61,000 nucleotides of DNA from Desulfobacteraceae bacterium (GTDB lineage: Bacteria > Desulfobacterota > Desulfobacteria > Desulfobacterales > Desulfosarcinaceae). Position 1 is the stretch's first letter. Every line of letters starts with the position of its first letter. Both the position numbers and the translations under genes were made by a program. The DNA lies in the NCBI GenBank assembly GCA_013003715.1, contig JABDIN010000028.1:1-61000 (forward strand). The letters are read 5' to 3'. Positions 1-61,000 of this stretch are shown in pieces. The notes below the pieces were generated by a model. That model did no database searches and was not told where the DNA came from. It saw only the letters and a list, made by a program, of their open reading frames with translations.

Positions 1-144
1 CCTAAAGAGTTGAGGCCGCTAGATCTGAATATTGGAGCACCCGAGGTAGCCGTTTATGAAAACGCCGTGCATAGCAGTCATCAATATGTGAAAGATAGGA
101 ACGATTGGTACGAAATTATAAAGATGATGCTTGTAAGTCAATAA
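1..144 (+). CDS. C-terminal fragment of an unknown protein (cut by window edge)
   Basis: An open frame runs from the first base of the window to a TAA at 142-144 and gives 47 residues ending in KMMLVSQ. The start lies outside the window. The frame has no stop and a mixed acidic/aromatic composition (a WYEII stretch near the end), but no domain can be recognised from the tail alone. It is followed by about 260 bases without a convincing gene. Confidence 0.45.
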   Translation, partial: PKELRPLDLNIGAPEVAVYENAVHSSHQYVKDRNDWYEIIKMMLVSQ

Positions 145-408
145 CAATTATAGCACACGCGGAATCAAGGCAAAGCCCAACGCGGCAGAAATGAAAGAGA
201 AAACTTGTTTTTTTCAGGGCCATTAGGTCCGTCAGTAATCCAGTAATTAATTTCGCTTTAATTATCAAAATGTTCCGATGGACAAATCACCTACAACCAA
301 ATCGTATTTTTCTTCCTATTCAATTCCGGGGCTGCATAGTACATTGCTGCAAGCAAGTATTCTATCGCTGATTGATTCGGTTTAATATGAATTCTCACGG
401 AGGACCGT

Positions 409-651
409 GAGAACGACAAACGCAATGCCGCGAACACCGTCACCCGGGAATTCACCTGGAGCCTGAACCGGGGCGGGAGCATCGGCGGGCTGCTCGCCAA
501 GCACCATGGCGGCCAGTCCTACCAGTATTTATGCGACTGCAAAGACAATGTCTCGGTCCTTGTTGACAGCGCGGAATCTGTCGTGGCACCCTAGCGCTAC
601 GACGCCTTCGGCAATCTCATGAGCAAAGCAGGAACCCTCGACCAGCCGTGA
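409..651 (+). pseudogene. RHS/YD-repeat protein fragment, decayed
   Basis: The frame starting at 409 reads like the core of an RHS repeat protein. A SYQYLCDCKDNVSVLVDS stretch is followed by RYDAFGNLMSKAGTLDQP, the latter containing the YDAFGN signature of YD repeats. An in-frame TAG at 592-594 falls just before the YDAFGN motif and a TGA ends the frame at 649-651. There is no start codon with a ribosome binding site and no surrounding RHS barrel. RHS proteins are large secreted or cell-surface toxin carriers; this piece is a non-functional remnant. Confidence 0.8.
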
Positions 652-690
652 ACAAACCGTGAATAAATCGTGAATAAATCGTAGACCAAT
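647..690. repeat. 11-bp tandem repeat, four copies
   Basis: Four consecutive 11-base units start at 647, 658, 669 and 680. The two middle copies are identical (CGTGAATAAAT) and the outer two differ at a few positions. The array begins where the RHS fragment loses its reading frame, so the repeat expansion or a slippage event probably broke or accompanied the break of that gene. Confidence 0.7.
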
Positions 691-815
691 AGGGAATTTA
701 GTGGAATTTTGTGACTTATTATTAACATGATGCAAAAGACTGATAGTCGGCGGTTACCGGAGATTGATTTCTTCTTTGGCCACCGTTTTTTTCTTTTTCA
801 ATCGTTTCACTGAAC

Positions 816-927
816 CCGTACGATCAGATCACCACCGACACTGTCCCAGCCCCATTGACCTATGATGCCGACGGCAACCTGACGGAAATGACCTCCGGCA
901 CCTCAACTGCCACCTACACGGTCTTGT
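816..927 (+). pseudogene. Second RHS/YD-repeat fragment
   Basis: The frame from 816 encodes PYDQITTD followed by LTYDADGNLTEMTSGT, with a clear YDADGNLTE YD-repeat signature. It has no start of its own and runs into the 3' end of the oppositely oriented ATPase gene. In intact RHS proteins such repeats occur many times, so this and the 409-651 fragment are probably leftovers of one gene or of two neighbouring ones. Confidence 0.75.
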
Positions 928-933
928 ATAATT

Positions 934-2037
934 CTATCTGTAAAAATTATTCAAAACCCATTTTTTTAGCATCGCATCATGGATGTGATAGACTTTATTC
1001 TTAGTAACTATCTCTCGCGAAATTAGGGAAGTAAGGGCTCGTTTTAGGATAGATCCGGAGTTAAATCCGAACTTATGCAAAATTTCGGCATTATATACTC
1101 CCTGTCCCCCGGTTATGCTCAGCAGTCGAAGCGCTTTCCGTTGGTTGGTCGTGAGCGAATCCCATAGAATCATGAATTCATTTTCTCGTCTTGCCAGTAT
1201 TTTCATTTCCGTGGTGCTGATAACGCCGGGATTTAAGTCAGTATTTTGCCAAAGTTCAAATAAAAATTGCTGGATGTACATCGGGTGATAATCGCAACGC
1301 TCAACTACATCTATCGCTATCGATTCGTCTAATTCGGTATCGCGTTTTTTGAATATGGCCGTTGCCCATTTCACATAGTCCTCTAGTTTGATTCTTTTTA
1401 ATGGGTAACTTGTGGCCATTTGATAAAAGGCACGGTCAGCGGTATTGAACATCTGGGTTAAGATATGTTTTTGGCTGCCTGAAAAAATGTAGGCAATATT
1501 TGAGTGGGTTTGAATTTCCGATCTGAGTCGTTTTTCAAAGCCTTGAAAAGAATAGTTGTTAATTTCTTGAAACTCATCAAAGACAACCAGCAATTTTCGC
1601 TTTGTTGAATACCTAGCCAGGGCCTTCATTGTTTCATTAAGATACGTCGACCTATCCGGTTGAGCCAACGTGACGGATACCGATGGTTGCCCGGTCATTG
1701 GATCAAGATTTCCTTGCAGCCGCAGACCGGAAACAAGCTTCAGCAGTTTTTCAAGTTTGGTCTCTATTTGAGCGATTCCGGAAAACACCGCCTCAATAAA
1801 GTCCTTTACGTCAAGAGACCCATAAAGATCTATGTAAATTGATTTTACTTTGGGGCGTTGTTTATCAAGCTTGCGCATGAGTTGATGGATAAGCGATGTT
1901 TTACCCATGCGTCGATGCGAATATAGCAATACGTTTTGAGAGTTTTTAGCATGATATATTAAATCTTTTAACTCCTGGCTACGGTTGCAAAATGCTTCTC
2001 CCGTCACTACACCGCTGTGTGAAAAAGGATTTTTCAT
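934..2037 (-). CDS. AAA/archaeal-type ATPase (ATPase_2 family)
   Basis: A 367-residue protein with an early P-loop in which HRRMGKTSL is the Walker A motif, and a Walker B motif LLVVFDEFQEI near residue 155. A sensor-like FSGSQKH follows, and the C-terminus looks like a winged helix. This architecture matches the archaeal-type ATPase family (PF01637), stand-alone STAND/AAA ATPases of unclear role often found in accessory regions and near toxin-antitoxin genes. The frame is intact although its neighbours on both sides are decayed. The ATP-binding function is clear; the partner and purpose cannot be read from the sequence. Confidence 0.8.
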   Translation of the reverse strand: MKNPFSHSGVVTGEAFCNRSQELKDLIYHAKNSQNVLLYSHRRMGKTSLIHQLMRKLDKQRPKVKSIYIDLYGSLDVKDFIEAVFSGIAQIETKLEKLLKLVSGLRLQGNLDPMTGQPSVSVTLAQPDRSTYLNETMKALARYSTKRKLLVVFDEFQEINNYSFQGFEKRLRSEIQTHSNIAYIFSGSQKHILTQMFNTADRAFYQMATSYPLKRIKLEDYVKWATAIFKKRDTELDESIAIDVVERCDYHPMYIQQFLFELWQNTDLNPGVISTTEMKILARRENEFMILWDSLTTNQRKALRLLSITGGQGVYNAEILHKFGFNSGSILKRALTSLISREIVTKNKVYHIHDAMLKKWVLNNFYR

Positions 2038-2092
2038 ATTACCGACACCCTTAAAATATACGTTCTGTTAATTAACAAAATGTATATTAACA

Positions 2093-2377
2093 GTGCGTGC
2101 ATTAGTTGTCAACACAGAGCGTCTCGGTCAGTGTTTATTTTCCCCTGTATTATGTGAGATTGTTTGGGTTTTAAGGCAAAACTATAAGCCAGATAAAAAA
2201 AGGATCTGCCAGGTCAACGAACAGATCATGCGAACCGACAGGTTGATCATTGAAGATATACAGCTAGTCTGGAAAGCTCTTGAAATGTTTAAAGAAACGA
2301 AAGCCGATGTTGCGGACTGCTTGTTAAGTCAGAGAAACTTGCAGGCCGGCTGCCGATATACAGCAACCTTGGACTAG
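2093..2377 (+). pseudogene. PIN-domain (VapC-like) toxin remnant
   Basis: The frame from a GTG at 2093 encodes the middle and end of a PIN-domain ribonuclease: LFSPVLCEIVWVLR, then IIEDIQLVWKALEMF, then KADVADCLLSQRNLQAGC. The first ten or so residues jump directly into helix 2, so the N-terminal segment with the first catalytic aspartate (usual DTNVLVR motif) is missing through an internal deletion. The TAG at 2375-2377 follows TLD, where the family normally continues, and coding-like sequence (AASATKGYKHL) resumes in frame after it. No antitoxin gene is visible. It is almost certainly inactive. Confidence 0.75.
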
Positions 2378-2701
2378 GCAGCATCCGCGACTAAAGGATA
2401 CAAGCATTTGCCGGCATCGAGGATTTTGCGGCAACCCTCAATTAGCAACCCGGTGCGTAGAACGCGCCCTACAAGATTCGCTACATTGGCCGCCGGTTGC
2501 AAAATGTGTCCTTGTTGGTGCCTTGTGAATAGTTCCGTTTTTTAGTTCACCCACGAGCGGTTCGTCGTTTTCAGTGATTCACAGCGCCAACGCGAAAAGA
2601 TCGCCACGGTGACGTGGTGACCGACGGTCAGACGACGATGGCCCGCCGCTGCTCCGGCCCTTTTGTGTGGGGGTGCCCGGAACAGCGGCGGGAAACTGGG
2701 T
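2378..2701. other. Intergenic stretch with one long hairpin
   Basis: The first part continues in frame from the PIN remnant for about 25 residues of PIN-like C-terminus and then loses similarity. Beyond that no gene, RNA or promoter was recognised until the inverted repeat at 2642-2692. Confidence 0.5.
2642..2692 (-). repeat. 16-bp near-perfect inverted repeat downstream of lipoprotein gene
   Basis: The left arm (2642-2657) and right arm (2677-2692) pair over 16 bases with one mismatch, and the loop is 19 bases. It lies 10 bases beyond the stop of the minus-strand lipoprotein gene, where a terminator would be expected. No T-run follows on that strand, so it may be a mRNA-stabilising hairpin or a Rho-dependent end rather than a classical intrinsic terminator. 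Confidence 0.6.
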
Positions 2702-3352
2702 TTAGTTGACCGGGGTTTTTATCTCTCTCTCGCTGTTTTTCATGAACTTGTTCAGGCGGGCGAGTTGCTTGTCGGTGAGGCCGGCGGCGCTGTTCCAGTC
2801 CTCCGTCCGATAGGGGAAATCCTTATGGTAACTGACATCTTCCGAATAGATGATTTTAAGCATGCGATTATTCATGGGGCCGACGACTTTTGCGATGAGC
2901 TTGTGCATGACGCTCTTGCCCGATGCCGTAGCAGCGACATATACCGCGTAGGTGTACTCACCGCGATTTAAGGTGATGGATCCGGTTTTAAGGGCGCCTT
3001 TCATACCGGAAAGATCAACGGGACTGAAAGCGCTTCGATCCCTCGTGATGGTTGCGTACGAAATACTGATCCAGGACATGTCGTTTTTTTCGGTGCCTTT
3101 TTTGACAAAAAGATGATTTTCATTTTTGACGCTGGTTCCGGACAAACCGCCACCGCTGTGAAATGAAAAATCCTTGGTGTCGTCGATGTCCATATATTCG
3201 TAGTCATCATCGAGGGACAAGGTAAAATTGGGAATGCTGAAGTGAACCAGATTTTCGTTTACTTCCACCGCCGGTTTCTGCGCCACACAACCCGCCATTG
3301 CCACAAGCATAGCCACACATACACAGATTAAAATTCGCAAAACAGCCTCCAT
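2702..3352 (-). CDS. Putative lipoprotein, function unknown
   Basis: A 216-residue protein with an N-terminal hydrophobic signal ending in the lipobox LVAMAGC, so the cysteine near residue 22 is the likely lipid attachment site. The mature part is acidic and beta-rich, with DDDYEYMDIDD and a later SVMHKLIAKVVG segment, and resembles no family I can name. It stands alone between a hairpin and a promoter region. Export and lipidation are well supported; the role is not. Confidence 0.75.
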   Translation of the reverse strand: MEAVLRILICVCVAMLVAMAGCVAQKPAVEVNENLVHFSIPNFTLSLDDDYEYMDIDDTKDFSFHSGGGLSGTSVKNENHLFVKKGTEKNDMSWISISYATITRDRSAFSPVDLSGMKGALKTGSITLNRGEYTYAVYVAATASGKSVMHKLIAKVVGPMNNRMLKIIYSEDVSYHKDFPYRTEDWNSAAGLTDKQLARLNKFMKNSEREIKTPVN

Positions 3353-3801
3353 ATCTTATGATTAAAGTGTTGTGCGCCTTTCGGCGCTTCGCATCGGTCT
3401 CCGGCCCATTGCGGCCGATGACCGCGTAAAAGAACTGCCAACTATCACCATCACATCACGGCTTTCTAACGCATATTTGGAATAAAATAAGTGAACCAGG
3501 TCACACTTTTCATCAATTTTACGAATTTTTAATTATGTCGAAGGTCAAACATGCATCCGCTGATCAACAAAGCTGATGATTCATGGTTGCTCGTCGAAAA
3601 ATTAAATTGCGGTGATCCCTTTACTTCCTGTATCAAGGAATCATCTTGTTTTTACGCGATCATGGGACTAAAGATCTCCCGGAGCCCGTGGGTAGGGGCA
3701 GTGCCCGATTTTCGATGGGGCCCGGTTACAATACTGATATCGGCCGGCTTGCCCACATCTTTAATTAAACTCTACAATATCAGAATCTTACTACAGGTGC
3801 A
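3353..3801. other. Intergenic region between divergent lipoprotein and HtrA genes
   Basis: About 450 bases with AT-rich patches near 3480-3530 that could hold divergent promoters. A small GCGCC-TTTC-GGCGC hairpin lies near 3375. A plus-strand frame of 84 codons (3551-3805) crosses the HtrA start but shows no ribosome binding site and no protein-like composition, so it is not called. Confidence 0.4.
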
Positions 3802-4893
3802 ATGATCATGAAGCAAAAAACCCTTTTTTTCCTGCTCATCTGGGGGATGATTATCATCACGCTCTACGTCGCCAATAATTTCTTCCGGAATGTATTCCTC
3901 ACCGAAGATACGGCCCGGGCTGTCGCCCCCCGGGGGGAACTGGCGGATTTCGAAAAGTCCACCATGGCGATTTTCGATAATGCCGCGCCGTCCGTGGTGT
4001 ACCTGTTCACCGAGAGGGCGGTGCGCGGGTTTTTCGGGATGAGAAGCACCCAGCAGGGCGCCGGATCCGGGTTTTTATGGGATCGCGCCGGTCATGTGGT
4101 CACCAACTACCATGTGGTGGAGGGATCGCAACGGATACAGGTTCGCCTGGACTCGGGCCGCAATGCGGATGCCACCCTTGTCGGGGGATCACCGGATCAC
4201 GACATTGCCGTGGTCCGGCTGCGGTCCATTCCGTCCGAAATCACCCCCATTCCGGTGGGTACGTCCAATGATTTACGCGTGGGACAGGCGGTGTTCGCCA
4301 TCGGCAATCCCTTCGGCTTGAGCCGGACCCTGACCACGGGTGTCATCAGCGCGCTCAATCGCCGGCTCCAGACACCGGGGACACGGGAATTACTGGGGGT
4401 GATCCAGACCGACGCGGCCATCAACCCTGGAAATTCCGGTGGCCCTCTGCTGGACAGCGCCGGGCGGTTGATCGGCGTCAACACCGCTATTATTTCCGAA
4501 TCCGGCCAGAGCGCCGGTATCGGTTTTGCCGTTCCGGTGGACGTGGTGAACGAGGTGGTGCCGCAATTGATCAACCATGGCAAGGTCCCGCGACCCGGCA
4601 TTGGTATCAGCATCCTGAGCGAAGAGATGGCGGCGCGGATCGGCGAGGTCGGCATTGTCATCGATAAGGTGTTTGGCGGTTCCGAGGCCGAACGGGCCGG
4701 ATTAATCGGCATCGATTACCGGAAGCGTGAGCTCGGCGATATCATCATCGCCGTGGAAGGCGTCGAAGTCAAAGATATGTCCGATTTTCTGGACAGCATC
4801 CAGCAAAAGGAGATCGGCGAAGTTGTCACCCTAACCGTAAAACGTCACAGCAACACCCGGGAGGTGTCCGTACGCATCATGGATATTTCCTGA
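3802..4893 (+). CDS. Membrane-anchored trypsin-like serine protease, HtrA/DegS type
   Basis: A 363-residue periplasmic protease with an N-terminal membrane anchor (about residues 6-26), a trypsin fold and one C-terminal PDZ domain (about 270-355). The catalytic triad is visible: H104 in TNYHVV, D134 in HDIAVV and S212 in GNSGGPL. A single PDZ and an uncleaved-looking anchor resemble DegS more than two-PDZ DegP. Such proteases sense or degrade misfolded envelope proteins. A second ATG at 3808 is an equally possible start. It is probably a single transcription unit, with NadA 130 bases downstream. Confidence 0.92.
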   Translation: MIMKQKTLFFLLIWGMIIITLYVANNFFRNVFLTEDTARAVAPRGELADFEKSTMAIFDNAAPSVVYLFTERAVRGFFGMRSTQQGAGSGFLWDRAGHVVTNYHVVEGSQRIQVRLDSGRNADATLVGGSPDHDIAVVRLRSIPSEITPIPVGTSNDLRVGQAVFAIGNPFGLSRTLTTGVISALNRRLQTPGTRELLGVIQTDAAINPGNSGGPLLDSAGRLIGVNTAIISESGQSAGIGFAVPVDVVNEVVPQLINHGKVPRPGIGISILSEEMAARIGEVGIVIDKVFGGSEAERAGLIGIDYRKRELGDIIIAVEGVEVKDMSDFLDSIQQKEIGEVVTLTVKRHSNTREVSVRIMDIS

Positions 4894-5024
4894 TCTAACG
4901 ATAACGATAGAAAAAATCATAAACCCGAAGCATTCGGCGGCATTAAGAAACCCCGATTACCGTTTTGATTCCCGGCTTCGGAAGGCCAATTGTAAACAGA
5001 TTCAATCCCATGGAGAGGTCTTGT

Positions 5025-6098
5025 ATGAGTTCTGACAGTACACACGGACATCGATTTATGATCCCCAAAACATCCGCGCCACCACCACTGCCCCCGCATG
5101 AAAAAGAGCGGTTGATCCGGGATCTGGTGCAACAATTCAACGAAATAGACGCAACCCTGGTGGCCCACTATTATACGGATACCATCGTGCAGGAACTGGC
5201 GGAGGCTTGTGGCGGGTTTATCGGTGACTCGCTCGAAATGGCCAGATTCGGCGCCCAAACCGATGCCGGCGTCATCATCGTGGCCGGCGTGCGGTTCATG
5301 GGCGAAACCGCCAAGATCCTGAGTCCGGAAAAACGTGTATTCATGCCGACGCTGGACGCCACCTGCTCGCTGGATCTGGGTTGTCCGGTGGACGATTTTG
5401 CGGCGTATTGCGACAAGCACCCGGACCGGACCATCGTGGTCTATGCCAATACCTCGGCGGCGGTGAAGGCCCGGGCCGATTGGGTGGTGACCTCGAGCAT
5501 TGCAGTGGATGTGGTGAAACACCTGCATGCCGGGGGTGAAAAAATTCTATGGGCGCCCGACCAGTACCTGGGCACCTATATCCGGAATGAAACCGGTGCG
5601 GATATGAAAATATGGACGGGCTCCTGTGTGGTGCACGAGGAGTTCAAGGCCGATGAATTGAAGGAGATGAAGCAACGTTTTCCGGATGCCGCTGTCCTGG
5701 TCCATCCGGAAAGCCCGGCTCCGGTGATCGCCCTGGCCGATGTGGTGGGCTCCACCACCCAGCTCCTCAATGCCTCCAAACAATTGCCCAATCCCCTGTT
5801 CATCGTAGCCACGGATAAAGCCATATTTTATAAAATGAAACAGGCCTCTCCGGACAAGGCGTTTTACGAAGCCCCCACCGCCGGAGAGGGTGCCACCTGC
5901 CTTAGCTGCGCCCACTGTCCCTGGATGGCCATGAACACCATCGACAATCTGAAAAAGGTGTTAAATGCCCTCGCCGGAGGCGCATCTGAGGCGCATCTTA
6001 CCGATTTTGAAATAATTATCGATGCGGACCTGGCGGCAAAAGCAATCATACCCTTGAACCGAATGGTCAATTTTTCATCTCGTCAACGGCAAAAATAG
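5025..6098 (+). CDS. nadA: Quinolinate synthase NadA
   Basis: Condenses iminoaspartate with dihydroxyacetone phosphate to quinolinate in de novo NAD synthesis, in the cytoplasm. Family marks are HYYTD near the start, [52 protein letters not shown] and the late [10 protein letters not shown]; the conserved cysteines of these segments bind the [4Fe-4S] cluster that dehydrates the intermediate. The ATG at 5025 is preferred because GGAGAGG sits six bases upstream; the frame is open further to 4965, but that extension is unlike the family. Length 357 residues. The partner nadB is not in this window. Confidence 0.95.
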
Positions 6099-6127
6099 TT
6101 CTCGTCAATGGTGTTCACCATTCGCGC

Positions 6128-7726
6128 TCAACCCAACCTCAGGACTTTTCCCGGCCGGGTGCCGGTGTGTTGTGAATCCTGAATCACCAGGGAGCCGTTG
6201 ACCATGACGTGGTGAATGCCGCTGGCATACCGATGGGGGTCTTCATAGGTGGCGTTGTCGGTGATTGTCTTCGGATCGAAAATCACGATATCCGCCGCGG
6301 TATCCGTTGTGATGGTGCCGCGATCGGCAAGGCGCAGTGTTTTTGCCGGAAGACCGGTCATTTTATGGATCGCCTCCTCCAGTGACATCACGCCTGTTTC
6401 GCGCACATAATGACCCAGCACGCGGGGGAAGGTACCATAGCTGCGGGGGTGGGGTTTGCCTTGGGCATAGGGGCCATCCACCATGAGGCCGACACCGTCC
6501 GTGCCGAACATCATGAACGGGTGCTTCATCTCCTGTTTTCGATTTTCCTCGGACATGGCGAAAATGGCCATGGAAATACCGAGTCCGGTTTCAAGCAGCG
6601 AATCAAAAAGCCAGGCAAATGGATCGACACCGGCCTCACCGGCAATTTCCGATATGTAACGGCCTTCCCACTCACGTCTGCGCTGGCAATCGGTAATAAG
6701 GAGGGTGTCCCACTCAACACCCTTGGAAAAACCGCCTGAAGCCATATCCGATGCCATTCGTGTACGGGTGCCTGAATCTTTCAGTCTTTCCAGGGTGGCC
6801 TTGGGTCCCCCGTCATGGGCCCACTCCGGCAGCATCGTCACCAGCGATGTACTGCCGGCCAGATACGGATACATGTCTGAACTGACGTCAATTCCCCGGG
6901 ACCTGGCCTCTTCGATTTGGCGAAGGGTTTGCGCCGAAAGTGGCCAGTTGGCTTTTCCGGCAGCCTTAAAATGGCTGATCTGCACCGATACACCGGTTTC
7001 CCGGCCGATGCTGATGGCCTCTGCCACTGCATCCCCTAAAGTTTCATTTTCTCCCCGGATGTGACTGAAGTAAAAACCACCGCGATTGGCCACCACACGA
7101 GATAAGTCAATGAGCTCTTCCGTGGAGGAATAGCACCCCGGCGGATAAATCAATCCTGAACTGATACCAAATGCGCCGGCATCCATGGCTTTTTCGACTT
7201 CCGAGCGCATTCCTTCCAATTGCTTCTTTGTCGGCTTCTCAGGGCCGAACCCCATGATATTGTTTCGGATGATCCCATGCCCCACCAGGGGAACGACATT
7301 ACATGAGATTTTCATATTCCCGATATAGGCAAGATACTCCCCGAATGACGTCCATTTTTCCCAGGGATAACCGTTGGTCAGATGCCCCATCATATTCACC
7401 GCATCGTCGATGAGTTGATCCCGATACGGCGCCATGATGGGCGCAGGGGTGATCCCGCATTGACCGAACACAACGGTGGTAATGCCCTGGTGGAGAACGC
7501 TGTCGGCCGTCGGAATCACGGGAAGGGATAAATCCGCGTGTGAGTGCATGTCTATGAATCCGGGAGCCACCACGGCTCCCGAGGCGTCGATCACGTTGCG
7601 GGCGATGGTTTCATCCAGACTACCGGTGGTGACAATTTTCCCCTGATCAATACCCACATCATAGCCGGTTTCTTCACTGCCGGTCCCATCGATAATCCGT
7701 CCGTTTTTGATGATGCAGTCAATCAC
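6128..7726 (-). CDS. N-acyl-D-amino-acid deacylase (amidohydrolase family)
   Basis: A 532-residue metal-dependent amidohydrolase that removes the acyl group from N-acyl-D-amino acids. Family marks are GFIDMHSHAD (metal histidines), FGQCGITPAP (metal-binding cysteine of D-aminoacylases), GISSGLIYPPG, HIRGEN, QISHFKAAG and FGTDGVG (late catalytic aspartate). The start is the GTG at 7726, preceded by AAAGGAG at eight bases. It is divergent from the TRAP operon, which suggests the transporter brings in its substrate or a related compound. Dihydroorotase/hydantoinase-like activities are alternatives, but the cysteine motif favours D-aminoacylase. Confidence 0.85.
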   Translation of the reverse strand: MIDCIIKNGRIIDGTGSEETGYDVGIDQGKIVTTGSLDETIARNVIDASGAVVAPGFIDMHSHADLSLPVIPTADSVLHQGITTVVFGQCGITPAPIMAPYRDQLIDDAVNMMGHLTNGYPWEKWTSFGEYLAYIGNMKISCNVVPLVGHGIIRNNIMGFGPEKPTKKQLEGMRSEVEKAMDAGAFGISSGLIYPPGCYSSTEELIDLSRVVANRGGFYFSHIRGENETLGDAVAEAISIGRETGVSVQISHFKAAGKANWPLSAQTLRQIEEARSRGIDVSSDMYPYLAGSTSLVTMLPEWAHDGGPKATLERLKDSGTRTRMASDMASGGFSKGVEWDTLLITDCQRRREWEGRYISEIAGEAGVDPFAWLFDSLLETGLGISMAIFAMSEENRKQEMKHPFMMFGTDGVGLMVDGPYAQGKPHPRSYGTFPRVLGHYVRETGVMSLEEAIHKMTGLPAKTLRLADRGTITTDTAADIVIFDPKTITDNATYEDPHRYASGIHHVMVNGSLVIQDSQHTGTRPGKVLRLG

Positions 7727-8240
7727 TGTTCAGCTCCTTTTCGAGTTGTATATGACCTTCTGTGTGCAACCATGCCGTAAGTGACAATTACAGTCGACGA
7801 AAAACTATGTCGAATAAGCCGAATTGTAAAGCTGATAGTATCCACCGGTTAGAACAGGTATTTCCGTATAGTCGCCAGGCGACGGATGCCAGCAGGGGCA
7901 TGATCCCGGAATCTGCGGTTTCTGCGCACCCCCTGGATTTCTCTTCGAATGAATGTTGATGTTGATCCGGCAACTAAATAGGTAAAGTGACGTATCGCTG
8001 ATTCGCGTAATGAGTTTCCGGCGGAACGTACTGGGGACAAGCCTTCTTGGCGCCACCACCTCCCATAAACCAGAAATACGAGTTTTGCGTATTTATCCGC
8101 CGGAGCAATAATTAACCGGTTGACAGGCGCCGCAATTTAAAGGTAATACCATTCTCGATTGAGAATATATTAATAGCTGTTGTTTCACGCCATTGGATGT
8201 ACCGAATCTGTTAATAAGGGTTGATTGGAAAGGGATTGAT
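7727..8240. other. Divergent intergenic region, deacylase / TRAP operon
   Basis: About 510 bases without a credible gene. Short frames here (for example 7762-7959) lack ribosome binding sites. The 3' part holds the promoter-operator candidate at 8120-8166. A local regulator gene is not present. Confidence 0.4.
8120..8166 (+). promoter_or_regulatory. Candidate TRAP operon promoter with operator palindrome
   Basis: A consensus -35 TTGACA (8120-8125) is followed after 18 bases by a weak -10 TAATAC. Immediately downstream lies a perfect dyad ATTCTC-gatt-GAGAAT (8151-8166). A palindrome over the expected transcription start fits repressor control of the transporter, but no regulator is encoded nearby. 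Confidence 0.4.
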
Positions 8241-9521
8241 GTGTTCTGGCTTATAGTTACATTGTGTGCGGTTTTTATAGCATCGGGTGCGGCGATGGCA
8301 TATGTTTTCGGTACGGCTGCGATCATGGCGTTTTGGGCCACCGATAATTTGAAATACCTCGCGATTATTCCCCAGCGCATCTTCAGCCAACTGGATGTCT
8401 TTGCGCTTATGGCCATGACCTTGTTTATCATGGCCGGCGAAATCATGAATCGAACCGGTGTTACCCGAAACCTGGTGCATTTTTCCATGAGCCTTGTGGG
8501 GAGATTCAAGGGGGGACTCGGCCATGTGAATATTCTGACCAGTGTCTTTTTCGCCGGCGTCTCCGGCTCGGCCATGGCGGATGCCGCCGCGCTTACCAAC
8601 ACATTGGTTCCGGCCATGCAGGAACAGGGCTATACGAGGCGCTATGCCGGTGCCGTCACCGCCGCCTCGGCAGTGATAGGGCCCATTATTCCCCCAAGCA
8701 TCATTCTCATCTTCTATGGCGCACTGATGCAGGTCTCCATCGGCGCCTTGTTTGCCGCAGGTATCATCCCCGGTATCACCCTGGCCCTATTTTTAATCAT
8801 CGCCAATACCTTCTTTGCGCATCGCCACAATCACCCCGGCGGCAAAACCGAGGATATTCCGCCTTTTCTGCCAAGCCTGCGCAAAGCGCTTCCCGCTCTG
8901 TCTCTTCCTGTGATTATTCTTGGCGGAATTGTTTTTGGTGTCGCCACTCCCACGGAAGCGGCAGCGGTGGCCGTGGCCGTGGCGGTCGGTGCCGGTTATC
9001 TCTACGGCGGTGTGAACAAGGATACCATGTTCAAAAGCTTTCAGCGCACCGCCATATTAACCGGATCCATATTCACCATCATGGCGGCATCTGCCTGTGC
9101 CGCCTGGATCGGTTCCCTGGAACAATGGCCGCAAAAGATTGCCGGCATTGTGACAGGCTCCGGCTTATCCGGGATATGGTTTTTACTCCTGATCAATCTT
9201 TTTTTTCTTGTTGTCGGAATGGCAATGGATATCGCTCTTGCCCTGGCCATCCTGGTTCCCCTGTTAGGACCGGTGGCCATTGCCCAGGGCACCGACCCTA
9301 TTCACCTCGGTATCATTCTTTGTCTTAATCTGACCATCGGACTCATCACACCGCCGCTTGGCGGGTGCCTGATCGTTGTTTCCGCCATCTCCAACGTCAA
9401 TTACTGGACGTTGGCGTGGGCGTGTCTACCCTTTTTGCTGGTGGAGTTGGCCGCGCTTTTAGTCATTACCCTGGTTCCGGATATCTCACTTTTTTTGCCC
9501 AGACTGCTAGGATATTTGTAA
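8241..9521 (+). CDS. dctM: TRAP transporter large permease (DctM family)
   Basis: Integral membrane subunit that carries substrate inward using the sodium gradient. The protein is strongly hydrophobic, with about twelve membrane segments. Family landmarks include SVFFAGVSGSAMADAAAL, VIGPIIPPSIILIFYG, GGIVFGVATPTEAAAVAV and LNLTIGLITPPLGGCL. The GTG at 8241 is preferred because AAAGGG lies just upstream and the protein then begins with the usual first helix (FWLIVTLCAVF); the frame is open to a TTG at 8193. It comes first in the operon, whereas TRAP operons usually run P-Q-M. Confidence 0.92.
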   Translation: MFWLIVTLCAVFIASGAAMAYVFGTAAIMAFWATDNLKYLAIIPQRIFSQLDVFALMAMTLFIMAGEIMNRTGVTRNLVHFSMSLVGRFKGGLGHVNILTSVFFAGVSGSAMADAAALTNTLVPAMQEQGYTRRYAGAVTAASAVIGPIIPPSIILIFYGALMQVSIGALFAAGIIPGITLALFLIIANTFFAHRHNHPGGKTEDIPPFLPSLRKALPALSLPVIILGGIVFGVATPTEAAAVAVAVAVGAGYLYGGVNKDTMFKSFQRTAILTGSIFTIMAASACAAWIGSLEQWPQKIAGIVTGSGLSGIWFLLLINLFFLVVGMAMDIALALAILVPLLGPVAIAQGTDPIHLGIILCLNLTIGLITPPLGGCLIVVSAISNVNYWTLAWACLPFLLVELAALLVITLVPDISLFLPRLLGYL

Positions 9522-9546
9522 ACTCACTTCAAACAGGAGGTCTCCC

Positions 9547-10530
9547 ATGAAACGCACTCTTATCGTGACAATTGCCCTTGTTTTTTTCGCCATGACCGCT
9601 CCGGTATCCATGGCGGCCGATATTAAAATCGCCCTGGACTGTCCACCGGACCCCGATCATTGCGGAACTTATTACTGGTCCACTGTGTTTGCGGATCATC
9701 TTAAGGAAAGCGGTCTGGCCGCAACACTCTATCCGGCGGATGCCCTGGGGGGAGAAGAGGAGAAACTGGATCAGGTGAGTCAGGGGCTTTTGGAGGTTTC
9801 CAACTCGGACGTGTCAAAAGTCGGGCAACTTGATCCCACCATAATGGGTATCGGTTTGCCGTATATCATCGACTCCGTCGCCCAGATGGATCGTATCATC
9901 GAATCCACTGATTTTATGAATTTAATCAATGCAAAATCGGCAAAGCACGGCGTGCGGACCCTGGCCGTGATACCGGTCGGGGGATTCTCCGGACTTGCCA
10001 ATACAAAACATCCGGTGCGGACACCGGCCGATTTGAAAGATCTGCGGATGCGGGCCATGGATAACATCCAGGTTCAGATCTTGAAATCGTGGGGCGCCAA
10101 CACAGTGGTCATTCCCTGGCCGGAAATTTACAATTCCCTGCAAACCGGTGTTGCGGACGGGTATCTTAACTCAGCCATCGTACCGGTCATGTTCAAGCAT
10201 ACCGAAATATTGAAACACTTTTCAGATTTGAAACTTGCCGCTCCGATACGGGTCACCATCTGCTCTGAAACATGGTATTCCGGGTTGAGCAAGAAGGATA
10301 GAGGCATCGTGGATGCCGCGGTGGCCAAAGCCAACGCCGCCAATCGGGAATGGTTGAAGGGATCGGTTCAGAGAGACCTTGATGAGCTTGGCAAAAGTGG
10401 CGTAGAGGTTTATCAAAACACCAAAGAAGAACGTGATCAATTCGCACGCCTGGTCAGACCCATATACAAGGATTTGGTACCACCGGAAATCGCAGAGCTG
10501 TTTATCAAGCTTGCCGACGCCACAAAGTAA
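9547..10530 (+). CDS. dctP: TRAP transporter substrate-binding protein (DctP family)
   Basis: A 327-residue periplasmic binding protein with a cleavable signal peptide (hydrophobic stretch ending around PVSMAADI). The DctP fold is shown by PADALGGEEEKLDQVSQG, NTKHPVRTPADLKDLRMRAMDN (the conserved arginine that binds the substrate carboxylate) and GVADGYLNSAIV. The ribosome binding site AGGAGGT is five bases before the ATG. The gene starts 25 bases after dctM. The substrate is unknown; the neighbouring deacylase suggests an N-acyl amino acid or another carboxylate. Confidence 0.92.
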   Translation: MKRTLIVTIALVFFAMTAPVSMAADIKIALDCPPDPDHCGTYYWSTVFADHLKESGLAATLYPADALGGEEEKLDQVSQGLLEVSNSDVSKVGQLDPTIMGIGLPYIIDSVAQMDRIIESTDFMNLINAKSAKHGVRTLAVIPVGGFSGLANTKHPVRTPADLKDLRMRAMDNIQVQILKSWGANTVVIPWPEIYNSLQTGVADGYLNSAIVPVMFKHTEILKHFSDLKLAAPIRVTICSETWYSGLSKKDRGIVDAAVAKANAANREWLKGSVQRDLDELGKSGVEVYQNTKEERDQFARLVRPIYKDLVPPEIAELFIKLADATK

Positions 10531-10542
10531 GGTCTCACACCC

Positions 10543-11037
10543 ATGAAGCAAAAACTCGCAGACATGAGCGATGCATTGGATCGTATCTGTCAGAAAGCCG
10601 CCATCGGTTTCTTTTTCTTCATGGTGGTACTGATATTGTTCCAGGTGGTCGGCCGATATATATTCCAGGCCGTTCCGGCGTGGACGGCGGAGGCGGCGCG
10701 CTATTGTATGATCTGGGGGGGGCTTCTCGGAGCCACATCTGCATTCAAAACGAATGCAGACCCCAGATTGTTCCAGCCACCGGCCACGCGAATCAAATGG
10801 ATAAACATCACTGCCACGGCACTTCGAACCATCAGCACCATTATTTTTTTAGCACCGGTTCTCTACTATTGCGATACCTACCTGGTCAGAACCTTTCACA
10901 GAACCACGCCTACGCTGGAAATACGAACCATCTGGGTGAGTATTGCCATACCATTGTTCATACTTATCATTTTTTTCCACATGGCCTGTGACCTGATCTG
11001 CGGCGACGCATCGAAAAAATCGAACGGGTATTCATGA
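10543..11037 (+). CDS. dctQ: TRAP transporter small permease (DctQ family)
   Basis: A 164-residue membrane protein with four predicted helices. The typical DctQ segment VVGRYIFQAVPAWTAEAARY joins the second helix to a conserved W-E pair, followed by MIWGGLLGATSAF. DctQ docks to DctM and is needed for transport. It starts 12 bases after dctP and closes the operon. The C-terminus ends in a short lysine-rich tail. Confidence 0.88.
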   Translation: MKQKLADMSDALDRICQKAAIGFFFFMVVLILFQVVGRYIFQAVPAWTAEAARYCMIWGGLLGATSAFKTNADPRLFQPPATRIKWINITATALRTISTIIFLAPVLYYCDTYLVRTFHRTTPTLEIRTIWVSIAIPLFILIIFFHMACDLICGDASKKSNGYS

Positions 11038-11154
11038 CAGGCGGATCCGGATAACCGCAACCGATGTAACAGTATCCTAAGAACACTCCCGGACACCCCC
11101 TTGTTTCTACCCGGACAATTAAACCCCCTGATCCCGGCGATCCATGGCTTTCAC

Positions 11155-12378
11155 CTAAAAACTGTATTTCTCCAGTTCAGCATCCGGTATTCCCATACAA
11201 TACAAAATGTTGCTGATGGTATCGCTGCTCAGCACGCCGTCCGTATCCACATTGGGGGTTTTGGGTTGAAAGGCGATGGACAGGCCCACGTTTTTGAGAA
11301 AATGGGTCCGGCTGGAACCGTCCCCGACGGCAATGACCTGCTCACGGGCGATATTTTCATTGCTGATGATAAAATCGAGTATATTGTCCTTGGTGTCGTT
11401 GGTAATGATGGGTTCTTCCAATTTGCCGGTGAGCACACCGTCATCATCCTGTTCCAGGGTGTTGCAAAAGGCGTAGTCCACACCCGGCGCGGAAAATATC
11501 TTTCGGGTCAGAAAACTGAAACACGAAGACAGCAGCGCCACCTTGAATCCCATGGATTTTAGAATCCGTATCAACTCGACGGCACCGGGGGTAAGCACCA
11601 GATAATCCCCTATGCTCTCCAGTTCTTCGGCCGGTGTACCGGCCAGCCGCGCGGCGCTGTCTTTTAAGGTCGCCAGCTGATCGCCATAATCCGAGACACA
11701 GGCCAGTTGTCCTTCGATTGCCTTGTCCCTGACACCTGCCTGACCCACCAGAGCGTCAACGGAGACGTGCTTTATCAGGGTGGTTTCAACATCAAACACC
11801 ACCAATTTTTTCAGGGGCGAATGGACATTTTCACTTTGGATCACCACGCTTTGACTCATGTGGGCGCAGAGATTTTTGAGTTCATGCTTCATCTGATCAA
11901 TGGTTTTGACAGCGTCCCCGTCCCCCATGGCCATTTTGCCGGTATCCACCCGTAATGACATGGAAAACAGCCGCCCCCGCGATGCCATGCGGCAGCTCTC
12001 AATGTTGATGTTCCGCCGTGAAAAAAAATCCGAGATCCTGGCGATGATCCCCGGCCGGTCCAGGCCGGTCACCGTCACCAGATGGTACTCGGGTGAAGAC
12101 GAATAGGATAGGGCCTCCTCATCGATGTCGGTGATCACGGTCCTCAGGCCGGTCTCTTTTTTAATATCCGCAAGAAGACGCGTGAGATCCGCGGTGGATT
12201 GTTCAGCCGCGGTAAAATCGATGATCAGGAAAATAGAGAACAATCCGCGACGACAATGCTCTTCCACATCTAGGATGTTGCCCCTTAATTGAAATACCTT
12301 ACGCGCAATCCTTGAAACCAATCCGGGTTGATCGATACCGATGGCCGACAGACTGATGAGTTTTCGTTTTGCTGGCAT
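11155..12378 (-). CDS. Tandem-ACT HAD-family protein, SerB-like with altered active site
   Basis: A 407-residue protein with two N-terminal ACT domains (about 5-85 and 95-165; GIDQPGLVSRI and GLDRPGIIARI are their ligand loops) and a HAD phosphatase domain like phosphoserine phosphatase. The nucleophile is present (D196 in VVFDVETTLI), as are the motif II serine (ALLSSCFSF) and a lysine in NDTKDN. The usual second aspartate of motif I is E198, however, and the motif IV GDGxND reads GDGSSR (D353, with S356 and R357 in place of N and D). Activity may be lost or changed. Its ribosome binding site overlaps the stop of the SerK-like gene, so the two are co-translated. Confidence 0.75.
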   Translation of the reverse strand: MPAKRKLISLSAIGIDQPGLVSRIARKVFQLRGNILDVEEHCRRGLFSIFLIIDFTAAEQSTADLTRLLADIKKETGLRTVITDIDEEALSYSSSPEYHLVTVTGLDRPGIIARISDFFSRRNINIESCRMASRGRLFSMSLRVDTGKMAMGDGDAVKTIDQMKHELKNLCAHMSQSVVIQSENVHSPLKKLVVFDVETTLIKHVSVDALVGQAGVRDKAIEGQLACVSDYGDQLATLKDSAARLAGTPAEELESIGDYLVLTPGAVELIRILKSMGFKVALLSSCFSFLTRKIFSAPGVDYAFCNTLEQDDDGVLTGKLEEPIITNDTKDNILDFIISNENIAREQVIAVGDGSSRTHFLKNVGLSIAFQPKTPNVDTDGVLSSDTISNILYCMGIPDAELEKYSF

Positions 12379-12387
12379 TAGAAATCC

Positions 12388-13293
12388 TTATCCTTGATAA
12401 TGACGACGGCTTCCTTCTTCCGGGGAATAGAACACGAATAGCTCTTCCTCGTAGTATCTGCCGTTGATAATCTGTCCCGGAGCAAACCGCTTCACCTGTT
12501 TTGCCTCCAGGAATTGTTTGAACCGCTCATTGATATCGGCCAGGGAGACCTCATCCTTGAACCAGAGACTGGGGACATTCACGTTCAACGGACGGGCGGG
12601 AATCAGGTGACGGGTGGTCTTTGGGGCAAACACCTGCCGCTGCCTGGATGCGTCCACAATCATCTCTTTTGTGATTTTCGGCGTACAGATGATGCAGGCG
12701 TCAGCCTTCAGTCCATCACAAAAATCTTCTTCCCTGGTGGCTTGGCAGGGTATATACTTGAGGTCGACACCTTCACCGGCAAGGGTTTCCTCAATTTTTC
12801 GCACCACCTCGTAGGCGGAAATCGCATCATGGACGATGTCGCCGGGAAATGTGAAAACAGCAAAAAAATCCTGCTTGTGAATCCCGCAGCTGAACGTCTC
12901 CTCGGACAGGGCAAGGTCCAGTTTTTCGCGGGTTTCAACCCGGCGGATACGGCCACCGTGTGATTGGATGATGGCCGTCAGTTTTTCAAAATCAGGGAAG
13001 TTTTCGAACAGGCGGTACCAATAGCGCAGCTTGGCGGATGTGTTGAAATAATCGATCTTGCACACCGGCATGTACTTGAAGCGAAGCTCCTTGAAGGCAT
13101 GGGCCCGGTGATTGCCGTCAAGAACGATATTGTTTTCATCAACAATGATGGGATTTTGAAGGCTGGCCCAGTTTTTGAATTCCATGATCAACCGGTTTGC
13201 CACGTTCGGCAAAATGCGCTCGTGTGCCAACAGATGTCTGACGGCCACCACTTCCAATTGCAGCATTAATTTATCGGTTTCAATGCAAAACAT
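12388..13293 (-). CDS. ParB/Srx-fold protein, SerK/SbnI-like (possible serine kinase)
   Basis: About 300 residues. The N-terminal half matches the ParB/sulfiredoxin fold of free-serine kinases: RHLLAHERILP, then NPIIVDENNIVLDGNHRAHAFKEL, where DGNHR is the nucleotide/phosphate motif (archaeal SerK has DGHHR). A later APKTTRHLIPARPLNVNVP resembles the C-terminal conserved block of that group. SerK/SbnI proteins phosphorylate free L-serine to O-phosphoserine. The start is uncertain: the frame is open to 13362, but ATGs at 13293 and 13266 fit the family better. It is co-transcribed with the ACT-HAD gene. Kinase activity is inference. Confidence 0.6.
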   Translation of the reverse strand: MFCIETDKLMLQLEVVAVRHLLAHERILPNVANRLIMEFKNWASLQNPIIVDENNIVLDGNHRAHAFKELRFKYMPVCKIDYFNTSAKLRYWYRLFENFPDFEKLTAIIQSHGGRIRRVETREKLDLALSEETFSCGIHKQDFFAVFTFPGDIVHDAISAYEVVRKIEETLAGEGVDLKYIPCQATREEDFCDGLKADACIICTPKITKEMIVDASRQRQVFAPKTTRHLIPARPLNVNVPSLWFKDEVSLADINERFKQFLEAKQVKRFAPGQIINGRYYEEELFVFYSPEEGSRRHYQG

Positions 13294-13454
13294 GGAATAT
13301 TTAAAAAAGCATATAGGGTTTTCGGTTATCCCGAAACTACACAGAAACCGGATTTTTGTCAAATATCGGAACTCATGTTCTCATGATCGGGGAATGGGCG
13401 GCCGGCGGTGTCCGGGAGTCTGGCGAATGCGGCTGATGCATGGTGCAACAACGC

Positions 13455-14660
13455 CTATTTGGCATCACGGCCCGGCGTCGGATTGCCCACAAGCGTCCAT
13501 CTCAGCGCCTTCAGGGGGCCTGCTTGAATGCTGAGGGAAAATCCGGCCACGGCAAGGATACCAACAACGGCGGTCATCTCATACATACGGCGCAGGCCGA
13601 CCAGATCGGCCACTACCCCCAGAGCAGCGCCGCCCAAGAGCATACCGATATCAAAGGCACCGTAAAAGATGCTGAATGCGATACCGCGAGCCTGTGGATC
13701 GGTTTTGTCCACAACATGTGCGGTCAACGCCGGCATGCATCCCCCCACACCAATACCATTCAGGATGGCCGCCACCACCAAACCGGTTATCGTTCCGGAA
13801 CGGCCAATGAGATAATAGGACAGGCAGAGAATCAGGAAGGAATAAAAAGCGCACGGTCCCCGGCCGTAACGATCTGAAAAATGCGATGTGACAAGCCGGA
13901 ATACAATCAACGATAAGGAGATGGTCATGAAGATCAATCCGACATTTACATTAAAATGATCTCTCACCAATATGGGTAAAAAGGTAAAAATCCCGCCATT
14001 CATTAATGCTACAAATAATACTAGGGCTGAGGCCACCATTACCCCTCGGTTTTTCAGCACCTCGGCATAACCCTTGGCTTTCTGGCTTGTGTTCACCGGG
14101 CGTTTCTTCTCTTTCAAAAACTTGATCAGCGACAAGCTGACCAGGCCCATGGCGATACAGGTCCACAACACCAAATTTATACCGGCTGCGTTATAGAGAA
14201 ATACGCCGATCAATGGCCCGATGACCACTGAGGCGCTTGACGCCACCCCCATATGCCCCAGTATCTCCCCGCGGTGGTTGTCCGGGGCCAGGTCCGACAC
14301 CAGGGCCGGGCTGGCCGTGGTGAAAAAGGATATGCCCAGCCCGTGAAAGAACCGGACACAGATTAAATAGTTAAAATTCCAGGAAATTAAGTATAAAAAC
14401 GGTGCGATGAGAAAAATCATCGTACCGATGACCAAGGCCAGCTTTCGGCTTTTTTTGTCCGTAATATAGGCCGTCAACGGACGGAACACGAGTACGCCCA
14501 GGGCAAACGAACCCAGGGTCAACCCGATCTGTGTGTTGGAATAGCCTAATTTCGACAGCACCATGGGCAGCGTGGGCAACAACAGGGTTTCATTCAGAAA
14601 GAATAAAAAGGTAACCACGAACAGCAGGCTGAGATTTCTATTTTTAATGATATAACGCAT
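13455..14660 (-). CDS. MFS transporter
   Basis: A 401-residue protein with twelve predicted membrane helices and the MFS signature loop between helices 2 and 3 (RPLTAYITDKKSRKLALVIG). A second copy follows in the C-terminal half (TSHFSDRYGRGPCAF). The half-domain repeat and the lysine-rich central loop KFLKEKKRP are typical of drug or sugar efflux MFS carriers. AGGTAGGT precedes the ATG. It lies 160 bases upstream of the SerK-like gene on the same strand. The substrate cannot be told. Confidence 0.88.
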   Translation of the reverse strand: MRYIIKNRNLSLLFVVTFLFFLNETLLLPTLPMVLSKLGYSNTQIGLTLGSFALGVLVFRPLTAYITDKKSRKLALVIGTMIFLIAPFLYLISWNFNYLICVRFFHGLGISFFTTASPALVSDLAPDNHRGEILGHMGVASSASVVIGPLIGVFLYNAAGINLVLWTCIAMGLVSLSLIKFLKEKKRPVNTSQKAKGYAEVLKNRGVMVASALVLFVALMNGGIFTFLPILVRDHFNVNVGLIFMTISLSLIVFRLVTSHFSDRYGRGPCAFYSFLILCLSYYLIGRSGTITGLVVAAILNGIGVGGCMPALTAHVVDKTDPQARGIAFSIFYGAFDIGMLLGGAALGVVADLVGLRRMYEMTAVVGILAVAGFSLSIQAGPLKALRWTLVGNPTPGRDAK

Positions 14661-14991
14661 ACCTACCTGAATTTTGGTACCGGGAATATCTTAATTCTCC
14701 GGCAACACATGACACCGGCTTATGGAAAAATGAATTTGTCTGGAGAATAACAACTTGATCCAAACCCGCTGACATCGGATTCGGTTAATTACCGGGGTAA
14801 CTTTGGTGCTGTAAAACGGCGGAAGAAGATCTTTATCATGAATCAGTGCTGCCTGCCAGCATATTCACACCGGGCACTACACCTGAAAAAAATACAGATA
14901 GTATACAATTCCGTTGCATTAAATCATTATCCGTACATAAAAGTATGTAGGTCTATGTCAATTCTTCTTGAGAAGGCCCTGGATTATCAAA
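14661..14991. other. Intergenic region between MFS and CCA-enzyme genes
   Basis: About 330 bases containing the start regions of two divergent genes. It is AT-rich around 14890-14950, as expected for promoters. No RNA gene, repeat or clear -35/-10 pair was identified. Confidence 0.4.
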
Positions 14992-16404
14992 ATGGCTGAA
15001 CTTGAAAAAATATTGAAAAAATGGTTCGGAGCCCTGGACAGCGCCGTGCCGTCCATCTATGTGGTAGGTGGGGCGGTGAGGGATCACCTTCTCAACCGCC
15101 CCCTTAACGATGTGGACCTGGTGTGCCGACAGGCAAAGGCGGTTTGCCGTCAACTGGCCGCGACCTGCAACGCCACGCTGGTGCCGTTCGAGAACAAACC
15201 CGGTGCTGAATGTTATCGGGTGGTGGACCGCACACAGAAAGAGGCCTTTATTGATGTTTCGCCCCTGCGCGGCAATGATATTACCGCTGATTTGAATGCA
15301 CGTGATTTCACCATTAATGCCATGGCCTTTCCCGTCAAGGAAAATGGACGCGTGGGGCGTTTGATTGATCCGAACGCCGGGGCAGCGGATTTAGCCAAGG
15401 GGGTGATCCGGTCGCTCTCCGAAAAATCGATGATCCGGGATCCCCTGCGCATGCTACGGGCGTTTCGGTTTGCCGCCCAGTTCGATTTCAGAATCGCGGA
15501 CCGGACCCTGGTGTTTATACGGCGGCAACAAAGGCTGATTATAACCGTCGCTGCTGAACGCATCCGGACGGAACTTCTCAAGTTGCTCTCCATCAACCGG
15601 TCGGCACCTCATATTCGTGCCATGGACGACACCGGACTTCTGGGGTGTATTTTCCCGGAAATAACCCCCATGAAGGGCTGTGATCAGGGGGGGCACCATC
15701 ATCTCGATGTATGGGACCATTCTTTGCTGGTTTTGGAAAAACTTGAAAACATTCTCAATGACACGGACTGCATATTTCTGCCCAACGGCCCTGATCTGAG
15801 ACATGTCCTGGGAAAAAAAAACCGATTACCCATACTAAAGCTGGCCGCCCTGCTCCACGATGTGGGCAAACCGCAGTGCCTGGATAACCTTGCCGAAAAG
15901 GACCGTACCACTTTTTATGGGCATGATACGGCGGGTGGGGAAGCTGTCAGGGAAATCTGCCGCCGGTTGCGATTGTCCAACAAAGAGGTTGAACTGGCAG
16001 CCCGAACCGTGGGAAACCACATGAACGTTCTGAATCTATCCAGGCCCGGGGTCAAACCCAAAACCATCGCCAAATGGTTTCGCGAATCAGGCGAAACCCT
16101 GTTGATGACCGTCCTCCTGGAAATGGCGGATGTTCAAAGCACTCTCGGCACCCAGTCGGACCCCCAATTCCGGATCGACCACTGGGCATGGTCCCGCCGG
16201 ACAGTTGCAGACTATTTTGCTCGACTGCAACCGGTACTGGTATCGAAAAACCTTATCTCCGGAGAGGATCTGAAACAAAAGGGCATCCCCCCGGGGCCGG
16301 CCATGGGAAATTTGCTCGAAAAGATCCGTTCGGCCCAGGATGCCGGGCAGATCGCGACCCGGGAAGCGGCTCTGGAACTGGTCGATGAATTAACCCAAAA
16401 ATAA
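14992..16404 (+). CDS. cca: CCA tRNA nucleotidyltransferase / poly(A) polymerase family with HD domain
   Basis: Adds or repairs the 3' CCA end of tRNA, or adds A tails. The class II nucleotidyltransferase head shows YVVGGAVRDHLL and DVDLVC (metal-binding D-x-D), followed by RDFTINAMAF and the RRxxR-like RDPLRMLRAFRFAAQF. The second half has a metal-dependent HD phosphohydrolase domain with LAALLHDVGKP. The ATG at 14992 is preferred; the frame opens 24 bases earlier at a TTG. The protein is about 470 residues. CCA and poly(A) activities cannot be separated by eye. Confidence 0.85.
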   Translation: MAELEKILKKWFGALDSAVPSIYVVGGAVRDHLLNRPLNDVDLVCRQAKAVCRQLAATCNATLVPFENKPGAECYRVVDRTQKEAFIDVSPLRGNDITADLNARDFTINAMAFPVKENGRVGRLIDPNAGAADLAKGVIRSLSEKSMIRDPLRMLRAFRFAAQFDFRIADRTLVFIRRQQRLIITVAAERIRTELLKLLSINRSAPHIRAMDDTGLLGCIFPEITPMKGCDQGGHHHLDVWDHSLLVLEKLENILNDTDCIFLPNGPDLRHVLGKKNRLPILKLAALLHDVGKPQCLDNLAEKDRTTFYGHDTAGGEAVREICRRLRLSNKEVELAARTVGNHMNVLNLSRPGVKPKTIAKWFRESGETLLMTVLLEMADVQSTLGTQSDPQFRIDHWAWSRRTVADYFARLQPVLVSKNLISGEDLKQKGIPPGPAMGNLLEKIRSAQDAGQIATREAALELVDELTQK

Positions 16405-16506
16405 TTGAGGTACCGGGTTGTTGTTCACATTGATCCGCGTGCTGAAAAATCACCCAACCCGCTTGCCCTCTGCTTCTTAAAGAAAACACCCCGACGCCTC
16501 AAGGAT

Positions 16507-18594
16507 TTACACTTTAAATCTGCCGATCAATCCATCCAATTGCTCGGCCAACTTGGAAAGCTCTGCGGCACTTTGGCTTACCTGGGTGCTGCCTTCGGCT
16601 ATTTCTTGTGAAGAGAGGTTCACCCCGCCGATGTCCTTTGCAATATCACCAGCCACCGTGGATGTCTGGGATACGTTCGTGTTGACATCCTGGATTCCTT
16701 GAGCCGCCTGGTTTACATTGGTGGCTATCTCCTTCGTGGAAACCGATTGCTCTTCAACCGCCGTGGCAATGGTGCCGACTATCTCATTGATATCACCAAT
16801 GACTTTTTCAATCCCTTGAATTTCCACCACCGTCTCGGAGGTGGTTCCCTGAATACCGTCGATCCGCTGTCGAATATCTTCGGTGGCTTCGGCGGTCTGC
16901 CGGGCAAGCTCCTTGATTTCGTTGGCCACCACGGCGAACCCCTTGCCGGCTTCACCGGCTCTTGCCGCTTCGATGGTGGCGTTGAGGGCCAGCAGATTTG
17001 TCTGTTCGGAAATCTCGTTGATCGCCTCCGTCACTTTACCGACCTCGACGGCGGCGTTGCCCAGCCGGCCGATTTTTTCCGATGCACTGCTGGCCTGGGT
17101 CACTGCAACGGTGGTGACCTCCCGGCCTTTTTCCGTATTGCCGGCAATTTCATTGATGGTCGCACTCATCTGTTCCGCGGCTGTCGCCACCATCTGGACA
17201 TTGGTCGAGGCCTGTTCGGATGCTGCCGCGACGCTGCTCATATTGGCGCTCATTTCTTCAGCGGCCGCTGCCACCATGTTGCTTTTATCCGATGTCTGTT
17301 CAGAACTGGTGGCCATTTGTTGGGAAATGGCCGACAACTCCGTGGAAGATGATGTCAGTGTCGCCACACCGCTGGAGATTTCCTCAAACATGCTTCTCAG
17401 GCTCAACACCATGTTGTTCAAGGCTGCGGCGAGTTGTCCGATTTCATCCTCCTGATCAATATCAAGGGTTTCCGACAGCTTGCCTTCGGCCACAATCTCT
17501 GCGAACCGCACACCGGCATGAATCGGCTTGGTGACGGCGCGTGTCAGCAGCAGTGCTGCGGCAATGATGACTCCCACCACGATGAGGCCGATAACCCCCA
17601 TGATCCACCGCAGTGCGTTTACAGCGGCAAATGCCTCGGATTCATCTATCTCCGCCAACAGCGCCCAGCGCGTGCCATCTATCATCACAGGCGTATATGC
17701 CGACAGAACCGGGTTGCCGTTATAGTCGATGATCACTTGCTCTCCGGTATTTCCAGCCAGGGCCTCGCGGCTGGCCGTTGTATCCACCTTACCTTTATCC
17801 GGATGGGCGAATGATGCCGATACCGAATGGTTTTCCGGGTCAAGAAATGAATCCGACCGCATCAGTTGATCGGGCCCCACCAGGTATGTTTCACCCGTCT
17901 TTCCCATACCGGCGCGCTGCATCAGGAATTTATTCATATGAGCGAGGGGAATCTGCATGGCAACGACACCGATGGTCGTGCCGTTTTCGACGATCGGTGC
18001 GGAAACAAATTGCGCGGGTGCGCCGTTGGACGGTGCATAGGGTTTGGTATCCGATACGGCGACCTCTCCCTGCACGGCGGACCTTGCCCAGACATCCCTT
18101 AGAGCCGAATCGCCGGCTGAAACCCTGATGCCGAAATCCGGTTCCTTTGTCACCGTAAACACCACCTCGCCGGTATCTTTGTTCAATAGAAAAATATCGT
18201 AATAGTCGTATTGATTCATGTAATACTGGAAGGTGGGAAAGTAAATGTCATGAACGCTCCGATATGAATCCGGGGCATCGTAACGCTCATTGCCGTGTCC
18301 TTTAAAGCCTTGGCCGCCGTCTTCAAATGCCGCGGTCAGCGCGGTGATGGCTTGTTTGGTAAAAGGATTGTTAGCCAATACCAGCGCATCCCCTTTTCGT
18401 TCGGCAAAAAAGGATTCGACCTGGCTTTTTTTAATCTCCATGACCGCTTCGAGCTGGTTGTAGGCCTGTTTCGACAGGGCTTGGCTGGCCTTGTCAAGCG
18501 CCACCAATCCGATGACGGCGAATGGCAAAATACCGATAATAAGAAATGAAAGAAGGAATTTGACACCCAGCCGGATGTTTTTAAATTTAATCAT
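16507..18594 (-). CDS. Methyl-accepting chemotaxis protein (Cache sensor)
   Basis: A 695-residue chemoreceptor. It has an N-terminal membrane helix (about 10-32), a large periplasmic Cache-type sensor (about 35-325, with [19 protein letters not shown] and [17 protein letters not shown]), a second helix (about 330-352), a HAMP domain ([20 protein letters not shown]) and a long coiled-coil signalling domain. The signalling hairpin tip is [20 protein letters not shown]. It signals to CheA/CheW, not encoded here. Cache sensors usually bind small organic acids or amino acids. Confidence 0.93.
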
Positions 18595-18853
18595 GTGGAA
18601 CTCCCATACGAATTATATATTTTGGTGATGCAGATCGGACATAATCTGACTTTATTCAATACTATTATCGTATAGATTGGCGAAAACTTGACCCCCTGAT
18701 TTCAGGCATTAGAGAATTGACCGCGCTTTCTTGCCGGTTACGGGAACGGAACAGAGGTAACGGTTTGTAATACATTACCTAATGGGGGACAAGGGGGTGT
18801 CAGAAAAAATTCGGCGGAATTTCAAGGCCGTGGAACGGTGCGCTTTGCCGACC

Positions 18854-20101
18854 TCAAAAGCGTTCAACCCGATATGGTGCCGGGTCAATGTGAGGGGCTT
18901 GACCGGTGATCAGTTCAGCGATGAGTTTTCCGGTACCGGGTGCCATGGAGATACCGGTCATGCCGTGGCCGGTGGCCAGAAAAAGGTTTTTATGCTCAGG
19001 TGCCGGACCGATGATCGGCAGATCGTCATATGTCATGGGACGAAGCGATGTCCATTCTTCCTCCACCCTGTCGCCCACCGGGGACTTCAGATATTCGCCG
19101 GCCACCCGTCGCAAATATGCCAGCCGCTGTCTCTTCAATGTCAGGTCAAAACCGGAAAATTCCATGATGCTGCCCAATCGGTATCCGTTGGAAAACGGCG
19201 TGGCCACGACTTTCCGCTCACAAAAATAGCAAGGGATTTCGGGACACGGTGTGGGGCGGCTCATGGTGATACTGTATCCTTTCCCCGGTTGAATGGGCAG
19301 TTTGATGGACAGGGGCCTGGTGAGACCCGGCGACCATGCACCGGCAGCCATAACACAGGTGTCGAACGCATACCTGCCTTTTGACGTGAGAGCACCGGTT
19401 ATCCTGCCGCGGGTGGCCTCCAAACTCAGTACCTCGCACTCTTCGACGATATCAGCTCCTTTGTTTCTCAGCTCGGTGCTCCAGGATTTGATCAGACTGT
19501 CGGGCCGCAGGTGAGTGTCGGCGGAATGGTGCCAGGCACCGTAAACATCGTATTTTAGAGCGGGTTCAAGAGCGTGCAGTTCCCGGCCGACCACCGGGCT
19601 TGCGCCCAAACCATAGGGCTCAAGAATGGCGTTGGTCCCCGCGTATTTCTCCATCAACCGCGCGTCCTTGTAAACCATCAGAATACCTTTTTCCGCCCAG
19701 TCACAGTGAATCCGACCATCAGCCAACAGCTTGTCATATAGCCATCTGGAGTGCCTGAGGAGACTGTCGCGGGCGGAGACGGCGTGCTGCAAATGGCGCC
19801 GGTTGCATTTGCCGGCAAACATCAACAGCCAGGCCAATAGCCCCGGGTCCGGGATTGGTTTGAAATAGAGTGCGGTGGTGCCATGGATTTTACGCAGAAT
19901 CTCCGCCCGAATCGCCCCTGGGGCACACATTGGCAAAAGGTCACTGGTGAATACCAGACCGCAGTTGCCGTGGGAGGCACCGGAACCCAAGGTCTCTTTT
20001 TCGATGACACACACTTTTCGTCCGGCAATGAGCAGGTAATGGGCACAGGCCAGCCCGATCACTCCCCCACCGACGATGAGTACGTCATATTGCTTTTTCA
20101 T
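18854..20101 (-). CDS. FAD-dependent oxidoreductase, D-amino acid dehydrogenase (DadA) family
   Basis: A 415-residue DAO-fold flavoprotein. The Rossmann motif VLIVGGGVIGLACAHYL at the N-terminus binds FAD. GSGASHGNCGLV follows, and the C-terminus has RPMTYDDLPIIGPA and NLFLATGHGMTGISMAPGTGK, as in DadA and related glycine/sarcosine oxidases. These oxidise D-amino acids to 2-oxo acids. The gene abuts the NhaD gene: its ATG is directly before the NhaD stop on the same strand, so the two are co-translated. Substrate preference is inferred. Confidence 0.82.
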   Translation of the reverse strand: MKKQYDVLIVGGGVIGLACAHYLLIAGRKVCVIEKETLGSGASHGNCGLVFTSDLLPMCAPGAIRAEILRKIHGTTALYFKPIPDPGLLAWLLMFAGKCNRRHLQHAVSARDSLLRHSRWLYDKLLADGRIHCDWAEKGILMVYKDARLMEKYAGTNAILEPYGLGASPVVGRELHALEPALKYDVYGAWHHSADTHLRPDSLIKSWSTELRNKGADIVEECEVLSLEATRGRITGALTSKGRYAFDTCVMAAGAWSPGLTRPLSIKLPIQPGKGYSITMSRPTPCPEIPCYFCERKVVATPFSNGYRLGSIMEFSGFDLTLKRQRLAYLRRVAGEYLKSPVGDRVEEEWTSLRPMTYDDLPIIGPAPEHKNLFLATGHGMTGISMAPGTGKLIAELITGQAPHIDPAPYRVERF

Positions 20102-21955
20102 TTAAAATGATTTCGCGTTAATGAACAGGTGGCAGAGGATACTCGCCACGTAGCCAAGGGCGATGACCGGTGCCCATTTCAGGTGCACACCAAAGGTGTA
20201 GGTACCCCGGGCCGCTCCCATCAGGGCCACACCGGCTGCAGAGCCGACAGCCAGCATACTGCCCCCGGTACCGGCTGTGAGGGTAACCAGCAGCCATTGT
20301 CCATGGGACATTTCCGGATCCATGGTCAACACGGCGAACATGACCGGTATGTTGTCGATGATCGCCGACAGTACACCCACCAGGGAATTGGCGATGGTAT
20401 CGCCCAGACCGGTATAAAGCCAGCCGGACACCAGGCCGAGGTAGCCGAATTCCGACAATCCGCCTACGCATAGAATGACGCCGTAAAAAAAGAGAAGCGT
20501 GTCCCATTCGGCCCGGGCGATTCTTTTCATCAGGTCGAATTGAGAGGCTTTATCCTTGTGTTTGGTATAGTCGCGAAGCGTCTCCACTACACCGATAACA
20601 CCGCCTGTTTCGTCTTTTATCGGTGCTGCCGAAATGGACAACCATTTGCCCTCGTCCGACAGATCCGGAAAGAAAGCGGCGGTTTCGTAAGCATGTTGGA
20701 TATTCGGCAGTGCGCGGTGGTGGCCGTTATAATGCTTACCGATTTGTTCCTTGGAAAAATTTTCCAGAACAAGATCCGCCAGAATCAGCCTCTCCCTTTT
20801 ATAAAACGGAAACCAGTGTCTCCGGGTACCGATCACATCCTTTGCTTCGACATTGGAAAGCTTCTCCATGGCGGTATTCCAATGGGTTACGAGGTGGTCG
20901 TTATCGATAACAAAGGTTGGGTCGGGATAATCCTGAATAAACTTAAAGAGGCCTTTTTTCCGGTTGATTAAAGGATAAAGGGGATGCAGATCTTCATGGG
21001 GGCGTTGACCGAGGATGCTGTCATACTTGCCTTCCCGGCCTTCGACCTTTTTAACGTAAAAGGAAAATATGCCGAGATAGCCGAGCCCCAGCATCATACC
21101 GGCGGCCGGCGGTAAATGCAGAAAATTGTGGAAGGATACCGCTGTGAAAATGGTGGCCAGAAACAGGAACATGATCCGCAGGGCCCCGAATTTAAGTTTT
21201 ATTTTTTCATCATTTGCTGCCGGATTCGCGTTTTCGATGGCGAAATTCATGAAAACGGCCGGAATGAGCCAATTGATCAAGGACGGAATAAAAATAGCAA
21301 AAAACTCACCGAAAGCCACTTTACCTTTTTGCCATACCATAAGCGTCGTAATATCGCCGAACGGAGAGAAAGCGCCGCCCGCATTGGCTGCCACAACAAT
21401 ATTGATGCAGGCCAGGGCGACGAACTTTTTATTTCCCGCCCCAACCGCCATGACCACCGCTCCCATCAATAAGGCGGTGGTCAGGTTGTCTGCAATTGGA
21501 GAGATGACAAAGGCCAGGGCGCCGGTGATCCAAAAGATCTTTCGTAATGAATATCCTTGGGAAACCAGGTATACGCGAAGGGCCTGGAACACATTTCGTT
21601 CTTCAAGGGCATTGATATACGTCATGGCCGCCAGAAGAAAGAGAAAGAGCTCCGCATATTCCAACAGACTGTGTTTAATCGCTTCATGGGCGGTGTGCGT
21701 ATCGCCGATGGTGTTGTAGGCAAGCGCCACCAGTATCCAAATGATGCCGGCAGCCAGGATGACCGGTTTGCTTTTCCGCAGATGAATTGAATTTTCCAGG
21801 GGGACCAGCGAGTAAGCCAAAACAAAAAGCATCACCCCCAGATAACCATAAACCGAGGATGTGAAATCTACGGCGGCGGCAACGGTGCTCCCTTCGGATG
21901 CCCATAACAAAGCGGGAGATGTCAGTATTGCAATAATCGTAAATATTATTTTCAT
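20102..21955 (-). CDS. nhaD: NhaD-type Na+/H+ antiporter with an inserted PAS domain
   Basis: A sodium/proton antiporter of the NhaD/ion transporter superfamily. The start is the ATG at 21955, directly after the stop of the upstream gene, and gives a signal-like N-terminus (KIIFTIIAILTSPALLWA). Membrane halves of about 30-320 and 490-615 carry the motifs SPIADNLTTALLMG, NAGGAFSPFGDITTLMVW and, in the second half, LSAIIDNIPVMFAVL and AGTGGSMLAVGSAAGVALMG. Between them (about 335-465) lies a soluble PAS domain with QDYPDPTFVIDNDHLVTHWN, AMEKLSNVEAKDVIG and the PAC-like ISAAPIKDETGGVIGVVETLRD. A PAS domain inside the transporter is unusual; it may sense redox state or a ligand and gate transport. 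Confidence 0.88.
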   Translation of the reverse strand: MKIIFTIIAILTSPALLWASEGSTVAAAVDFTSSVYGYLGVMLFVLAYSLVPLENSIHLRKSKPVILAAGIIWILVALAYNTIGDTHTAHEAIKHSLLEYAELFLFLLAAMTYINALEERNVFQALRVYLVSQGYSLRKIFWITGALAFVISPIADNLTTALLMGAVVMAVGAGNKKFVALACINIVVAANAGGAFSPFGDITTLMVWQKGKVAFGEFFAIFIPSLINWLIPAVFMNFAIENANPAANDEKIKLKFGALRIMFLFLATIFTAVSFHNFLHLPPAAGMMLGLGYLGIFSFYVKKVEGREGKYDSILGQRPHEDLHPLYPLINRKKGLFKFIQDYPDPTFVIDNDHLVTHWNTAMEKLSNVEAKDVIGTRRHWFPFYKRERLILADLVLENFSKEQIGKHYNGHHRALPNIQHAYETAAFFPDLSDEGKWLSISAAPIKDETGGVIGVVETLRDYTKHKDKASQFDLMKRIARAEWDTLLFFYGVILCVGGLSEFGYLGLVSGWLYTGLGDTIANSLVGVLSAIIDNIPVMFAVLTMDPEMSHGQWLLVTLTAGTGGSMLAVGSAAGVALMGAARGTYTFGVHLKWAPVIALGYVASILCHLFINAKSF

Positions 21956-21959
21956 TTCC

Positions 21960-22688
21960 TTATTTTCTCTTCCTGAGGATGTAGCTGTTTTCCTTGTCAA
22001 AAGATCCGTTCACCCGGGAGCCGGCGATGGCACCAAGGATTGCTTCCACTGAAGTTTCGAGATCCATTCTGGCCGTATTGATGATCAGATCATAGTGCTT
22101 TGTCTCATCGATATTTTCGTAAAATGAATCTTTTACAAACGCTTTTCGCCGTTTTTCACGTTCTTTTATCCGTTTTTTGGCCTCATCAAGGGTAACCCCG
22201 AATTTAAAAGAGACATTTTTCACCCGGATATCCAGGGGGGCAATGACACGAATACTGAATCTGCCCTGGGCCGGAAGTATGAAATTGGCGCCACGGCCAA
22301 CAATGACAGCTTTACCGACCCTGCCGATAATCTCAACCAACTCTTTGAGATAACGCAGGTAATTGCCTTTATACACATATTTTTTATCCAAAACCGAGGT
22401 GATAAAATCATGAACCGCCGTGGGTCTCTCTTTTTCGATGGCGTCCAGAAAGCTGCTGTCCACATTCGCCAGATTGCTGATGGGGACCAGAATGCTTCTG
22501 TCATAAAGCTTCAGGTCAAGCCGCTTGGCAACCTCTGATGCAATCAAATGCCCGCCACTTCCCGGCTCCATGCAGATGGTGATAACGGGAATATCTTCTT
22601 CCCGGCCGGTTTTTTCAGTTGGAAGCTTTTCCAGTTTTTTATCCAATTCGGACGTAAATTCCTTGATGGACGGATTTTTCTCATTCAT
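21960..22688 (-). CDS. Cytidylate kinase-like protein
   Basis: About 242 residues. The P-loop-like ITICMEPGSGGHLIASEVAKRL lacks the usual GKS/T lysine and resembles the cytidylate kinase-like family (PF13189), which has a GSGG loop. KAVIVGRGANFILP and VIAPLDIRVKNV, together with the arginine/lysine-rich lid AKKRIKEREKRRKAF, match that family. The ATG at 22688 has AAAGGTG seven bases upstream. It begins an apparent three-gene unit with nhaD and the DadA-like gene. The real substrate is unknown; a nucleotide-kinase fold is well supported. Confidence 0.78.
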   Translation of the reverse strand: MNEKNPSIKEFTSELDKKLEKLPTEKTGREEDIPVITICMEPGSGGHLIASEVAKRLDLKLYDRSILVPISNLANVDSSFLDAIEKERPTAVHDFITSVLDKKYVYKGNYLRYLKELVEIIGRVGKAVIVGRGANFILPAQGRFSIRVIAPLDIRVKNVSFKFGVTLDEAKKRIKEREKRRKAFVKDSFYENIDETKHYDLIINTARMDLETSVEAILGAIAGSRVNGSFDKENSYILRKRK

Positions 22689-22909
22689 GATAAACACCTT
22701 TGTTCAAAAATTGATAGATGGTTTATGACTCCCAATGGGTGAGCTGTCGAAATTTATCACCACGGAAGGCCTTGGCAAACCCATCACCGCATCCCTGATC
22801 TTGACCCACTTAAGACTAAACCCCTGAAGAAAGGTATGTCTTTAAACAGCCGGCATTCCCGATCAATGGAATTTTATGCGATGGATTGAATGGATCAGTA
22901 ATGGTTTGG

Positions 22910-23254
22910 TCAGGTTGGGACGTGGTAAGGGGGAGCTCTCAGGCTGAAAGTGGCGCCTGTGGTTTTTATCAGCCAAGAGATAGAAATGAGACAATATTGA
23001 CCTACCCCGAAACGCGGAAGGTAAAATTTGGTGTCATTGAGATCCAGCAAATTGAACAATTGGACTTTCTTCTTATAACTTTCCTTTTTAATACTGATCG
23101 AGTCCTTGATCAGGACATCGTCCATGTTCTCCAGTTCAACTGCAGGCAGTGACGAAAGGCAGGCAAAAGACAGGCTGAGACTCAGTCCCAGAAACAGATA
23201 TACAGAGAGGGTGAAAAGCGAGCTGCCCCTAAAAATTGTGTTTATTATTTTCAT
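22910..23254 (-). CDS. Small putative exported protein, possibly truncated
   Basis: A 114-residue frame whose first 35 residues look like a signal peptide (long hydrophobic run followed by SLPAVELENMDD). The segment after it (ELENMDDVLIKDSISI) is reminiscent of the start of exported proteins in this bacterial group that read roughly LxxMxDxxLsxVtGQ, but the similarity fades quickly and the C-terminus looks unstructured. There is no strong ribosome binding site. It could be a real small protein or the broken head of a longer one. Confidence 0.35.
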   Translation of the reverse strand: MKIINTIFRGSSLFTLSVYLFLGLSLSLSFACLSSLPAVELENMDDVLIKDSISIKKESYKKKVQLFNLLDLNDTKFYLPRFGVGQYCLISISWLIKTTGATFSLRAPPYHVPT

Positions 23255-23515
23255 GAATTACCGACACATTCACGGATTCTTTTCGTTTTTTTCTTTGATA
23301 CGGATCAGTAGCAAAAAAGGCCCCCTTATAGTTTTAATTTCCATAGAGGTCAAGCATAATATTTACCGGCTATTATGGTTGACAAACGATGTTGTGGGAT
23401 TAAACTGGTACACTGAACCGGAGCCGGTAGTCCTCTGGTGGCACAATTCCTAATATCGGCTGTCAAGGCTTCCGCTTTAATTGTATACCCATGGACACTT
23501 ATATCCGGAGTCATC

Positions 23516-24256
23516 ATGGCCACTGAAATCGACGGCATTCGCGTACTCGACGGCACCACAGACATCCTTGTTGCTGCGCCCCACGGCCCCTTTGCCAATA
23601 ACGACTATCAAAACGATATACGAACCGGTCTCATCGTGGAACGTATTCAGGGGCTGCTGGGCTGCACAGCCGTCATCAACGACCGTTTCCTTAAGCCCAC
23701 GCTGGATATCCCCAAAAGCCGGAAACACTATCTTCTGGATATGTTCAAAACCGGCAATGCCAAAAAAGTCGCGGGTTATCTTGAACGGATCCGGCAGGTT
23801 GCGGACACCGGGGGTAAAACCATTGTGGTGTGGGTGCACGGTATTGCCGACAAGGTGGCCATCACCCAAGGCCGGGAACACGCCGAAGCGGGTCTGTTCG
23901 ACAAATCACCGGATCAATTGCACGCACTCGTTGGCTATGGCCAGGGCGGCGATCCGAAAACCGGCGACCAGCGGGATAACCATACCGCTGCCCGACAGAC
24001 AGTTGAACGCTTCAGAGATGAATTGACCGGAAGCGGCATGACAACCCTGTTGACCCGTGAGAACGGTGGTAATTTCCGGGGCCGGGACGTCAAGCGCCTG
24101 AACCAGTGGTTTTTACAGCAGGGCTTTGGCTTTGATCAAGTGGAATCCATCCAACTCGAAATTAAAGAGCAGGACTTTCGGGATTCGGACACCAATGCCA
24201 CCGAGGGCGCCCGTATAATAGCAGGCGCCTTGAAAGCTGTTGTTGATCGCTGCTGA
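23516..24256 (+). CDS. N-formylglutamate amidohydrolase-like protein
   Basis: A 246-residue protein. ILVAAPHGPFANNDYQNDI near the start resembles the metal-binding PHGG segment of N-formylglutamate amidohydrolases (PF05013), with NDRFLKPTLDI next. The C-terminal SIQLEIKEQDFRDS resembles the substrate-binding block of the same family. The start at 23516 has GGAG six bases upstream; the frame is open to 23438, but that part is not family-like. These hydrolases release formate or other acyl groups from amino acids. It stands alone, without histidine-degradation neighbours, so the substrate is open. Confidence 0.6.
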   Translation: MATEIDGIRVLDGTTDILVAAPHGPFANNDYQNDIRTGLIVERIQGLLGCTAVINDRFLKPTLDIPKSRKHYLLDMFKTGNAKKVAGYLERIRQVADTGGKTIVVWVHGIADKVAITQGREHAEAGLFDKSPDQLHALVGYGQGGDPKTGDQRDNHTAARQTVERFRDELTGSGMTTLLTRENGGNFRGRDVKRLNQWFLQQGFGFDQVESIQLEIKEQDFRDSDTNATEGARIIAGALKAVVDRC

Positions 24257-24352
24257 ACGAAGTTGGCCTGCCAATCCGGTGTCTTGACGATCTGAAAGCT
24301 GGAAAAATCGTGTCCGGGTGCTATACCTTTCACGCACAAGCATCCCTGTTGT

Positions 24353-24688
24353 TTAATTAAAATTAAGAATCATGCTGTCCTTGGGCACGAACGGCCGGTG
24401 ATGCCACCGCGTTTTCCTGGCCACAAATCCGGGAACCACGAGGCCGGAGTCGAATGACGCGTAGTCTATAAATGTCCGGCCGTCAATGCGCACCTTCATG
24501 CCCTTCACTGGTTTTCTTAGAAGAATCAAGGCATTAACTTCATCATAAGCCTGTTTAACATCCGTGTAACCCATTTTCTCCGCATATCTGCCAATGTTCA
24601 CTTCCATATAATGTCGTGAATCATCGGACATCAGACCGCCATAATCCATGTCCATCTTCGTCAGCACCTCTTCCAGATTCTTTTTCAT
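24353..24688 (-). CDS. Hypothetical protein
   Basis: About 111 residues. The ATG at 24688 is preceded by GGAGGT at five bases, strong evidence that it is translated. The sequence is mixed alpha/beta, with MKKNLEEVLTKMDMDYGGL, a tyrosine-rich middle and a basic RKTRWHHRPFVP near the end. No signal peptide or membrane segment. I do not recognise the family. It converges on the amidohydrolase-like gene across about 100 bases. Confidence 0.65.
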   Translation of the reverse strand: MKKNLEEVLTKMDMDYGGLMSDDSRHYMEVNIGRYAEKMGYTDVKQAYDEVNALILLRKPVKGMKVRIDGRTFIDYASFDSGLVVPGFVARKTRWHHRPFVPKDSMILNFN

Positions 24689-24808
24689 GACAACCTCCAT
24701 TCAATTATGATGAAAGGCAAAAAACCGATCTGTTAAAAAATTGTCATGAAAACCTAACAATCAATGGGGAAAAATCGAGGTTACAATGATAGCAATTAAC
24801 TATCATAT

Positions 24809-26611
24809 TTAGCCGACCAATGACTCCATCTCGTCGATCATCCCCGATAGTGCCTCAAAGGCCCGTTCAATGGGTTCAGGGGATGACATATCCACACCGG
24901 CTAGTTTTAAGGCGTCCAGGGGATAGACGGCGTTACCGGCTTTTAAAAAGCTCAGGTAGTCGCCCTCAGCCCCGGTTTCCCGGTTTAAGACACGGTTGCT
25001 CAATGCTGCGGCACCGGCAATACCGATGCCGTATTGATAAACATAATAGTCGTAGTATAAATGGACGAAGGTGGCCCAGGTGATGCCGACACGATTCCGG
25101 TCCACCTGCATGTGTCCGCCGTAACCTTCTTCGAACAGATCGGCCATGATCGCGATCATGTCATCAGCACTCAATCCCTTTCCGTTCTCCACCCGCTCAT
25201 GGGTTTCCACTTCAAACCGCGCCAGGGTCGGCATGATAAAGAAATAACGGTGAAAATTATACAAGGCCTCTTCGATGACAGCCAGCTTGAAAGTTTTATC
25301 TGCATCCATGGACAGCAGGTGGCGGCGCACCATGGCCTGGTGAAAGTTGGAAGCCACCTCGGCAATGAAGGTTGAATAGCCGCAGTATATGATCGGCTGA
25401 GTCTGCCAGGTGAGCCATGAGTGCATGGAGTGGCCCAGTTCATGGGCCAGGGTGCTCAAACCGGTAACGGTGTCATCATAGCTCATGAGGATAAATGGAT
25501 GCATGCCAGGTGCACCGTCGGAAAAGGCGCCGCCCATTTTCCCCTTGTTGGGATAGACATCCACCCACCGCTCGTTCAACACCCCATTGCGCATCGTTTC
25601 CACATAATCGGTTCCCAAGGGTGCTAATCCCTGGCATATCCACTCCACGGCCTGTTCAAAGGGTATTTTCGGAGAATCCGTGGCCAGGGGTGCCCAGATA
25701 TCATAGGGCGCCAGATCATCCAGGCCCAGAACACGCTGCCGGAAACGCCAATACCGGTGCCAGGTCGGCAGGTTTTTTTTGAAGGTATCGATATAATTAT
25801 GAAATACGGTCACCGGCACATTGTCCGCAAACATGGCTGCGGCCAGGGAGGACTCCTGCCGGCGCGCCTGCATTAAAAATATGTTCTGTTTGATATTGGT
25901 TTCAAGTAACCCGGCCAGGGTGTTCTTATGGGCAAGGTAGGTGTCGGTGTAATTTTCCCATGCGGATCGCCGAACCATACGATCCCCGGACTGCATGGCG
26001 GTGGCGATGGAACCCTGGAAAACCGCCATCGGAGACCCATCCGAGTCTTTCGCCGCAGGAAATGTAAAATCCACATCGGTCAGCCGTCCGGCGGTACTGG
26101 CGACACCGGAAAAAGGCTCGGAAACCAGGCCGAGCAGTTCCTCCACTTCCGGTGACCGCAGATGTTTCTGGTTTCGGAAAAGATTGTTCAGATAGTGCTC
26201 GTATTTGGCCAGTACGGGATTAGCTGCCATCCAGCCGGAGAGGGTCTTTTGACCGATAGCCACCAGTTCCGGTTCTATAAAGGCCGTAGCTGCCTTGAAT
26301 TGACCCATCAGGGCTTCCGCCTGCCCACAGAATCGAGCGGTGTCCTGGACCGACATATCCACCTTGCCGGCCATAAAGGCATAACTATTGATCGTCCAGA
26401 CCCGCTTGTACAGCGCCTGATAATCATCCATTACCGCTTCAAAAACCGCTGCGCCGTTCCTGAGCGACCCCTTACGCACGGAGAAGGCGTTCAGGTCGGA
26501 CCGGAGGCCAAGCCGTTCTTTGTCCGCCGCTGCCAACGATGGAAAAACACTTTCCGCGTTCCATTTGTACTTACCATCAACCTGTTCCCGTGATTGAATT
26601 GTAACGTCCAT
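24809..26611 (-). CDS. pepF: Oligoendopeptidase F (M3 family metallopeptidase)
   Basis: About 600 residues. The zinc motif HELGHSMHSW in the C-terminal third, with the downstream glutamate segment FIAEVASNFHQAM, defines the M3B peptidase family, which cuts short peptides in the cytoplasm. The N-terminal helical part begins KYKWNAESVFPSL, as PepF usually does. The ATG at 26611 has GGAGGTGAT directly upstream, which decides the start over the GTG two codons earlier. The gene appears single. Confidence 0.93.
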   Translation of the reverse strand: MDVTIQSREQVDGKYKWNAESVFPSLAAADKERLGLRSDLNAFSVRKGSLRNGAAVFEAVMDDYQALYKRVWTINSYAFMAGKVDMSVQDTARFCGQAEALMGQFKAATAFIEPELVAIGQKTLSGWMAANPVLAKYEHYLNNLFRNQKHLRSPEVEELLGLVSEPFSGVASTAGRLTDVDFTFPAAKDSDGSPMAVFQGSIATAMQSGDRMVRRSAWENYTDTYLAHKNTLAGLLETNIKQNIFLMQARRQESSLAAAMFADNVPVTVFHNYIDTFKKNLPTWHRYWRFRQRVLGLDDLAPYDIWAPLATDSPKIPFEQAVEWICQGLAPLGTDYVETMRNGVLNERWVDVYPNKGKMGGAFSDGAPGMHPFILMSYDDTVTGLSTLAHELGHSMHSWLTWQTQPIIYCGYSTFIAEVASNFHQAMVRRHLLSMDADKTFKLAVIEEALYNFHRYFFIMPTLARFEVETHERVENGKGLSADDMIAIMADLFEEGYGGHMQVDRNRVGITWATFVHLYYDYYVYQYGIGIAGAAALSNRVLNRETGAEGDYLSFLKAGNAVYPLDALKLAGVDMSSPEPIERAFEALSGMIDEMESLVG

Positions 26612-26826
26612 TATCACCTCCGCTATATTGTTATTTCGTTGATAATCGTTTGGATTCGGGTATTATGACAATTGAATTCTCTTAAATCAAACAATATGAA
26701 TGTCCTTGATGTGAATGAATTGGCCAATTATACTCATACATTCTGTGCAATGGCGGATGTTCATCCGGGAATCAGTGTCACACCGGAGAGGTGATCCACG
26801 AAACATTATAAAAGGAATAACGACGT

Positions 26827-27147
26827 ATGAGTGTTTCAAAAAGAATCCTGGTGGAGGTCATGTATAAAGCCGATTATTGCCTCCCGTGTTTTTATATGGA
26901 TGAAACTGTCCGGGAAATCCTTCCCAAATACAAGGACCAGGTGGAGTACCAAAAGGTGAATTTTTTGGGCAATGGCAAAAAGCGGTTCCTGGAATTGTCC
27001 TGCGAGTTATTCGGTAAGGAAAATGTATATAAAAACTGCCGCCTGGCCCCCATTCCGTCGTTGTTTATCGATGGCCGGCTGATTTTCGATGCCATTCCGC
27101 CATTGTTCGAGCTCGAGGAGGCTATCGAAGAAGCCCTGGCCGGATAA
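26827..27147 (+). CDS. Small thioredoxin-fold protein with C-L-P-C motif
   Basis: A 106-residue thioredoxin-like protein. The redox motif is C18-L-P-C21 in ADYCLPCFYMDETV, followed by a helix and the strand VEYQKVNF. The cis-proline loop reads APIPSLFIDGRLIF. No signal peptide, so it should be cytoplasmic. It is a clear paralogue of the next gene, 18 bases downstream, where the first cysteine position is a TGA codon (C-L-P-C aligns with U-I-P-C; EYQKVN with QYRRVI; APIPSLFIDG with APVPAICING). The partner is unknown; a thiol-disulfide relay with the neighbour or with the diheme protein is possible. Confidence 0.8.
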   Translation: MSVSKRILVEVMYKADYCLPCFYMDETVREILPKYKDQVEYQKVNFLGNGKKRFLELSCELFGKENVYKNCRLAPIPSLFIDGRLIFDAIPPLFELEEAIEEALAG

Positions 27148-27165
27148 AACTGGAAAAGGTCTGTT

Positions 27166-27465
27166 ATGTTAACCGAACCCATTGTTCTCGAGCTCTTACA
27201 CGAAGGGCCGCACTGAATCCCCTGCGAATACATGGCCCGTGTGGTCGAAACGGTTCTTCCCGCTTTTAAGGACAAAATCCAATACCGGCGGGTCATCACC
27301 AAGGATCTTGCCGGCGCCCTCCGCTACGAAGAGATATCAAAACACCTTGGCCGGCCGGCACCGGTTCCCGCCATCTGCATCAACGGTGAACTGGTATTCG
27401 ATACCACCCCCGGTGTGGAAGAACTCCAGGGGTACCTGGACGATCTTCTCACCCCTTCCGTTTGA
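27166..27465 (+). CDS. Candidate selenoprotein: thioredoxin-fold protein with U-I-P-C motif (Sec encoded by TGA 27214-27216)
   Basis: The frame begins at the ATG at 27166, with GGAAAAGG seven bases upstream, and reads 16 codons to an in-frame TGA at 27214-27216. It continues without interruption as IPCEYMARVVETVLPAF to a TGA at 27463-27465, 99 residues in all if the internal TGA is read. The TGA falls exactly at the first redox position: the upstream paralogue has CLPCFYMDE where this gene has TGA-IPCEYMAR. A cis-proline loop APVPAICING follows. A hairpin with a GGTCG apical loop lies 26 bases after the TGA, in the bacterial SECIS range. Without recoding, only a 77-residue protein from the ATG at 27232 would exist, lacking the active site. 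Confidence 0.8.
27232..27258 (+). promoter_or_regulatory. Candidate bacterial SECIS hairpin
   Basis: Immediately 3' of the in-frame TGA at 27214, CCGT (27237-27240) pairs with ACGG (27250-27253), capped by a T-A pair and the apical loop GGTCG (27243-27247). Weaker pairs extend the stem outward to 27232-27258. A loop carrying G-G-U-C about 15-37 bases after the UGA is the feature SelB recognises in bacterial mRNAs. It lies within the coding sequence, as expected in bacteria. Confidence 0.6.
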
Positions 27466-27657
27466 CGCTACCCCCTTTTTCCGCCCGCAGTCTGCTGCAT
27501 TTTACCCATCCAGGCACCCGTTCCGTGTCGGAAATCATCGCTATCCGTCGTTATCTGTAATCACGAATAATCCCATTGATTGGACGGGCGCTACAAGATT
27601 ATTTACTTCTCATTGAATAACCTAGAATGAAAATCAAACCAACAGGAGGAAAGTGGG

Positions 27658-29145
27658 ATGCGATATTGCCGAATTGCCTTGTTGTCCGTTTTAGTCGTGT
27701 TAACGTCAGTGCCGGTGTCATTGGCCGCGTATCATCACATGGGTGATACGGACTCGGATATTTTTCGGGACGTTTATCCGGCAGTGGCGGGTACTAAGCT
27801 GGATAGCTGTGCGGTCTGCCACACCGGCGGCCGGTATGAAAAATACCCGGGATCAAACAAATGGGTGGATATGGGCAGCTGCCAGTGGTGCCATTATACC
27901 TATGGATATGACGAGAGCGGCGATATTGATGACACGTTGAATGATTATGGCCGTGATTTTCGGGACCAGGGCAGGAATGCCGATGCACTCCAGACCATAG
28001 CGGATCTTGATTCCGACGGTGACGGTCATGCCAATGGCGATGAAATTCAAGCCGTTCGATTTCCGGGTGATGCCACGGACGACCCCACCATGGTTCCCGC
28101 CCCCTTTCGGATATTTGAACGTTCCCAACTTGAACAATGGCCGCTGCACGAACAATTCCTGCTCATGAACACCCACAAATCCGGGGATTTTTATGCCTTA
28201 TATTCGGGTGTCCCCGTGGAAGATCTGCTGGATGCCGCCGGAATTCTGCCCACGGCAACCGGCATTCGCGTGTACGCACCGGACGGCTGGTCCCAATACC
28301 ATCCGCTGGATCAGAGCGAGGAACCTTCATTTTACCCGGTGTACGGCGAGTACCCACCAGCGGTTTATTACTATGATCAGACAGCAGATGTGGCGTTATA
28401 CCCGGACACCGGCTGGTGTAGTTTTGATTCCATAGGTGCCGAAGACCTTTCGAATGGGGATTCCATCGGAGTTGAAGACGGGTTGAGACTGCTATTGGCC
28501 TTCACCCGGGATAGTGCCTATCTGGAATCCGGAGAACTCGATGCGAGCAACCGGCTCAACGGCGAGGGACCATTTCGGGTCGTGCCCCCTCAAAAAAAGC
28601 CGGGGCCGCCGGATCAAAGTGTCAAATCCGATCATCAGGATGTGATTTGGCCCTTTGACGAAAATGCGGATCATAATGCCGGTTTCGCGACCCGAACCAC
28701 GACTATCATCAAAGTGGACCCTCTTCCCGACGGATTCACGGATATAAACACCCTGGAAGCCGGGTGGAACTTTGTGGATGAAGGCAAAATTGTGGTTTAC
28801 GGTGCCATCGATCCCAGCGAAACCATCTATGAAAAATTCGATCTGCTGATGTCAACGCTGATGGATGCGGAATCATCCGCATTCAAGCGGCATTCCGTTA
28901 AATTCCGGTTCATCTTGAAAATCTGGATCGCCCGGCTTTTTGTGGAATGGGATCGGCCGGAAAAGGCCCTGGACATCGTCAACAACCGGTTGATCACCCG
29001 TGTCGACGGATGCGCTTTGCGCGATCTGGTGGATTACAACGACTGGATCATCACCTGTGATAATCAGAAGCCGGTATACTGGCAACTGCACGAACTGAAA
29101 GCCTTGATCAATCTACTGGTCGACATCAACTCCCCGGCGGAATAA
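27658..29145 (+). CDS. GEGP-motif diheme c-type cytochrome, exported
   Basis: A 495-residue periplasmic protein with a cleavable signal peptide (ends near VSLAAYHH). Two heme c sites are visible: CAVCH at 51-55 and CQWCH at 75-79. A calcium-loop-like DLDSDGDGHANGDE follows near 117-130. The large C-terminal half contains RLNGEGPFRVVPPQ at about 300-310, the block that gives the GEGP-motif diheme family its name, and a sulfite-oxidase-like YAPDGWSQYHPLD upstream. Its redox partner is unknown. AGGAGGAAAG precedes the ATG. It lies 190 bases after the thioredoxin/selenoprotein pair. Confidence 0.8.
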   Translation: MRYCRIALLSVLVVLTSVPVSLAAYHHMGDTDSDIFRDVYPAVAGTKLDSCAVCHTGGRYEKYPGSNKWVDMGSCQWCHYTYGYDESGDIDDTLNDYGRDFRDQGRNADALQTIADLDSDGDGHANGDEIQAVRFPGDATDDPTMVPAPFRIFERSQLEQWPLHEQFLLMNTHKSGDFYALYSGVPVEDLLDAAGILPTATGIRVYAPDGWSQYHPLDQSEEPSFYPVYGEYPPAVYYYDQTADVALYPDTGWCSFDSIGAEDLSNGDSIGVEDGLRLLLAFTRDSAYLESGELDASNRLNGEGPFRVVPPQKKPGPPDQSVKSDHQDVIWPFDENADHNAGFATRTTTIIKVDPLPDGFTDINTLEAGWNFVDEGKIVVYGAIDPSETIYEKFDLLMSTLMDAESSAFKRHSVKFRFILKIWIARLFVEWDRPEKALDIVNNRLITRVDGCALRDLVDYNDWIITCDNQKPVYWQLHELKALINLLVDINSPAE

Positions 29146-29183
29146 CAGATCTCCAAAGGCTGAACAGCCAATCGTAGGTGGAC

Positions 29184-29387
29184 ATGTTTAGCCGAATCCT
29201 CCAGGAAACCGGTCGCCGCCGTTCCGGATACATGCCGGACGGTGGCCGACTGGTTTTCTTTTTTGCACATTCGAAAGGCCGATTTCCCATGGCCGGAAGA
29301 AAATATGATGCGACCCTGATCCGCCACAAGGAAGGAAAAATCGGTTGGACCGGCTTTGGCGGCATGAAATATCGAATTGAGTGTTGA
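29184..29387 (+). CDS. Possible small protein, unrecognised
   Basis: A 67-codon frame after the diheme gene, rich in arginine, glycine and lysine (for example RQTGRRRSG-like and HSKGRFPMAGRKYD segments). A purine-rich AGGTGG sits very close to the ATG. Codon use is not unlike neighbouring genes, but no family is recognised, and the marR promoter overlaps its end, which weakens the call. Confidence 0.3.
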   Translation: MFSRILQETGRRRSGYMPDGGRLVFFFAHSKGRFPMAGRKYDATLIRHKEGKIGWTGFGGMKYRIEC

Positions 29388-29411
29388 CAACCAGATGATG
29401 GCTGTTATAGT
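29384..29411 (+). promoter_or_regulatory. marR promoter with overlapping dyad
   Basis: TTGACA (29384-29389) and TATAGT (29406-29411) are separated by 16 bases, close to consensus. The -10 box is the left arm of TATAGT-tcac-ACTATg, a dyad that would block RNA polymerase if bound. The expected transcription start is at or next to the ATG at 29419, so the mRNA may be leaderless or nearly so. Confidence 0.65.
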
Positions 29412-29418
29412 TCACACT

Positions 29419-29898
29419 ATGAATGAATTAATATCACCAGATCCAAACCAGATCTCTTCCTATCAGGTAGACCAGTTTCAGCGGCTGATAACACGGCTTT
29501 TTCAATGCTGCCAGGAACGGATGCAGTATCAGAGCGACCGCTTCGATCTGCCGGATGCCGAGTTGAGGTGTCTGTTGCTTTTCGGCGATGAGCGCTATCT
29601 TACACCCAAAGGTATCGCACAGAAGCTCAATGTGGTCAAAAGCCGGGTGACGAAAATTATCAACGGTCTGATCAAGAAAAACCTCATTCAAAAAATTAAA
29701 GATCCTGAAGATTCAAGGGTAACGCTATTAAGCATCACTGCTGACGGACGGCAAAAGACGGATGACATCAATTTGTTTCTGAGCGGAATTCATTACCAGG
29801 TCTTGTCCAACATCCATCCGGAAAATCGTACCGACCTGTTGAGAAATCTGGAAGTATTGAAAGCATCCCTGGAATCCGTAAAGGAATTGATGGCCTGA
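29419..29898 (+). CDS. MarR-family transcriptional regulator
   Basis: About 159 residues from the ATG at 29419, chosen because the promoter just upstream rules out earlier starts. The winged-helix core reads LPDAELRCLLLFGDERYLTPKGIAQKLNVVKSRVTKIINGL, followed by the wing IKDPEDSRVTLLSITADG with the conserved D-x-R. MarR proteins are dimeric repressors relieved by small ligands or by thiol oxidation. It sits directly before the DsrE-TusA operon, whose upstream region carries a palindrome, so it probably controls that operon and itself. Confidence 0.88.
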   Translation: MNELISPDPNQISSYQVDQFQRLITRLFQCCQERMQYQSDRFDLPDAELRCLLLFGDERYLTPKGIAQKLNVVKSRVTKIINGLIKKNLIQKIKDPEDSRVTLLSITADGRQKTDDINLFLSGIHYQVLSNIHPENRTDLLRNLEVLKASLESVKELMA

Positions 29899-29967
29899 CG
29901 GTGTAATGGCCGCTTCTATTGGCTTCATGGTGTCGATGGCGGATGATTCAGACGTTCTTTATCCACA

Positions 29968-29986
29968 TAGTACACAATGTACACTA
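29968..29986. promoter_or_regulatory. Operator palindrome before the DsrE-TusA operon
   Basis: The 19-base dyad TAGTacACA-a-TGTacACTA has half-sites of the form TAGTnnACA around a central A, with GTACA-caa-TGTAC as its core. Length and symmetry fit a MarR dimer site. The half-site TAGTtcACA also occurs over the -10 box of the marR promoter, which supports one regulator binding both. Confidence 0.6.
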
Positions 29987-30063
29987 AATAACACTATTAT
30001 CATCGTAACATGTAGTTATATATATTCATATTTAGGTTTATAGCATAAACAACTGGAGGATGT

Positions 30064-30618
30064 ATGGACAACCTGGAAACCATTGAAAAAGAGTTGAAAA
30101 AGCTGGCCGCCCGCATGGAGGCCGTGGAAGGCAAGGTAACGGAAGACAAGGTTTCAATGATTGTCTTCAGCGGTGATCTCGACAAGGTGCTGGCCTCTTT
30201 TGTCATCGGCACGGGTGCCGTGGCCATGGGAATGGAGGTGGTGATGTTCTTTACCTTCTGGGGTACGCCTATTTTACGGGATAAAGAGAAAAAAATTGGC
30301 GGGAAAGACACCATGGGCAAAATGTTCGGAGCCATGCTTCCCAAGGGCACCGGAGATGTCAAGCTCTCCAAGATGAACATGGGGGGTATGGGTACGGCCA
30401 TGATGAAATCGCTGATGAAAAAGAAAAACGTCGCTTCACTGGAGCAAATGTTGGAGCTGGCCGAAGAACTCGGGGTTAAAATCTATGTTTGTGAAATGTC
30501 CATGGACCTCATGGGTTTCAAACGGGAGGAGATGGTACAATACAATCATATGGAGTTTTGTGGTGTCGCCAAATTTCTCGAAGAGGCTAAAAACAGCAGG
30601 GTTCAGCTCTTTATTTAA
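30064..30618 (+). CDS. DsrE/DsrF/DrsH-like sulfur-relay protein
   Basis: A 184-residue cytoplasmic protein of the DsrE-like superfamily (peroxiredoxin-like DrsH group). The core reads KVSMIVFSGDLDKVLASFVIGTGAVAMGMEVVMFFTFWG, with a late cysteine in VKIYVCEMSMDLMG and another in MEFCGVAKFL; one of these would carry the persulfide. A methionine/lysine-rich insertion lies in the middle. TGGAGGATGT supplies the ribosome binding site. It is first in an operon with TusA, a NarI-like and an HdrD-like protein, which suggests sulfur transfer coupled to membrane redox chemistry. Confidence 0.88.
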   Translation: MDNLETIEKELKKLAARMEAVEGKVTEDKVSMIVFSGDLDKVLASFVIGTGAVAMGMEVVMFFTFWGTPILRDKEKKIGGKDTMGKMFGAMLPKGTGDVKLSKMNMGGMGTAMMKSLMKKKNVASLEQMLELAEELGVKIYVCEMSMDLMGFKREEMVQYNHMEFCGVAKFLEEAKNSRVQLFI

Positions 30619-30648
30619 AAAAGACAAAAAAATAGCGGAGGAATGACC

Positions 30649-30891
30649 ATGAGTGAAGACATTAAAGTCGAAAAGGTACTGGATTTGAAGGGCTTGCCCT
30701 GTCCCATGCCGGTTGTGAAAATCAGCAAGGGCATCAAGGAGGTTGAAATCGGCCAGGTGGTTGAAGCGATTACCACCGACCCTGGAACCCTGACGGATTT
30801 TCCGGCGTGGGCCAGAACCAGCGGCAATGAGATCCTGAAAACGGATCAGACCGGTGATGAAATCAAATTTTATGTCAAACGGAAGGTCTGA
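30649..30891 (+). CDS. tusA: TusA/SirA-family sulfur carrier
   Basis: An 80-residue protein with the TusA signature LDLKGLPCPMPVVKISKGI; C18 in CPMP carries the transferred sulfur as a persulfide. The second half, VVEAITTDPGTLTDFPAWA, gives the conserved DP loop. The ATG at 30649 is preferred over 30643 because GGAGGAATGACC places the ribosome binding site at proper distance. It is 30 bases after the DsrE-like gene. DsrE and TusA proteins are known sulfur-relay partners. Confidence 0.93.
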   Translation: MSEDIKVEKVLDLKGLPCPMPVVKISKGIKEVEIGQVVEAITTDPGTLTDFPAWARTSGNEILKTDQTGDEIKFYVKRKV

Positions 30892-31067
30892 ATTGATGCG
30901 GGTTGCATCGAATACCGGTTTAATGGCGATGGGACCAAATGCCAGGGTACCTGATTTGACTGTCGAATCAATCATCCGGGACTATACGACAGCATGACAG
31001 TGCCAAATTCATAAGGTGGAATAGAAAATCGTGTCACGGTCAGAAACTTCCGGCAAAGGAGGTGTCC

Positions 31068-31778
31068 TTGCAAACACTTATCTACATTATCATGGTCCCT
31101 ATGGTTTATGCGGCGGCGGCGATATTTGTGGTGGGAATTATCATTCGCCTCGTCGTGTTACTGCGCGCGCCCGCCAACCCATCTACATTGCAGATTTATC
31201 CGGAAAAACGCCCGAAGTGGCTCTGGGCGATCCATGATACCTTTCTCTTTCCGACGGTCCGGCGGCACAAACCGGTGCTCTGGGTATTTCTGATACTCTT
31301 TCATATCGCATTCCTGCTCCTGTTCATCGGCCATCTGGAGTTGTTTGCGGATTTTCAACTGACCCAGATTATCGCGCACGATATATTTCTGGGACAGGGA
31401 TTCGTGGGGCTGACACTTTCCATCTGTCTGCTGTTTTTTTTATTCCGCCGTATCAAATCCCCGGTACGGGAAATATCGGTACCGGAAGACTACCTGCTGT
31501 TGTTGCTGCTCTTCCTGACTGTTTTATTCGGCAGCCAGATGGACTGGGCACGGACGTGGTATGAATACGGCGAACTCACCGTCGAGGACTATCGGGCCTA
31601 CCTGTTAAGCCTTGTGGTGCTAAAACCGGATCTGCCGTTTGCCACAACCTTTTCAGGTCACTCGTTCATGCTGGTCCTGCATATCTTCTTTGCAAATCTA
31701 TTTCTCATCTTTTTCCCTTTCAGCCAACTCATGCATTCCATTTTATCTTTGCCGATGAATAAACTCAGAAGAGGTTGA
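31068..31778 (+). CDS. NarI/DsrM-like membrane heme b subunit
   Basis: About 236 residues with five to six membrane helices. It resembles the gamma subunit of respiratory nitrate reductase and the DsrM/HmeC/TmcC subunits that pair with HdrD-like proteins. Histidines in membrane segments (LFHIAFLLLFIGHLELF and FSGHSFMLVLHIFF) are the likely heme b ligands. The start is read as the TTG at 31068, because AAAGGAGG ends five bases before it; GTG at 31062 overlaps that site. The stop lies two bases before the next ATG. It should pass electrons between menaquinone and the Fe-S partner. Confidence 0.83.
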   Translation: MQTLIYIIMVPMVYAAAAIFVVGIIIRLVVLLRAPANPSTLQIYPEKRPKWLWAIHDTFLFPTVRRHKPVLWVFLILFHIAFLLLFIGHLELFADFQLTQIIAHDIFLGQGFVGLTLSICLLFFLFRRIKSPVREISVPEDYLLLLLLFLTVLFGSQMDWARTWYEYGELTVEDYRAYLLSLVVLKPDLPFATTFSGHSFMLVLHIFFANLFLIFFPFSQLMHSILSLPMNKLRRG

Positions 31779-31780
31779 TC

Positions 31781-33034
31781 ATGGATGAAAAAACCAAAAC
31801 CGAACTGCTCACCTTGTTTAAAAACAAGTTGAACCGGGCCATGAGGTATTATCTGGACACCTGCACCCGTTGCGGCGTTTGCACTAAAGCCTGCCATGCC
31901 TATGCATCAACAGGACAGGTCCGGTACACCTCGGCTTACCGCCATGAGCTGGTACGACGACTGTATAAAAAATATTTCAAGTTGCAGGGAAAGGTCTGGC
32001 CGGCCGCCGGCGAGGCCAAAGTGCTGGAGGACATGACCATCAAGGAGCTCTACGATGCGGCCTATTCCTGCACGGGATGCCGCCGGTGCATGGTCTATTG
32101 CCCCTTTGGTATCGACACCCAGATGATCATGTCCATCGCCAAGCTGTTGCTGGTCGGGGCCAGTACCGAGCCCGAGCTACTGACCATGCTGGCGGATATG
32201 TCCATAGAAAAAGGCAAATCCATGGACGTCTTCAAAGAGAGCTTTTTAACCGGCATCAAAAAGCTCGAGGGCCAGGTGGTGGAAAAATGGCGGTCCGAAG
32301 CCGGTGAAACGGTTATCCCCATTGACGTGGATGGCGCGGACCTTCTTTATGTGGCACTTGCCGGCGCCCACTCCATTATCCCGGCCGCGGCGGTCTTCAA
32401 TGCCGCCGGGGAACATTGGACCCTCAGTTTTTTCGAAGCCGTCAATTTCGGTGCATTTGTGGGAGATCCCACCCGCACCACGCTGATTCTCGACCGGATC
32501 ATCAGTGAGGCCAAACGCCTCAAGGTGAAAGAGGTCTGTATTTGTGAATGCGGAACGGCCTTTCGCGTCATGAAACACCTCACCGGCCCGCAGCCCTTCA
32601 AGGTGTCATCCATCACCGAGGTCCAGGCCCGATACATCCGGGAGGGGCGAATCCGTCTGGACAAATCCATCGTAAGCGACACCGTCACATACCATGATCC
32701 CTGCCAGATTGCGCGGAATGGGGGAATTATCGATGAAGCCAGGTATATCCTGCATCACCTCACGGATAATTATACGGAGATGACAAAGGAACCTAAATAC
32801 AATTGGTGCTGCGGTGGTGGCGGCGGTCTTGTGGCCATGGGTGAGGAAACCCTTGACTTCAGAATGACATCATCAAGCATCAAAGCGGATCAGGTCAGAA
32901 AAACCGGCGCTAAAATCTTGAGCACTGCGTGTGAAAACTGCCATACACAACTGGGCGATCTCAACGATCACTACAAACTGGGAGTGGATGTTAAATTCCT
33001 CTCGTCCATGGTGGCTGATGCCCTGGTTCGTTAA
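31781..33034 (+). CDS. HdrD/DsrK-like Fe-S oxidoreductase
   Basis: About 417 residues. Two [4Fe-4S] ferredoxin motifs (CTRCGVCTKAC and CTGCRRCMVYC) are followed by two CCG-type domains (CECGTAF and HDPCQI, then NWCCGGGGGLV and STACENCHTQL) like those binding the catalytic cubane in HdrB/HdrD. This is the layout of DsrK, HmeD and TmcB, which reduce disulfides or donate electrons from them on the cytoplasmic face. With the NarI-like subunit it should form a quinone-linked complex; with DsrE and TusA upstream, protein-bound sulfur or a trisulfide is a plausible substrate. Confidence 0.87.
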   Translation: MDEKTKTELLTLFKNKLNRAMRYYLDTCTRCGVCTKACHAYASTGQVRYTSAYRHELVRRLYKKYFKLQGKVWPAAGEAKVLEDMTIKELYDAAYSCTGCRRCMVYCPFGIDTQMIMSIAKLLLVGASTEPELLTMLADMSIEKGKSMDVFKESFLTGIKKLEGQVVEKWRSEAGETVIPIDVDGADLLYVALAGAHSIIPAAAVFNAAGEHWTLSFFEAVNFGAFVGDPTRTTLILDRIISEAKRLKVKEVCICECGTAFRVMKHLTGPQPFKVSSITEVQARYIREGRIRLDKSIVSDTVTYHDPCQIARNGGIIDEARYILHHLTDNYTEMTKEPKYNWCCGGGGGLVAMGEETLDFRMTSSSIKADQVRKTGAKILSTACENCHTQLGDLNDHYKLGVDVKFLSSMVADALVR

Positions 33035-33096
33035 CGAAAGAAGGACATATGGCGAACACCTCTTGGGGTGAAATCAGGATGCGTTTTTGTTCTATT

Positions 33097-33558
33097 TCAA
33101 TAAAGCTTGAAATCCTCCTCCCGGTCCCTCAACGCCAGCGGCGGTCCGAGAATCTCTCTCCAGACAACGGCCTTTTTCAATGTAAAAGCCCCGCCGTTCC
33201 ATTTTGGTGATCGCTTTTCCGCGACAACTTCGGTATCACGGATTCCGGGACGCGTCGTAACCGGTTTTACAGGAACCGGCTTTAATATGTCCTCCTCGAG
33301 AAGATAAATCTCCTCTTCCAGTGCCTCAGGCTCATGAGACGAAACAGGTGCTTCCATTGTTGTGGGTGTTCCCGGTTGAACCTCCACGGCTTTTTCGATC
33401 TGTTCTTTGAGTTGACGGAACATCTCGGAAAGGGCCGAGGGTTTTTTTGCCTTGACGGGTTTGGACGTCGGCGGCTTCTTGGTACTCCGGATTTTTTTAA
33501 TGAGAGACGGCAGTATAAAAATCAAAAAAATAAATATCGGAATCAGGTCTTCAAACAT
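33097..33558 (-). CDS. Small membrane protein of unknown function, end of nfeD-floA cluster
   Basis: A 153-residue protein with one N-terminal membrane helix (LIPIFIFLIFILPSLI) and a lysine/proline-rich linker. A glutamate-rich middle follows, and the conserved-looking C-terminal tail LKKAVVWREILGPPLALRD. The tail suggests a short docking motif. It follows floA on the same strand after a perfect 13-bp hairpin. Role unknown; a link to the flotillin/NfeD membrane domain is inferred from position only. Confidence 0.65.
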   Translation of the reverse strand: MFEDLIPIFIFLIFILPSLIKKIRSTKKPPTSKPVKAKKPSALSEMFRQLKEQIEKAVEVQPGTPTTMEAPVSSHEPEALEEEIYLLEEDILKPVPVKPVTTRPGIRDTEVVAEKRSPKWNGGAFTLKKAVVWREILGPPLALRDREEDFKLY

Positions 33559-33599
33559 GGTGAACTCCTGTTAACGGGATCACTCCCCGGCAGGTGATA

Positions 33600-33633
33600 C
33601 CACCCTGAACGCCATCAAATGCGTTCAGGGTGG
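33600..33633. repeat. Perfect 13-bp hairpin between floA and the downstream gene
   Basis: CCACCCTGAACGC (33600-33612) is exactly complementary to 33621-33633 with an eight-base loop. There is no T-run on either side. Placed between two co-directional genes, it may act as an mRNA processing or stability element, or a weak terminator letting part of the transcripts through. Confidence 0.75.
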
Positions 33634-33662
33634 ATTATGGTCGGTTTGGACAACAAGGTGTA

Positions 33663-34634
33663 TTATCCGGGCTGCGGATCATCATCGCTGATTTTGGTGC
33701 GCATTTTGGTATCGGACATGATATTCTGCATCTTGTAATAATCCATGATGCCCAGATTCCCATCACGGAAAGCTTCCGCCATGGCCAGAGGTATCTCGGC
33801 TTCAGCCTCAACAACCTTGGCGCGCATCTCCTGAACTCTGGCTTTCATCTCCTGTTCGGCGGCAAAAGCCATGGCCCGGCGTTCTTCCGCCTTGGCCTGG
33901 GCGATTTTCTTGTCCGCTTCAGCGCGATCGGTTTCCAGCTCGGCACCAATGTTTTTCCCGACGTCCACATCGGCGATATCAATGGACAAAATCTCAAATG
34001 CGGTTCCCGCATCCAGTCCTTTTTCAAGGACCCGCTTGGAGATGGTATCCGGATTTTCAAGCACATTCTTGTGACTATCGGCCGAACCGATGGTGGTGAC
34101 AATGCCCTCTCCGACCCTGGCCAGAACGGTCTCTTCACCGGCGCCCCCCACCAGTCGATCGATATTCGCCCGTACGGTTACCCGGGACATGGCCTTGAGT
34201 TGGATACCGTCTTTGGCCATGGCCGCAATTAACGGCGTCTCGATCACTTTCGGGTTTACACTCATTTGTACAGCTTCCAGCACATCACGCCCGGCGAGGT
34301 CGATGGCCGCCGCCCGGTTAAAGGTCAGGTCGATGTTGGCTTTGTCCGCCGCAATCAGGGACTGGACCACGCGAACGACCTGGCCGCCGGCCAGAAAATG
34401 AGACTCCAGTTCATTGGTTGAAATATCCAGGCCGGCCTTCACCGCCATGATTTTAGAGTTGACGACCATTTTCGGGGGTACCTTCCGGAACCTCATGAAC
34501 ACGATGGCGAAAAGGCCGACTCTTGCCCCGGAGATCAGTGCCTGAATCCACAGCGAAATGGCCGATGCCACAAAAAAGAACACCACCAGCGCACCAATAC
34601 CCAACAGGATAAGAACTATAAAACCGAAATCCAT
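33663..34634 (-). CDS. floA: Flotillin-like protein FloA
   Basis: A 323-residue membrane-domain scaffold. An N-terminal hairpin membrane anchor (about 3-45) is followed by the SPFH-like domain with [20 protein letters not shown] and [15 protein letters not shown] long alanine/glutamate coiled coil follows ([22 protein letters not shown] onward). FloA organises functional membrane microdomains. It lies downstream of two NfeD genes in the classical NfeD-flotillin arrangement. Confidence 0.93.
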
Positions 34635-34755
34635 GATTATTCTCCTTTATTGTGTTTGTTACCTGCTCAATGATAATACCGAAAAATTGAAAACTGTAAA
34701 GCGGAACAACGCCTGAACATGCATTACTTGTGGCCACGAAAAACATCTACCGATC

Positions 34756-35235
34756 CTACTCCTTGCATCCCACAATCACTTGATTGCCGGTGACTTCCAT
34801 GACCACAACAAGGGTATCCTTGGGTATAAATTCACCGCGGCTCACCACATCCACCCGCTTTCCGTCGATATCCGCCATACCGGCCGGGCGAAGCGGGGTG
34901 GTGACAATGCCCTCCCTATTCAGGAGAGACCCCAAATCCTTGTTCTGGGATGAATACCCCTTTTTTCTGGACAGTTCTTCCTTGAGGGTGGCCGGTGATT
35001 TGGCAAGCATTTTCAATCCCCAGATCACCAGAACGGGGATGAGCAGGACATCCAGGGCTACAAATGCCGTACCCGCCGCCGCGGAAACACTGGTGAAGAC
35101 CACAAACAGGGAGTAACCCACAAGTCCGGCCGCCAGAATGGATAAAATGCCGCCGGAGGGTATGATGATTTCCGCAATGATCACACCAATCCCCGCCAGT
35201 TGCAGAATAATTGCGATCAGAATGTTTTTGTCCAT
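34756..35235 (-). CDS. NfeD family protein, short form
   Basis: A 159-residue protein with three or four membrane helices (AIILQLAGIGVIIAEIII and following) and a C-terminal OB-fold domain: LLNREGIVTTPLRPAGMADIDGKRVDVVSRGEFIPKDT. Short NfeD proteins assist flotillins. Its start is directly adjacent to the stop of the long NfeD gene on the same strand. Confidence 0.9.
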   Translation of the reverse strand: MDKNILIAIILQLAGIGVIIAEIIIPSGGILSILAAGLVGYSLFVVFTSVSAAAGTAFVALDVLLIPVLVIWGLKMLAKSPATLKEELSRKKGYSSQNKDLGSLLNREGIVTTPLRPAGMADIDGKRVDVVSRGEFIPKDTLVVVMEVTGNQVIVGCKE

Positions 35236-35236
35236 A

Positions 35237-36697
35237 TCAATCCACCTTCACCACTACGATGCGATTACCATCTATCCGGCTCACTTTTATCCGCGCGCCT
35301 TTTTCAATATACTCTCCCTGGGTGACCACATCCAAAAAACGGGATCCGATTTTCATTTTTCCGGCCGGCCTCAGAAGAGACAGGGCAATGCCTTCATCAC
35401 CTGTCTGAACCCCCACGGTTTCGCGGGATTCCATCCGGGCACCTTCAAGGGTGGTCTCCAGATAGGGGCCGTCGATCACCCGGGAGATCCTGGGCAGCAC
35501 AAACCTCAGGGTGAGGAGGGCCAGGAGGAATCCAAACAGCAAAGAGCCGACGACTTGTACGGCGTTTGAAATAAACAGATCCATTTCCCAGGGCAAACTA
35601 GGATCGGGTATCACAAAATCCTGCAGTGCCAGAACCATGCCCATGGCTATCAGCGAAAGACCCGCGATGCCGGCGATGCCGAATCCCGGTATGACAAAAA
35701 GTTCGAATCCCAGGAGAACGATACCCCCCAAGAGGAACAGCATTTCCGTATAATCGGCCAGCCCGACGGTGTATTGATTCATAAATACCAGGGCCAGACA
35801 AAGAATACCCAAAATGCCGGGTAGGCCGAATCCAGGGGATTTGATCTCCGTGTACAGGGCACCCAGACCAATGAGCATGAGAATCGGGGATAGTGTCCCG
35901 ATTAGACCGGCAAAGGATTCAGACCACGTTCGATCGATGCGTTCCACGGTATAACCGGTTATGGAACGCGACGCCAGCATCTCCTCGAGGCTCGAAACGC
36001 TTTTTGTGGAAAAACCGAGTTCAGCGGCTTCCTGATCGTCCATGGTCAGCAATTCGGTTTCGGAAACAATTGTTTTTTTACTCTCAATTTTCTCCTTTTC
36101 CTCATCACTGAGCTCTTCGAGTTCCTGGCGTTCCATATACCTTTTTTCACCATCGACGACGACCTCCAGGACCTCCATACCTTCAGTGACCATTGCTTCG
36201 GACAAGGCCACGGGATAACCGTTTCGTTTGGCCAGAGAACGAAATTGCGCGCGTAACGGGGATTGAAATTTTTCCCCTAATTCTTTGGGGCCCTCTTGGG
36301 AATAGGTGATGGGGGCACAATCACCGATGGTAGTGTTACTTCTCATATAAAGCTCATTGCATGCCAGTGCAATGAGTGCCCCGGCGGAAATCGCCTTTGT
36401 TGTCACGTAGGCAATGGTCCTGTGCCGGGTGTGAGAGACCAGTGTATTGACCATGTCGAGAGCCGAATCCACACGCCCGCCAAAGGTGTCTATCTCAATC
36501 ACCACCAATCCGCTTTCCGTGGTTTTCAAATCCCTCAAGGCCCGTTTCAAGAAAGCCGCCATGGTGGGATTGATCTCCCCGGATATGGGAATAACCTGGA
36601 TTGTCCGGTCGTCGGTTTCAGCAGATACCTTGCCGGCGAACACCGCAATGGATAATACGGCGGTGATCAGAATCGTTATTAAATAATTACTTTTCAT
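35237..36697 (-). CDS. nfeD: NfeD long form: ClpP-class membrane serine protease
   Basis: A 486-residue protein. After a signal peptide (ends near AGKVSAETD) comes a ClpP-class protease domain with EIDTFGGRVDSALDMVNTL and the nucleophile region TKAISAGALIALACNELYM, with NTTIGDCAPI after it. Three to four membrane helices follow (about 265-400), then an OB-fold tail IALSLLRPAGKMKIGSRFLDVVTQGEYI that repeats the C-terminal domain of the short NfeD. Related proteases cut membrane proteins such as stomatin/flotillin partners. It heads the nfeD-nfeD-floA operon. Confidence 0.9.
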   Translation of the reverse strand: MKSNYLITILITAVLSIAVFAGKVSAETDDRTIQVIPISGEINPTMAAFLKRALRDLKTTESGLVVIEIDTFGGRVDSALDMVNTLVSHTRHRTIAYVTTKAISAGALIALACNELYMRSNTTIGDCAPITYSQEGPKELGEKFQSPLRAQFRSLAKRNGYPVALSEAMVTEGMEVLEVVVDGEKRYMERQELEELSDEEKEKIESKKTIVSETELLTMDDQEAAELGFSTKSVSSLEEMLASRSITGYTVERIDRTWSESFAGLIGTLSPILMLIGLGALYTEIKSPGFGLPGILGILCLALVFMNQYTVGLADYTEMLFLLGGIVLLGFELFVIPGFGIAGIAGLSLIAMGMVLALQDFVIPDPSLPWEMDLFISNAVQVVGSLLFGFLLALLTLRFVLPRISRVIDGPYLETTLEGARMESRETVGVQTGDEGIALSLLRPAGKMKIGSRFLDVVTQGEYIEKGARIKVSRIDGNRIVVVKVD

Positions 36698-36896
36698 GAT
36701 TTTAAACGCTTATATTGCATCGTGGGTGGTTGTTGAATGGATCAGCGAAAGTGTATCCGAAATCCAACTCCGGATACCCCCGGTGAACCATTTTTTGAAA
36801 TAATTTTAGAGGTTATACCGATTAGATACCACAAATCCTCACATTGTACTACCCTCAATTGCAAGATGGTTTACATCATTAACGGCAGCCCCGGTT

Positions 36897-36932
36897 CCGG
36901 TCGATCACCGGTTAGATATAACCGGCGACCGG
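36897..36932. repeat. Compound inverted repeat (CCGGTCG / CCGGTTA nested arms)
   Basis: Inner arms CCGGTTA (36908-36914) and TAACCGG (36919-36925) close a GATA loop. Outer arms CCGGTCG (36897-36903) and CGACCGG (36926-36932) pair outside them, with a four-base bulge on one side. It could be a terminator-like or protein-binding element between divergent genes. Confidence 0.6.
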
Positions 36933-36948
36933 GAAATTGGGGTCGAAA

Positions 36949-36966
36949 TGTTACAACTTGTTACAA
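36949..36966 (+). promoter_or_regulatory. Direct repeat TGTTACAA x2, 10-bp phased: probable response-regulator site
   Basis: TGTTACAA occurs at 36949-36956 and again at 36959-36966, exactly one helical turn apart. OmpR-family regulators such as CpxR bind tandem half-sites with this spacing. The site lies about 100 bases before the CpxP-like gene, so it probably mediates autoregulation of the envelope stress genes. Confidence 0.55.
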
Positions 36967-37061
36967 ATCGTTGCCATATGGAAAAGCATTCTGTTCCATC
37001 CCCCTGTTAAGTTACCTCCATGATTAACCTTTCTACTAATGCAAAGCTAAAGGAGGACGAA

Positions 37062-37514
37062 ATGGTGAATTTAACCGTCAGACGATCACTCGTCGGCATA
37101 TTGGTGGTCAGCATGTTCATGGTTTTCAGTTGCAACCGTAAGGGCAATGAGGATAAATTCGAATTCATCACCGAAGAGATGAGCGACAGGCTCGACCTTG
37201 ATGCTCATCAGCAGGAACAGCTGAAACAATTGAAAAATCGACTGCTGAACAGCGTGAAATCAGAAGTACACTCACCGGCGGGTTTAATGGATGTGGTGAT
37301 CAACGAACTTGAACAGGATACCGTGGATGAAGCGCACCTTAAATCCCGCTTGGATGAAAAACTGGCCGAAGCGGAAGAAATCGGCAGTGTGTTCCTATCC
37401 AGTTTTGTGGAATTTCATGGTATGCTGACCCCGGAACAGCGTATCAAACTGGTTAAAGAGCTGGGGAAATTAAAGAAATATCACAACCGGTTCTGCAGAC
37501 ATGATAATAACTGA
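37062..37514 (+). CDS. CpxP/Spy-like lipoprotein with LTxxQ motifs
   Basis: About 150 residues from the ATG at 37062, chosen because AAAGGAGGACGA is directly upstream. The signal ends in a lipobox-like FMVFSC, so it is probably a lipoprotein. The mature part is helical, with LDAHQQEQLKQLKNRLL and, near the end, LTPEQRIKLVKELGKL, the LTxxQ motif of CpxP/Spy periplasmic chaperones. It is followed 90 bases later by the response regulator and kinase, as in Cpx systems, where CpxP dampens the kinase. Confidence 0.78.
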   Translation: MVNLTVRRSLVGILVVSMFMVFSCNRKGNEDKFEFITEEMSDRLDLDAHQQEQLKQLKNRLLNSVKSEVHSPAGLMDVVINELEQDTVDEAHLKSRLDEKLAEAEEIGSVFLSSFVEFHGMLTPEQRIKLVKELGKLKKYHNRFCRHDNN

Positions 37515-37606
37515 GTCTGCAGCACCCACCGCCCCGGAAGATCGGGTGGCCCGATGAAAAACGCGTCCGCCGATGCCGATTTCACCGAATAAATTGATGA
37601 AACATA

Positions 37607-38314
37607 ATGAAACCATTGATACTGATCATCGACGATGATGAAAAGCTGAACAAGCTATTGACCGCTTTCCTGGCTGATTTCGGTTATGAGGTGATCAGCG
37701 CCGTACACCCGCATAAGGGGCTTGATAAAATCAAACAGCAAAATCCCGCCCTCGTGGTATTGGATGTGATGCTCCCGGATATGAATGGTTTCGAGGTATG
37801 CAGGGCCATTCGATCGGAATATACGGTGCCCGTGATCATGCTGACGGCAAGAGGGGAGGTAACGGACAGGATCGTGGGACTTGAACTGGGTGCGGATGAT
37901 TACCTGGCCAAACCATTTGAACCCCGGGAGTTGGTGGCCCGCATTCAGAGTGTATTACGTCGTGTATCAGCCATCATGGATCTCCCCATCCAGCGATTCG
38001 GTGAATTGGAAATCGATTATACCAAACGGGAGGCCCGGTGTAACAATCTACTCGTCGACTTGACCACGAACGAGTTTAATGCACTGTTATTGCTGGTTAA
38101 ACATCCAGGGAAAGTACTGAACCGCGACCAGATCCTCCAGGAACTCAGGGGTATGGATTGCGAGGCTTTCAACCGGTCCGTGGACATAACCATGAGCCGG
38201 CTACGTCAAAAGCTGGGCGACGATCCCAAACAGCCGCAGTATATCAAAACGGTATGGGGGACCGGTTACGTGTTTATCGGGGAGAGAACGGACCATGCGG
38301 ATTCCCTGGATTAA
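37607..38314 (+). CDS. OmpR/CpxR-family response regulator
   Basis: A 235-residue regulator. The receiver domain has the acidic pocket DDDE near residue 10, the phosphoacceptor in LVVLDVMLPDMNGF and the lysine in GADDYLAKPFEP. The C-terminal winged helix (about 130-228) includes LTTNEFNALLLLVKHPGKVLNRDQIL and SVDITMSRLRQKLGDD. The stop lies inside the start of the kinase gene (20-base overlap), so the pair is co-translated. The order CpxP-like, regulator, kinase suggests an envelope-stress (Cpx-type) system. Confidence 0.92.
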   Translation: MKPLILIIDDDEKLNKLLTAFLADFGYEVISAVHPHKGLDKIKQQNPALVVLDVMLPDMNGFEVCRAIRSEYTVPVIMLTARGEVTDRIVGLELGADDYLAKPFEPRELVARIQSVLRRVSAIMDLPIQRFGELEIDYTKREARCNNLLVDLTTNEFNALLLLVKHPGKVLNRDQILQELRGMDCEAFNRSVDITMSRLRQKLGDDPKQPQYIKTVWGTGYVFIGERTDHADSLD

Positions 38315-39632
38315 ACGGTCCCTCGGATCTATTTTCAGCAAATTGCTGATGGTGATGATTGTCACGGCGTTCATCGTATCCATTCTCGTTATTTTGTTCG
38401 TGGGCCGCATCTTTCGTGAATTGTCCGGAGAATCTTTTCATAAAAACGCCATCCAGTATGCGGAATATCTGATTACCGACCTGGGTAATCCGCCCGATTA
38501 CCTGAGGGCGCTTGAAATTTCCCGGCGCGCCTCCTTGTACATTCAATATATAGGTTCCGAAAATTCCTGGTCCACCTCCCCTGTTGAAATCCCGCTGGAC
38601 CGCGCCCGCATGAGCACCTCCGGCACCTACCCGCATATTCGTTTCGGAAAATACCGTAAACATCACTTCATTGAATTCACCAGAGACGGGGCTAAATATT
38701 TTTTCGAATTGGCCGGAGTGGAACGACAGGAATCCTTATTCAAAAAATTGACCATCACTTTATTGATCTCGCTGGTCATCGTTTTCATCGGGGGTTATGC
38801 GGCGGTAAGGTGGGTGCTGAAACCCATCAATGATCTGGCCGATGGTGTACGGCGAGTGGGGACCGGACAACTGAATTTTCAGGTCAGGATCAATAGCAGG
38901 GATGAACTCGGTGAACTGGCAGCGGCATTTAACGACATGACCCGTCTGATTCGGGAAATGCTTCATGCCAAGGAGCGTTTGCTGCTGGATGTCAGCCACG
39001 AGCTCCGCTCACCCATCACCCGGATGAAGGTCTCTCTGGCCATGATGCCGGATTCGGCCATTACCCGCAGCATCACGGAAGATGTGGCTGAAATGGAGGT
39101 CATGGTCACCGAAATACTGGAATCCGCGAGATTGAAAAGCCCGGGTAATGGATTGAAATTGAGAAAAGTGGATTTATGCAAGCTCATCCCGGTTGTGGGT
39201 AAGGAATTATCCGGCCGCAAGCCCGGTATAAGGGTATCTGATCTGCCTGATGAGCAATGGGTGCTCGCAGATGAAGCAAAATTAAAAATCGTCCTGAAGA
39301 ACATTGTCGGTAATGCCCTCAAATACGCCGGGAATACCGGACAACCCGTGGAGATTTCCCTGACCACCCTGTCTCCGTATGTGATTATTCGCATTGTCGA
39401 CACCGGCATAGGGATCAATAAGCAGGATATTCCATATGTGTTTGAACCGTTTTACCGGACGGACACCTCCCGATCCAGGCATACCGGTGGTTATGGCCTT
39501 GGGTTGAGTATTTGCAAAACCATTGTCGAAGCCCATGGCGGTAAAATTGAAATTGACAGCGACATTGAAATAGGAACCACCGTACGGATATACTTGAAAG
39601 AAACAGCTATCGGCGACCCGTTGGAAAAATGA
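38295..39632 (+). CDS. CpxA-like sensor histidine kinase
   Basis: A 445-residue membrane kinase. There are two membrane helices (about 17-40 and 150-175) around a short periplasmic sensor, then a HAMP domain (LKPINDLADGVRRVGTGQLN). The dimerisation helix carries the phosphorylated histidine in LLDVSHELRSPITRM, and the ATPase domain has N (IVGNALKYAG), G1 (IVDTGIGI), F and G2 (TGGYGLGLSICK) boxes. It pairs with the overlapping regulator gene. Confidence 0.92.
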   Translation: MRIPWIKRSLGSIFSKLLMVMIVTAFIVSILVILFVGRIFRELSGESFHKNAIQYAEYLITDLGNPPDYLRALEISRRASLYIQYIGSENSWSTSPVEIPLDRARMSTSGTYPHIRFGKYRKHHFIEFTRDGAKYFFELAGVERQESLFKKLTITLLISLVIVFIGGYAAVRWVLKPINDLADGVRRVGTGQLNFQVRINSRDELGELAAAFNDMTRLIREMLHAKERLLLDVSHELRSPITRMKVSLAMMPDSAITRSITEDVAEMEVMVTEILESARLKSPGNGLKLRKVDLCKLIPVVGKELSGRKPGIRVSDLPDEQWVLADEAKLKIVLKNIVGNALKYAGNTGQPVEISLTTLSPYVIIRIVDTGIGINKQDIPYVFEPFYRTDTSRSRHTGGYGLGLSICKTIVEAHGGKIEIDSDIEIGTTVRIYLKETAIGDPLEK

Positions 39633-39659
39633 AGGGTTCAGAAAGGGTGACGGGTTGAT

Positions 39660-40556
39660 TCATCCCCATGTCCAATTACATCGGCTGATCAGACGGATGG
39701 CCTGCTGACGAACCTTGGGGACGGGATCTTTTACCAATTTCAGGATGGTCTTTTTAAACACCGTAATTTTCTCAACGGAAAGTTCGAAAAGTCGTATGAG
39801 CACCTGTTCGCGGATGTCGGGGCTGGGATCGGACAGGCATTTGCCATAGACCTTCAGGTAATTTTCCATACGGCTCACCAAGCCGAATGATGCAAGGGCA
39901 TCCATCCGAACCAGCTCATTTTCATGCTCCAAACATTGTAACAATACCGAAATCACTTTTTTTTCGTTCTCGCTAAACCGCCATAAGTTGCAGATGATGA
40001 CCCTTTTTTTATCCAGGGTGGCATTATCCAGTTCCCGGATCAGTATATAAAGTTGATCGATGTCTCCGATATTTGCCAGGGCGCAGATAGCGGCTTGTTG
40101 GACATCCGGATCATTGTCGGACAATAGTTCCCTGAGATGTCTTGACGCCTTCTTATTCCCCTCCCAACCCAGCGCAAAGGCTGCATTGGCACGGATTTTA
40201 TCGTCCGGGTGAGAAATGTCCTCGACCAAATGCAGGTGAAGTTGCCGGGTATCGTCTAAAAATCCGCCGAGAAGACACAATTGAATCGAGGCAGCGCGTC
40301 TGAGTTCCTCGCTTTGATCCATATCGGACATAAAATGGTATATAGGCCACACCACCTCGTTTTTGGCAATACCTCCCAATAGTACGATGATCTTATGCTT
40401 TAATTCTTCATCCGCTCTGAACAGGGCCGATATCAATAAGGGTACCGCTTTTTCGGTTTCGGCCAGAAAGGTTTCCACCGACTCCGTGTACGCTCTGGCT
40501 TTGCCGAGGATGCGCTCCCTGCGGTCGAATTGAATGATGTTGTTTTTCAAACCCAC
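39660..40556 (-). CDS. HEAT-repeat protein
   Basis: A 298-residue helical repeat protein with about six HEAT/PBS-lyase-type repeats. Examples are DDKIRANAAFALGWEGNKKA, DPDVQQAAICALANIGD, NELVRMDALASFGLVS and DPVPKVRQQAIRLISR. Such scaffolds bind other proteins. AAAGGG stands eight bases before the GTG start. It overlaps the end of a possible small upstream gene by 10 bases. The partner is unknown. Confidence 0.8.
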   Translation of the reverse strand: MGLKNNIIQFDRRERILGKARAYTESVETFLAETEKAVPLLISALFRADEELKHKIIVLLGGIAKNEVVWPIYHFMSDMDQSEELRRAASIQLCLLGGFLDDTRQLHLHLVEDISHPDDKIRANAAFALGWEGNKKASRHLRELLSDNDPDVQQAAICALANIGDIDQLYILIRELDNATLDKKRVIICNLWRFSENEKKVISVLLQCLEHENELVRMDALASFGLVSRMENYLKVYGKCLSDPSPDIREQVLIRLFELSVEKITVFKKTILKLVKDPVPKVRQQAIRLISRCNWTWG

Positions 40557-40717
40557 GCCGGCAACCCTTTTATTAAACCATTCCGGTAATTTATTGTTTC
40601 GTCAAGTAAGCTGATCATCGCATAAAAACCGATGATATGTCCATGTCTAAATAGATTGATCTGATCGTAAATTCCGGCCCGATTGACAAGAAAGCGATAA
40701 CCGTCTATTTTTTCCAT
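40547..40717 (-). CDS. Possible small protein upstream of the HEAT gene
   Basis: A frame of about 56 codons from an ATG at 40717 (MEKIDGYRFLVNRAGIYDQ) to a TGA that overlaps the HEAT-repeat start by 10 bases. AGGA precedes the ATG closely. The overlap suggests translational coupling, but no family is recognised, and the region also has to supply the rhomboid promoter on the other strand. The frame extends to 40759. Confidence 0.4.
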   Translation of the reverse strand: MEKIDGYRFLVNRAGIYDQINLFRHGHIIGFYAMISLLDETINYRNGLIKGLPAWV

Positions 40718-40772
40718 AATCCTGATTGGTATATCAATACCGTCCCGTAACCCAAGCATACGTGATCATGCC

Positions 40773-41453
40773 GTGATACCCTTAAAAGATGAGAACCCTG
40801 CGAAACACGTTGCAGTTGTAAATTATCTGCTGCTATTTATCAATATCACCGTATTTCTCCTCCAGGTGTTCTACTTCCCCGAGGGGCTTTCCCATTGGAT
40901 CGGACAATACGGATTTGTTCCCCGAAACGCCATCGCCTGGGCCACCACCCCTGCGGATTTACCCGTATGGACCCCACTGACCGTATTCACCTCCATGTTC
41001 ATGCACGGCGGGTGGATGCACATCGCCGGCAACGCCCTCTTTTTATATATCTTCGGCGACAATGTGGAAGATGTTCTCGGCCATTTCCGGTATCTCTGTT
41101 TTTACCTGGCCTGTGGATTGGCAGCCACATCAGCCCATGCCATCTCAAATATGCACTCGGTCATTCCGACCATAGGCGCCAGTGGTGCCATCGCCGGTGT
41201 GCTCGGGGCCTATCTGTTTTTGTTTCCCAAAGCCCGTGTCCATACATTGATCATTATCGTCATATTTTTCCGGATTGTGAAAATTCCGGCGTTTATATTG
41301 TTGATCTACTGGATCGCTATTCAGGTGGTCTCCGCCACGATTGAACAATCGTCCAACTCCGGCGGTATCGCCTGGTTTGCTCATATCGGCGGTTTTCTGG
41401 CGGGATTTCTTCTGATCATGATGATGAAGAAAAACCGGCGCCGGCCATATTGA
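40773..41453 (+). CDS. Rhomboid-family intramembrane serine protease
   Basis: A 226-residue membrane protein with six helices. The catalytic serine lies in TIGASGAIAGVLGAYL (GxSG) and the histidine in WFAHIGGFLAGFLL. MFMHGGWMHIAGNALFLYIFGDNVE is the conserved early block with the oxyanion histidine and asparagine. It cleaves transmembrane segments of other proteins. The start GTG at 40773 gives IPLKDENPAKHV, the usual rhomboid opening. Confidence 0.9.
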   Translation: MIPLKDENPAKHVAVVNYLLLFINITVFLLQVFYFPEGLSHWIGQYGFVPRNAIAWATTPADLPVWTPLTVFTSMFMHGGWMHIAGNALFLYIFGDNVEDVLGHFRYLCFYLACGLAATSAHAISNMHSVIPTIGASGAIAGVLGAYLFLFPKARVHTLIIIVIFFRIVKIPAFILLIYWIAIQVVSATIEQSSNSGGIAWFAHIGGFLAGFLLIMMMKKNRRRPY

Positions 41454-41474
41454 AGGTGAGGAAAACGAATACCG

Positions 41475-41891
41475 CTACACCCTATAGGACGGCCCGTACT
41501 TGACCTCGGGTAATTCGTTATATTGTCGTAAAATGAATTTCCAGGCAAAATCAGGGTGGGCGAAATAGGTGGCGCTCTTTGTGCGGAAACGGTCGGCAAA
41601 AGAATCGGTCATGGGAATTCTCTCATTTTCATCGATAAAATTGCGTTCATGGGTCTGGGTGAAAACCACCTTGTCGCCGAGTTTTTCACGAAGTACGGAA
41701 ACCGGCACCGGTGGCCTGGTTGTGGTGAACCATTTTTCATCCACATCAATAGAGATCCGGGCCGTTACGCGGATCACATAGCGGTCTCCGGCAATTTTCC
41801 GGCTGTTATCCATGAGATTGAGCGTCAATCCGTTTTCAAGGTTCAGGGTATCAATTAGCTTATCTGCCATTTTCAGGTCCTCTGCTGACAT
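41475..41891 (-). CDS. Unknown protein abutting the EndoQ-UvrD gene
   Basis: A 138-residue soluble protein with no recognised family. Segments include NLENGLTLNLMDNSRKIAGDRYVIRVTARI and VPVSVLREKLGDKVVFTQTHERNFID. Its ATG follows the TAA of the EndoQ-helicase gene with no base between, so translation is coupled. That makes it a candidate accessory factor of the repair enzyme, though this is inference from position alone. Confidence 0.65.
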   Translation of the reverse strand: MSAEDLKMADKLIDTLNLENGLTLNLMDNSRKIAGDRYVIRVTARISIDVDEKWFTTTRPPVPVSVLREKLGDKVVFTQTHERNFIDENERIPMTDSFADRFRTKSATYFAHPDFAWKFILRQYNELPEVKYGPSYRV

Positions 41892-44800
41892 TTAAAATAA
41901 AGGCAATTGTTTCTGGGTTTTCTTTTTCGGACGGGCAAGGTGATCGAGGTGATCCCGGAGATGGGTTTCGATGTCCCTCACAAAATCGGAGAGTGTTCGC
42001 TCCACGGTTTTTCCGAATATGTGCCGTTTTTTGGCCATGGTCAGGTAAAGATTATGCTGGGCGCGTGTCATGGCCACGTAAAACAGCCGCCTCTCTTCAT
42101 CCCTGTCAACCATCTCACCGGGTGAGTGTCGATACGGTATAAAATCATTCTCGCAACCAGCAATAAATACTACCTGAAATTCCAGCCCTTTGGACGCATG
42201 CATGGTCATCAGGGTCACGAACTGCGCATTAGGATTGTATATATCCGTATCCCCGGCAAGGCAAAGTCCGGAAAGAAAGTTCGGCATTGGGCTGTTGGTT
42301 TTTGCGGCCATCTCCTTCAATCTGTCCAATGCTATGGTTGAAGCGTTCGGCTGATTAAACACGGCGGCCAGGGCGGTGTTCTCAACCAGATGGGCCAGGG
42401 TGTCCACCGGTTTCAGATCTGAAATGTCCTGCACCAATTGCGAAAGATTTCGTATCATGTCGAATAACCGCTGCTGGCGGGAAAGAGACAGGCCCGGCAC
42501 GGGAATGCGGGCGGCTTTTGCCAGCGCTGTATGCAGGGAAAGGGATTTGGCATATGCCCAGTGGACAATGGTGTCCAGATCCTTATTGCCCGGTGACGGC
42601 TTGAACAATACGGCAATTCGCCTGAAATCCGAGAAGCTGCCGGTACCGGAGACCACGGCGGCCAATGATATGAGTTCCGCTATTCCTTTTTGCCCCATCA
42701 GGTGATCTTTACCGGCAATTCGGCAGGGAATACCGGCCTTCTCCAATGCTTCGGAAATGACACGTCCCTGTTGGTGTGTGCGGTAGAGAACGGCAAAGTC
42801 CGAGAAGGCGCGCTGGAAGGTCTGCGTGGTTTCAACTTTCCCGAAATCCACAGCGTAAAAACCGGTACCGCCGACGGACCGTTCGATGATTTTCCCGATG
42901 GCCACGGCTTCCGCCTTTTCAGACGCCAGCTCGAGTATATTGATCACAGGATCGCCGTTGATTCGGGAGTATGTCCGGACGCCGGTGGTTTCGTCCAGCA
43001 GTATCTTGTGGTTTTGGATAATCTGATGGCTTGATTCCAGAATAGCTTCCGTGGAACGGTAGTTTCGATGGAGCTCAATAACACGTGCACCGGGAAAATC
43101 CTCGCGGAATTTTCTGAAAAAACCGAGATCCGACCCTCTGAATCCGTATATGGATTGATCCGGATCCCCGATCACACAGAGATTCTTATCCGGGGGGCAA
43201 AGGGCTTTGAGTATGCGGTACTGCCCCTGATTCAGGTCCTGATATTCATCCACAAAAATATACGACCATTTGTCCCGGCAGGCCTTCTGAAGTACCAGGT
43301 CTGATTCAAGGCGGAGAACCATGTTGAATATCAGGTCTTCAAAATCGCAATATCCCTGTATGGCCATCAGGCGTTGATAGCTGTGATAAAATCGTGAAAA
43401 ATCTGCGGTATCCCTACCGTTGGTCACCACCGACAGATTGTCATCGCCGGGGCCGACGATGGCCTGTTTGGCGGCCACCAGCATGTCGAGCGCACGGCCA
43501 GGCTTGTAGGGTGTTGACTTGGGTCCACCAAAGGTCAGTTCCAGCGCATCCGCGACGATATCCCTTCGAACGGAATCGTCCGCCACGCTTATGGGATTGT
43601 CCGGTGCCTGATCATTGAGAACCTCCAGGCACAAGGCATGAAAAGTAACGGCCAATGGCAGCTGATCGGCATCATCCAATAGCGCCGATAACCGGTTTCG
43701 CAGTTCCGAAGCCGCTTTATTGGTAAAGGTCAGGGCCAGAATATTCCGGGGTGATGTCTTTTTCGTGCAAATGAGATGGGCCATGCGGTGGGTGATGGTC
43801 CGGGTTTTACCCGTACCGGGCCCGGCAACGATAATCAGCGGACCGTCACCATGTTCCACAGCCGCCTGCTGCTGTTCATTTAATTGTATCCGGGGAAATT
43901 CCGTTGACCTTGACATATGGTCCGGCTTCCCGTCGTCAACCGAAGACCGTTGAGCTCGAGTATCGCCGGAATCCGCTCTTGATTCCGCGACGGGTTGGAA
44001 AGGCGGATCGTTTATCTGTTTCCGGTCGAAAGACGAAAACAGCGACTGCTGACCAAGTATTTGTTCCCGCTCACCGGATGAAAAAATACTTACCTTGCCG
44101 AATTCACCATCGAAACCCGGGGAAAAATTCACCGAATTTTTACGCATTTTTACGATGGCTTCCCCCAAAAGCGCGATACCGGCCGCGTCAATGGTCTCCT
44201 TGTCCAGTTCGTGCAGGATCCTGAATTCAGGACCGAGTTTTTCCACAAGCTTTTGCCAAACGGTTTTCACTTTTTTGGACCCTGCTCCCACCTGGTAAAT
44301 TTCAGACAGGATATCATCCAATGGGATCAGGTTGTAGAAGGGATGGTGTCTGTCGGGTTTTATACCGGGTTTACGATCGGCGAGTTCCTCCACCCGATAA
44401 AGCACACCCAGGGTGAGCGCTTTGCCGCATACCGGGCAGATCCCTTTGTGTTTCATGGTTTCGACGGGCCACAGACATATCCCGCATTTGCGATGCCCGT
44501 CCGCATGATATTTTCCCTGGTCGGGGTAAAACTCAAAGGTTCCTTTGAACCGGTGCGTATCGCCGGTTTCAAGGGTGCTGCGTATGGCGTCAAAAGACAA
44601 TTCACAATCAAACAAATTGGCTTCACGGCCCAGCTTCATGGGGGAATGGGCATCCGAATTGGACACCAGGGTGTATCTATCCAGCGATGACACCCGCCAA
44701 TTCATTGCCGGGTCTGAACTGAGGCCGGTTTCCACTGCGAAAATATGAGGGCTCAGGTCTTCAAAACAATCGGTGATGGCATCATATCCTGATTTGGATC

Positions 44801-45326
44801 CTAACACCGAAAACCAGGGCGTCCATATATGGGCGGGAATAAGGTATCCCCGAGCACTGGTTTCAAGGACGATTTCGAGCAGATTTCGGGCGTCAAGTCC
44901 CAGTATGGGCCGTCCGTCGGAGGAGATATTTCCGATTTGATCCAGACGGGCATTGAATTGCCGGGCGCGGGCCAGATCAGGCATGAACACCAGATTGTGA
45001 TTCTTGCGGGTTCTATCGTTTTTTTTATATATATTGCTGATCTCCGAAACCAGCATGAACCGGACCGGTGCCCGGCACAACAGGGGAACTTTTTCATCGC
45101 ATCGCGATGCGATTGCCGGCTTCAGGGCAAAGAGGCCCCGTTCATTTTCAACCGGCTCCAGTTTTTCCGATAGTTCCGAAAACCATTCGGGATGGGTAAA
45201 ATCCCCGGTACCCACCACTCGAATACCTTTTAGCTGGGCGGCGATATAGAGATTTTCCAGATCCAGATTTTTGGCCGTGGCCCTTGAATATTTGGAATGG
45301 ACGTGAAGGTCAGCGATGAATTTCAT
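41892..45326 (-). CDS. Endonuclease Q (PHP domain) fused to a UvrD/Rep-type helicase
   Basis: A 1144-residue DNA repair protein. Residues 1 to about 330 match endonuclease Q, the PHP-fold nuclease that cuts 5' of deaminated bases. Its metal histidines are visible in DLHVHSKYSRAT, GTGDFTHPEW, IPAHIWTPWFSVLG and SNSDAHSP, followed by its zinc finger (CGIC near 279 and CPVC near 293) and LYRVEELADR. After a linker, residues from about 485 form an SF1A helicase: Walker A VAGPGTGKTRTIT, LTFTNKAASELRNRL, motif II FVDEYQDLNQGQ, IGDPDQSIYGFRG, LHRNYRSTEAIL and MTMHASKGLEFQVVF. The fusion suggests incision and strand unwinding in one polypeptide. Confidence 0.88.
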   Translation of the reverse strand: MKFIADLHVHSKYSRATAKNLDLENLYIAAQLKGIRVVGTGDFTHPEWFSELSEKLEPVENERGLFALKPAIASRCDEKVPLLCRAPVRFMLVSEISNIYKKNDRTRKNHNLVFMPDLARARQFNARLDQIGNISSDGRPILGLDARNLLEIVLETSARGYLIPAHIWTPWFSVLGSKSGYDAITDCFEDLSPHIFAVETGLSSDPAMNWRVSSLDRYTLVSNSDAHSPMKLGREANLFDCELSFDAIRSTLETGDTHRFKGTFEFYPDQGKYHADGHRKCGICLWPVETMKHKGICPVCGKALTLGVLYRVEELADRKPGIKPDRHHPFYNLIPLDDILSEIYQVGAGSKKVKTVWQKLVEKLGPEFRILHELDKETIDAAGIALLGEAIVKMRKNSVNFSPGFDGEFGKVSIFSSGEREQILGQQSLFSSFDRKQINDPPFQPVAESRADSGDTRAQRSSVDDGKPDHMSRSTEFPRIQLNEQQQAAVEHGDGPLIIVAGPGTGKTRTITHRMAHLICTKKTSPRNILALTFTNKAASELRNRLSALLDDADQLPLAVTFHALCLEVLNDQAPDNPISVADDSVRRDIVADALELTFGGPKSTPYKPGRALDMLVAAKQAIVGPGDDNLSVVTNGRDTADFSRFYHSYQRLMAIQGYCDFEDLIFNMVLRLESDLVLQKACRDKWSYIFVDEYQDLNQGQYRILKALCPPDKNLCVIGDPDQSIYGFRGSDLGFFRKFREDFPGARVIELHRNYRSTEAILESSHQIIQNHKILLDETTGVRTYSRINGDPVINILELASEKAEAVAIGKIIERSVGGTGFYAVDFGKVETTQTFQRAFSDFAVLYRTHQQGRVISEALEKAGIPCRIAGKDHLMGQKGIAELISLAAVVSGTGSFSDFRRIAVLFKPSPGNKDLDTIVHWAYAKSLSLHTALAKAARIPVPGLSLSRQQRLFDMIRNLSQLVQDISDLKPVDTLAHLVENTALAAVFNQPNASTIALDRLKEMAAKTNSPMPNFLSGLCLAGDTDIYNPNAQFVTLMTMHASKGLEFQVVFIAGCENDFIPYRHSPGEMVDRDEERRLFYVAMTRAQHNLYLTMAKKRHIFGKTVERTLSDFVRDIETHLRDHLDHLARPKKKTQKQLPLF

Positions 45327-45363
45327 GGCCTAAGCCTGCAGTGAACATCATTAACCATAAGTA

Positions 45364-47157
45364 TCAGTAATAATGCCAGATCGATTTGTAGGCGGAAAGA
45401 TCCTCTCCGGCGGCTTTAAGCCGTTTTAAATACATGAAAATGGATACGTCCTTATACACATAGGTGTCGGCAAGGGAAAGTTTTTTCTCCCAGGGATGAA
45501 ATTCATATACCCGTTGGCCATTGGGCAATATGGAAATCAGGGAATGGTGCTGGGATGCATCCAGATAATTTTTTCCCAGACCCGGCACATTGAACACAAT
45601 TTCATCGGTACGCACGGTGCCGGGCATTAAACGTGCCTCCTCTTTTTGTTCCTGCAGCAAACGGGCGATGGGGACACGATAATCATCGGTTTCTTCTTTC
45701 CCCTTTGTGTTGAACGTGTAGTACGGGGTCACACCGATCAACCTGAGTTGTTGCCGCAATGCGGCGGCCTCAAATTTCCTTGAATTAAAAAATGTATAGA
45801 CCAGTTGATTGTATACCTCCATGCCGGACCGCTTGAACTTTTGCACGGCCTCCATGGCTTGGGGTGTCACTTCGTAAGGATGTTCGAAATGAGTGATGAT
45901 AATGACTTCGCGTTTTCCGGGGGTATGATAGCGGTTCACCACCTTGACAAGGGAGTCCGTTATTCGCTGAGGAAGGGTCACCAGTGTGCGTGTACCTATA
46001 CGGATACGGACCACATTCGGGTTTCTGGCGATCCTGGACATTAAATTCTCGATTTTTTTGTTCGACAACAGAAACGGATCCCCCCCGGTGACCAGCACTT
46101 CGTTGATTTCCGGGGTGTTTTCTATCCATTCAAGGGCTTTGTCCAACTTGTCCGGGTTCAGGGCGGCATTTGCGGAATAAACGTCTTCTATCTCCCAGTT
46201 GCGCTGGCAATAAACACAGATCTGGGGGCAGGTCAGGATGGGTTTCAGGATGACAATATTGGGATAGCGCCGGGTAACACCTTCTATGGGCGAGGTGTCG
46301 TTTTCGAGCATAAAATCCATGGACGATCCGCTGCAGGCCTTTTCCGCGATCATTTTCTGAACGTATTGAAGGGGCGGTATCACCTGGGCGCGAACGGCGG
46401 CGTCTTTTACACTGTTCGCTTTATTGTCCATGAGAGATAGATAATATGGGGTTATACCGAATGGAATATGATTTTTCCTCGCCAATCCGATGGCTTCATA
46501 TTCGGTATCGGACAGCTTTACCAGACTCCGGAGCGTATCGGCATCCCGAATGATATGGCTAGTATGCCAATTCCATCGTTCCCATTCGAACTCAGTAGCA
46601 TTAAAATACTTTAATATCCGCATTTTATTAATACTGCGACGTCGAATGGTCTCATTTGACAGACCATGGGTATAGGTACCCAGGTATTTTTGGGAAGCGC
46701 GCGCCATTCTCGACAGGTCCGCAGATCTCAGCAACGCGGCTTTTCGTCCACTGTATTTGACAAAGGCGGGCGGTTTTTTTTCATATATCATGGTCTGCCC
46801 GCTTATTCCCCTCAATAGATGTTCAACTTCGACGAAAAACCCGGGGTCCGGTTTTTCGATACCACGAGGGGCGTCATTGTGCAGTATATCATTGAGGTAA
46901 GCCAGGAAGCTGAATCCGGCCAGGTGTTCGTTTCGCTTGGATAGTAAACTCCGGCATACATCAACAGCGGTGCGGGTCATCACCCATTCCAGGGGGGCAA
47001 TGGCGGGATTATCCTCAAAACTCGATATGATCAAACTCGTGATAAATTTGCGAAATTTATCACGCTTATAGGCCAGGGGTTTCCTGGTAACCATTATCTC
47101 CTTTAATTCAGGAGTTATATCAAGTATTTTTAATAATTTATCTCTTTTTTTTGACAT
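45364..47157 (-). CDS. kamA: KamA-family radical SAM protein (lysine 2,3-aminomutase-like)
   Basis: About 597 residues, longer than the usual 400-450 residue aminomutase because of an N-terminal helical extension of roughly 150-200 residues. The radical SAM cluster motif CPQICVYCQRNW lies near residue 310-320, with VTGGDPFLLS, RIRIGTRTLVTLPQRIT and NQLVYTFFNSRKFEA of the KamA family after it. KamA enzymes use SAM and PLP to move an amino group. The ATG at 47157 has GGAG nine bases upstream; the frame is open to a GTG at 47190. The substrate may be lysine, glutamate or a protein residue. Confidence 0.85.
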   Translation of the reverse strand: MSKKRDKLLKILDITPELKEIMVTRKPLAYKRDKFRKFITSLIISSFEDNPAIAPLEWVMTRTAVDVCRSLLSKRNEHLAGFSFLAYLNDILHNDAPRGIEKPDPGFFVEVEHLLRGISGQTMIYEKKPPAFVKYSGRKAALLRSADLSRMARASQKYLGTYTHGLSNETIRRRSINKMRILKYFNATEFEWERWNWHTSHIIRDADTLRSLVKLSDTEYEAIGLARKNHIPFGITPYYLSLMDNKANSVKDAAVRAQVIPPLQYVQKMIAEKACSGSSMDFMLENDTSPIEGVTRRYPNIVILKPILTCPQICVYCQRNWEIEDVYSANAALNPDKLDKALEWIENTPEINEVLVTGGDPFLLSNKKIENLMSRIARNPNVVRIRIGTRTLVTLPQRITDSLVKVVNRYHTPGKREVIIITHFEHPYEVTPQAMEAVQKFKRSGMEVYNQLVYTFFNSRKFEAAALRQQLRLIGVTPYYTFNTKGKEETDDYRVPIARLLQEQKEEARLMPGTVRTDEIVFNVPGLGKNYLDASQHHSLISILPNGQRVYEFHPWEKKLSLADTYVYKDVSIFMYLKRLKAAGEDLSAYKSIWHYY

Positions 47158-47885
47158 CTGGTCACGCTCCGTTAAATAGTTATCGGGCACCCCGATCTGA
47201 ATTCAAGACCACGGATAAACGATATTGGTATATAAAATGTAAGCGCCAGTGTTGTGTTGATCTGACAAAAAAACCACTTCGGCTATGGAAGGGGAAGGCG
47301 TCAATACCGGTGGGTATTTAACGATGAAACAATTGCTTAAAGCGCGGCACTCATAAATCCGGTGCTTTTTTCCGTGTATTATATTTACTATATGTTTTAA
47401 TGATCATTGATGACATTTTGTTCGGACAGGATCTTTTATATGATTGCTCTTTTCACTGTGTTTACCAAAACCACTTATTATACGGATATATGGCCTTGGA
47501 TGTCAAACAACGGTTTTTTCGTACGGACGTAATAAATAATTTTAGCATATATTGTGTGGGCTTTATCTCATGATAAAAACATATTGTATATAGGCCGTAT
47601 ACACGTTATACACCTGTTTGTCTTCAGTTTGGAGATAAAAGATGTTGATTGTCGACACGTAATCCTGCAAAAACGATGAATACCGCCGATCATATCATTT
47701 AAGAACCTGCTTCACATGGAAAACCGGTACATTCCGCTTTGACAACTTGCCCTGCCGGCGGTGAAATCGACATCCAAATGGATCGGCGCATATCTACCAT
47801 ATTCACGTCGGCGGAACCTCCGAACGGAAAAAAACGGCGGTGGTGTCCAGGATGTTGCGGATAATAAACACAGGAGAGAATCAGT
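47158..47885. other. Long intergenic region before the replication block
   Basis: About 730 bases with no credible gene on either strand. It is AT-rich between 47380 and 47640. It contains overlapping GTATA/TATAC inverted repeats near 47585-47615, including TTATACACC, one base off a DnaA box. No tRNA or structured RNA was recognised. Confidence 0.4.
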
Positions 47886-48500
47886 ATGGGAATCATATCT
47901 TCATCAGCCTCGATCACCCGGTATAAAGTTGATGGAAAGCTCGAGGGATCGGTGATGGATGTCATGGCCGAGCGCCTCAAAAAATATACGATTACAGAAA
48001 TTGATGAAGAATCCTCTGACAAATCAGTGGGATGGACATCATTTAAGACCCCTTTTGAACCCAATTTTGAAGGGTCTTCATATGTGATCGGAAGCCTCTT
48101 TGTTTTTTCGCTCCGCATCGACAAAAAGGTGATCCCGCCCAAGGTGATCCAGAAACATTTCCAGGTTGCAATGACCCGCCGTTTGAAGGATTCCGGCCGC
48201 GAATTTCTATCCCGGAACGAAAAAAAAATGGTCAAGGATCAAGTGATCAATGTCCTGAGTCTTCGGATACCATCAACACCGAACGTTTATGATCTGATCT
48301 GGAATTACGAAGAGGGGGTGATCTGGTTTTTCACAAACCTTAAAAGCGCCAATGAAGAACTGGAAACCTTTTTTTCACGAACATTCAGATTGACCATCAT
48401 TCGCTTGTTTCCCTACACCATGGCGGAGCTCACCGGTGAATTGACGTCTGCTGAGAAGGATACGCTTTCCAAATTGAACCCAACACTTTTTACGGAGTAA
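47886..48500 (+). CDS. rdgC: RdgC-like recombination-associated protein, short form
   Basis: A 204-residue protein resembling the shorter RdgC-type proteins of this bacterial group. It opens MGIISSSASITRYKVDGKL, and KSVGWTSFKTPFEPNFEGS, FVFSLRIDKKVIPPKVIQKH and FLSRNEKKMVKDQVINVLSLR follow, with IWNYEEGVIWFFTNLKSANEELETFFSRTF in the last third. RdgC forms rings on DNA and restrains RecA. E. coli RdgC is about 300 residues, so this is a reduced version. AGGAGAGA precedes the ATG. It sits just upstream of a partner gene and dnaN. Confidence 0.68.
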   Translation: MGIISSSASITRYKVDGKLEGSVMDVMAERLKKYTITEIDEESSDKSVGWTSFKTPFEPNFEGSSYVIGSLFVFSLRIDKKVIPPKVIQKHFQVAMTRRLKDSGREFLSRNEKKMVKDQVINVLSLRIPSTPNVYDLIWNYEEGVIWFFTNLKSANEELETFFSRTFRLTIIRLFPYTMAELTGELTSAEKDTLSKLNPTLFTE

Positions 48501-48510
48501 ATTAACTACA

Positions 48511-49056
48511 ATGCTTGATGTTTCAGTCGCGTATAACCGCTATAAATTTATAGGTGATGAGTTCCTGACCTGGTTGTGGTTTCTAATTGAAAACAATCCG
48601 GATCAAATTCTTGCTCATGATCCGGAAATTGTCGCTTTCGATATCGGAAATCGTATTGTCATTGAAAACCGGGTCAATGATGCCAAGGAAACCATATCCA
48701 TAAAAGGCGATGGTGCAGGACTCGAAGAGGGACTGCTGGCCTTGAAAAAAGGCGGTGTTGTCATTGAATTGAATCTGGAATTCAAAACGGATCAGTTGGA
48801 ATGGCAATTCTCCATAAAAGGAGAGCATTTAAGTGTATCGGGCCTGAAAATTCCTCCCACCGGTGCTGTGGAATCAGGTGATGATGTTGAAGGCATTGTC
48901 TTGGAAAAAACATACCTTCAGGAAAAAGTGCTGAAATTGATAGATAAACTGTTCAAATCATTTTTGGGAATTCGCCTTTCCTCCCAATGGCGTGAAAACA
49001 GTGTTCCGGACATAAAAAAATGGATTCAATCGTCCACCGATCCCAATTTTAAATAG
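48511..49056 (+). CDS. Unknown protein between rdgC-like gene and dnaN
   Basis: A 181-residue acidic soluble protein. The N-terminus LDVSVAYNRYKFIGDEFLTWLWFLIENNPDQI and the helical C-terminus VLKLIDKLFKSFLGIRLSSQW surround a beta-rich centre. No family is recognised. It begins 10 bases after the RdgC-like stop, so both are probably one transcript, and it may work with RdgC in DNA metabolism. Confidence 0.7.
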   Translation: MLDVSVAYNRYKFIGDEFLTWLWFLIENNPDQILAHDPEIVAFDIGNRIVIENRVNDAKETISIKGDGAGLEEGLLALKKGGVVIELNLEFKTDQLEWQFSIKGEHLSVSGLKIPPTGAVESGDDVEGIVLEKTYLQEKVLKLIDKLFKSFLGIRLSSQWRENSVPDIKKWIQSSTDPNFK

Positions 49057-49298
49057 TTCATTACAGATACGCCAGGTTCTGCTGATAGTTTGTTCATAAC
49101 CTTACGATTATACACAATTGCAGGGAAGCTGATCAAAACTCACTGCTTATGAACAAAGAATACCAGATGGTTATTGACAAACTTTTTTATTGATATTTTT
49201 AATAATATAAGTTAATTATAATTTTATTAGACTTATCGACAGTGAGTAACAATATTATCATTTTTAATACATAATAATATAAAATAAGGGATAATTGA
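49057..49298. other. Candidate oriC / DnaA-regulated region upstream of dnaN
   Basis: An extremely AT-rich 240-base gap with five DnaA-box-like 9-mers of the form TTATnnACA: reverse at 49091-49099 (TTATGAACA), and forward at 49108-49116 (TTATACACA, a perfect box), 49147-49155 (TTATGAACA), 49171-49179 (TTATTGACA) and 49233-49241 (TTATCGACA). A run of A/T from 49180 to 49298 could serve as the unwinding element. The box at 49171 overlaps a TTGACA that, with TTTAAT 18 bases on, could be the dnaN promoter. dnaA itself is not in the window. Confidence 0.5.
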
Positions 49299-52807
<3,509 letters not shown>

Positions 52808-52861
52808 TCTCTGAATAAAAACCATTCTTATGAAAATTTCAGATAATCCGGAAATAATCAA

Positions 52862-53653
52862 ATGAACATCCACAAAGTCAACGCCAGAGATCTACCCGAT
52901 CTTTGGTTTCAAGCTGTTCACGATATACTCGATAATGGTCGTAAATTCACCATTGACAGAGGCTCATACGCCGGCCAGACGCGATTGGAGTATGATTATT
53001 TCATCGGTAAAGTATCATTTCCCGGTACCCAGCCGCTTATTCCTGATATTCCGCAGGCTTGCGGAATTCCCAATCCCGTTGAAGAGGCATATGTATACGG
53101 AGGTGAGAGATACCAACGGTCATATATCGAATATCTGATGACCGGACACAAAGAACCCGGCGAATCCTATACCTACGGAGAACGGCTGACCAAAGTGCCG
53201 CTGACCGGGGATAAACTTTTATGGTGGCGCAACAATACAAAAGATATAATCGATGCTCGTGAAGTGGATGGAAAAATCGTATTCGAACAAAAAGGGATAT
53301 TATATTTAAACCAGATCGAATGGATCATTGACACCTATAAAAAACATGGTCATCGGAACAATCAGATGGTGCTGCAAGTGGCACACCCTTCAGATGTCGT
53401 CCTTCTGGACCCCCCCTGCCTTCGATCGATCGATACCCGCATCCAGGATGGTCAACTGATATTTTTTGTCTATTTTCGATCCTGGGATTTGTGGGGCGGC
53501 TTACCGGCGAATCTGGCCGGCATACAAAACTTGAAAGAATATATGGCCGCCGAGATCGGTGTGGCGGACGGCTCCATGGTTGTCGAAAGTAAAGGACTTC
53601 ACCTCTATGGATATGCCGAAGATCTTGCCAAGCTCAGATGTCTGAAAGTATGA
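52862..53653 (+). CDS. thyA: Thymidylate synthase-like protein (ThyA superfamily)
   Basis: A 263-residue protein similar to archaeal-type thymidylate synthases or dCMP/dUMP hydroxymethylases. LLDPPCLRSIDTRI has the PC nucleophile, and FRSWDLWGGLPANLAGIQNLKEYMA corresponds to the conserved RSxDxxxGxPxN block that binds the nucleotide. GSMVVESKGLHLYGY matches the C-terminal signature with its H-x-Y. No second thymidylate synthase is seen here. It begins 54 bases after gyrB. ThyA-fold hydroxymethylase activity remains an alternative. Confidence 0.78.
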   Translation: MNIHKVNARDLPDLWFQAVHDILDNGRKFTIDRGSYAGQTRLEYDYFIGKVSFPGTQPLIPDIPQACGIPNPVEEAYVYGGERYQRSYIEYLMTGHKEPGESYTYGERLTKVPLTGDKLLWWRNNTKDIIDAREVDGKIVFEQKGILYLNQIEWIIDTYKKHGHRNNQMVLQVAHPSDVVLLDPPCLRSIDTRIQDGQLIFFVYFRSWDLWGGLPANLAGIQNLKEYMAAEIGVADGSMVVESKGLHLYGYAEDLAKLRCLKV

Positions 53654-53776
53654 TTTTTTCATCCGAATAAACGGCACGGATACTGGTGGCAACGCTTTTT
53701 CCTGATGTATAACCTTTCTCTTAACAGGTAGTTGCGTTCTTTTACGGTTTAATGTATCAATTCAGGAATTATAAGG

Positions 53777-53806
53777 TTGACAGCATCAACCACGGGTAAC
53801 TATATT
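53777..53806 (+). promoter_or_regulatory. Sigma-70-type promoter
   Basis: A consensus TTGACA (53777-53782) and TATATT (53801-53806) are separated by 18 bases. It would drive the exported-protein gene at 54075 with a long leader. Confidence 0.55.
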
Positions 53807-53836
53807 TCTTATTAGGTACCAGCGATGATTTCCATA

Positions 53837-53861
53837 ACACTTTCAATCAGAATGAAAGTGT
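53837..53861. promoter_or_regulatory. Perfect 9-bp inverted repeat in the leader
   Basis: ACACTTTCA (53837-53845) and TGAAAGTGT (53853-53861) pair perfectly around a seven-base loop. Lying about 30 bases after the -10 box, it could be an operator or a 5' stabilising hairpin of the mRNA. Confidence 0.6.
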
Positions 53862-54074
53862 ACAGCTAACCAACGATATTTTTCTACCGCTACTTTTGAG
53901 CCTCGAATCATCCGACCGAAACGGTATTTTTCAGTTTAGCAAACCGACCTTTTTTAGAGATCGCATTAAAAAGCGTCACTGCCCGCCTGAATGTCTGGGC
54001 AGAACCGGAAATATGTATTTTGTTTTTACATCTTTATTAGGTGCTTCACACCATCGTCATCAAAAGGATAGCAG

Positions 54075-55004
54075 ATGAATCGCGCACAGCAACTAACAAT
54101 GCGTGTGGGAATAATAGTGATTGCAACCATCTGGTTGGCCGGCACCAGTATGGGGGAGGTGTATCACCACGCAGGTGAAGCACATGATGCACCCGCAAAA
54201 AAACCAGCCATCAGCACTGTAGACAGTGGTATCAACATCACTTTCATGGGTACCCGGGACACTCCTACAAAACTTGATATGCTCCCGAATGTTAACGTTG
54301 CGAACGTTGATATTAAATTCGGCGGTATAGCGAATTTCAATATTGCAACCAAGTTCATAAATTCCGAGGGTCCGGGTGATGCCATATATCCGTATCCGGA
54401 GCTTGAGGGCCTGGGAAACTATAATTTAAATGCTTTCAATGAAGGTCTAAGCAGCCAGCCGTGGCTCACTTTTGATGCAAACGATTTTTATAATGAAAAT
54501 TATGAGTTTCTTGAAACCGGTATCGGTTTTCATGAAGACGACAGCCGGTTTGAACCCGACGTGTTGGACATCGAAATAAACGGATACTACACGTTGCCAT
54601 TTGTTGAGGTGGTTCAGGCGGATGTGGGATTCACCATACAGAACATACCGAAACTCCGGATGGGTGAGAAGGATGACTTTAAAGAAAACACGGGTTTTGG
54701 AATGGCTGTAAAAAAGTCTTTTTCCAAATTCAGTTTGATGGGCGCCATTGAACATTTCAATTACATCGAACCACAAGATAATGACGACGCGCTATCGAAA
54801 AAAATAAAAATGGGTATCGTGTTTCAATTACCGTCCCTGTTGTCGGTGAGGGCGGGAATTGATCGCGGCTATCCAGGGTTTGGTTTTACGCTGGACACAT
54901 GGCTTATCAGATTTGATTTTTCCGCATATGGCAATGGTAGCGGTGATAACCCGGATAATAAAATGAACGAACATTATATTGGACAATTTACCTTGGATTG
55001 GTAG
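54075..55004 (+). CDS. Exported beta-rich protein, probably outer membrane, function unknown
   Basis: A 309-residue protein with a signal peptide (hydrophobic GIIVIATIWLAGTSMG). A short histidine/proline linker (YHHAGEAHDAPAKKPA) is followed by a beta-strand-rich domain. Alternating segments such as VDIKFGGIANFNIATKF, VVQADVGFTIQNIPKL and VRAGIDRGYPGFGFTLDTWLIRFDFSAYG, and the C-terminal HYIGQFTLDW ending in an aromatic residue, are typical of outer-membrane barrels. No family is recognised. A strong terminator follows. Confidence 0.7.
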   Translation: MNRAQQLTMRVGIIVIATIWLAGTSMGEVYHHAGEAHDAPAKKPAISTVDSGINITFMGTRDTPTKLDMLPNVNVANVDIKFGGIANFNIATKFINSEGPGDAIYPYPELEGLGNYNLNAFNEGLSSQPWLTFDANDFYNENYEFLETGIGFHEDDSRFEPDVLDIEINGYYTLPFVEVVQADVGFTIQNIPKLRMGEKDDFKENTGFGMAVKKSFSKFSLMGAIEHFNYIEPQDNDDALSKKIKMGIVFQLPSLLSVRAGIDRGYPGFGFTLDTWLIRFDFSAYGNGSGDNPDNKMNEHYIGQFTLDW

Positions 55005-55044
55005 GATTTCCCAATGTGCAAATAATTATCGGCGGAAGAAAAGA

Positions 55045-55079
55045 GGCGCTAAACGGAGCCGTTCCGAAGCGCCCTTTTT
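55045..55079 (+). terminator. Intrinsic terminator
   Basis: GGCGCT (55045-55050) pairs with AGCGCC (55068-55073), with an inner CGGA/TCCG pair. The stem is followed by CTTTTTA, a fair T-run. It ends the exported-protein transcript just before the converging asnS gene. Confidence 0.8.
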
Positions 55080-55095
55080 ATGTGGCGCATTCCTG

Positions 55096-56457
55096 TTAAA
55101 AATCGATGGTATTCGGCGTTCTGGGAAATGGTATGACATCCCGGATATTAGAAATTCCCGTGAGCATCATCAAGAATCTTTCGAATCCCATTCCAAAACC
55201 GCTGTGGGGTACGGTTCCATACCGGCGTGAATCCAAATACCACCAGTACTGGTCCACAGGTAGTTCCGAAGCGGTCATTCGGGTTTCCAGCACATCAAGA
55301 CGTTCCTCACGCTGGCTGCCGCCGATGATTTCCCCAATTCGCGGCACCAGCACATCCATGGCAGCCACCGTTTTATCGTCGTCATTCAAGCGCATATAGA
55401 AAGGTTTGATTTGTTTAGGGTAGTCGTAGACGATGACGGGTTTCTTAAAATATTTTTCGGTTAAATAGCGTTCATGTTCCGACTGAAGGTCCTTTCCGAA
55501 TCCGACCTCATAATCGAATTTTTCAGTGGTTTTCTCCAGTATTTTCAGGGCCTCTGAATAAGGCAGTTGTACAAAATCGGATGATATAAGGTTTTCCAGC
55601 GTCGCCATTAATGTTTTGTCAACGAATCTGGCGAATAGCTCGATATCCTCCGCACATCGGTCCAAAATGCCGACGGTGAGGTTTTTTACCATCTCTTCGG
55701 CAAAGGACATGTTGCCTGAAAGATCGCAAAAACTCATTTCCGGTTCCACCATCCAGAATTCGGCCACGTGACGGCTGGTGTTGGAATTTTCGGCACGGAA
55801 AGTCGGACCGAAGGTATATACATCGCCCAGGGAGAGTGCGAACATTTCCGCGGATAATTGTCCTGAAACAGTGAGATTGGACTCTTTACCAAAAAAATCC
55901 TGGTCGAAATCGGATTCACCGGCATTGAGGGTTGTCACCCGGAACAATTCACCGGCACCTTCGCAATCCGACCCGGTGATAATGGGGGTATGGATATACC
56001 GGAAGCCCTTGTCGTTGAAAAACTTGTGAATTGTAAATGCAAGTTCGGACCGGATTCGAAAAGCCGCACCGTATTTGTTGGTTCGGGGTCTTAAGTGTGC
56101 GATGGTTCTTAAAAACTCATCGGAATGCCGCTTTTTCTGCAAAGGAAAATTTTCAGGTGCAATACTGATGATTTGCACATTTTCCGCTGCCACCTCCCAT
56201 CGTTGCCCCTTGCCCTTGGACTCAATCAGTTTACCGGTAACAGACACTGCCGACCCTGTTGTAATCTTTTGAATATCGGTATAATGCGGAATGGTTTCAT
56301 CGGCAATCACTTGAATATTCTTCAAACAGGATCCGTCGTTCACTTCAATGAAAGAAAAAGATTTGGCATCCCGCCGTGTTCTTACCCAGCCTTTGAACAA
56401 TACCTGTTCAATCGGCTTGTCTGACGACAACAATTTTTTGATTTTAATACGTTCCAT
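55096..56457 (-). CDS. asnS: Asparaginyl-tRNA synthetase
   Basis: A 453-residue class II aminoacyl-tRNA synthetase. The N-terminal OB-fold anticodon domain ([21 protein letters not shown]) is followed by the catalytic core: [19 protein letters not shown], the motif 2 region [25 protein letters not shown], and the motif 3 [18 protein letters not shown]. The sequence [13 protein letters not shown] is characteristic of AsnS rather than AspS. The gene is single. Confidence 0.95.
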
Positions 56458-56751
56458 TTAAACTCCCATTTGTATGAAAGGCACACTTATAAAGGAAAAC
56501 CGTTGATCGGTAGACAGTTATATCGGGTGTCTCTTGCGGTGACCGGGTGCAACGATTATGTTGTAGGCCACTGATCGGATAAAAAGTTTTCCATTGATTT
56601 GGTGATCATAGTCTGTCATTTGAGACCGGCTTGACCGGTTACGCGCGACACATGCACTTCCCGGTTTTTTCCACAAGTCGATAAACTTAGAATGATAATC
56701 GATAACAGGTCAAATTAAAAATTTTATGGATCGGAATCATCTTTAAATAAC

Positions 56752-59292
56752 ATGACACAACAAGGTATTCAAGACATCCTGCCTATGGTGGAAACCCCAA
56801 GCCGTTATCTGGGCACAGAGGTGAATCGTGCGTCAAAGGATCCGGAGTCGGCCGATTTGCATATTGCCCTGGCTTTTCCGGATCTCTATGAAATCGGAAC
56901 ATCACATTTCGGCCTGCAGATTCTCTATCATATCATCAATGGCACTGATAACTTTATGGCCGAGCGCGTGTATGCGCCGGCATCTGATCTGGCGACGCAG
57001 TTAAAGTCAAAAAGCATCCCGCTGACATCTTTGGAAAGCCAGACCCCATTGATGGACTTCGATGTTATCGGTTTCAGCCTCTTATACGAGTTGAACTATA
57101 CCAACATGCTGAATATGCTTGAACTATCAGGCATCCCGTTTTTGAAATCACAGAGGGATTCATCACATCCACTACTCATTGCCGGAGGCCCATGCACCGT
57201 CAACCCGGAACCTGTTGCCGATTTTTTCGATGCGATGGTGGTTGGCGACGGTGAATCGGTCATTCTAGAGGTATGCCATACCCTTGCCATGTGGAAAAAA
57301 GAGGTGGTGAGAGGAAAAACCGAAAATTTACCGGACCGTGACTCCCTGTTAAAAAATCTGTCATTAATTCAGGGTGTTTACGTCCCCTCTTTTTTTAAAT
57401 CACACTATGATTCAAGTGGTTTCGGCGCTGTTACGCCGATATTTAAAGAATATTCTACCATAAAGCGGGCAGTGGTTCCGAGTCTTGACTCAGCACCATA
57501 TCCGGATCACCCCATTGTACCGTATGGCAGGCCGGTCCATGACCGGTTGCGTATCGAAATTGCCAGGGGGTGCACCCGGGGATGCCGGTTCTGCCAGGCG
57601 GGTATGATTTACCGGCCGGTGAGAGAGCGCCGGCCCGATCATGTTCTGTCGATCCTGGAATCCTCGCTGAAAAGCACCGGACATGAAGATGTATCCATGA
57701 TGTCTTTAAGCACCGGTGACTATGGGTGTATTACGGAAGTGGTTCACAAACTGATGTTGACGAGCAAGCACGAGCACATCGCGGTTTCGTTGCCGTCATT
57801 GCGGGCCGGCACCCTTTCTCCTGAATTGATGGGTTTGATTAAAAAAGTACGGAAAACCGGGTTCACGATTGCGTGCGAAGCCGGCAGTCAGCGGCTCAGG
57901 GATGTGATCAACAAGAATATAGATGAAAAGGCGATTGTCGAGACTGTTGAAAATGCCTTTTCACTTGGGTGGAAGGTCATTAAGTTGTATTTTATGATCG
58001 GTCTACCCACCGAAACCCTGGAAGATCTTGAAGCCATCGTCGCACTTGTCAAAAAATTAAAAGACATCAAAAAACCCGGTCCCGGAAGCGCACAGATCAA
58101 TGTGAGTATCACCACCTTTATTCCAAAATCGCATACACCTTTTCAGTGGGCGTCTCAACTTTCCCTGGACCAATCACGCGATAAAATCCAGTGGCTCAAA
58201 TCCGAACTTCATTTTCCCGGCGTCAAGGTAAAATGGCAGGACCCGGATGTCAGTTTCATTGAAGGGTTGATGGCCAGAGGGGATCGATCAATGAGCCGGC
58301 TGTTGATCAAAGCCTATGAATTGGGCTGCCGGTTTGATGGCTGGTCGGATTCTTTTGACATGAACAAATGGATGGCGGCTATCCGGGAGAGTGAGATCGA
58401 TCCCGATTTTTTTATCACCCGCAGTCGGGACCTGGCTGAAAAATTTCCATGGGATCACATTGATGTTGGCGTTAATAAAGACTATTTGATTACTGAAAAA
58501 AAACGCGCTGAAGAATTATTGTTGACCGATGATTGCCGTTACGGTGACTGCACGGCTTGTGGCGTGTGCGATTTCAAAAATATTAAACCGGAGGTTTTTC
58601 ATGATTTCGCCCTGAAACCGGATGAGATTCGTGCTGAAGAAGAGACAGCGACGCCGGCGGATTATCCCATCTATCACCTCCACTATGAAAAACGCGGAAC
58701 CGCCCGTTTCTTTGGTCATTTGGAGATGATTAAAATATTTCTGCGCGCCTTTCGTCGTGCGCGAATGCCGTTGAAATATTCCGAGGGATATCATCCCTTG
58801 CCTAAAGTATCCTTTGATAATCCCTTGCCGCTGGGCATGGAAAGTGAGCAGGAACAATTTTTTATCGTCCTCACGGCTCAAATAGATACAACGGAGATGA
58901 AAATATTATTGAACAACCATCTTCCCCAAGGATTGACGATATTGTCGTGTGTCCGTACCTCGGGTAAAAAGAAGATTGTCGCGCAGGATCCCATTACCTA
59001 TGATATTGTAATAAATAATGGATTTTTTGACGAAAATTGTCTAAAATGGTTTTATCAAACAGACGAGATTATCATTGAGAAAACGACCAAAAAAAGAAAA
59101 AAACTATATCTAAACCTTAAGGACCACATTGTTTTCATGACGTGCACTAATCCACAGCAGCTGTGTATCACCATCGCTTCTCGCCATGGAAAGCTGCTCA
59201 GACCGGTCGAAGTTGTATACCGGATATTCAATTTGCCTGAAGAGATCCTCCATCAGGCCAGAATTATTAAACGCACTGAAATCATTCAATAG
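56752..59292 (+). CDS. Fused radical SAM protein (TIGR03960 type) and DUF2344 domain
   Basis: An 846-residue protein. An N-terminal B12-binding-like domain is followed by a radical SAM core with RGCTRGCRFCQAGMIYRPVRERR (cysteines 274, 278, 281) and STGDYG. A cysteine cluster CRYGDCTACGVC lies near 590-600. The C-terminal part begins YHLHYEKRGTARFFGHLEMI and contains RMPLKYSEGYHPLPKVSF, the DUF2344/TIGR03936 domain, which in many bacteria is a separate gene. It is usually found beside RNase G and ribosomal protein L21, as here, hinting at a ribosome or RNA modification role. Reaction unknown. Confidence 0.9.
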   Translation: MTQQGIQDILPMVETPSRYLGTEVNRASKDPESADLHIALAFPDLYEIGTSHFGLQILYHIINGTDNFMAERVYAPASDLATQLKSKSIPLTSLESQTPLMDFDVIGFSLLYELNYTNMLNMLELSGIPFLKSQRDSSHPLLIAGGPCTVNPEPVADFFDAMVVGDGESVILEVCHTLAMWKKEVVRGKTENLPDRDSLLKNLSLIQGVYVPSFFKSHYDSSGFGAVTPIFKEYSTIKRAVVPSLDSAPYPDHPIVPYGRPVHDRLRIEIARGCTRGCRFCQAGMIYRPVRERRPDHVLSILESSLKSTGHEDVSMMSLSTGDYGCITEVVHKLMLTSKHEHIAVSLPSLRAGTLSPELMGLIKKVRKTGFTIACEAGSQRLRDVINKNIDEKAIVETVENAFSLGWKVIKLYFMIGLPTETLEDLEAIVALVKKLKDIKKPGPGSAQINVSITTFIPKSHTPFQWASQLSLDQSRDKIQWLKSELHFPGVKVKWQDPDVSFIEGLMARGDRSMSRLLIKAYELGCRFDGWSDSFDMNKWMAAIRESEIDPDFFITRSRDLAEKFPWDHIDVGVNKDYLITEKKRAEELLLTDDCRYGDCTACGVCDFKNIKPEVFHDFALKPDEIRAEEETATPADYPIYHLHYEKRGTARFFGHLEMIKIFLRAFRRARMPLKYSEGYHPLPKVSFDNPLPLGMESEQEQFFIVLTAQIDTTEMKILLNNHLPQGLTILSCVRTSGKKKIVAQDPITYDIVINNGFFDENCLKWFYQTDEIIIEKTTKKRKKLYLNLKDHIVFMTCTNPQQLCITIASRHGKLLRPVEVVYRIFNLPEEILHQARIIKRTEIIQ

Positions 59293-59318
59293 TCCGGCAA
59301 AAGTAAATGGTAGAATCC

Positions 59319-60869
59319 ATGAGTTTATTCAGAACCATTGTTGTCAATGAAGCTCCCCATGAAACCCGGGTGGCATTGGTCGAGGACGGCACCATTGTTG
59401 AACTCTTCATTCAACGCCGGGGAGGTTCCGATTATACCGGAAATATTTATAAAGGCAGGGTGCAGCGAGTGCTGCCTGGAATGCAGGCCGCCTTTGTGGA
59501 TATTGGATTGAGCCAGGCGGCCTTTATTTATGTCGGTGATGTTGTTGACCAGGACATGAAAACCTTTGAAGAAATTTTTTCAAACGGGGAACCCGATTCG
59601 GACATCGACGATCAGGATGAAGACGAATCGCGTGTAATTGAGAATCTTGACAGACCGCTCTTGAAAATCGAGGACCTTATTGTCGAAGGACAGGAAATAC
59701 TGGTCCAGGTGGCCAAATCGCCCCTGGGTACAAAGGGGGCCAGAATCACCTGCCATACCTCGCTTCCTGGCCGGTTTCTCGTTCTCATGCCGACTTCAGA
59801 TCATATTGGTGTCAGCCGGAAAATCGAAGATGATACGGAGCGGACACGCCTAAAGGAAATGATTGTTGCCTTGCGCACGGATGACACCGGATATATCGTG
59901 AGAACGGCCGCCGAGGGGATAAAAAATGAAAAACTTGCCTATGAAATCGGTTTCTTAAAGAATTTATGGGAAAACATCCAGAAGAAATACCAAAATTTTC
60001 CAACCCCGTCTCTGATCCACCAGGAACTCAACATCAGCCTTCGTGCCGTTAGAGACTTGTTGATCCAGGAAGCCCAGCGGTTGGTTATAGACTCGGAAGA
60101 TGGGTTCAAATCCATATTATCCTTTCTGGATACATTCATGCCCAGCTTGAAAGATTCCGTGGAGCTTTACCAGGGCACCGAACCGATATTTGATGCCTAT
60201 AATCTTGAGGGTGATATTTCGCGCGCACTTCGGCGAAAAGTATGGTTAAAGTCCGGTGGGTATATTGTCATCGAACATACCGAAGCCTTGGTCGCCATTG
60301 ATGTAAACACGGGCCGGTATGTGGGGAAGCACAACCTCGAAGAGACGATACTGAAAACCAATCTGGAAGCGGTGAAAGAGATCGCCTATCAAATCAGGTT
60401 GCGCGATATTGGTGGGATTATCATTATCGATTTCATCGATATGGAAAAAAAGTCCAATCAAGAGAAGGTCTTTACGGCATTGAGCGAGGCTTGTTTACGG
60501 GATCGCAGTAAAACACATATTTTACCGATGTCCGAGATGGGGCTGATTCAAATGACCCGGAAAAGGACCCGGAAATCTCTGACCAGTCTTTTGTGTGAAC
60601 CTTGTTTTTATTGCGAGGGGGAAGGTCATATCATCTCGAAAAAGACGATTTGTAATAATATTTACAGGGAAATTCTGCGGGATACGCTGGATATAAGCAG
60701 CCGTAAAATTACCCTGCGTGTGAACGTTGAAATCGCCGAATTGCTGCTCAGCGAAGAAAATCAATTAATTGCAAGTCTGGAACGTAAAACCGGAAAACAG
60801 GTGGAAGTGTATCCCAACGAAAAGTTTCACATGGAACAATTCGATATCCTGGAGATTCTATCGGATTGA
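59319..60869 (+). CDS. rng: Ribonuclease G / E family protein
   Basis: About 516 residues. The S1 domain (YTGNIYKGRVQRVLPGMQAAFVDIG) is followed by the RNase E/G catalytic core with VAIDVNTGRYVG and GIIIIDFIDMEKKSNQEKV, the metal aspartates. The CEPCFYCEGEG zinc-link cysteines follow near residue 430. It cleaves single-stranded A/U-rich RNA and matures 16S rRNA 5' ends. The ATG at 59319 or the one at 59307 could be the start. It begins just after the radical SAM gene, probably co-transcribed. Confidence 0.94.
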   Translation: MSLFRTIVVNEAPHETRVALVEDGTIVELFIQRRGGSDYTGNIYKGRVQRVLPGMQAAFVDIGLSQAAFIYVGDVVDQDMKTFEEIFSNGEPDSDIDDQDEDESRVIENLDRPLLKIEDLIVEGQEILVQVAKSPLGTKGARITCHTSLPGRFLVLMPTSDHIGVSRKIEDDTERTRLKEMIVALRTDDTGYIVRTAAEGIKNEKLAYEIGFLKNLWENIQKKYQNFPTPSLIHQELNISLRAVRDLLIQEAQRLVIDSEDGFKSILSFLDTFMPSLKDSVELYQGTEPIFDAYNLEGDISRALRRKVWLKSGGYIVIEHTEALVAIDVNTGRYVGKHNLEETILKTNLEAVKEIAYQIRLRDIGGIIIIDFIDMEKKSNQEKVFTALSEACLRDRSKTHILPMSEMGLIQMTRKRTRKSLTSLLCEPCFYCEGEGHIISKKTICNNIYREILRDTLDISSRKITLRVNVEIAELLLSEENQLIASLERKTGKQVEVYPNEKFHMEQFDILEILSD

Positions 60870-60919
60870 TCCTGCCAGGGTAACCGCATTTGGAAAATGA
60901 GAGGTAAGGTATTGCAATA

Positions 60920-60944
60920 ACACAAAATCGCGATTCTGTTGTGT
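60920..60944. repeat. Hairpin after RNase G gene
   Basis: ACACAAAATCG pairs with CGATT-ctg-TTGTGT, leaving a three-base bulge; the centre ATCGCGAT is self-complementary. No T-run follows, so it is not a classical terminator. It may be an operator or an RNA processing element before the next gene, which lies outside the window. Confidence 0.4.
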
Positions 60945-61000
60945 AACCATTTGAAATAACAACTAAAATCTAGACTTTTCGTTAAGAGTGTGCTACTGCT

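Follow-up and report, generated by a model that had tools for sequence, protein, structure and literature searches.

A catalogued UxxC selenoprotein with a thioredoxin fold in a Desulfobacteraceae genome and its probable association with a corrinoid methyl-transfer module

Results

The HUIPC gene and its tandem paralogue

The stretch of DNA analysed here (the window) is a whole contig of 61,000 bases, contig C5 of a Desulfobacteraceae genome, and carries on its forward strand, at positions 27166 to 27465, a gene for a small seleno-thioredoxin-like protein, hereafter HUIPC. Read from the ATG at 27166 through a single in-frame TGA (27214 to 27216, forward strand) to a terminator at 27463 that is also TGA, the gene yields a product of 99 residues in which U marks position 17: MLTEPIVLELLHEGPHUIPCEYMARVVETVLPAFKDKIQYRRVITKDLAGALRYEEISKHLGRPAPVPAICINGELVFDTTPGVEELQGYLDDLLTPSV. 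The candidate redox residues are arranged as Sec17-Ile-Pro-Cys20. Two codons, both on the forward strand, are invariant among 17 aligned HUIPC proteins: that of the resolving cysteine, Cys20 (27223 to 27225), which is preceded by H16 in at least 90% of them, and that of Pro68 (27367 to 27369), which falls at a place that we take to be that of the thioredoxin cis-proline, with the role presumed for that residue. A putative ribosome-binding-like stretch, GGAAAAGG, lies at 27152 to 27159 on the same strand, 6 bases 5' of the ATG, as judged from sequence only.

Directly upstream on the same strand, at 26827 to 27147, lies a thioredoxin-like paralogue with a CLPC motif, which ends 18 bases before the HUIPC ATG. 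An alignment of the two products spans 90 columns (32% identity, E 9e-18) and places U17 on the first and C20 on the second CLPC cysteine; the paralogue scores 68.2 bits against the model of the HUIPC family described below, under its cut-off of 105. Four promoter-like sites were found 5' of the pair, where 1.7 would be expected. In the plain list of open reading frames, the HUIPC frame is represented only by 27232 to 27465, a protein of 77 residues that lacks the active site. An earlier note on this DNA had described the ribosome-binding-like stretch, the frame passing through the TGA, the nearby paralogue with its first cysteine at the TGA and its second kept, and the shortened product that a gene caller would report; its observation is right in every testable detail.

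The nearest window genes to the pair are one for an M3 peptidase and one whose product has two CxxCH motifs. The latter gene, at 27658 to 29145 on the HUIPC strand and directly 3' of HUIPC, encodes 495 residues and has a weak Pfam match only. Farther along, at 30064 to 33034, genes for DsrE-like, TusA, nitrate-reductase-gamma-like membrane and CCG-domain iron-sulfur proteins follow one another, which is likely a cluster for sulfur transfer and electron transfer.

Family and fold

The HUIPC product scores 143.9 bits against the NCBIfam model NF047660, 'HUIPC motif thioredoxin-like (seleno)protein' (cut-off 105), a family that the available part of a 2026 review (PMC13188914) lists with a UxxC motif, citing Haft and Tolstoy 2025. 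The title of the earlier note had called the protein undescribed-looking; since it lies over the cut-off of a catalogued family that the review also lists, that description was wrong. A literature search found no function for the family, and the NF047660 entry description states none.

The usual thioredoxin motif is WCGPC, in place of which the HUIPC protein has His-Sec-Ile-Pro-Cys. An AlphaFold2 model built from an input of 8 sequences (mean pLDDT 93.1) places a strand at residues 6-12 and the Sec/Cys site where a helix (18-37) begins, followed by a strand, a helix, two strands and a helix. In a Foldseek search of the PDB, most of the 50 matches listed are titled thioredoxin, with TM-scores of 0.56-0.71 by query length. 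As modelled, then, HUIPC has a thioredoxin fold, its strands and helices following one another much as in thioredoxins.

Decoding of the in-frame TGA

The earlier note had proposed that the TGA encodes selenocysteine, and had looked for support to selA, selB, selC and selD in the genome and to homologues with TGA or Cys at position 17. The genome holds the complete machinery, each part over its cut-off: selA (601 bits, cut-off 267.9), selB (379.7 bits, cut-off 242.25), tRNA-Sec (71 bits, gathering 47) and selD. The selD match (contig C8:18649-19569, locus L047, minus strand) itself runs through one in-frame TGA, so that SelD of this genome, on its sequence, is probably also a selenoprotein.

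In a first sample of 146 genomes, the present one included, 21 had some HUIPC match and 16 matches, again counting our own, read through a TGA; the 15 others are 51-60% identical to it, and the alignment of one of them (genome G066) also crosses that gene's final TAG. In the codon columns, TGA stands in 16/16 rows, with HEG upstream and PC downstream in every row. Conservation of this extent goes far beyond what chance would give. A wider sample of the class comprised 389 genomes, in which any protein over the NF047660 cut-off was counted as a member: 32 genomes, from 16 families, have one, and 26 of these read through one TGA while 6 have no stop. Cys occupies the Sec place in the five no-stop members inspected (G112, G148, G228, G278 and G390, with G165 left out), and two further Cys-type genes came from named records (loci L121 and L122). 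Homologues thus continue through the TGA rather than all being truncated there. A separate contig scan returned 5 loci, all Cys forms; because its pattern fixed Cys at the Sec place, these tell nothing about the frequency of the Sec form. On a tree of 63 rows, drawn from a short alignment and with many forks open, the 20 Sec rows fall together in a single group (support 92/88), the 7 Cys rows require two changes, and CLPC forms a clade of its own (97/92).

A SECIS-type hairpin, GGCC-CGTGT-GGTC, lies inside the coding region at 27234 to 27246 on the forward strand, 20-32 bases 3' of the TGA; in Sec genes the consensus, over alignment columns 21 to 33 past the TGA, is G(G/A)CC-(C/A)G(T/G)GT-GG(T/C)(C/T). 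Its signal came from the aligned gene set: folded alone, the window hairpin does not exceed shuffled sequence in stability (z -0.11). In 20/20 Sec genes the four pairs are complete, but the 7/7 Cys genes looked at have only 2-3 of them; sliding the partner by 1-3 columns lowers the paired cells from 100% to at most 59% in 16 Sec genes; and mean wobble entropy is 0.53 bits in codons +5 to +11 versus 1.23 elsewhere (5 and 10 codons of conserved amino acids, respectively). The four pairs show no two-sided covariation among 16 Sec genes, and their one-sided changes are no more than shuffles give, so covariation, strictly speaking, is absent.

Two other readings of the TGA can be weighed against these data. 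It might be a true stop, in a pseudogene, through a sequencing error, or with translation restarting at the internal ATG at 27232, where the plain open reading frame indeed begins. Against this stand the read-through in 26 of the 32 members across their 16 families, the conservation of the frame on both sides of the TGA, and the natural variants with Cys at its place; moreover, the internal Met belongs to a YM motif that also lies 3' of the cysteines in CLPC and in the related protein QCAAC, and is therefore not a start signal. We regard a true stop as very improbable and as refuted by this comparison, and the pseudogene version of it was dropped. Even more improbable is that the TGA is read as another residue, such as Trp, through a general code change or a suppressor: the frame would stay open under any sense reading, but the gene's own terminator is TGA, the natural variants looked at have Cys, and the genome has its full Sec machinery, and on these grounds a code change was dropped. 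Together, the Sec machinery, the conserved TGA, the natural Cys versions and the hairpin bear out the earlier proposal: SelB and tRNA-Sec, aided by the downstream hairpin, almost certainly decode UGA codon 17 of HUIPC.

Neighbourhoods in related genomes

Regions around HUIPC were fetched from relatives in two rounds (20, then 10 more, together with one of our own genome), giving 26 HUIPC loci: 24 from the 31 other over-cut-off genomes, and L121 and L122, which had been chosen by the Cys pattern. The over-cut-off genomes G165, G246, G293, G316, G333, G336 and G361 have no fetched locus, and loci L069-L072, which hold no HUIPC protein over the cut-off, were left out of the count; two of these four carry an MtaA-type gene with QCAAC, a CLPC relative and CobW, and L071 carries nothing of the set. 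Neighbouring genes were assigned by tblastn with named references, which superseded a clustering that had picked antisense open reading frames in places (clusters 10 and 146). Five core genes were counted: an MtaA-type methyltransferase, the thioredoxin-like QCAAC-Trx, CobW, a thioredoxin-reductase-like (TrxR-like) protein and the thioredoxin-like QUxAC. Because the fetched stretches differ in length, all neighbour counts are lower bounds.

In 24/26 loci CLPC shares the strand of HUIPC and is no more than 2.4 kb away from it, and in three genomes (G112, locus L034; G228, L126; G278, L129) CLPC and Cys-type HUIPC domains are fused in one open frame. At least one core gene is near HUIPC in 21/26 loci: the MtaA-type gene in at least 11 of the 26, and QCAAC-Trx, CobW, TrxR-like, QUxAC and a Trx_3 protein in at least 12 each, with all copies found lying on the HUIPC strand. 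In genomes G334 and G308 the order is MtaA-Sec (the seleno-methyltransferase described below), QCAAC, CLPC, HUIPC, QUxAC, Trx_3 and CobW within about 4 kb, and the G334 run extends past CobW to a B12-binding protein and a MeaB-like GTPase. No core gene was found within the fetched stretch in the remaining 5/26 loci, one of which reaches only 0.9 kb downstream. Among the companions, the TrxR-like protein scores 256.3 bits, below the thioredoxin-reductase cut-off of 343.45; an MTH895/ArsE-type thioredoxin scores 80.4 bits (cut-off 62); and a DUF2284 'predicted metal-binding' protein resembles arsenite-methyltransferase and metal-binding selenoprotein domains, below their cut-offs. One record labelled Myxococcota (L122, JAJYTC010000005.1) holds MtaA-Sec, QCAAC, CLPC, Cys-type HUIPC, Sec-type QUxAC, Trx_3 and CobW in one locus; given its label, the module may cross phyla.

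Our own genome is arranged differently: HUIPC and CLPC are on contig C5, and the module is on contig C55, where MtaA-Sec, QCAAC-Trx, CobW, the TrxR-like gene and QUxAC occur with an MtrH-like protein, a second MtaA-type protein, a corrinoid protein, a RACo-type activator, DUF6951 and DUF2284. Trx_3 was not found in a stretch of 19 kb around this set, and none of 17 other reference proteins was found in the 61,000 bases of the window. The separate contigs are the chief argument against HUIPC and the module being partners in a strict operon in this organism.

Co-inheritance with the methyltransferase

In the 389-genome sample, the MtaA-type gene is present in 31/32 HUIPC genomes and in 18/357 others (p 5e-32, ignoring shared descent), the one exception being G158, where HUIPC is present but no methyltransferase was found at E 1e-60. 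HUIPC is not indispensable to that enzyme, since no HUIPC protein over the cut-off was found in 18 genomes that carry the methyltransferase, of which three are at most 71% complete. QUxAC occurs in 30/32 HUIPC genomes (p 4e-35, again ignoring shared descent), and HUIPC, the MtaA-type gene and QUxAC occur together in 29 genomes.

HUIPC might instead be a general housekeeping or stress thioredoxin whose neighbourhood reflects a shared anaerobic gene island, as would suit its thioredoxin fold, the position of our own copy away from the module and the 5 of 26 loci without a core gene; a CobO-like gene also lies near HUIPC in 11/26 loci, so that B12 genes cluster there generally. That reading predicts HUIPC in most relatives, whereas a protein over the cut-off is found in only 32 of 389 and is nearly confined to genomes with MtaA-Sec, and the core genes found share the HUIPC strand while the CobO-like gene is always on the opposite one. 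We consider a housekeeping role unlikely. From the co-inheritance and the same-strand linkage, the HUIPC-CLPC unit very likely belongs functionally to the corrinoid methyl-transfer module.

A methyltransferase with a predicted selenocysteine

The MtaA-type gene of our own genome (contig C55:18357-19388, locus L076, minus strand) encodes an MtaA/CmuA-family corrinoid methyltransferase, called MtaA-Sec here, that scores 164.7 bits against PF01208 (cut-off 23.9) and 133 bits against TIGR01463, below the cut-off of 235.4. It too has an in-frame TGA, at codon 312 of 344, as do its orthologues (loci L083-L105 and L133:6127-7158), which likewise bear a 7-bp SECIS-type hairpin. In an alignment with the MtaA structure 4ay7, this TGA coincides with the Cys of APGC, and the position of the His in the HICG of MtaA is occupied by Phe; in the S-methyltransferases of this superfamily, according to the available text of PMC10418091, His-Cys-Cys binds zinc. 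Orthologues at 65-100% identity occur in 49 genomes of the 389, 47 with TGA and 2 (G284 and G346) with no stop and Cys at its place; a further 14 stop-free rows, at 33-39% identity, were not included in this count. A pattern for the MtaA C-terminus matched 25/27 loci, the unmatched ones being L106, in which a separate analysis shows a TGA, and L107, a fragment that stops short of this position.

The hairpin 3' of this TGA, ATGTTCC-GG(T/C)-GGAACAT, pairs in 97.1% of 175 cells from 25 sequences, with one two-sided change, a number reached by 19/500 shuffles; 6 or 7 of its 7 pairs form in the five Sec genes compared, as against 1 and 3 in the two Cys genes. The same kind of evidence as for HUIPC therefore argues that MtaA-Sec is a selenoprotein, with selenocysteine at a predicted metal-ligand position. 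As such it is possibly new: no NCBIfam selenoprotein model matches MtaA-Sec or QUxAC over its cut-off; neither 'uroporphyrinogen' nor 'MtaA' occurs in the main text, as available, of reviews from 2026 (PMC13188914) and 2022 (PMC9312934); the accessible text on deep-Sep (PMC12013277) contains neither 'uroporphyrinogen' nor 'methyltransferase'; and none of four mentions of MtaA in the accessible part of PMC2933860 calls it a selenoprotein. A plain open-reading-frame caller shortens MtaA-Sec by 33 residues, so that the last of the predicted metal ligands is lost, and it reports the seleno-thioredoxins truncated or not at all.

The third gene of this kind, QUxAC, has an in-frame TGA in our own genome (contig C55:33328-33621, minus strand; L134:4329-4622) and at L133:8356-8643. 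Against NF047660, two QUxAC proteins reach 39 and 44 bits, below the cut-off, with no other model at E 1e-5, and the one tested has no Pfam match. In the class sample TGA is present in 39/39 rows at 62% identity or more, from 38 genomes (one row passes through two TGA); one further row, at 70% identity, covers only residues 23-96.

Discussion

Taken together, the data are probably best explained by HUIPC as a selenocysteine-containing thioredoxin that, in a unit with CLPC, serves a seleno-methyltransferase module. The Sec17-x-x-Cys20 pair would be the redox centre of this small thioredoxin-fold selenoprotein, and CLPC and HUIPC would make a two-domain redox unit, as the single chain in three genomes suggests. 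The module would comprise MtaA-Sec, the HUIPC relatives QCAAC and QUxAC (the latter a predicted selenoprotein), Trx_3, the CobW GTPase and the thioredoxin-reductase-like flavoprotein. We lean, with some reserve, towards a wider reading that counts HUIPC among the three selenoproteins of a module that has gone unrecognised, built around an MtaA/CmuA-family enzyme with Sec in place of a zinc-ligand Cys and four thioredoxin-like proteins (QCAAC, CLPC, HUIPC and QUxAC), two of them seleno, together with CobW and a reductase. Should this be true, the Sec of an MtaA/CmuA-family enzyme would bind the metal or itself accept the methyl group; and if Sec truly sits at the MtaA-type metal-ligand position, selenium would be used in methyl-transfer chemistry, beyond redox.

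Electrons may pass from the reductase-like protein to Trx_3 or CLPC and on to HUIPC, whose selenolate would then reduce the Cys/Sec site of the methyltransferase or an oxidised soft-atom substrate. The likeliest job of HUIPC, at about even odds, would be to keep that site, or a thiol, selenol or other soft-atom substrate of the methyltransferase, reduced. By analogy, the likeliest substrates of the methyltransferase are methyl-sulfur, methyl-selenium or metalloid compounds, with no choice among them, because in vitro selenide is methylated by ClMlp2, which belongs to the type 1 mlp clusters (PMC10418091, in the part available).

The thioredoxin-like set could also be a carrier chain that delivers a metal, a metalloid or selenium to the methyltransferase, or removes such a soft atom from it; this reading shares the Sec and the module parts with the one above, and the two overlap. 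Its companions in the module speak for it, namely the CobW GTPase, the DUF2284 protein with its below-cut-off likenesses and the MTH895/ArsE-type thioredoxin, as does the link drawn in the accessible text of PMC10418091 between type 1 mlp clusters with MtaA homologues and methyl-selenide metabolism. The TrxR-like gene found in the set in 12/26 loci favours a redox role, even with its below-cut-off score, and no metal was assigned by any analysis; a carrier chain is possible but doubtful. Under the favoured reading, with HUIPC as a redox partner of the methyltransferase, a family that has a name but for which no function was found gains a testable place through its linkage to the methyl-transfer module. 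This functional placing is new to us and testable; the family itself was already known.

Comparison with known systems

HUIPC agrees with NF047660 in its motif, in a profile of 91 positions that takes in Sec or Cys forms, and no difference was found. With thioredoxins (PF00085, PF13192, TIGR00411) it has in common the fold, a UxxC at the CxxC site and Pro68 at the cis-Pro place, but it scores below the cut-offs of the thioredoxin models, with 14.8 bits for PF13192 (24.8) and 21.9 for TIGR00411 (92.75), and has no match to PF00085 at E 1, thus staying under the Pfam gathering cut-off for classical thioredoxins. SaoT/TsoX-type seleno-thioredoxins (models NF040730 and NF045809), which PMC13188914, in its available part, lists with other selenoproteins of named sets as small thioredoxin-like or UxxC selenoproteins, are like HUIPC in these same respects; the match of HUIPC to TsoX is weak (13.8 bits, cut-off 52), and SaoT matches the CLPC paralogue only, also weakly (12.3 bits, cut-off 65).

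The nearest relatives of the module as a whole are the type 1 mlp clusters of Kountz and Balskus (PMC10418091, in the text available), which belong to anaerobes, most of them with selenocysteine machinery, and share with it MtaA-family methyltransferases, a corrinoid protein and a Ram/RACE-type activator. The Mlps of those clusters, several Mlps1 excepted, have His-Cys-Cys zinc ligands, and that text mentions no Mlp with Sec. MtaA-Sec, the one of the two MtaA-type proteins of our genome that was compared, lacks by contrast the His-Cys-Cys ligand set of type 1 mlp clusters: Phe takes the place of the aligned His and a predicted Sec that of the last Cys, and the module here differs further in its MtrH-like methyltransferase and in the thioredoxins and CobW that stand alongside.
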